NCBI GenBank assembly: GCA_937969445.1 | Contig: CALBVZ010000080.1 | Location: 1-32,741, forward strand | Length of the DNA stretch: 32,741 bases | Direction of reading: 5' to 3' | Source: an uncultured Octadecabacter sp. | Lineage (GTDB): Bacteria > Pseudomonadota > Alphaproteobacteria > Rhodobacterales > Rhodobacteraceae | Shown: positions 1 through 32,741 of the stretch, piece after piece | Layout of the letters: every line of letters starts with the position of its first letter | How positions within the stretch are numbered: the stretch's first letter is position 1 | The notes under the pieces: generated by a model | What the model was told of the DNA's origin: nothing | The model's database searches: none | What the model saw: only the letters and a program-made list of their open reading frames with translations | Made by a program: the position numbers and the translations under genes

Positions 1-503
1 GCAACACAGTCGTGCAAGCAGACCGCACCGGACAGTTAAGACAGTCTCATCTAAACTGCGTTGTCGCTGCACAACACCGGAACAATCCGAAAACGTACCA
101 AAGTGCACTGCAACTGCACTCCGTAACATGATCCAAATCTATCCCTTAGCAAACGTTGCAAAACCTTCCCCGGCGCCGATTTCCAGATATCATCGACATA
201 AGTCGCTTTGGGCCGTTTCTTATAGTGTAAACTAGGTTTTCGAGGGTGAACGCCGATATGTCATTCTCGCTTTGCGCGGGATCAGCGGAGGCAGAGAAAC
301 CAGGGATATCTGCGTTTGATTGCAGAGTGACGCAGAGCCTATGCAGCCATTCCCTTCTTATTGCCACAAGCTGGCATTCCAACCCTAGTCGAGCTTCGCA
401 AAGTCCTAGTGCGGTGGACACACTAAGTGATTACCTTGCAGCGTCACACTGAGCACCGGGTCAACCTGCGGTCCAAGTCCCATCTTGGCCCGCATCTCTT
501 GAT

Positions 504-2735
504 CTACTCTGCCGCAACCAGAAAGCTCGCATAAAGTGACCACGCTGCCTGCCAGTTAATAGCCACTTCATTGGTCGCATAGCTGTCTTTGTGATCCACA
601 AACATGCGCAACGGGGGCTGGCCGAGGATTGCACCGCTCGTGGGGTCACCGGCCAGATCAATCGAATTGGCGCCACCTGCGATGAAGCCCGGCGGCAGAT
701 CAAAAGCGCCTGAGACATGGGGGCGCAGGTGTGGGTTGCGCACGCCGGCGGCGTTGGTGACATAGGTTTGACCCAGCGGGTTACGCCCGTGGAAATATGG
801 CAAAAGCGTTCTTCCGGCATCCGCGTATTTCTGGTCACCATCAACGTGGGCCCACATCATCCAGTGCCAACCAATAGTCGCCAAGGCGCCGTTTGATCCC
901 CAAGGAAACCCTTGCGTGTCCTCCATCGGCAAAAGCCACTGTGACCTTTGCTGCAGCACGCTCCATTTGTGGGCTGCAGACCGCAACGTAGAATTAACCT
1001 GTGCTGCCCCATCTTCGGTCAGTTGGCTCTCGATGGACTTCAGCGCCCACATGCCTAGCAGATCAACCTTGCCCCAATAAGTATCGTTGTCGGAGGCGTT
1101 AAGCACGTCGCGTCGTGTCTGCAATTCCGCTTCTGCGGCTGCGATGGTTTCAGGGGATTGCTGCAGCGCGGCCCATGCGGCAAGGGCAAAGAAACGCTCG
1201 TCGGAATCGTCATCGTCCGTATAGGGGCCGCCGTATTGATAGCCGTCATAGGTTGGTTCGATCATCACCAGATCGGGATTGGCATCGAGCCAAGCGAGCG
1301 CCAGAGCTGCGGCGTTTTCAAATTGGGTCGCGCGATCCGCGTCGTAGGGCTGCAAAACCTTTGCCCCCAACGCCATTGCCGCGGCAAAATCTGCAGTCGC
1401 CGTGGAGGACACAGGCATCAAAAACTTCACGGCAGTGTCTTCCTCGGGCCGTATATCGAGGCGGGGCCAGTCGCGGGTTGTGACCTTGTGGTTCACACCG
1501 CCATCCGGTCCTTGCATTTTCACCAGCCAATCAAGCTGTGCCACGACCACATCAATCCAGTCGGGCCTGTCTGTATCACCCGCAAGGGGGGTGATGCCGT
1601 GGTCCAACGTCTCTGACGCGTTCAAACCGGTCAGTAGCATCAGGGCCGCTGCCCAAGCGCCGTTCACCGAATATTTGCCATAGTCCCCCGCATCATACCA
1701 ACCACCAGTGATGTCGCGGGTGCCTTCACCGCGGAACACTCTGGCGGCTGTGTCTTGAAGGTGGGCGTCAGGGAAGGGGCCGATTGGCCCTGATGTAATC
1801 CAATAAAACGCGCCCCATGCTTCATCACGCATCTGGGTCAGAGCGGCCAGGTCATCCCATACAGTAAACGCAACTTCAGCCGGTGCCGACCCTGCGCCAA
1901 GGGCTGGAACCGCCAAAGTATAGTCGCCCGGTTCCAAATCAAACATCAACCGCGAAACCGCAGATTCCGAGGCGGCAGACAGCCTGCGCGGCAAAGCCAC
2001 GACGATGTTTTCGGGCCCGTCCGGCCCTGTCAGGGTCAAATCTGCCGTATCCGGCGAATCGGGCGAGCCAGGCTCAAACCCAGACCATTCTACGATAATG
2101 CTTTGGGGGTGACCCGTCGGGAAACCCAACGACGACGTCACAGGGTTTTGCGCAAAGGTCCGCGTGTCGTCCTCGGGCCAGGCCACAACTTTGATGTCTG
2201 TCAGTGTCATATCATATCCAATAGCGCCTGCGGTCATGAAGGCGAAGGTGCTGATCCGCGTCTCTGATTTGGGAATGTCGAGCGTGATCGTTTGGTCCGA
2301 ATAGTCTTGCGGGATGGTGATAAAACCCTTGCCGTCTTCTGCTATGCTGAGGGTCACGGACGGAGTGCCATCTTCACCCAAGGCTGGGCTGGCCTCTTGC
2401 CCGTCAATGATGGGCTGCAACAAATGCGTTCCCCAGAGCGGCTGGTGATCTGGCGCGACTGTTACATCAAACGACAGCATCTTGCGGCCATAGGGTAAGT
2501 CCTGCGCGACGGTGATTTGCCAAAAACTAGCGTCGTTGAACGCGCCTTCACCAACGTCATACAACCGCAGGCCGCCTTCAATCCGCTCTGGCGTTAAGCG
2601 GTCCTTGGACCATAAATCCGCAGGCAAGTCCGCGAAATCTAACGGAATCTCTACGCGCTCTTGCGCCAATGCAGGGGCGGTTATCAACATGACTACAGCC
2701 GCAAGACCATGAACTCTGGTGAAATTAAAAAACAT
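504..2735 (-). CDS. Secreted glycoside hydrolase family 9 (cellulase/endoglucanase-like), with N-terminal beta-rich and Ig-like regions
   Basis: 743-aa ORF with Sec signal peptide (MFFNFTRVHGLAAVVMLITAPALAQ); GH9 motifs GGWYDAGDYGKYSVNGAWA and YATNEVAINWQAAW; SD AAGGA 7 nt before ATG. Confidence 0.92.
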   Translation of the reverse strand: MFFNFTRVHGLAAVVMLITAPALAQERVEIPLDFADLPADLWSKDRLTPERIEGGLRLYDVGEGAFNDASFWQITVAQDLPYGRKMLSFDVTVAPDHQPLWGTHLLQPIIDGQEASPALGEDGTPSVTLSIAEDGKGFITIPQDYSDQTITLDIPKSETRISTFAFMTAGAIGYDMTLTDIKVVAWPEDDTRTFAQNPVTSSLGFPTGHPQSIIVEWSGFEPGSPDSPDTADLTLTGPDGPENIVVALPRRLSAASESAVSRLMFDLEPGDYTLAVPALGAGSAPAEVAFTVWDDLAALTQMRDEAWGAFYWITSGPIGPFPDAHLQDTAARVFRGEGTRDITGGWYDAGDYGKYSVNGAWAAALMLLTGLNASETLDHGITPLAGDTDRPDWIDVVVAQLDWLVKMQGPDGGVNHKVTTRDWPRLDIRPEEDTAVKFLMPVSSTATADFAAAMALGAKVLQPYDADRATQFENAAALALAWLDANPDLVMIEPTYDGYQYGGPYTDDDDSDERFFALAAWAALQQSPETIAAAEAELQTRRDVLNASDNDTYWGKVDLLGMWALKSIESQLTEDGAAQVNSTLRSAAHKWSVLQQRSQWLLPMEDTQGFPWGSNGALATIGWHWMMWAHVDGDQKYADAGRTLLPYFHGRNPLGQTYVTNAAGVRNPHLRPHVSGAFDLPPGFIAGGANSIDLAGDPTSGAILGQPPLRMFVDHKDSYATNEVAINWQAAWSLYASFLVAAE

Positions 2736-2748
2736 AAAAAATCCTTGA

Positions 2749-2762
2749 TGAACGCGGTTTCA
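2749..2762. promoter_or_regulatory. Putative LacI-family operator TGAACGCGGTTTCA
   Basis: Dyad TGAA-N2-CG-N2-TTCA with central CG typical of LacI/GalR operators; next to a divergent LacI gene. Confidence 0.6.
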
Positions 2763-2779
2763 TGTGCAAGCTATCCATA

Positions 2780-2793
2780 TGTAACCGCGTTCA
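2780..2793. promoter_or_regulatory. Second putative LacI-family operator TGTAACCGCGTTCA
   Basis: Same core in inverted orientation, 31 bp centre-to-centre from the first. Confidence 0.55.
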
Positions 2794-2898
2794 TCAAGAA
2801 AAAAATCTGTGCGCGGCAGGGCTGGGAGGACCTGTTTTGACCGTTTTGAACGAACGATATTGCTTGGCAAGTCGACTGCCTGATGTGGTCTCGCACTC

Positions 2899-3894
2899 AT
2901 GGTGACGATGGCAGACGTAGCGCGCCGTGCAGGCGTGTCCAAAGCGACCGTGTCGCGGGCTATCAGTCAGCCTGAGATTGTGGACGCAGAGACTCGTGCC
3001 CTTGTTCAGGCCGCTATTACCCAGTTGGATTATCGCCCCAACGAAATCGCGCGCGGGCTCGCGAATCGATCATCCAAAACGATAGGTATCATCATCAACA
3101 GGTTCGATTCCCTTTACTACGGCTCACTTTTGGATGGTGCTGAAAAGGCGATTGCGGCGCTGGGGTTCAAGATGCTCGCGGAATCAACGCGCGAGAGGGC
3201 GGAGGGCGAGCGCGAGGCTTGGTCTTCTTTGTTGGAGCGCCAGTGCGAAGCAGTGGTTGTGCATTGCGACAGTCTGGATGACGCGGAGCTGGCCAACTGG
3301 ATGCACGAACGGCCCAAGTCCGTACTGATGAACCGCTATCTCGCCGCGTTTGAGGATCGGTGCATTCATTTGGACAACCGCCGCGGCGGCGCGCTGGCGG
3401 CGAAATTTCTTCATGCCAAGGGTCACCGCAACATTGCTATGGTGACTGGGCCGTCCAAATTCTACGTAGTCCGCGACCGGAGTGCGGGTTTCACCGAAAC
3501 ACTCCTTGATCGCGGTGTCACCCCGACGGTGATCGAGAGCGACTTTCTGGTCCAAGGCGGCTATGATGCCGTTATCACGCTACTGGAAAAGGAACCGTCT
3601 ATCACGGGGATCTTTTTCCAAAACGATGAAATGGCCGCAGGCGCTATCGAGGCTTGCCGTGAGCGTGGGATCATTGTGCCTGATGATCTCTCCATGATTG
3701 GTTTTGATGACATTCCGGTGGCGCAACATTTAATGCCGAAGCTGACCACCATCCGGCAGCCCTTACGCGACATCGGCGCGGCCGCAGGGTGTCTAGCCCA
3801 TGCGTTGGCCACCGGCGTGACCGATACATCCGACATTCAACGAGTCTTCGAGGCTGAGGTCGTCGAGCGCGCCTCAGTCATGGAAGTAAAATAA
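2899..3894 (+). CDS. LacI/GalR family transcriptional regulator
   Basis: N-terminal HTH MADVARRAGVSKATVSRAIS followed by periplasmic-binding-like domain; divergent from GH9; exact start (2899 or 2908) uncertain. Confidence 0.93.
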   Translation: MVTMADVARRAGVSKATVSRAISQPEIVDAETRALVQAAITQLDYRPNEIARGLANRSSKTIGIIINRFDSLYYGSLLDGAEKAIAALGFKMLAESTRERAEGEREAWSSLLERQCEAVVVHCDSLDDAELANWMHERPKSVLMNRYLAAFEDRCIHLDNRRGGALAAKFLHAKGHRNIAMVTGPSKFYVVRDRSAGFTETLLDRGVTPTVIESDFLVQGGYDAVITLLEKEPSITGIFFQNDEMAAGAIEACRERGIIVPDDLSMIGFDDIPVAQHLMPKLTTIRQPLRDIGAAAGCLAHALATGVTDTSDIQRVFEAEVVERASVMEVK

Positions 3895-3941
3895 ATGCCC
3901 AAAAAGATCAGGGCTAGAGCGCTCAAACAGGAGGAGAAACA

Positions 3942-5189
3942 ATGAAACATATCTTTACAGCTGGCGTGCTTGCCTCTGCACTCACAACCGTGATGGCGGC
4001 CGTTCCAGCATACGCACAGGAAATCCGTGTTGACGGCTTCCCACCGTTCGACACACATTTCGACAAACAAGTGCCGATCTTTAACGAAACGTCGCCTGAC
4101 ATCACCGTGACGTATCAGATGAACAGCCACGGCGATCACCACAAGCTGCTGACAACGAACCTAGCGACACAATCCGGTGCGGGTGATGTTGTGATTGTTG
4201 ACGTGTCGTTCATTGGCGCGTTCATCAACGAAGGCGGTTTTGTGAACCTATCCGAAGCGCCCTATGGTGCCGAAGAATTCAAGGACGGCTTTGTGCCATA
4301 TGCATGGAGCCAAGGCCAAGGTGCTGATGGCAATCAATACGGTATGCCAATCGATATCGGTCCTGGTGTAATGTATTATCGCCGTGATGTACTGGATTCC
4401 GTTGGTGGCGACATCGATGCGATCATCTCCGATTGGGAAGCTTACATCGACTACGGACGCCAACTGAAAGAACAGGGCGTCTACCTCATCGCCGACGCGG
4501 GGGACGTGGCGCGAATTTTGGTTCGCACAACACTTGAAGACGGCGAAGGCTTGTTCTTTGACGCCGAAGGTAACTCGCTGGTCACGTCCGATCGTTTCGT
4601 GAATGCGTTCACATTGGCCAAGCAGATCCGAGACGAAGGACTTGACGCCCAGATCGGCGCATGGACCGGAGAGTGGTACGATGGTTTCAAAAACGGCACC
4701 GTGGCCACCCAGCTTTCGGGTGCATGGTTGCTGGGCCACATGCAAAACTGGATGGCACCAGACACTGCGGGCCTGTGGGGTGCATCTAACTTGCCCGGCG
4801 GGATCTTCGGGTCTTGGGGTGGTTCTTTCCTTGCGATCCCCGCGCAATCCGAAAACCCCGAAGCCGCTTGGGAATTCATCAAGTACCTGACGACCGAGCA
4901 AGGCCCACAGATCGACAGTCTGCGAGACCTGGGTGCCTTCCCTGTGTTGACCTCAACCTATGGCGACCCAGCATTTGATGAGCCGATTGACTTCCTCGCG
5001 GGACAGCAAGCGCGTCAGCTCTTTGCAGAAGTTGCACAAAGGGTGCCCGCCGTGACTCCGATGGATGGTGACTTGATTGCCGAAGACGTTGTGATGAACG
5101 GCGCATTGGCTGAGGTCCTCAACGACGGCAAGGACATCATGGAAGCCCTGCAGGACGCCGAGCGCCTTCTGCTGCGTCGCGTCAGATAA
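3942..5189 (+). CDS. Sugar ABC transporter substrate-binding protein (CUT1, extracellular family 1)
   Basis: Signal peptide MKHIFTAGVLASALTTVMAAVPAYAQ; SBP fold-type sequence; SD GGAGGAG; followed by two permeases. Confidence 0.93.
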   Translation: MKHIFTAGVLASALTTVMAAVPAYAQEIRVDGFPPFDTHFDKQVPIFNETSPDITVTYQMNSHGDHHKLLTTNLATQSGAGDVVIVDVSFIGAFINEGGFVNLSEAPYGAEEFKDGFVPYAWSQGQGADGNQYGMPIDIGPGVMYYRRDVLDSVGGDIDAIISDWEAYIDYGRQLKEQGVYLIADAGDVARILVRTTLEDGEGLFFDAEGNSLVTSDRFVNAFTLAKQIRDEGLDAQIGAWTGEWYDGFKNGTVATQLSGAWLLGHMQNWMAPDTAGLWGASNLPGGIFGSWGGSFLAIPAQSENPEAAWEFIKYLTTEQGPQIDSLRDLGAFPVLTSTYGDPAFDEPIDFLAGQQARQLFAEVAQRVPAVTPMDGDLIAEDVVMNGALAEVLNDGKDIMEALQDAERLLLRRVR

Positions 5190-5195
5190 ACCAAC

Positions 5196-5236
5196 CTGCG
5201 CGCCCCGCCTCCCATTCCAAAAAACGGGGCGCGCAG
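5196..5236 (+). other. Strong GC-rich stem-loop between SBP and permease genes (12-bp perfect stem, no U tract)
   Basis: CTGCGCGCCCCG (5196-5207) pairs with CGGGGCGCGCAG (5225-5236), 17-nt loop, 7 nt after the SBP stop. Confidence 0.85.
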
Positions 5237-5256
5237 ACTTTACCTATCGAAGGACT

Positions 5257-6300
5257 ATGCCCATGGCTATCACTCCACATGACCCAGTCGGTCAATCGCC
5301 CCATGGGCCTGAAACGGCCTCGGAAAAACCGCGCCGTGTCCGAGGTCATGCAGCGCGTAGACGTTGGATTAAGACGTTAACGCCATGGCTGTTTATTTCA
5401 CCTTTCATTATCATCTTTTCGGTGTTCACGGCCTTTCCGCTGGTGTTCTCTGGCTACCTGTCATTTCAGGAATGGAACCCCGTCGCGGGCCTTTCGAGCA
5501 TGGAATTCGTCGGCTGGGACAATTACGCCCTCGCTCTGGACGACCCGTGGATGTGGAAATCGCTCTATAACACAGCGTGGCTGGCTATCGTGTCCGGCAT
5601 ACCGCAGCACCTGATCGCGATCCCTGTTGCCTACCTTTTGGTGACGGCCGTACGCAGCGGCGTTCGTCAGTTCTATACTGCCACATTCTTTGTACCGTTC
5701 ATCACCTCGACCGTGGCAATCTCATTGATCTTTTATACAATCTATTCGGGCAACTCCGGAATTTTGAACCAATGGCTGGTGGCCATTTCCAAATGGCCGG
5801 TGTTTTCATCGTTTTTGGGTTGGGTCGAAGAAGCCATGCCCATTCGCTGGCTGAACTCATCCGACCTGATAAAGCCTTCCATCGCCTTTGTTGTGATCTG
5901 GAAATACACTGGATTTAACATCGTGATCTACTCCGCCGGTTTCTTAACCGTCTCGAAAGATCTGTACGACGCAGCCAAAGTCGACGGTTGCAACGCATGG
6001 CAGCAGTTCTGGAACATCGCGCTACCCATGATCCGCCCGTTCGCCTTCTTTGCCGTAACGCTGACGATCATCGGCAATCTGCAGATGTTTGAAGAACCTT
6101 TCGTCCTGACCTCTGGCAACTCTGGTGGTGTGGGGCAATCGGGCCTGACGGCGTCCTATTATCTTTATTTGGTGGGCTGGGAATGGCTTGAGATGGGGGC
6201 AGCTGCCGCAATCTCATGGGTGCTGTTCCTGTTCATCGCAATCGTCACGGCCGTGCATTTTTACTTCAACGGCAAAAAAGGCCTGGGAGGCGACCGCTGA
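5257..6300 (+). CDS. Sugar ABC transporter permease (MalF-like)
   Basis: Multiple TM segments; EAA-loop DAAKVDGCNAWQQFWNIALPMIRP; SD spacing favours the ATG at 5263. Confidence 0.92.
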   Translation: MPMAITPHDPVGQSPHGPETASEKPRRVRGHAARRRWIKTLTPWLFISPFIIIFSVFTAFPLVFSGYLSFQEWNPVAGLSSMEFVGWDNYALALDDPWMWKSLYNTAWLAIVSGIPQHLIAIPVAYLLVTAVRSGVRQFYTATFFVPFITSTVAISLIFYTIYSGNSGILNQWLVAISKWPVFSSFLGWVEEAMPIRWLNSSDLIKPSIAFVVIWKYTGFNIVIYSAGFLTVSKDLYDAAKVDGCNAWQQFWNIALPMIRPFAFFAVTLTIIGNLQMFEEPFVLTSGNSGGVGQSGLTASYYLYLVGWEWLEMGAAAAISWVLFLFIAIVTAVHFYFNGKKGLGGDR

Positions 6301-7187
6301 TGACAACCCTCGATACACAAGAACCCGAACTGCGCGTAACTATCCCGCGCAAACGCACGCGTAGTTTTCCGCGCCTTGGCAAATTTGCCACCCACGCATT
6401 TATGATTGTGGGTCTACTTGTCACGATCTTTCCATTCGCTTGGGTTGCCTTGATGGCCACCCATTCCCGAACCGAGATCTATTCATCGCCTCCGCCATTT
6501 TGGATCGGTGATAATCTGACTGAAAACTACATTAAATTGTTGGAGGTGATGCCGTTCTGGACGGTGCTGTTCAATTCGCTTTGGGTGGCCGTGGCCGGCA
6601 CCGTAGGGGCGGTTTTGTTTTGCTCCATGTGTGCCTACGGGTTCTTTGCATACGACTTCAAAGGCAAGAATGTCATCTTCGGCATCATGATTGCATCGAT
6701 GATGGTGCCGCCAGTTCTTGGGCTGATTCCGTTCTTTCTAACCGTTCAATTTTTAGGCCTTCTGGACACGCACCTGGCGATCTGGTTGCCGGGCATTGCG
6801 AACGCCTTTGGCATCTTCTTGATCCGGCAATACATGATGCAATCCATTTCGCGTGATTTGCTAGATGCGGCCAAGGTAGACGGCGCATCGGAATTCCGCA
6901 TCTTCTGGTCGGTGGTTCTTCCCCTGATCAAACCGGCCCTTGCGACCTTGGCCATCGTGATGTTCATCGGGTTGTGGAACAACTTCCTCACGCCGCTGAT
7001 CGTGCTGTCCTCGCCAGATAAATACGTACTGACACTGGCGCTTCGTTCGGTGCAGTCCTTAGCAAACTCACCTTGGGGCGCGATTATGCTGGGCACGTTC
7101 CTGTCCATGCTGCCGCTTCTCATCGCATTTCTGTTTTTCTCTCGTCAAATGATGGCAGGCCTGACTGCAGGCGCCGTAAAAGGATAA
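6300..7187 (+). CDS. Sugar ABC transporter permease (MalG-like)
   Basis: ORF track starts at 6216, but MTTLDTQEPEL at 6300 overlaps the upstream stop (ATGA); EAA-loop DAAKVDGASEFRIFWSVVLPLIKP. Confidence 0.92.
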   Translation: MTTLDTQEPELRVTIPRKRTRSFPRLGKFATHAFMIVGLLVTIFPFAWVALMATHSRTEIYSSPPPFWIGDNLTENYIKLLEVMPFWTVLFNSLWVAVAGTVGAVLFCSMCAYGFFAYDFKGKNVIFGIMIASMMVPPVLGLIPFFLTVQFLGLLDTHLAIWLPGIANAFGIFLIRQYMMQSISRDLLDAAKVDGASEFRIFWSVVLPLIKPALATLAIVMFIGLWNNFLTPLIVLSSPDKYVLTLALRSVQSLANSPWGAIMLGTFLSMLPLLIAFLFFSRQMMAGLTAGAVKG

Positions 7188-7191
7188 TCCC

Positions 7192-8640
7192 GTGACACAC
7201 AATCAAGACCCTACCGCCCTCGCATCGCGGTTTCCGAACGACTTCACATGGGGCGTCGCCACCGCGTCATACCAAATCGAAGGGGCCACCCGAACAGATG
7301 GCCGAGGCCCCAGCATCTGGGACGCGTTCTCGAACATGCCCGGTCGCGTGTTTCAGGGCCACAACGGCGATGTCGCGTGTGACCATTACAACCGCTGGGA
7401 AAGCGATCTTGACCTGATTGCAGACATGGGGGTGGATGCCTATCGCTTCTCCATCGCCTGGCCCCGTATTTTGCCGCAAGGGCGCGGGCAGGTGAATGAA
7501 AAGGGCCTCGATTTCTACGACAAGCTCATTGATGGGTTGGTTGAGCGAAAGATCAAAGTATTCCCGACGCTTTATCATTGGGACTTGCCGCTCGCGCTTG
7601 CGGGCTATGGCGGCTGGACCGACCGGAACACCGCCGATGCCTTTGCCGAATATACCACCCATGTGGTGAAGCGGCTTGGTGACCGGATCGACGCCTTGGC
7701 CACATTCAACGAGCCGTGGTGTTCCACCTACCTGAGCCATTGGATCGGCAAACACGCCCCCGGTGAACGGTCAATCGAGGCGGCCTTGGCCACGGTTCAT
7801 GTGACAAATCTCGCCCATGGGCTCAGCGTGCAGGCCGCACGGGCGGAACGCGCTGATTTGCCAATGGGCATTGTGCTAAACGCGCAATCCATCTTCCCTG
7901 CAAGTGACAGCGACGAGGACCGTGCCGCAGCGGAACGGTCATTCCAGTTTCACAACGGCGCCTTCTTCGGGCCGATCTTCAATGGCGCTTATGATGCTGA
8001 GTTTGAAAGCGCATTGGGCGAACATTTGCATGTTCAAGACGGCGATTTGGACGTCATCAACCAGCCGCTGGATTGGTGGGGCTTCAACTATTACTTCCCC
8101 GCCGTCGTTCAGCATGATGCGACCAGCGACAAGGTTCTCACGGGCGTCGGGGCCATGGGCACATTCGACAGTGATGCGGATGCGGCCTCGCGGTTTTTGC
8201 GCCTAAAAAGCGTGCCGGCCACAACGTCAAATGTGCGTACAGATATCGGGTGGGAAATTCGCGCCGATGGCATATCCCATTTGCTGCGTCAGGTCTACGC
8301 ACGCTACGACAATCTGCCCCCCGTCTACATCACTGAGAACGGTGCCTGCTTCAATATGGGCCCGGGCGAGGACGGAACGGTAGATGACCAGCCGCGCCTT
8401 GACTACATCGCGGACCATTTGAACGAATTGGCTGGCAGCTTGGAGGAAGGTGTCCCCCTTAAGGGCTATTTTGCATGGAGCCTGATGGATAATTTCGAAT
8501 GGGCCGAGGGCTATAAGATGCGGTTTGGCCTCGTCCATGTCGACTATGAAACCCAAGAACGGACAATCAAATCCAGCGGCCATTGGTATGCGGATATCGC
8601 ACGGGCCCATGATGTCGTAACAACGGAGGCGGCTGAATAA
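7192..8640 (+). CDS. Glycoside hydrolase family 1 beta-glucosidase
   Basis: Acid/base TFNEPWC, nucleophile YITENGA, start FTWGVATASYQIEGA; no signal peptide. The start lies 4 nt after the upstream stop and is GTG. Confidence 0.95.
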   Translation: MTHNQDPTALASRFPNDFTWGVATASYQIEGATRTDGRGPSIWDAFSNMPGRVFQGHNGDVACDHYNRWESDLDLIADMGVDAYRFSIAWPRILPQGRGQVNEKGLDFYDKLIDGLVERKIKVFPTLYHWDLPLALAGYGGWTDRNTADAFAEYTTHVVKRLGDRIDALATFNEPWCSTYLSHWIGKHAPGERSIEAALATVHVTNLAHGLSVQAARAERADLPMGIVLNAQSIFPASDSDEDRAAAERSFQFHNGAFFGPIFNGAYDAEFESALGEHLHVQDGDLDVINQPLDWWGFNYYFPAVVQHDATSDKVLTGVGAMGTFDSDADAASRFLRLKSVPATTSNVRTDIGWEIRADGISHLLRQVYARYDNLPPVYITENGACFNMGPGEDGTVDDQPRLDYIADHLNELAGSLEEGVPLKGYFAWSLMDNFEWAEGYKMRFGLVHVDYETQERTIKSSGHWYADIARAHDVVTTEAAE

Positions 8641-9701
8641 TGGCACGCGTAGAACTGGTGAACCTGTCAAAGTCGTTTGGCGCAGTCAAAGTCCTTCACG
8701 ACCTGAACCTCACGGTTGAGGAAGGCGAATTTGTCGCCCTCGTCGGCCCGTCAGGATGCGGTAAGTCCACGCTTTTGCGGATTATCGCTGGCCTGGAAGA
8801 GGCCTCAAGCGGCGAGATTGTCATGGACAACGAAATCGTCAACGAACTCAGCCCTCGCGAGCGTAACATCGCGATGGTGTTCCAATCCTACGCGCTTTAC
8901 CCGCATATGACGGTTGAGGAAAATATCGGTTTCAATCTGCGGATATCTGGTGTTCGCAAAGCCGAGGTGCGCACTCTGGCGCGGGCGGCTGCCGAAACGC
9001 TGGGCCTAACCGACCTGCTGGACCGCAAACCATCACAGTTGTCGGGGGGGCAACGTCAACGTGTCGCCATGGGCCGCGCCATAGTGCGCAACCCCGATGC
9101 GTTCCTTTTTGATGAGCCTTTGTCGAACCTTGATGCAAAGCTGCGCTCCGAGATGCGCGATGAGATCAAGCGTCTACATCAGAAAGTGAAGACGACTTCG
9201 ATCTACGTCACGCACGATCAGATCGAGGCAATGACGCTGGCGGATCGCGTCGTGATCCTTAAAGGCGGTGTTATCCAGCAAATCGGCACTCCGTCTGAGC
9301 TGTACCGCAACCCTGCGAACAGCTTTGTCGCCGGCTTTATCGGTTCGCCTGCGATGAACTTTGTCGATGCGACGCTCGAGACATCAGGAGATCAGGTCTT
9401 TGCCGCCTTAAAGGATGGCACGCGACTGCCCGTTTCAGAAGCCTACGCTGATCTTGGTCCACAGGTGCAGCTGGGGTTACGCCCTGAAAACCTCCACCTT
9501 GCCGAACCAAATGCCGAGAACGCGATACCCGGCACTGTGCAATTGCTTGAACCCACAGGTGCGGTGAACCATCTCAAAATCAGCGTCGCCGGCCAGCAAT
9601 TGACCGTTGTCGATGACACCCTGACGGATCTTGCATTGGATGCCAATGTGCACTTGTCCATCGCGTCCGATCAGATCCACATTTTTCCCAAAGAAAAGTA
9701 A
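8640..9701 (+). CDS. ABC transporter ATP-binding protein (UgpC/MsmK/MalK type)
   Basis: Walker A GPSGCGKST, LSGGQRQR, DEPLSNLD, C-terminal TOBE-like region; overlaps GH1 stop. Confidence 0.96.
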   Translation: MARVELVNLSKSFGAVKVLHDLNLTVEEGEFVALVGPSGCGKSTLLRIIAGLEEASSGEIVMDNEIVNELSPRERNIAMVFQSYALYPHMTVEENIGFNLRISGVRKAEVRTLARAAAETLGLTDLLDRKPSQLSGGQRQRVAMGRAIVRNPDAFLFDEPLSNLDAKLRSEMRDEIKRLHQKVKTTSIYVTHDQIEAMTLADRVVILKGGVIQQIGTPSELYRNPANSFVAGFIGSPAMNFVDATLETSGDQVFAALKDGTRLPVSEAYADLGPQVQLGLRPENLHLAEPNAENAIPGTVQLLEPTGAVNHLKISVAGQQLTVVDDTLTDLALDANVHLSIASDQIHIFPKEK

Positions 9702-9707
9702 GTTCGC

Positions 9708-12086
9708 ATGACCTACAAAGACTCATCCGCCCCGATTGAGAAACGGGTTCAAGACCTTCTCTCTCGTATGACCTTGCAGGAAAAGCTGGCCCAGATGCAT
9801 GCACTCTGGCTGGTGCTATCTGAGGACGGAGAACACAAATTGCGTCCTGATGCCTCCAACGACTTCTCAACCGGTGATCCGGAGGGAGTGAAGGCCTTGT
9901 TTGCACATGGTTTGGGGCAGATCACGCGGCCTATGGGCACTTTCGGGGTGGAGCCACGCGATGGGGTGCGGGCGCTGAACAGGTTTCAGAAGGATATAAT
10001 CGAGGGCACACGACTGGGGATCCCGGTGATGTCGCATGAGGAATGTTTGTCCGGCCTGATGGCCCAAGGGGCCACGCTGTTTCCGACGCCGCTGTCCATG
10101 GCCGCAACGTGGAACCCTGACCTAATCGAGCGGGTTGGAGGTGCCATCGGGGCTGAATGCCGGTCGATCGGGTGTCATCAAGGCCTCGCCCCTGTCCTTG
10201 ATGTATCTCGCGATGCCCGTTGGGGCCGCACCGAGGAATGTTTCGCCGAAGACCCCTATCTTACCGGCGTTTTCGCCATGCGCTATGTGAACGGCCTTCA
10301 GGGCGCTGACCGATCAATCCTTGCCACCTTGAAACACTACGTCGGGCATTCCGCCAGCGAAGGGGCACGCAACCATGCGCCCGTACATCTTGGCCCACGT
10401 GAACTGGCCGATGATTTCATGCTACCGTTCGAGATGACGGTGAAAGGGGCCGATGCCGCCTCTATCATGCCCGCCTATCACGACATCGACGGCGAGCCGC
10501 TCCATGCTTCTCGCCACCTCCTGACCGAGGTTTTGCGCGAACAATGGGGCTTTGATGGGCTGATCGTGGCCGATTACATTGGCGTCACGCTGCTGGAAAC
10601 CCACCACGCCATCGCTGCCGACAAAGGGGAGGCTGCGGCGATTGCATTCAAAGCTGGGCTAGATGTCGAACTGCCGTCCAATGAATGCACACCCCATCTG
10701 GAAACGGCGCTCGCGCGTGGCCAGATTACCATGGATGAAATCGACGAAGTCGTTCGCCGCATCCTGACCGAGAAATTCCGTATCGGACTGTTCGAAAACC
10801 CTTACGCTGACGAGGACGCAATTGCCCTGCGCACGCCCGAAGCGTTGGATCTGGCGCGTGAGGTTGCGACCCAAGGAACGACTTTGTTGGAAAATGACGG
10901 TGTTCTGCCGTTCGCCTTAAATACCAAGTTGGCCGTGATCGGCCCCACTGCCGATGATCCTCTGGCCCTGCTGGGCGACTATGCCTTTCCGGTGCATCTG
11001 ATCAACAGCGATGCAACAACCGACACGGACCACGTGATTACCCCCCTTGTAGGTCTTCGAGCCGCTTTGGGCGATGACCACGTAAGCTTTGCGCAGGGCT
11101 GCTATATCCTTGAAACCCGTGGTTCCGGCGCGCCGGTGTTTCCGGGCGATATGGCAGACCACGCCAGCCTATCGCTAAACTCGCCTGTCTCAACCCGAAC
11201 CGATTTGATCCCAGAGGCCGTCGCCGCAGCGACAGCAGCGGATGTGGCTGTGCTGTGTTTGGGCGATCTGTCTGGTATCTTCCAAACAGGCACGGTGGGT
11301 GAGGGATCGGATGTAGATAGCCTCGAACTGCCGGGTGTGCAGCAGCAACTGCTCGATGCAGTGTTGGAAACGGGCACGCCGGTTGTCGTGGTGCTGTCCA
11401 GCGGGCGGCCCTATAACCTTGGGGGGCGCGAAAAGGATCTGGCGGCCTACGTTATGACCCACTTTAGCGGCGAACAGGGTGGGCGTGCGCTGGCGGATGT
11501 TCTGACCGGTACCGTAGAGCCTTCAGGCCGTTTGACGATTTCCGTGCCCCGCAGCGCGGGCGCGTGCCCCTATCACTACAACCACAAGTTCAAGAGTGCT
11601 GGCACACCCATCGCGCGGCATTTCGGCAGCGATTATCCCTTCGGTCACGGCTTGTCCTACACGTCATTTGAGTACAGCGATCTAGAGCTGGCGTCACCCG
11701 AGGTGCCGATCGTGGGCGGTGATGTTGTCGTGTCGTTCAAGGTGTCAAACACCGGCTCGCGGCGCGGGGTAGACATCCCCCAACTCTACGTTCGTGATCT
11801 TGTCGCTTCCACAGTGCGTCCGATCAAGGAGCTCAAGTGCTTTGCCCGTGTCATCTTGGACCCTGGTCAAACCGCGAAAGTGACCCTCACAGTGCCAACG
11901 GACATGCTTAATTTTACTGGATCTCATGGTGCACGAATGGTGGAACCGGGTCAGTTTGATATCATGATTGGTGCCTCAAGCGCCGACATTCACCTGCGGG
12001 CGAACGTCAATGTAACAGGTGTGGCGTACCATTTGCCACAGAATTGGCGTATGATCAGCCATCAGGAGATCGCAATCGAAGAATAA
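9708..12086 (+). CDS. Glycoside hydrolase family 3 beta-glucosidase
   Basis: GH3 N and C domains, nucleophile region GLIVADYIGV, C-terminal FnIII-like domain; no signal peptide. Confidence 0.94.
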   Translation: MTYKDSSAPIEKRVQDLLSRMTLQEKLAQMHALWLVLSEDGEHKLRPDASNDFSTGDPEGVKALFAHGLGQITRPMGTFGVEPRDGVRALNRFQKDIIEGTRLGIPVMSHEECLSGLMAQGATLFPTPLSMAATWNPDLIERVGGAIGAECRSIGCHQGLAPVLDVSRDARWGRTEECFAEDPYLTGVFAMRYVNGLQGADRSILATLKHYVGHSASEGARNHAPVHLGPRELADDFMLPFEMTVKGADAASIMPAYHDIDGEPLHASRHLLTEVLREQWGFDGLIVADYIGVTLLETHHAIAADKGEAAAIAFKAGLDVELPSNECTPHLETALARGQITMDEIDEVVRRILTEKFRIGLFENPYADEDAIALRTPEALDLAREVATQGTTLLENDGVLPFALNTKLAVIGPTADDPLALLGDYAFPVHLINSDATTDTDHVITPLVGLRAALGDDHVSFAQGCYILETRGSGAPVFPGDMADHASLSLNSPVSTRTDLIPEAVAAATAADVAVLCLGDLSGIFQTGTVGEGSDVDSLELPGVQQQLLDAVLETGTPVVVVLSSGRPYNLGGREKDLAAYVMTHFSGEQGGRALADVLTGTVEPSGRLTISVPRSAGACPYHYNHKFKSAGTPIARHFGSDYPFGHGLSYTSFEYSDLELASPEVPIVGGDVVVSFKVSNTGSRRGVDIPQLYVRDLVASTVRPIKELKCFARVILDPGQTAKVTLTVPTDMLNFTGSHGARMVEPGQFDIMIGASSADIHLRANVNVTGVAYHLPQNWRMISHQEIAIEE

Positions 12087-12425
12087 TGACTAGCCACGAC
12101 GGTTTTGAACCTGAGTTTTGCAATTCAGAGCAGTCTGAACCTGTCGCGGTTCGATGCTGTCCCATGTGCGCGTTTAAGTCATTTTCCGTTCGAACTCGAC
12201 GGAGCTTTACCCGCTTTGTACTGAGAAGCGCACTTTGTCCGGCAGTGTGTTGCGTAGCAATGCACGACAGGGGAACAAGCGGACACATTGGATCTGGCTT
12301 TGCAGGTGTCGGGCTGCGATCAGATTGACGTCGAGCATCTTCGGATTCAGCGGCAATCTGCGCGCCTGCGTAGCGCCTACCATCTTGCCTTTCCTTTTGG
12401 CAGAACCTGACTATCCTTGCGCATT

Positions 12426-13568
12426 ATGAGTATGAATAGACGCCATTTTATCGCTGCTGCTGCCACAATGAGCATCACGGCTTGTGTGGGCAATGCCCCA
12501 ACCGCGCAACCTGTTAGTAGTGGAGGATTGCCCGCAGATTTGCGCCCCGTTGCAAACGCTGATTTCACCAGCTGGGTCGCGCGATTTAAGTCCCGTGCAA
12601 GCAACGCTGGGATTTCTTCAGCAACGTTTGATGCAGCCTTCGCGAACGCGGGCTACCTACCTGGGGTGGTCACGCGGGACGGTTCGCAAATTCAGACGCG
12701 GCGCACATTGGAAGAATATCTTTCCATTGCGACGTCTGATGATCGCCTTAGTAAGGGACGCGCAGCGCTGGCGCGTTATGGAAGTACACTGAACGCGATT
12801 GAAGCCCGTTACGGTGTGGATGCGCATATCGTTGCGGCGATCTGGGGCATGGAAAGCCAGTTCGGTGAAAAACGCGGCCTGATTCCAGTGGTGTCTTCAA
12901 CGGCGACGTTGGCGTTTGATGGGCGGCGCGGGGATTTTTATGAATCCCAACTGATCGCGGCGTTGCGCATTCTTGAACGTGGCGACACCACGCCCGCGCA
13001 ACTGACAGGAAGCTGGGCAGGCGCTATGGGACATACGCAATTTATTCCGACATCCTATCAATCCTTTGCCGTCGATTTTAACGGCGATGGGCGACGCGAT
13101 ATCTGGAGCGATGATCCGGCGGACGCATTGGCGTCTACGGCCAGCTATCTGGCGCGTAATGGCTGGCGGTCTGGTTTGAAATGGGGCGCTGAGGCCGGAA
13201 CTGGCGGCCCAGATGGGCGCACCATCCAACCGCAAGCTGGCGGCGTTCGTTTCACCGTGACGCGGAACTTCAATGTTCTGAAAACCTATAACAACTCTGA
13301 TCTTTATGCCCTTGGTGTCGGGCATTTGGCGGACCGTCTTAGTGGCGCTGGGCCGCTGCAAGGCAGTTTTCCACCGGATGCGAACGGACTAACACGCGAA
13401 GATAGGCTGGCAATACAACGCGGCCTTGCGGCGCGGGGATACGATGTTGGCACGATTGACGGTGTGATCGGGCGGCTGACTGAAGCCGCAATTCGCGATT
13501 TCCAACAACGTCAGGGACTGGCTGTCACAGGTATTGCCTCGACTGAGGTGTTATCTAGCCTTCGGTAA
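12426..13568 (+). CDS. Lytic murein transglycosylase (MltB-like) lipoprotein with C-terminal peptidoglycan-binding domain
   Basis: GMESQFGEKRG and GAMGHTQFIPTSY motifs; lipobox SITAC; PG_binding_1-like C-terminus; ORF track start 12417 is TTG, ATG at 12426 preferred. Confidence 0.9.
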   Translation: MSMNRRHFIAAAATMSITACVGNAPTAQPVSSGGLPADLRPVANADFTSWVARFKSRASNAGISSATFDAAFANAGYLPGVVTRDGSQIQTRRTLEEYLSIATSDDRLSKGRAALARYGSTLNAIEARYGVDAHIVAAIWGMESQFGEKRGLIPVVSSTATLAFDGRRGDFYESQLIAALRILERGDTTPAQLTGSWAGAMGHTQFIPTSYQSFAVDFNGDGRRDIWSDDPADALASTASYLARNGWRSGLKWGAEAGTGGPDGRTIQPQAGGVRFTVTRNFNVLKTYNNSDLYALGVGHLADRLSGAGPLQGSFPPDANGLTREDRLAIQRGLAARGYDVGTIDGVIGRLTEAAIRDFQQRQGLAVTGIASTEVLSSLR

Positions 13569-13636
13569 CATGCTATTGCTTTGCGTTTCTGCCGCGTTGG
13601 TGTGCTGATGTGGGTGACGCTGAAATTGGAGCTACC

Positions 13637-14536
13637 ATGAAGACTTGGGTGAAACGGATGGCTATTCTTTTCGCATCACTCGTTACGATTTCGGGCGGCA
13701 TGGTGGCCTGCAATTCATTGCCGCAACCGGTGCAAGCCCCCCAAAGCGAAACGTTGCGGGTTGCCACCTACAACGTTCACTACATTTGGATGGGCCGCGA
13801 AACGGGCAATTGGTCGTTGGGCGATTGGGAGAGGCGAAAGAGACCTTTGCAAACGGCGTTTCGCAGCCTTGAGGCCGATATCGTCGGCTTTCAGGAAATG
13901 GAAAGCTTTGGGCGCGGCATGGCGCCTGTGAACCTGACGCTGGATTGGCTGCGTGACCAAAACCCTGATTACGCAGCCGCGGCTGTTGGCGACCCAGCGG
14001 AGTTTCCCAGCACGCAGCCGATTTTCTACCGCCAAGACCGTTTGGAATTGCGCGACCAAGGGTGGTTCTTTTTCAGCGACACACCCGATGTCATCTATTC
14101 GCGGACCTTTAACGGATCATGGCCGGCGTTCGCAACTTGGGCTGAATTCGAAGACCAGAACGGCAAGGTGTTTCGCGTCTATAACCTGCACACCGAATAC
14201 CGCAGCATGTCGAACAAACAACGGTCCGTCGCATTGGTGGCAGGGCGTATCGCCGCGCCTGCAAACCGCATGCCTGTCTTTGTTATCGGCGATTTCAATG
14301 CGATCCGCGGATCCACGACCTTGGGGATACTCGAAGACGCGGGCGTCACATTCTGGCCTTCGCAAGGCTCGTCATTTCATTTCAATCGTGGCCTGAACCT
14401 TTTCCCCGCAATCGACCACATCGGTGGGATCAACGGGGTTGAACCCGTGGGTGAGACGTTTTCGGTAAGGGGGCGTTTTGATGGTGAATGGCCAACGGAC
14501 CACTATCCCGTTGTCGGGGATTTTACGCTTCGTTAG
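13637..14536 (+). CDS. Endonuclease/exonuclease/phosphatase (EEP) fold lipoprotein
   Basis: RVATYNVHYIW, GFQEME, FVIGDFNAI and TDHYPV motifs; lipobox MVAC; SD GGAG upstream of ATG 13637. Confidence 0.87.
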   Translation: MKTWVKRMAILFASLVTISGGMVACNSLPQPVQAPQSETLRVATYNVHYIWMGRETGNWSLGDWERRKRPLQTAFRSLEADIVGFQEMESFGRGMAPVNLTLDWLRDQNPDYAAAAVGDPAEFPSTQPIFYRQDRLELRDQGWFFFSDTPDVIYSRTFNGSWPAFATWAEFEDQNGKVFRVYNLHTEYRSMSNKQRSVALVAGRIAAPANRMPVFVIGDFNAIRGSTTLGILEDAGVTFWPSQGSSFHFNRGLNLFPAIDHIGGINGVEPVGETFSVRGRFDGEWPTDHYPVVGDFTLR

Positions 14537-15471
14537 GCCCAGATCAAATGGGTGACGTGATAGAAAATAGGGGCGGCAAAGATCACGCTATCTAGTTGGT
14601 CAGTGAACCCGCCTTGGCCCGGAATTAGGTGGGACCAGTCTTTGACGCCACGGTCTGCTTTGATAGCGGCGAACACTAGATTACCGAACATACCCGCTGC
14701 GGACGCCAGCGCTGCCATCGCCATCGCACCGCCGATCCCGAACGGGGTCATCCAGGCAAGCAATCCGCCAATGATAGCCGCAGATGCAACGCCGCAGGCC
14801 ATGCCTTCCCATGTCTTTGCGGACAGGCTCGGGATGATGCGGGTTTTGCCGATACGTCGGCCAAAGAAGAAATCCAACAGGTCGCCAAACTGAACGACCA
14901 TGATGAGGAAGGCGATGAGTAGCACGCCGCGATCTGCTGGATATCCTGCGACGTCGATCATCAGCAGGGCGGGGACATGGGACATGCAGAAGACGGCGAT
15001 CATCAACGCCCATTGGGTTTCGGCCACGCGGATAAGAAAGCGGTCAGGATTGCCGCGTAGGGCGGACACAACGGGCAACATCAGGAAGGCGTAGACGGGG
15101 ATGAAGACCGTATAGAGTACCTGCCAATCGAGACCGACGAACAGGTATTGCAACGGCAAAACCACGAAGAAACCCAGTGCGAGCGCGAGGTGGTCTGCCT
15201 GTCGTTTGTTGGTCAGTGTCAGGAATTCACGTAACGCGGCGAAGGACGCAAAAGCGAACAGCACGATGATGCCGACTTTGCCAGCGATTAATGCCAGCGT
15301 GAACAGGATGACCATGCCCCACCAGCTGCGCACGCGGGTCTTAAAGGTTTCCACGACGGGGTTGTCTTCGCCACCGCGCGCGCTGAGAACCTCGCCGAAT
15401 AGCGTCAGCAAGAACATGAGGCCACAGACGCCTAGAAACAGGCCAAGTATGTCAGAGCTGGTTGATGTCAT
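14533..15471 (-). CDS. cdsA: Phosphatidate cytidylyltransferase
   Basis: Polytopic membrane protein with CdsA signature region SLSAKTWEGMACG...DRGVKDWSHLIPGQGGFTDQLDS. Confidence 0.9.
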   Translation of the reverse strand: MTSTSSDILGLFLGVCGLMFLLTLFGEVLSARGGEDNPVVETFKTRVRSWWGMVILFTLALIAGKVGIIVLFAFASFAALREFLTLTNKRQADHLALALGFFVVLPLQYLFVGLDWQVLYTVFIPVYAFLMLPVVSALRGNPDRFLIRVAETQWALMIAVFCMSHVPALLMIDVAGYPADRGVLLIAFLIMVVQFGDLLDFFFGRRIGKTRIIPSLSAKTWEGMACGVASAAIIGGLLAWMTPFGIGGAMAMAALASAAGMFGNLVFAAIKADRGVKDWSHLIPGQGGFTDQLDSVIFAAPIFYHVTHLIWA

Positions 15472-16136
15472 AACCGATCTTCCTGACTTGGTGCGAGGTC
15501 AACAAGCGCGGCTGATGCGCGTTCCAAAAAGGCATCTTTTTTTTCATCGTCTTGAACGTGGATTGGCTCCCCGAAGGTCACGGTGCAAATCAGTGGCAAC
15601 GGAATGACTTCGCCCTTTGGCATGATCTCGGTCACATTGGCGATCCATGTCGGCACGAGGTCTACATCTGGGCGGGCTTTGCCCATGTTGAACAGGCCAG
15701 ACTTGAACGGCAGTAGCGGATCTTCCGTCATGTTGCGGTTGCCTTCGGGAAAGATGATCAGCGACGAACCGTCGTCCAAAGCATCCAGTATATTTTGCAT
15801 AGGGTCATGGTTTTCGCTCCGCGCTTCGGGGCGACGGTCGACCAGAACGCAGTTGAAAACCTCGGGGCCAACGAACGCGCGCAATTTGTTTTTCAGCCAG
15901 TAGTCTGCGGCAGCGACTGGGCGCACGTCGCGGCGGATGTTGGGTGGCATGCATGACCAGATCATCGGCATATCAGCGTTGCTAACGTGGTTGGCGTAAT
16001 AGACGCGTTGCTTGTTGACCGGCTCAATCCCACGCCAATCCGCACGTACGGCCGTGATAAAGTGGGCAAACAACGCGATTGCTTGGCCGACGATCTTGGC
16101 TGCAAATCTGCGGGGAAGGGACATGAGTGATTTCAT
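15468..16136 (-). CDS. plsC: 1-acyl-sn-glycerol-3-phosphate acyltransferase
   Basis: NHVSNADMPMIW (HX4D-type) and FPEGNR motifs; MKSLMSLPRRF start at 16136 preferred; ATGA overlap with cdsA. Confidence 0.87.
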   Translation of the reverse strand: MKSLMSLPRRFAAKIVGQAIALFAHFITAVRADWRGIEPVNKQRVYYANHVSNADMPMIWSCMPPNIRRDVRPVAAADYWLKNKLRAFVGPEVFNCVLVDRRPEARSENHDPMQNILDALDDGSSLIIFPEGNRNMTEDPLLPFKSGLFNMGKARPDVDLVPTWIANVTEIMPKGEVIPLPLICTVTFGEPIHVQDDEKKDAFLERASAALVDLAPSQEDRL

Positions 16137-16176
16137 TTTGGTGAGTTTGGCTGAGGATCGCAGGTTTGAAAAGGGG

Positions 16177-16217
16177 TGCGCCCCGCCACCCTTGGGACAG
16201 GGAAGGAGCGGGGCGCA
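16177..16217 (-). terminator. GC-rich hairpin followed by short T run (weak terminator or processing element)
   Basis: TGCGCCCCGC (16177-16186) pairs with GCGGGGCGCA (16208-16217); the minus strand continues CCCCTTTTC. Confidence 0.55.
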
Positions 16218-16243
16218 TGCCGCGAGCGGCAAGGGGGAAGGTC

Positions 16244-16537
16244 TTAGGCAGCTTTGTCGTCTTCGCCGCCGATGTAATCCGCCAACAGGCGTTCGTTACG
16301 GGCCTCTTCAACGCGCGAGATGCGGTCTTCAGACAGGCGTTCATCAAAGCGCAGTTTGACAAAGTTCACCAAGGATAAGGTCAGCATCATGATCCCGATA
16401 CCCCAGTACCCTTTGGTCGAAAGCGGCACGTCTGGGGACATGTAAAGCGAAAGACCAAGCATCCCATAGGCGGCGATAACGCCCGCTGCGTTAAACATAA
16501 TGATCAGGCCGTTGTCGGATTTGTTAAAGTTACTCAT
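16244..16537 (-). CDS. YiaA/YiaB-like two-helix inner membrane protein
   Basis: Two TM segments (GLIIMFNAAGVIAAYGMLGLSLYM; GYWGIGIMMLTLSLVNFVKL); directly downstream of pspA. Confidence 0.75.
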   Translation of the reverse strand: MSNFNKSDNGLIIMFNAAGVIAAYGMLGLSLYMSPDVPLSTKGYWGIGIMMLTLSLVNFVKLRFDERLSEDRISRVEEARNERLLADYIGGEDDKAA

Positions 16538-16567
16538 GGGTTTATTCCTTGTATCAATGTCAGTGTG

Positions 16568-17251
16568 TTAGGCAGATTTTTTGGTTTTCAGACGGGCGAG
16601 GACATCGTCCGCTGTGGTGCGCGTGGCGGGGCCAAAGCCCTGATCTGCCATACGATCGGCAAGGGTTTCATGGCCCAAATCACGGTCGATCTCGCGCAGG
16701 ATCTCGGACTGCTCAAACGGGTCATCTTTGCCCATCACGCGGCCGATAAGTTCCTCTGCTTCTTCAACGTTCGAGGTGTGCCCGATGGTCGAGTTCAGCT
16801 TGGACTGGATCGCCTGTTCACGACGAACCGCTCGGGCTTGGATGGCGCCTTGCTTTAGATCGATAATGCGGCGGTGTCCGGCCTCGATTGAATTGCGCAG
16901 GCGGATGACTTTCTGGTCCAGCCGATCACAAGTTTCCGCGCGGATGGTCAGTTCGTTTTCCATTTGCGCGACCGCTTGTGCGGCTTCAGTCGCCAGTTCA
17001 TCGCGGCCCTGATCCATTGCGTCTTGGGCACGGGTCATCATGTCTTTGATGCGGTTTTTCAGGGCATCGCGCTGGCGTTCCTCTGAGCGTTGACGCTGGA
17101 TCAGCGAGGCGAGGGTGGCTTTCGCCGCCTTAAGGGATGTCTCGGCCTCGCGGATCTTCTGGTCGATCAATTCAATCGCAAAAGCATCGCGAACGCGGTC
17201 TTCGGAGCGTGCGTTGACCCCAGCAATGAGGGTTGAGAGTGTCTTGAACAT
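16568..17251 (-). CDS. pspA: PspA/IM30 family protein
   Basis: MFKTLSTLIAGVNARSEDR start, long coiled-coil, no signal peptide; ORF track extends upstream to 17296. Confidence 0.88.
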   Translation of the reverse strand: MFKTLSTLIAGVNARSEDRVRDAFAIELIDQKIREAETSLKAAKATLASLIQRQRSEERQRDALKNRIKDMMTRAQDAMDQGRDELATEAAQAVAQMENELTIRAETCDRLDQKVIRLRNSIEAGHRRIIDLKQGAIQARAVRREQAIQSKLNSTIGHTSNVEEAEELIGRVMGKDDPFEQSEILREIDRDLGHETLADRMADQGFGPATRTTADDVLARLKTKKSA

Positions 17252-17289
17252 ATCGCTTCCTTTCATCTGTCGCGGTTCACTTTGCATCG

Positions 17290-17302
17290 TGAACATTGTT
17301 CA
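17290..17302. promoter_or_regulatory. Putative TetR operator TGAACATTGTTCA in the pspA leader
   Basis: Palindrome with 6-bp arms around one central base, matching two other sites near tetR. Confidence 0.7.
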
Positions 17303-17309
17303 TAAATTA

Positions 17310-17338
17310 GATTTAGCGATGCTGCTGGCTTCGATCAA
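17310..17338 (-). promoter_or_regulatory. Candidate sigma70-type promoter of pspA: TTGATC-N17-TAAATC
   Basis: Minus-strand hexamers at 17338-17333 and 17315-17310, bracketed by the two palindromic sites. Confidence 0.45.
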
Positions 17339-17347
17339 GTAAAAACG

Positions 17348-17360
17348 TGAACGATGTTCA
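17348..17360. promoter_or_regulatory. Putative TetR operator TGAACGATGTTCA overlapping the tetR stop codon
   Basis: TGAAC-N3-GTTCA palindrome. Confidence 0.65.
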
Positions 17361-17963
17361 ATAAATTTGAGGAGAAGAAGCTAAGTGTTTGAGAATCAAT
17401 GAAATCATTTCGTCCAATTGCGCAGTCGGAACGCCCGCTGAGGCCTCATCCAGCCCCAAAAGTACGATTCCATGCACGCTTGAGAACAAAGCTTTGGTCA
17501 AAAGTGCGCGATTCTCTGTGCTGTGGTCGGGAAAAATGACGGATAGGGGTGCATCGATATAGGCAAACAGCTGTCCCATTTCCTGCAAATACCAATCGGG
17601 CGCGGTTTCACCGCTTGGGCGTTCCAGATCAAACAATGCGCGCCACGTGTTAAAGTTGGCAGCGGCAAAGTGGTGATAAGCGTGGGACATAACGATAAGC
17701 TGTTGCGTCGCGTCTTGTGGTGCTTCGGCCAAAGATTCCGCCACGGCAGCACCTAACCGTTTGAAAGTGCGGGCGTTCACGGCCAGCACGAGGTCATTCA
17801 AATCGCCAAACACATTATAGATCGCGCCAAGCGCGCAGCCCGCGTCTTTGGCCAAATCACGTGCACGAAGGTTTTTTAAACCGTCGGATGTAATCCGGCG
17901 CTCAGCGTTTTCAATTAGGGTGTCGCGCAAAGCTGCGCGGCGCAATTCAACTTTTCCGGCCAT
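17358..17963 (-). CDS. TetR/AcrR family transcriptional regulator
   Basis: HTH region GLKNLRARDLAKDAGCALGAIYNVFGDLNDLVLAV; AAGGA spacing favours ATG at 17963 (ORF track: 17969). Confidence 0.9.
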   Translation of the reverse strand: MAGKVELRRAALRDTLIENAERRITSDGLKNLRARDLAKDAGCALGAIYNVFGDLNDLVLAVNARTFKRLGAAVAESLAEAPQDATQQLIVMSHAYHHFAAANFNTWRALFDLERPSGETAPDWYLQEMGQLFAYIDAPLSVIFPDHSTENRALLTKALFSSVHGIVLLGLDEASAGVPTAQLDEMISLILKHLASSPQIY

Positions 17964-17973
17964 AGTCATTCCT

Positions 17974-17988
17974 TTGAACTTGGTTCAA
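17974..17988. promoter_or_regulatory. Putative autoregulatory TetR operator TTGAACTTGGTTCAA
   Basis: 6-bp arms TTGAAC/GTTCAA around TTG, just upstream of tetR start. Confidence 0.7.
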
Positions 17989-18072
17989 GACTACGGCCGG
18001 TACGCGGGATTGCAAAGGGTGTGCAGCCTGTTTCTTGCCGAAATAAAGGCGGGTCGCGCGGGTTTTGTTCGG

Positions 18073-19302
18073 TTAATCCTTAACGGGTGCGCCGCCGGCA
18101 AACAGGTTGCGGCCATGATAGCCAATCGGGTCTTCCTGCATTTGTAGGTGAAGGCCGCTATCCGTGAACGGGTGTGCACGCGCGAGGTCTTCGTCGACAT
18201 CAATACCAAGCCCCGGCGCGGTTGGTACATTAATGTAACCGTTTTCAACGGTAATCGAAGACCTGATCAGCGCGTCGTGGAACGGCGTTTCAATGGTTTC
18301 GCACATCAGGATGTTTGGTAGCGTAGCGGCAAGTTGCACGTTTGCGGCCCACTCGACCGGTCCTGCATAAAGATGCGGTGCAACCTGCGCGTTGTAGACT
18401 TCGGCAAGTGCTGCGATCTTTTTGGTTTCCCAAATACCGCCTGAGCGCCCCAATGCTGGCTGCAAGATATTTGCCGCGCCACTTTGCAAGACGGCCGCAA
18501 ATTCTGCCTTGGTGGTTAGGCGTTCCCCGGTTGCAATGGGGATGTTAACGGCCGCAGCGACCTTGGCCATTTCTGCCACGGCGTCAGGTGGAATGGGTTC
18601 TTCGTACCAAAGCGGGCTAAATTTTTCGATGGCTTGGCCCATGCGAATGGCGCCGCCAGTAGAAAACTGGCCATGGGTACCAAACAGCAAATCCGCGTTC
18701 GGGCCGACGGCGTCGCGAATTTTCTGGCAGAACGCGACAGAGGTTTCGATGTCGTGCATCGAGGGCATATGCCCTGCACGGATGGTATAGGGGCCGGCGG
18801 GGTCGAATTTTACTGCGGTATAGCCTTGTTCGACCAAGCTGACGGCGACCTCGGCAGCCATATCGGCGCTGGCCCAAAACTCTGGCAGCGGATGCTGGGA
18901 TTGCGGATAAAGGTAAGTGTAGGCGCGGATTTTGTCGTTCAGACGTCCGCCGATCAGCGCGTGGACGGGGCGATCGCGGTCTTTGCCTAAAATGTCCCAA
19001 CATGCGATTTCAAGACCAGACCATGCGCCCATAACCGTCAGATCAGGGCGCTGTGTAAAGCCGCTAGAGTACGCACGACGGAACATCAGTTCGATATTTT
19101 CGGGATTTTCGTCCTGCATGTGACGCTCGAAAACGTCTTTGATCACGGCCTTCATTGCGTCAGGCCCAACCGTGGACGCGTAACATTCGCCCCAGCCAAC
19201 CACGCCTGTATCCGTCGTGACCTTTACCAAGATCCAATATCGCCCACCCCAGCCGGGGGCCGGAGGGGCGGTGATGATGATGTCGAGGTCTTGGAGTTTC
19301 AT
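18073..19302 (-). CDS. Mandelate racemase/muconate lactonizing enzyme family (enolase superfamily) protein, sugar-acid dehydratase-like
   Basis: GVVGWGECYAS, WYEEPIPP, TGERLTTKAEF and VAPHLYAGPV motifs. Confidence 0.88.
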   Translation of the reverse strand: MKLQDLDIIITAPPAPGWGGRYWILVKVTTDTGVVGWGECYASTVGPDAMKAVIKDVFERHMQDENPENIELMFRRAYSSGFTQRPDLTVMGAWSGLEIACWDILGKDRDRPVHALIGGRLNDKIRAYTYLYPQSQHPLPEFWASADMAAEVAVSLVEQGYTAVKFDPAGPYTIRAGHMPSMHDIETSVAFCQKIRDAVGPNADLLFGTHGQFSTGGAIRMGQAIEKFSPLWYEEPIPPDAVAEMAKVAAAVNIPIATGERLTTKAEFAAVLQSGAANILQPALGRSGGIWETKKIAALAEVYNAQVAPHLYAGPVEWAANVQLAATLPNILMCETIETPFHDALIRSSITVENGYINVPTAPGLGIDVDEDLARAHPFTDSGLHLQMQEDPIGYHGRNLFAGGAPVKD

Positions 19303-19656
19303 TTACAATCCCATCGCCGTAGAAAATGCCATTAACGCTTGATCAATGTATTGGATGATCTCGACAGACCCGAAAAAATACAAGTCTGGCGCCTCAAAAT
19401 CATCCATGAAGATCTGAAGTTGAAGGCCGCTTTGTGCGTTGAGAACAAAGTCACGTGTTTCGTCCACGGCCATGTTTTTCAGCGCAGCATCGATGGTCAC
19501 AAGTGCGCTTTGATCAACTGTGCCTGGCGCGAGGCCCTCCAAAAAGGGGCGCACATTTTCACTGTCGAAATTCATCGACGTCTCAGCTGCGTTGCCAGCA
19601 ACCGGCTGTGCCGCTTGAGAAGATTTATTGAAAAGGGTGGATAGGAAACGGATCAT
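19303..19656 (-). CDS. Hypothetical protein
   Basis: 117-aa ORF immediately upstream (on minus) of the enolase-superfamily gene; no family recognised. Confidence 0.6.
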   Translation of the reverse strand: MIRFLSTLFNKSSQAAQPVAGNAAETSMNFDSENVRPFLEGLAPGTVDQSALVTIDAALKNMAVDETRDFVLNAQSGLQLQIFMDDFEAPDLYFFGSVEIIQYIDQALMAFSTAMGL

Positions 19657-19687
19657 GTTTCGGCTCTCTTTTGGATGCGACTACTGA

Positions 19688-20767
19688 TCAAAACACAATC
19701 ACGTTGCGCTTAGCGGCCCCTGTCTTCGTATCTTCAATTGCCTCGTTGATCTGTTCAAGCGACCATGTGCCGGAAATGAGCTCGTCCAGTTTGAGACGGC
19801 CTTGCTTATAAAGGTCAACCATCCAAGGGATGTCACGTTTAATAACGACATCGCCCATTTTTGACCCGATCATGCCTTGGCCAGCTGCGGCGAAATTGGC
19901 GGCTTCATAGCTTGAAGCCGCGCCTGATGCGGGCATGCCAACCATAACGATGTTGCCGCCTTTGGCGAGGTAGCGTGGCGCTTGGTCATAAACGGGGGCG
20001 ACGCCAACTGTCACCAGGACGGCGTCCGCACCGCGGCCTATCAGCTTTTTGGCTTCGTTCCATGGCTCACCCGTGGCGAGGACCGCGTCTGTAGCACCGA
20101 ATTCTTTTGCCACGTCCAGCTTAGACGGCTCCATATCAACGGCAACAATGCGGCGTGCACCTGCAATCGCGGCACCTTGGATCGCGTTCAGGCCAACGCC
20201 GCCAGCACCAATAACTACGACGTCTTGGCCGGGACGTACTTTGGCGGCGTTAACCACGGCGCCAACACCTGTAATGACACCACAAGCAAGCAGGGACGCG
20301 GCTTCCATGCCGATCCCATCAGGAAGCGTTACGACCTGGCTGGCGTCCACGACAACCTTTTCGGCAAAGCCGCCGCAAGCCATCGCTTGGTGCAGTTTAC
20401 CGCCGTCAGTCGTTTTGATCGGACCAAGGTCGCCGTCATAGCCTTCTTCGCAGTTGGTCGGGCGGGCCGATGCGCAGCTTGGGCATGTGCCGCAAGAGCG
20501 GATCAAAGTGACGACAACTTTGTCGCCCAAGCTCACGTCTTTGGTGTTTGGGCCAACTGCAGTGACCGTGCCGGCAGCTTCGTGGCCATAAACCGCAGGC
20601 AGTGATCCGCCCCAGTGCCCTTCGGCAAATGTGATGTCTGAATGGCAGATCGCGCAAGCCGCCAAGGTAACCTCAACCTCGCTGTCGATGGGTGAACGAA
20701 TTTCGATGTCTTGAATGATGAATGGTTGGCCGAACTCGTGGCAAACAGCGGCTTTGATATGGGACAT
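19688..20767 (-). CDS. Zinc-binding alcohol dehydrogenase family protein
   Basis: GHEAAGTVTAVG, CGTCPSCASARPTNC zinc site, VIGAGGVGLNAIQGA Rossmann motif; start MSHIKAAVCHEFG at 20767 preferred over 20824. Confidence 0.9.
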   Translation of the reverse strand: MSHIKAAVCHEFGQPFIIQDIEIRSPIDSEVEVTLAACAICHSDITFAEGHWGGSLPAVYGHEAAGTVTAVGPNTKDVSLGDKVVVTLIRSCGTCPSCASARPTNCEEGYDGDLGPIKTTDGGKLHQAMACGGFAEKVVVDASQVVTLPDGIGMEAASLLACGVITGVGAVVNAAKVRPGQDVVVIGAGGVGLNAIQGAAIAGARRIVAVDMEPSKLDVAKEFGATDAVLATGEPWNEAKKLIGRGADAVLVTVGVAPVYDQAPRYLAKGGNIVMVGMPASGAASSYEAANFAAAGQGMIGSKMGDVVIKRDIPWMVDLYKQGRLKLDELISGTWSLEQINEAIEDTKTGAAKRNVIVF

Positions 20768-20849
20768 GAGTGACCTCAAGCTAAGGGTTTTGGCGACGTT
20801 GCTTGCAGCGCAGGCTGAGTTCAAGCACGAAAGCGACTTACTGTGTCGT

Positions 20850-22064
20850 TTAGGGTGTGGTTTGGCGAATACGGCCTAAAAAAACAATCATGCACAAGAT
20901 CATCAGGAGCGCAGAAAGGATGAAGGCCGCCCCCGGAAAATAAGGACCTGTTTCAGTTGTGAAGGCCCAGAACAGCTGCGTCATTACCAGTGGTGAAAAA
21001 ATCATCGCTATGGATTTGGCCGAAGAGATAACGCCCTGTAGCTCGCCTTGGCGATCATCACCGACGCGTTGCGAAATCAAACCCTGTAAAGCTGGCGTAA
21101 CCACAGCGCCCAGAGACGTAAGTGGGACGAAGGCAAGGGCGATCCAACCGTTTGAGATCAGTGTCAGCATAATGAAGGCGAGGAGGTTAAAGCAGATGCC
21201 ATAGATAATCGTGCCGCGTTCGCCCAGATGACGCAGTGCTATGCGGATAAGCCCGCCCTGAACAATCGCCATGCCGATGCCGAACAATGCAAGCGATGCG
21301 CCGACCATACCAGGGGACCAGCCGTAGGCCTCTTTGGTGAAATAAGCCCATGTCGCAGGGTAAACGATGAAAGCAAATTCATAGAGGAACACAAGAAAGA
21401 TTAGGCGGCGTACGCCATCGAGTTGGCCCAGTGCTTTGAAGGCGGTAAACGGATTTGCGCGGCGCAGCACGAAAGGACGGCGAATTTTGTCTGTGACCGT
21501 TTCTGGCAGTACGAAATACCCGAAGATCAAGTTCAACGCCCCAAGGAGCGCTGCCGCATAGAATGGCGCGCGTGGGCCGAATTCGCCCAATAGACCACCG
21601 ATGACGGGGCCAAGCACAAAGCCGAGGCCGAACGCAGCGCCGACCAGCCCGAAGTTGGCGGATTTTTCTTCGGGTTTTGAAATATCTGCGATGAACGCTG
21701 TGGCGGTTGATTGTGTTGCAGCGGTGATGCCCCCGATGACGCGGGTGAGGAACAGCAACCAGATGGTGCCTGCAACCGCCATGACCAGATAGTCGATCGT
21801 CATAACCAGAAGCGAAATAAGCAGAACAGGTCGACGGCCGTATCGATCTGACAATGACCCGAGGATCGGGCCAAAGATGAACTGCATCACCGCAAACGTC
21901 GTCGCAAGGATACCACCCCAAAGGGCCGCATCGCCAATAGTGCCGCCGTTCACCTCGCCGATAAGGTCCGGCATCACAGGCAGGATCAGCCCGATCCCCA
22001 TCGCATCGAGCGTCAAAGTAAGGAGAATAAATGTAAAGGCGCGTTTGCGCTTTGGGGCGTCCAT
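20850..22064 (-). CDS. MFS transporter, TetA-like efflux family
   Basis: 12-TM pattern; TLDAMGIGLILPVMPDLIGE and GSLSDRYGRRPVLL motifs. Confidence 0.88.
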   Translation of the reverse strand: MDAPKRKRAFTFILLTLTLDAMGIGLILPVMPDLIGEVNGGTIGDAALWGGILATTFAVMQFIFGPILGSLSDRYGRRPVLLISLLVMTIDYLVMAVAGTIWLLFLTRVIGGITAATQSTATAFIADISKPEEKSANFGLVGAAFGLGFVLGPVIGGLLGEFGPRAPFYAAALLGALNLIFGYFVLPETVTDKIRRPFVLRRANPFTAFKALGQLDGVRRLIFLVFLYEFAFIVYPATWAYFTKEAYGWSPGMVGASLALFGIGMAIVQGGLIRIALRHLGERGTIIYGICFNLLAFIMLTLISNGWIALAFVPLTSLGAVVTPALQGLISQRVGDDRQGELQGVISSAKSIAMIFSPLVMTQLFWAFTTETGPYFPGAAFILSALLMILCMIVFLGRIRQTTP

Positions 22065-22080
22065 ATGGGTTACATAAAGT

Positions 22081-22094
22081 GAACTGATCAGTTC
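22081..22094. promoter_or_regulatory. Perfect 14-bp palindrome GAACTGATCAGTTC upstream of the MFS gene
   Basis: Self-complementary sequence 17 bp upstream of the MFS start codon. Confidence 0.65.
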
Positions 22095-22112
22095 GGAAAG
22101 GCTGTTTCTGCG

Positions 22113-22889
22113 TCAGACATGACCGATTGACGTAAGGAAGTCGCCAAGCTTGGCCGCGATATCACCGGCGTGGGTAACCGGAGCGACGTGTCCAGCGCCA
22201 CGAATTAGATGAAACTGCGACCCCGGTACGAGGTCGGTGGTTTCGCGCACAAGATCTGGTGGTGTGGATTTGTCAAAGTTTCCACAAAGACCCAGCGTTG
22301 GGAGGCGCAAACCAGAGGTCGGGGTGTAAAAGTCGGTTCCTGCGATGGCTTCGCATGTGGCGGCAAACCCTTCGGCGTCTGCCTGAGACAGCCATTCATC
22401 CAACATGGCACTGCCCTCGCGGGCGTTCCACCGTTCCAGCATCCCAGGGATGATCGCGGGCATTCCCCCGTCACGAACGGTTTTGGCGCGGGCGTGCCAC
22501 GGTTCGGGTTGGCCGTGTTTGGCAGCGCTGCCAATCAGCGTCATACCACGCACAATGTCGAGGCGTTTGACGGCCAACCCCTGCGCCACGAGCCCGCCAA
22601 CGGACAAGCCAACAAAAACCACATCACGCAACGCGAGCGTATCACAAACCGCCTCTGCGTCAGAGATCAACGTACCCATGGAGTAAGGGCCGCTCGGCAC
22701 GTCGGATTGACCATGGCCGCGTAGGTCATAGCGCACGCAGCGGTAGTTCGGCAGTTGGGCCACAACGCCGTCCCAGACCCGATGATCGAGCCCTAGACAA
22801 TGTGCAAAGACCAAAGTTGGCCCTTTGCCCTCAACTTTGGCAAACAGGGTCGCACCTTTGGCTTGGACCTTATGCGTCGTCATCGTCAC
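22113..22889 (-). CDS. Alpha/beta hydrolase, 3-oxoadipate enol-lactonase (PcaD)-like
   Basis: YDLRGHGQSDVP, GLSVGGLVAQGLA, GAGHVAPVTHA motifs. Confidence 0.8.
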   Translation of the reverse strand: MTMTTHKVQAKGATLFAKVEGKGPTLVFAHCLGLDHRVWDGVVAQLPNYRCVRYDLRGHGQSDVPSGPYSMGTLISDAEAVCDTLALRDVVFVGLSVGGLVAQGLAVKRLDIVRGMTLIGSAAKHGQPEPWHARAKTVRDGGMPAIIPGMLERWNAREGSAMLDEWLSQADAEGFAATCEAIAGTDFYTPTSGLRLPTLGLCGNFDKSTPPDLVRETTDLVPGSQFHLIRGAGHVAPVTHAGDIAAKLGDFLTSIGHV

Positions 22890-24087
22890 CCATCACCATA
22901 TGCGCAATGATCTGGCCGTGATCAGATGCGAGTTTGTTGTAGGGCGCTTCGGCATGAGAGCCATCTGTGAGATGGTCGTTCAACACAGAGAAGTATTCCA
23001 TTTCGCCGATCTTATCTTTGTCGTCCGGGTGGAAATGGTTCGACATATAGATTTGGTCGATGGATTCAAAATTTCCACCAAAGGCAGACGTATAGACCAT
23101 ATCGCGGGATGATTTGCGCACGAACAGCTTTTCAGCGGAATGCAGGCGTACACGATTGATGGCCTCGCGGATTTGCAGGTTTTCTGTCTTGGAATAACGG
23201 TCGCGACCAGTTTGCGCATCATGGCGCAGCATCCACGAGTAGTTCTTAAACGGAACTTCGCCAGAGATGATTTCAGAAGACACAGCATGTTCCCCATCGT
23301 TGAAGTCACCAAGCACCATGACGGGGTTCCCAGCTTCAAGTTCCGCGATGATTTCACGGCGCAGAACCCATGCTTCGGCCATGCGGCGCAGGGCGGCACG
23401 CAATGAGCCCATCGCGCGGGCTGCGGCATCGTATTGCGTAAGGTCAGCGGCGGGCGGAAAGTCTGCCCCAGCAGGCGTGATAAGTTCGCCGAGTTTGGAT
23501 TTCAGGTGGCAATTGAAGACAGTGATGACCTGTTCACCAACCGGAATGCGGGCCTTTAGGATCGGGCGCGAAAGGCGGCTCAGTCGGTAGTGGCCCGCGT
23601 CATCATCACCATCAGAGCCACGCAGGGCAGAGAATGGAATTTCGAGGGGTTCGGGAAGGTCCTGAATGACCTCCGGTGTGCCGACAAACCCAAAACGTGA
23701 AACGATCGCTAGACCAGGTCGGCGTTTGCCCGCTTCGCCCGTGTCAGCCGCATTCGGCGCAAAGGCCAATCCGCCAGTTCCGTAAGGTGTGTACGCAAGT
23801 TTTCGAAAAATCGCCTTGCGATGATAGCGCTTGGACTTGTCAGGGATCGACGCCGCGTTTGAGGCCTGACCAAGGGCGTCAGCCTCAGCGATGACATCCT
23901 TAAGGGCGTCTTCCTCGAAAATTTCCTGAAAGCCCACGATGTCGGCGTCCATGGTTAGCAGTTGGTCTGCCATCCAGTCTTGTTTCCACGCGTATTCTTC
24001 GGGCGTGTATTTTTGGAATTCGTAGTATTCTTTGTCCGCCCCAATGAGGTTTTTGACGTTGAAGCTGGCGATGGTGAAACGGGTCAT
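22870..24087 (-). CDS. Endonuclease/exonuclease/phosphatase family protein
   Basis: IASFNVKNL, DIVGFQEIFEED, MVLGDFNDGEHA and SDHGQI motifs. Confidence 0.87.
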   Translation of the reverse strand: MTRFTIASFNVKNLIGADKEYYEFQKYTPEEYAWKQDWMADQLLTMDADIVGFQEIFEEDALKDVIAEADALGQASNAASIPDKSKRYHRKAIFRKLAYTPYGTGGLAFAPNAADTGEAGKRRPGLAIVSRFGFVGTPEVIQDLPEPLEIPFSALRGSDGDDDAGHYRLSRLSRPILKARIPVGEQVITVFNCHLKSKLGELITPAGADFPPAADLTQYDAAARAMGSLRAALRRMAEAWVLRREIIAELEAGNPVMVLGDFNDGEHAVSSEIISGEVPFKNYSWMLRHDAQTGRDRYSKTENLQIREAINRVRLHSAEKLFVRKSSRDMVYTSAFGGNFESIDQIYMSNHFHPDDKDKIGEMEYFSVLNDHLTDGSHAEAPYNKLASDHGQIIAHMVMGDDDDA

Positions 24088-24156
24088 GTCGGGCGTCTTT
24101 CGGTTGAGGAGGGGAGCCTCCGGCGGGGATATTTAAGAAACAAAAGCAAACACAGG

Positions 24157-25128
24157 TTAGGTTAGCGTGTCGAGAGCCTGTGCGAATTGGGCTGGATCGA
24201 CGTTGCCGCCGGTGATTGTCACGATGACGGCGTCGCCATCGATTTCGTCTTTGCGATAGAGGGCTGCAGCAAGGGCAGCGGCACCGCCAGGTTCGGCAAC
24301 CAGCTTGAGGCGTAAGAAGGCTTGCGCCATCGCCTGTAGTGCTTCTTGTTCGTTGATAACAAGGCCGGGCCCACAAAGGCGTTTCATGATCGGGAAGGTC
24401 AAATCGCCGGGTTGTTGGGTGATGATGGCATCGCAGATATTGCCGGATGTTTGATTGTTGCGTTCAATCCCGCCAGAGCGAAGAGAGCGCGCGACGTCGT
24501 CAAAGCCCTCGGGTTCAACGGGTCGAACGCGCAAAGTCGGGGCGTCCGCTTCGCACGCAAGTGCGATGCCGGAGGTCAAGCCACCACCACCGCAGCAGAC
24601 CAAGACATCGGCGTCCTCAATACCAAGCGCATTGGCGTCTTGCGCGATCTCAAGGCCGCACGTGCCTTGGCCTGCGACGACCATCGGGTCATCAAATGGC
24701 TTTACGAGGGTGAGATTGCGATCTTGCGCGAGACGCGCGCCGATCTCGTCGCGGTCTTCGGTGTCGCGATCAAATAAAACCACTTCAGCGCCAAGCGCCT
24801 TGGTGTTTTCGATTTTCAGCTGTGGCGCGTCAGATGGCATGATGATGACTGCCGTTGTACCATGCCGCATCGCCGCGAGAGCAACGCCTTGGGCATGGTT
24901 GCCGCTGGAATAGGCGATAACACCTTTGGCGCGTTTGTCTGGGTCCATTGCGCTTAGCGCGGACCAGCCGCCGCGGAATTTGAAGCTGCCGGTGTGTTGC
25001 AGACATTCCGGTTTGATGAAGACCTTTCGGCCTGCGATTTCGTCCAAGAACGGGGACGACAGCAAAGGCGTGCGGCGGGCGTGGCCGTCCAAGCGTTTGG
25101 CAGCGGCGCGGATCATGTCACTGTTCAT
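24157..25128 (-). CDS. Threonine/serine dehydratase-like PLP enzyme
   Basis: PLP-Lys motif SFKFRGGWSAL, SSGNHAQGVA, CGGGGLTSGIA. Confidence 0.9.
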   Translation of the reverse strand: MNSDMIRAAAKRLDGHARRTPLLSSPFLDEIAGRKVFIKPECLQHTGSFKFRGGWSALSAMDPDKRAKGVIAYSSGNHAQGVALAAMRHGTTAVIIMPSDAPQLKIENTKALGAEVVLFDRDTEDRDEIGARLAQDRNLTLVKPFDDPMVVAGQGTCGLEIAQDANALGIEDADVLVCCGGGGLTSGIALACEADAPTLRVRPVEPEGFDDVARSLRSGGIERNNQTSGNICDAIITQQPGDLTFPIMKRLCGPGLVINEQEALQAMAQAFLRLKLVAEPGGAAALAAALYRKDEIDGDAVIVTITGGNVDPAQFAQALDTLT

Positions 25129-25940
25129 AGTGAAAGGATCCAGTCGTTAAGAACGCCCAAACATTCGGGTTCGTCCAAGAACGGCACGTGGCCGCGACCC
25201 AGCACGGTTGCTGCATGGGCGTCCGGGCGGCGGTTGCGCATTTCTTCATAGGTGTGTGTGGACAGCAAATCAGATGCATCGCCGCGCAGAATGGCCAAAG
25301 GCAAGCCGGCCATCGCGTCAAAAACAGGCCACAGATCAGGGGCGAGGTTTGTGCTGGCGGCGAGCACGGTGTCGGCGAGCTTCGGGTCGTATTTGATGAC
25401 AAGGCCGTCTAGGGTTTCTTCGTAATGGTTTTGCACTTCAGCCAGCCATCGTTCATGGGAAACGCCCTTGAAATGAGACCATGCTTTGGCACGAAACGCG
25501 GCCGCGTCTTCGTGGGTTTTCTGCACAGGATTTCGACCGATGTAGTCTTTGATCACCGAGAGGCCGGCGGCTTCGATATGCGGCCCGATGTCATTGAGGG
25601 CGACGCCCAAAAGTCGATCTTTGGCCGTTGCCGCAAGAACCATCCCGATAAGGCCGCCACGCGAAGTCCCGATGATGCCTGCCTTTTCAATATTCAGATG
25701 ATCGAGCAGCGCGAGCGCGTCTTGGGCTTCTTGCGGGATCGTGTAGCTTTCCGGATCGGCCCAGTCGGATTGGCCGCGCCCACGGTAATCCATTCGGATA
25801 AGTCGACAATTTAGATGTGGGGCGACGTGGTCAAAATCTGCGGTATTGCGGGTTAATCCGGCAAGCGCCAGCACGGGCAAACCTCCGCCGGTGTCCGTGT
25901 AATAAAGTCGCGTGCCGTCTTGCGCCGTAAAGTGAGGCAT
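25125..25940 (-). CDS. Alpha/beta hydrolase
   Basis: MDYRGRGQSDWA, GTSRGGLIG nucleophile elbow, GRGHVPFLDEPE; ATGA overlap with the next gene. Confidence 0.87.
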   Translation of the reverse strand: MPHFTAQDGTRLYYTDTGGGLPVLALAGLTRNTADFDHVAPHLNCRLIRMDYRGRGQSDWADPESYTIPQEAQDALALLDHLNIEKAGIIGTSRGGLIGMVLAATAKDRLLGVALNDIGPHIEAAGLSVIKDYIGRNPVQKTHEDAAAFRAKAWSHFKGVSHERWLAEVQNHYEETLDGLVIKYDPKLADTVLAASTNLAPDLWPVFDAMAGLPLAILRGDASDLLSTHTYEEMRNRRPDAHAATVLGRGHVPFLDEPECLGVLNDWILSL

Positions 25941-26617
25941 CAGACCAAATCGGGAATTGATTTAAGGTCTTTGACGGTGCGGTGCGGTGCTGCCCAAAGA
26001 CGGTCTTGGGGTTTTTCAGCGCGGTTCACCCAAACGGTACCAAAGCCATAACCTGCAGCGCCCGCAGCGTCCCAGCCGTTAGACGACGCAAACAAAACTT
26101 CGGTTTGCGGCACATCAAAGCGGTCCCAGACCAGATCGTAGACATGGCGATGTGGTTTATAGATTGCGACCTCTTCGACGGACAAAACATCATCAAGATA
26201 TTCACCGATCCCAGCCGAACGTACGGCACTGACGAGCATGTCAGGCGAGCCGTTGGACAGAATCGCGATGTTGAGGTTCTTTTCTTTCAGCGCCTTCAAC
26301 ATGGCGGGCACTTCAGGGAAGGCGGGCAATTCTTTGTAAACGGACAGCAGCTTGGCGCGCAGGGCGTTGTCGTGCAAACCGTTGTTATCCATCGCCCAAT
26401 CGAGCGCGTCTTGGGTGACTTGCCAGAATGGAATGTGTTGCCCAGAAATCGCGCGCAGCCATGAATATTCCAGCTGCTTTGCACGCCAATCCGCAGACAA
26501 CGTCCCCCAAACGGCGGCCAATTGCGATTGGCCCGGTTCTTTGGCGACGTTGCGCGCTGCGGCGTCCACATCAAACAGGGTTCCGTAGGCGTCAAAAATG
26601 CAGGTGGTGATTGTCAT
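25940..26617 (-). CDS. Haloacid dehalogenase, type II (HAD superfamily)
   Basis: CIFDAYGTLFDV, ILSNGSPDML, FASSNGWDAAGAAGYGFGTVWVNR; start MTITTCIFDAYG preferred. Confidence 0.9.
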   Translation of the reverse strand: MTITTCIFDAYGTLFDVDAAARNVAKEPGQSQLAAVWGTLSADWRAKQLEYSWLRAISGQHIPFWQVTQDALDWAMDNNGLHDNALRAKLLSVYKELPAFPEVPAMLKALKEKNLNIAILSNGSPDMLVSAVRSAGIGEYLDDVLSVEEVAIYKPHRHVYDLVWDRFDVPQTEVLFASSNGWDAAGAAGYGFGTVWVNRAEKPQDRLWAAPHRTVKDLKSIPDLV

Positions 26618-26671
26618 GGGCAACCTTTCTGTTGGGAACAGCTTGGCATGCAACTTCGGGCTTGGAAAGCC

Positions 26672-27067
26672 TCAAAGCCTGTAAGTTAGCGCTGCGCGGA
26701 TAAGAGGGGCGAGTTCGTTCAGATTGGGCGGCGAATGGACAGACAGATGCACGGCACGATTGCCATCAAACGCCATGTTCGCTGGGGCGAGAGCGCGAAA
26801 GTCGCTCATCACGGTGGTCTGGCAATGGGTGAAGACCGCCGGATCCCCGGTCTTTGACAGTCCAAGCCTGATCGGGGTCGCGAGGTTGGTTTCCGGCGTT
26901 GCGTAAGACGGCTGTCCCCATTTTGTCGATTCTTCGATGCGCCCAATGGGTAGGGTTTCCCCGATCTCAAAGATCATCGCACGCAGTGACAAAAGCGTGT
27001 CATGCGCGGGTTGCGGGAAGGCTGCAAAAGCGTCGCGGACATTGGGCGAGGCGAAAGGTTGGGTCAT
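26672..27067 (-). CDS. DUF1801-domain protein
   Basis: Small protein with EESTKWGQPSYATPE motif typical of DUF1801/YdhG-like proteins. Confidence 0.75.
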   Translation of the reverse strand: MTQPFASPNVRDAFAAFPQPAHDTLLSLRAMIFEIGETLPIGRIEESTKWGQPSYATPETNLATPIRLGLSKTGDPAVFTHCQTTVMSDFRALAPANMAFDGNRAVHLSVHSPPNLNELAPLIRAALTYRL

Positions 27068-27161
27068 GCGGGTATGGTGCCGCGCCTTGGGGCGATTTGC
27101 AATCTTGAGGTGCCATTGTTAGGCAGCGCGCGAAGCAATACAAATTCAAACGGGACATATC

Positions 27162-27599
27162 ATGAGCGAAGTTAAATCAGGTGACACGGTTGCCATTCAC
27201 TACACCGGTACATTGGCAGACGGCACAACGTTTGATTCCAGCGATGGACGTGACCCGTTGGAATTCGTGGTCGGTTCTGGCCAGATCATTCCTGGTTTGG
27301 ACAAAGCAATCCCAGGCATGAAGGTCGGTGACAAAAAGGTTGTCGAAATCCCATGTGATGAAGCCTACGGCGCGATCAACCCTGAAAACCGCCAGTCCAT
27401 CCCCCGTGAGCAAATCCCTGCGGACATTCCGCTAGAGATGGGCCTGACGTTGCAGATGCAATCCCCAGATGGACAGCACGTGATGCCAGTGACCGTCGTC
27501 GAGCTGAGCGACACTGAAGTTACGCTGGACGCGAACCACATGCTCGCGGGCAAGGATCTGACTTTCGCGGTTGAGATGATTTCGGTAAAGGCAGCGTAA
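27162..27599 (+). CDS. FKBP-type peptidyl-prolyl cis-trans isomerase (SlyD-like)
   Basis: VAIHYTGTLADGTTFDSSDGRDPLEFVVGSGQIIPGLDKAIPGMKVGDKK. Confidence 0.94.
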   Translation: MSEVKSGDTVAIHYTGTLADGTTFDSSDGRDPLEFVVGSGQIIPGLDKAIPGMKVGDKKVVEIPCDEAYGAINPENRQSIPREQIPADIPLEMGLTLQMQSPDGQHVMPVTVVELSDTEVTLDANHMLAGKDLTFAVEMISVKAA

Positions 27600-27818
27600 G
27601 TGCGTCCAGCACTCCGCAGCAAAATCATATCGGTTTGCAACGATAAGATTGCCAAGAAAGGCGAGACTGTTGGCCTTTCCTTTTATGCATTCTTTGCCAA
27701 CCGAAATGACGATCCAGCGCTACTGATGGAAGCCGCCACTTGGTGGATCGAGACCCATCGTTTGGATCATTTTGAGAAGGCAGTGAAGATACGCGCTATG
27801 ATCGAAGCGGGCGATTAA
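27600..27818 (+). CDS. Small conserved protein (DUF6500-like by recollection)
   Basis: 72-aa ORF, GTG start directly abutting the FKBP stop; LSFYAFFANRNDDPALLMEAATWWIETHRLDHFEKAVKIRAM. Confidence 0.7.
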   Translation: MRPALRSKIISVCNDKIAKKGETVGLSFYAFFANRNDDPALLMEAATWWIETHRLDHFEKAVKIRAMIEAGD

Positions 27819-27845
27819 ACGCCCACGCGATTGGGAACGAAAATA

Positions 27846-27880
27846 ACGGCCGCCCCTATCAAAAAGGGCGGCCGTTTTTT
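27846..27880. terminator. Bidirectional intrinsic terminator between convergent genes
   Basis: ACGGCCGCCC...GGGCGGCCGT perfect stem followed by TTTTTT on plus; TTATTTT follows on minus. Confidence 0.92.
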
Positions 27881-27887
27881 GTTTGGG

Positions 27888-28958
27888 TTATAGGCCTAGC
27901 TCGTGCGCGACCCTATTAATGATCAGGGAGTGGATCGCAGCACGGTCCGCACCTACTGGGTCCGTGCAGACTGGGTCGTCGTTTTCCTCAACCAAGATCG
28001 CGGCCCCCATGGGCTTGCACAGGGGAAGCGCCGTAAAGTGGAACGCGGGCGAGATGTTCTCAATATTGGCATCGGGTAGCATCGCGGCCAGACCACTTGT
28101 GTCGTAATCAGTCGCGATCAAGCGATCATCGCCGCTGCCGAGACTGATCATTGTGACGTTGTCGACAAGGTCAGCGGTGCCAGACGCCTCAAGCCCCCAT
28201 GTTAGACCGGGTTCCATTGCGAAGACATGGGTGACACGCGGATCGGCGTAGGATGCGTTCCAATCATCGGCAGATACTGACGCGAGGCCAGCGCCGGCTT
28301 CGAGCAAGTCGCTGCAATGACTAGAGGCGTCACCATAAATTTCACAGTGGTTCAAATATCCTGCATGGTTGCCCGTCATGCCGCCAAGGGACAGCGCTGT
28401 CCAACCGCCATAGGAAAAGCCTGCCGCCATAACGCGCGACATATCAACGTGGTCCTGCAACAGGGGCGTTGCCAACGCCGCATCAAGTGCAACGCTTAGG
28501 TCTTGGGCACGGGTCCAGTGGTCCATGCCTTTGACGATGTCAAAATCACCCCACGTGGAATTCGGATGGTTCACAGCGATGACAATCGCGCCACGGTCGG
28601 CCAATTCTGCAGCCATCCAAGTCAATGAACGAATGTTCCCACCCATGCCGTGGCTCAGCAGGATTACAGGGTGATCGCCCGCGCGAATTGGGGCTTCTTC
28701 TACAACCTCGACACCGATGAAGACGCCGTTCTCTGCCATCGTAAATGCACGTCCACCTTCTGCGGCAGGATAATATATCGCCCCAAGAACATCGCGCCCG
28801 TGGTGGGGGGCGTTAAAGGTGAGGGGTGTGTAACCTGGCATCTCAGAGGTGGCGATCTGCTTTGGAGTGAGGCTGAAACCTGTTGTTGTAAGTGCCGCCG
28901 TAGCGACGGCAGCAGTGCCAAGGACGGCGGCGGTAATAAGGATAAGTGGGCGGCTCAT
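27888..28958 (-). CDS. Secreted/periplasmic alpha/beta hydrolase (dienelactone hydrolase/PAF-acetylhydrolase-like)
   Basis: N-terminal signal/anchor MSRPLILITAAVLGTAAVATAAL; HPVILLSHGMGG; AAGFSYGGWTAL nucleophile elbow; SD CGGAGAACG; start 28958 preferred. Confidence 0.85.
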   Translation of the reverse strand: MSRPLILITAAVLGTAAVATAALTTTGFSLTPKQIATSEMPGYTPLTFNAPHHGRDVLGAIYYPAAEGGRAFTMAENGVFIGVEVVEEAPIRAGDHPVILLSHGMGGNIRSLTWMAAELADRGAIVIAVNHPNSTWGDFDIVKGMDHWTRAQDLSVALDAALATPLLQDHVDMSRVMAAGFSYGGWTALSLGGMTGNHAGYLNHCEIYGDASSHCSDLLEAGAGLASVSADDWNASYADPRVTHVFAMEPGLTWGLEASGTADLVDNVTMISLGSGDDRLIATDYDTSGLAAMLPDANIENISPAFHFTALPLCKPMGAAILVEENDDPVCTDPVGADRAAIHSLIINRVAHELGL

Positions 28959-29019
28959 GGTCGTTCTCCGTTTGTTGAAGTGATGAGGAGATTTGGAAGG
29001 ACGGGCATATTCTACGCGA

Positions 29020-29058
29020 CCTAAAATCGGTTTCAGGTCGCCAAGAACCGGTTTTAGG
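29020..29058. promoter_or_regulatory. Overlapping inverted and direct repeats in the divergent hydrolase/araC promoter region
   Basis: CCTAAAATCGGTT/AACCGGTTTTAGG inverted repeat (one mismatch); direct repeats CGGTTTCAGG (29028) and CGGTTTTAGG (29049), 21 bp apart. Confidence 0.65.
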
Positions 29059-29099
29059 ACCAAGTTAGCCGTAACAGTTTCACGCCGGAGAACGTTTCG

Positions 29100-30086
29100 A
29101 TGCCTAGTTTACCCATTCCACTGATCAGCTCGCTTGTGCTGGGGTTCTTGTTGTTGCGCATGTGGTTGGTTGATCGTCGCCATGGGCCGCTGGTTTTACT
29201 GCTGGCACTTTGCGCAGTTCAGGGCGTGATTATTTCGATGGCCCAGCACTACCGTGTTCCGGGGACGCTTGTGTTGCAGCCGCTTATGGCGACATTTGTA
29301 CCTGCGATGGCATGGGTGGCGTTTCAAACGACGGCAGTTCGGAAATTTCAAAGGTCAGACGTGTTGCATTTGGCCGGGCCGCTGCTAGCGCTTGGTGTGT
29401 TGCTGACGCGGCCAAACTTGCTCGACACGTTGATACCGGCCTTGTTCGTCGGATACGGCATTGCAATTTTGTGGCGCAGCTTGAAAGGGGCCGATGCCCT
29501 ACCACGGTTGCGGTTAGGCGCGGGTGATCTTCCGGGTCGAATTTGGACGATCATCGGAGTGGCGCTAATTGGGTCCGCGTTTACGGATGTTTTAATCGTC
29601 GCCGTTCAAATAATGGGGGCTGCACATTTTCAGCCTTGGATCATCTCTATCTATTCCAGCGCAATGTTGCTGGTCATCGGCGCACTCAGCCTGTCTGGTG
29701 CGCTCGAGAATGCCCCATCTGAAGAGGAGGAAACGCCCGAGCAAGAGATATCAGAACTCGACACACAAATCGTGGCACGTTTGGATAGGCTGATGGCGGA
29801 TGAGCAACTGTATCTGAACCCTGACCTGACATTGTCACGCCTATCACGGCGTTTGATCATTCCGGTCAAACAGCTTTCAACGGCGATCAACAAAGTCACG
29901 GGTGAAAATGTGTCGCGTTACATCAACGCGGCACGGATCAAAGCGGCACAGGATGCGTTGATTGCGGGGGATAGCGTAACAAACGCAATGTTGGCGTCAG
30001 GTTTCAACACCAAGTCCAACTTCAACCGTGAATTCCTTCGGATCGTTGGCGTCGCGCCAAGTGATTGGCGCAGCGGTCAGGCTTAG
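29100..30086 (+). CDS. AraC family transcriptional regulator with membrane-spanning N-terminus
   Basis: Several hydrophobic segments then C-terminal HTH (LTLSRLSRRLIIPVKQLSTAINKVTGENVSRYINAARIKAAQ ... NTKSNFNREFLRIVGVAPSDWR). Confidence 0.88.
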   Translation: MPSLPIPLISSLVLGFLLLRMWLVDRRHGPLVLLLALCAVQGVIISMAQHYRVPGTLVLQPLMATFVPAMAWVAFQTTAVRKFQRSDVLHLAGPLLALGVLLTRPNLLDTLIPALFVGYGIAILWRSLKGADALPRLRLGAGDLPGRIWTIIGVALIGSAFTDVLIVAVQIMGAAHFQPWIISIYSSAMLLVIGALSLSGALENAPSEEEETPEQEISELDTQIVARLDRLMADEQLYLNPDLTLSRLSRRLIIPVKQLSTAINKVTGENVSRYINAARIKAAQDALIAGDSVTNAMLASGFNTKSNFNREFLRIVGVAPSDWRSGQA

Positions 30087-30886
30087 CCTACGAAACGAAT
30101 GATCGTACTGATCCCACCCATAAACAGGGCTGCAGCGGTAAACAGCCACGCGCCCAAGCAAATCAGCGCACGTTTCTTTGACATCCGCCGGTACGGCGCA
30201 CGGCCATCGCCGCCGCCTGTTTGCATAAGGTGTTGCACCGTCATGATGACCAAAAACACCAAGAAGAACGATTGCGACAGCAAGGCCACCAAACCGATGA
30301 GAGCAGAGGTCGTCGCAAAGATGTAGAACGGCGCACGTTCATGGAAAACGGATGTGATCGACGCAGTAAGCTTGCCGCCATCTAGTGGCCAGACGGGCAA
30401 GAGATTGAAGAAATTCAAAGCTCCGGAGATGCTCGCGAAGGTCACAAGCGGATAGTAGGCAGCTGGAAACGTGGTGAGCGAAATTTGCGCCAGCGCATAG
30501 GCCAACAACATCGGCGCGAGGCAGATCGCAGGGCCCATCAGGGTGATGAAAACGTCTTCTTCTTGGGTGTCGATCGCGCGGTTGGAAATCGCGTAGCCGC
30601 CAAGTAGCGGTACCAGTCGGAAGGATGCATCATGGTGGCCCGCCACACGAAACGCAGCGACGTGGCCGAATTCGTGGATCACAACAACAAGAATGATAGA
30701 CAGGCCAAACACCGGCCCGAAAAACACCACTGCGAGGACCACTGCGAGGGCTGATATTCCCAAGCCTTGTGGATCAAGTCCGATGATTGTTGTCTTCAGC
30801 GGCGACGTCCAGCCACCGCGCAAGGCGTAGATGGTAGCAATGCAGGCCGCGATGGCGCAGCCCAAAAAAACAACAGGGCTAATCAA
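30083..30886 (-). CDS. Site-2 protease family zinc metalloprotease (M50)
   Basis: VVVIHEFGHVAAF (HExxH) and NLLPVWPLDGGK motifs; multiple TM helices. Confidence 0.9.
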   Translation of the reverse strand: MISPVVFLGCAIAACIATIYALRGGWTSPLKTTIIGLDPQGLGISALAVVLAVVFFGPVFGLSIILVVVIHEFGHVAAFRVAGHHDASFRLVPLLGGYAISNRAIDTQEEDVFITLMGPAICLAPMLLAYALAQISLTTFPAAYYPLVTFASISGALNFFNLLPVWPLDGGKLTASITSVFHERAPFYIFATTSALIGLVALLSQSFFLVFLVIMTVQHLMQTGGGDGRAPYRRMSKKRALICLGAWLFTAAALFMGGISTIIRFVG

Positions 30887-30890
30887 TTGG

Positions 30891-31682
30891 TTAACCCAGG
30901 TTTTCTAAGGCGGGCATCATCATGACGTGCAAGCCGCTATCGACGTGAATGATTTCTCCGGTCGTACAGGCGCCCGCGTCTGACGCCAGATAAACAGCCG
31001 TGCCACCCACCGCATCCAGCGTCGCGTTGTGACGCATAGGTGCATTTGCTTCGGCATACTTGAACGTGCGACGTGCACCCGCGATTGCCGCACCAGCGAG
31101 CGTTTTCATCGGGCCGGGGGAAATCGCGTTTACACGGATTTGCTGTGGGCCAAGATCAGCGGCGAGATAACGCGTCGCGGATTCCAGTGCCGCCTTAGCG
31201 ACACCCATGACGTTATAATTCGGCGTGATGCGCTGGCTGCCTTCATAGGTTAGCGTCAGCAATGTGCCGCCATCGGGCATGATTTCCGCCGCGCGCTTGG
31301 CGATATCGATGAAGCTGTAGCAACTGATGGCCATCGAGTTGGTGAAGTTGGCGCGGGTTGTGTCCGATACACGGCCTGTCAGTTCGTTCTTGTCGGAATA
31401 GGCAATGGCGTGGACGACAAAATCGATCTTGCCCCATTTGTCTTTCAAAGTTTGAAAACAGGTGTCCAGTGACGCATCATCCATCACGTCCGCTTCGACC
31501 AGCGTGTCTGATCCAACGCTTTCGGCTAAGGGGCCAACACGTTTCAACAGGCCTTCGCCTTGGTAGGAAAACGCAAGCTCAGCGCCCGCTTTGTGCATCG
31601 CTTCCGCGATACCCCAAGCAATGGAGCGGTTGTTCGCCACGCCCATAATAAGGCCGCGTTTTCCGTTCATATCGATGGTCAT
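30891..31682 (-). CDS. fabI: Enoyl-[acyl-carrier-protein] reductase (NADH)
   Basis: GKRGLIMGVANNRSIAWGIA, YNVMGVAKA catalytic region, NAISPGPMKTLAGAAI; start 31682 preferred over 31706. Confidence 0.95.
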   Translation of the reverse strand: MTIDMNGKRGLIMGVANNRSIAWGIAEAMHKAGAELAFSYQGEGLLKRVGPLAESVGSDTLVEADVMDDASLDTCFQTLKDKWGKIDFVVHAIAYSDKNELTGRVSDTTRANFTNSMAISCYSFIDIAKRAAEIMPDGGTLLTLTYEGSQRITPNYNVMGVAKAALESATRYLAADLGPQQIRVNAISPGPMKTLAGAAIAGARRTFKYAEANAPMRHNATLDAVGGTAVYLASDAGACTTGEIIHVDSGLHVMMMPALENLG

Positions 31683-31775
31683 TGCCTGCTCTCCGTTTGT
31701 TGTCATTGGTTTGCGCTGGATTGGGGGGCGGGGTCAAGGTTTGGTAGGAAATGTGAACAGTTAGAAAGGCAAGTT

Positions 31776-31797
31776 GCGACCACATCCCTATGGTCGC
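31776..31797 (-). other. Stem-loop GCGACCA-N8-TGGTCGC between lipoprotein gene and fabI
   Basis: Perfect 7-bp arms, no convincing U tract. Confidence 0.5.
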
Positions 31798-31832
31798 CGC
31801 AGGCCTACAGATGCCAAAATAGTTGGAATAGC

Positions 31833-32357
31833 TTATCGGCGAACGCGGTAGTTTCCTGAGCGCGTTTGGACGACCACGGACTCCAGCGCGACTGTGCCTG
31901 CCGCACGGCCCGTTGATCTACAGTTCGTTTCAATTCCAACCAACCTGTTAGACAAGGCCGCGCTTGACGCTTCCTTGAAGTATCGCAAGTTACGCATGAT
32001 TGTTTCGCCATTCGCAGTCACAGTCGCCGCTTGCATAACTTCTCGGCTCAGGATGCGAACACTTGATGATCCACGCGCCGTATACGCACCGCAAATGTGG
32101 ACTTCACCGTTCCGCTCAATAGCGACATATCGAAATTGAATGGTTCCAGACCCTTCCCAGGTTCCGCCGCCACCACGAAAATTCGCGGCAACTATTGGGT
32201 CAGCTCGGCTTGCCTCTGGTGCGACATTTGAAGCAACGCTAGCAGTTGTCGAAGCAGTGATTTGCCGCGTGGTTTGTGTGTTCGGCGGTGCGACACATGC
32301 AGACAGCGAAAACGCCACCAAAATGGAACACGTTTTTAGGGTGCTGTTCAAAAGCAT
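31833..32357 (-). CDS. Small hypothetical lipoprotein
   Basis: MLLNSTLKTCSILVAFSLSACVAPP with lipobox LSAC; SD GAGGAG 5 nt before ATG. Confidence 0.75.
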   Translation of the reverse strand: MLLNSTLKTCSILVAFSLSACVAPPNTQTTRQITASTTASVASNVAPEASRADPIVAANFRGGGGTWEGSGTIQFRYVAIERNGEVHICGAYTARGSSSVRILSREVMQAATVTANGETIMRNLRYFKEASSAALSNRLVGIETNCRSTGRAAGTVALESVVVQTRSGNYRVRR

Positions 32358-32358
32358 A

Positions 32359-32407
32359 ATTACTCCTCGGGTTGAATTTCTTAAAATCCCTCAACCTGAG
32401 GAGTAAT
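32359..32407 (-). promoter_or_regulatory. 17-bp inverted repeat (one mismatch) that buries the lipoprotein SD in a stem
   Basis: ATTACTCCTCGGGTTGA (32359-32375) vs TCAACCTGAGGAGTAAT (32391-32407), 15-nt loop. Confidence 0.8.
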
Positions 32408-32480
32408 CTCTAAATTTGTACTGTCAAGCAATGTGTTAACGCAAATAGCACGGAACGAAGGCTTACTTCTCGTGGACCGA

Positions 32481-32741
32481 CTAACCTTTGTACTTTGACA
32501 GCAACATCGACCCGTTTGTGCCGCCAAATCCGAAGGAGTTGGTCATGACCGTGTCCAGCCCTGCGTCGGCTTTGAATTCGGTCGCGATTTCGGATGGGTC
32601 CAGTGCGGGATCCAAGGTTTCGACGTTGATGGACGGGATGATGTAATCGCCTTGCAGCGCGAGCAAACAGTAAACCGCTTCCTGTGCGCCCGTTGCGCCT
32701 TGGGAGTGACCCGTCATGGATTTGGTGGATGAAATTGGGGG
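32481..32741 (-). CDS. fabB: 3-oxoacyl-[acyl-carrier-protein] synthase I (FabB), C-terminal part, truncated by window end
   Basis: STKSMTGHSQGATGAQEAVYCLLALQ...MTNSFGFGGTNGSMLLSKYKG, typical KAS C-terminus. Confidence 0.92.
   Translation of the reverse strand, partial: PPISSTKSMTGHSQGATGAQEAVYCLLALQGDYIIPSINVETLDPALDPSEIATEFKADAGLDTVMTNSFGFGGTNGSMLLSKYKG

Follow-up and report, generated by a model that had tools for sequence, protein, structure and literature searches.

Genes and regulatory sites of the tetR-pspA locus

The window, i.e. the whole 32.7-kb stretch of DNA that was analysed, carries on its minus strand a tetR and a pspA gene arranged in tandem, not divergently (Table 1). Along this strand the tetR operator is followed by tetR, operator O1, the -35 hexamer, 17 bases, the -10 hexamer, operator O3, pspA, the YiaAB-like gene, plsC and cdsA, the last two overlapping by 4 bases. 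The first three bases of O1 on the minus strand (TGA) form the tetR stop codon. The starts of tetR (17963) and pspA (17251) were set by comparison with orthologues and longer open reading frames were not adopted. Indeed, ORF finders put the pspA start at 17296 because an ATG sits at the edge of O3, and automatic annotation may bury this operator within the pspA gene.

Table 1. Features of the tetR-pspA locus in window coordinates.
Feature	Position	Strand	Basis
tetR, TetR-family regulator, 201 aa, proposed repressor	17361-17963 (stop codon 17358-17360)	-	Pfam, AlphaFold2, Foldseek, orthologue start
tetR operator, proposed autoregulation site, TGAACTTGGTTCA	17975-17987	none	exact match; counterpart in 79/80 orthologous loci
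Operator O1, upstream of pspA promoter, TGAACGATGTTCA	17348-17360	none	exact match, conserved
pspA promoter, -35 hexamer TTGATC	17333-17338	-	column conservation in 25 gap-free loci
pspA promoter, -10 hexamer TAAATC	17310-17315	-	TA columns invariant in 25 gap-free loci
Operator O3, about the transcription start, TGAACATTGTTCA	17290-17302	none	exact match, conserved 55-59 bp from O1
pspA, PspA/IM30-family (ESCRT-III-like) membrane protein, 227 aa	16568-17251	-	PF04012
YiaAB-like two-helix membrane protein, 97 aa, second gene of pspA unit	16244-16537	-	PF05360 in relatives
PlsC-type acyltransferase, likely in pspA transcription unit	15468-16232	-	PF01553, 59.9 bits
Phosphatidate cytidylyltransferase (CdsA-like), likely in pspA unit	14533-15471	-	PF01148, 170 bits

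The window is Octadecabacter-like, and its TetR shares 95% identity with the O. ascidiaceicola protein. This TetR exceeds the Pfam cut-off for TetR_C_33 (27.3 bits) and matches TetR_N with an E-value of 8.6e-4 and 19.5 bits, against a cut-off of 24. Its AlphaFold2 model (pLDDT 91.9) finds 3cjd as top Foldseek match (E 3.6e-14, 52% identity, TM 0.86-0.95). With a TetR-type N-terminal helix-turn-helix and an all-helical ligand domain, as given by the Pfam matches and the 3cjd fold, and with a palindromic operator beside its own gene in 79/80 loci, the protein belongs to the TetR family. The pspA product is a member of PspA/IM30 (PF04012, 68.9 bits for a cut-off of 33.9, residues 3-226) and does not reach the PspA equivalog TIGR02977, for which it scores 20 bits when 242.95 are needed. 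The YiaAB-like protein remains below the cut-off of PF05360 (18.4 versus 26.6 bits), a family matched by all 38 of its 38 relatives with a best E-value of 6.8e-6. Its model consists of two long helices, with which a structural search returned nothing significant.

Conservation of the operator palindrome and of the pspA promoter

The initial annotation had described three TGAAC-N3-GTTCA palindromes, and all three are present, the third being the 17975-17987 core of a 17974-17988 site that included one flanking T..A pair. There are no other exact matches in the window; shuffling it 100 times with dinucleotides preserved yielded 0.01 matches on average and in no case three. For phylogenetic footprinting, 80 named loci (genome contigs) were gathered by TetR protein similarity alone, from Octadecabacter, Yoonia, Loktanella, Litoreibacter, Leisingera, Roseovarius and other genera. 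The exact motif lies upstream of tetR in 79 of the 80 loci and within the tetR-pspA gap in all 72 loci where pspA is adjacent, whereas the best rival among 3,072 comparable palindromes is found in 3 loci only; motif conservation, the check named beforehand, was thus passed. Furthermore, almost all orthologues, even those without pspA, have a site about 10-40 bp from the start of tetR, in agreement with the autoregulation that had been suggested. Nearly all genomes searched contain 3-9 exact sites per 3-5 Mb, and in several of them these are confined to the tetR-pspA locus. No conserved target accompanies several single exact sites in four genomes (G087, G020, G002 and G063; L050-L056), and these were attributed to chance. 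The additional half-sites GTTCAC-N8-GTGAAC do exist at 17275-17294 but are conserved only in the nearest Octadecabacter loci (L101, L103-L107), and they were left outside the conserved architecture because other genera do not have them.

The promoter predicted for pspA, TTGATC-N17-TAAATC, was confirmed on the minus strand, precisely between the first two sites (17338-17333 / 17315-17310). Pairwise identity across 25 gap-free loci is 100/92/92% in the TTG columns of the -35 box but 25-33% in the promoter spacer, and the TA columns of the -10 box are invariant. A generic promoter scan misses this promoter, which was recognised through comparison of relatives. The placement proposed for the operators, one at about +1 and one upstream of the -35, holds as well, the promoter being conserved in relatives; the position of O3 relative to +1 depends on an inferred transcription start and is thus approximate. 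The outer operators of the gap are spaced 55-59 bp, often as 23+35, and Litoreibacter, Leisingera and several further genera have a third site between them (21-23 + 34-36 bp). This operator, O2, where present, overlies the -35 box as CTTGAACNNNGTTCA. The window has no such middle site even with up to 3 mismatches allowed. Judging from the three-site relatives, O2 in the window's clade is a site decayed to TTGATC, TTGACC or TTGCAA-type forms in which the promoter hexamer was kept.

The neighbourhood of tetR is also conserved. Among the 80 loci, pspA is found near tetR in 74 and the YiaAB-like gene in 72; where enough sequence is available, plsC is adjacent in 58/67 loci and cdsA in 57/63. A gene of the mandelate racemase/muconate lactonizing type (18073-19302) lies upstream of tetR on the same strand and recurs in 49/80 loci; no operator of its own was seen, and it is possibly a merely conserved neighbour. 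One contig titled as a Mucilaginibacter MAG (L112, JAESTD010000278.1) bears a typical Rhodobacteraceae tetR-pspA-yiaAB locus and is probably mis-binned.

Co-occurrence was assessed over 149 genera of the family, represented by 150 genomes, tetR being counted at about 40% identity or more. It is present in 28 genomes, pspA in 27 and both in 25, so that pspA accompanies tetR in 25/28 genomes and occurs in 2/122 others (Fisher p 6e-23). In one of these two exceptions (G090), a diverged tetR (30%) lies near a diverged pspA that has the same 23+35 bp site array, and in the other (G096) both genes are decayed remnants. The sites also follow the genes when these move: in G133 tetR and pspA are unlinked and each keeps its sites, in L132 the sites accompany a displaced pspA, and in G100, G054 and G022 the two genes diverge around a common site array. 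Three genomes (G026, G080 and G135) keep tetR and its autoregulatory site without a detectable pspA; hence pspA is not the sole purpose of tetR.

The classical parts of pspA control were also searched for. PspC (PF04024) was found in 0/29 genomes, with positive control genomes, PspF (TIGR02974) did not exceed the cut-off in any of 21, and no sigma54-like site occurs at 17083-17571 with up to 3 mismatches allowed; the PspC and PspF results bear out the suggestion of a wiring different from PspF/sigma54. As in the enterobacterial Psp system (PspF/sigma54, PspABC), a PspA/IM30 protein would be under a dedicated adjacent regulator and has a small membrane partner in its operon. However, the regulator there is the enhancer-binding protein PspF, whereas here it would be a TetR protein acting on a sigma70-type promoter with operators. 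The other wirings described, i.e. Lia (LiaRS two-component), ClgR-PspA-PspM-PspN and HAAS-PadR (PMC11237479), likewise join a pspA homologue to a lineage-specific transcription factor but differ in regulator family. Together, operator control of pspA appears to be conserved over dozens of genera that have no classical pspA control parts, an inference for which no binding data are at hand.

The TetR subfamily and its wider targets

The top structural match, 3CJD, is a TetR-family protein of Jannaschia sp. CCS1 (YP_510936.1) deposited as a structural-genomics entry in 2008, and it is an orthologue of the window TetR by sequence (phmmer 7.5e-58) and by fold. A relative 80% identical to 3CJD lies in a four-site tetR-pspA-yiaAB locus (G381). 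In the open-access literature searched, no mention, function or operator of 3CJD was found. In a class-wide search of Alphaproteobacteria, we examined the 27 best TetR relatives from other families. TGAAC-N3-GTTCA occurs near tetR in 18 of these 27, when the runner-up among 3,072 palindromes occurs in 2, and in G632 and G625 tetR is again paired with pspA-yiaAB. One small protein encoded behind such an operator (L230) matches PF05360 with 61 bits. In some diverged relatives, such as L226 and L238-L241, the exact site near tetR is missing. Based on these comparisons, the regulator is assigned to an Alphaproteobacteria-wide TetR subfamily, 3CJD included, with one common operator.

The regulon had been proposed to comprise tetR and pspA. 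Both carry sites, but the set of targets is larger than these two. In the window's own genome the operator also precedes a PlsC-type acyltransferase (likewise in G146), a membrane protein of about 400 aa (likewise in G049, G026, G080 and G022) and a small lipoprotein (likewise in G055). In other genomes the genes behind it encode RoxA-like cytochromes, DUF2585 and DUF2339, a CDP-alcohol phosphatidyltransferase, small secreted proteins accompanied by DUF2145, and a YiaAB protein together with an acyl-ACP--phospholipid acyltransferase/LplT-like transporter; ceramidase-like membrane proteins lie nearby.

The polytopic membrane protein of about 400 aa, of no known family (L006:1570-2778, L041, L058, L060, L082) has 1-3 operators upstream in 5 of the 8 genomes having the gene, two of which contain tetR without pspA; a 'DUF2157-like' label was dropped as there is no such Pfam or NCBIfam match. 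A secreted family of about 100 aa, rich in Ser/Gln/His/Ala (GPSxQHSxQA...; L038:3224-3517, L092:6304-6630, L095:5536-5862, L096:6281-6622), is repeatedly found behind one or two operators, with a DUF2145 gene downstream of it in L038, and gave no Pfam match over the cut-off.

Since the targets share an envelope and membrane-lipid theme, they are read as a membrane-lipid/envelope repair regulon, and a signal of lipid type is inferred for the same reason. We therefore advance, tentatively and as a possibility we would not yet call probable, that this TetR subfamily senses a membrane-lipid signal across Alphaproteobacteria and, via the one operator TGAAC-N3-GTTCA, runs a lineage-variable membrane repair kit. 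The kit would contain PspA-YiaAB, PlsC/CdsA, Aas/LplT-like lysophospholipid acyltransferase-transporters, CDP-alcohol phosphatidyltransferases, ceramidase-like and small secreted proteins, and the signal could be a lysophospholipid, a fatty acid or similar.

Proposed mechanism and meaning of the circuit

For the locus itself we consider it highly likely that TetR binds the palindromes, represses the pspA unit as well as its own gene, and is released by a membrane-damage signal, even though no binding, expression or mutant data support this. A TetR dimer would bind the 13-bp palindrome; at O3, about +1, and at O1, upstream of the -35, it would bar RNA polymerase from the sigma70-type promoter of pspA-yiaAB(-plsC-cdsA), and in relatives it may also sit at O2 over the -35. 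Bound at the start of its own gene, TetR would limit its own synthesis. Membrane damage would yield a signal that frees TetR from DNA and allows PspA, its YiaAB-like partner and the phospholipid enzymes to be made; the likeliest signal is a ligand, small and hydrophobic or lipid-derived, in the C-terminal pocket. Dimer binding, repression and ligand release are inferred from knowledge of the TetR family, and the idea of a lipid ligand is a guess based on the targets.

Repression could also be relieved by contact of TetR with PspA or the YiaAB-like protein instead of a small ligand. In E. coli PspA acts on PspF in this way, and tetR, pspA and yiaAB are tightly linked. Nevertheless, we regard such a switch as unlikely, given that TetR and its autoregulatory site remain in the three genomes without detectable pspA and that TetR has the C-terminal domain usual for ligand-binding TetR proteins.

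The identity of the binding protein is another concern, as a palindrome by itself does not identify its binder and tetR might be just one target of some other regulator. The TetR-family proteins BioQ and RolR have biotin and resorcinol as their target pathways. In Corynebacterium glutamicum, thus in another phylum, they use almost identical palindromes, TGAAC-N3-GTTAC and TGAAC-N4-GTTCA respectively (PMC9210681). No genes of the biotin or resorcinol type were seen at the TGAAC-N3-GTTCA sites here. A different binder seems very unlikely to us, since the motif tracks tetR in 79/80 loci of the family and 18/27 relatives elsewhere, even when pspA is missing or unlinked.

TetR proteins are not repressors only, and some, like FasR, activate. 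TetR might hence activate pspA from O1, whose position upstream of the -35 would suit an activator, and repress only itself. This is most improbable considering that a protein at O3 (about +1), or at O2 over the -35 in the relatives that have it, would be in a blocking position, and that the tetR site stands just ahead of the tetR start codon.

Finally, one 3.7 Mb genome (G113) contains 64 exact matches (reversed control 1), an unexplained abundance in which the sampled sites (L069-L072) are scattered without a common flank and none is near its diverged tetR; it is the one reason to think of chance or a functionless repeat element, an explanation that can scarcely be entertained with 0.01 sites expected in the window and that the footprinting refutes, position, spacing and sequence of the sites being kept while the promoter spacer is only 25-33% identical. 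The initial reading of the locus is borne out wherever the sequence allows a test, with binding, repression and ligand remaining inferred and with a circuit wider than first described.

The open-access literature searched yielded no account of pspA being controlled by a TetR protein, and two large PSP surveys (PMC11237479, PMC9239133) do not use the word TetR in their main texts; an earlier in-silico prediction is not excluded. For most bacteria without PspF, PspB and PspC, the control of PspA is an open question. The present locus offers a likely function for 3CJD, which has stood in the PDB without one since 2008, and its regulon names candidate partners of PspA, namely the YiaAB-like protein and the phospholipid enzymes. 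Searches with the operator may also reveal envelope-stress genes throughout the Alphaproteobacteria. If the wider lipid-sensing reading is true, the TetR circuit would parallel the Psp response as a lipid-sensing system of the cytoplasm in which pspA is one module. For a large marine (Roseobacter-type) group of bacteria, the proposed circuit of one repressor, one operator and one promoter would be simple, complete and testable.
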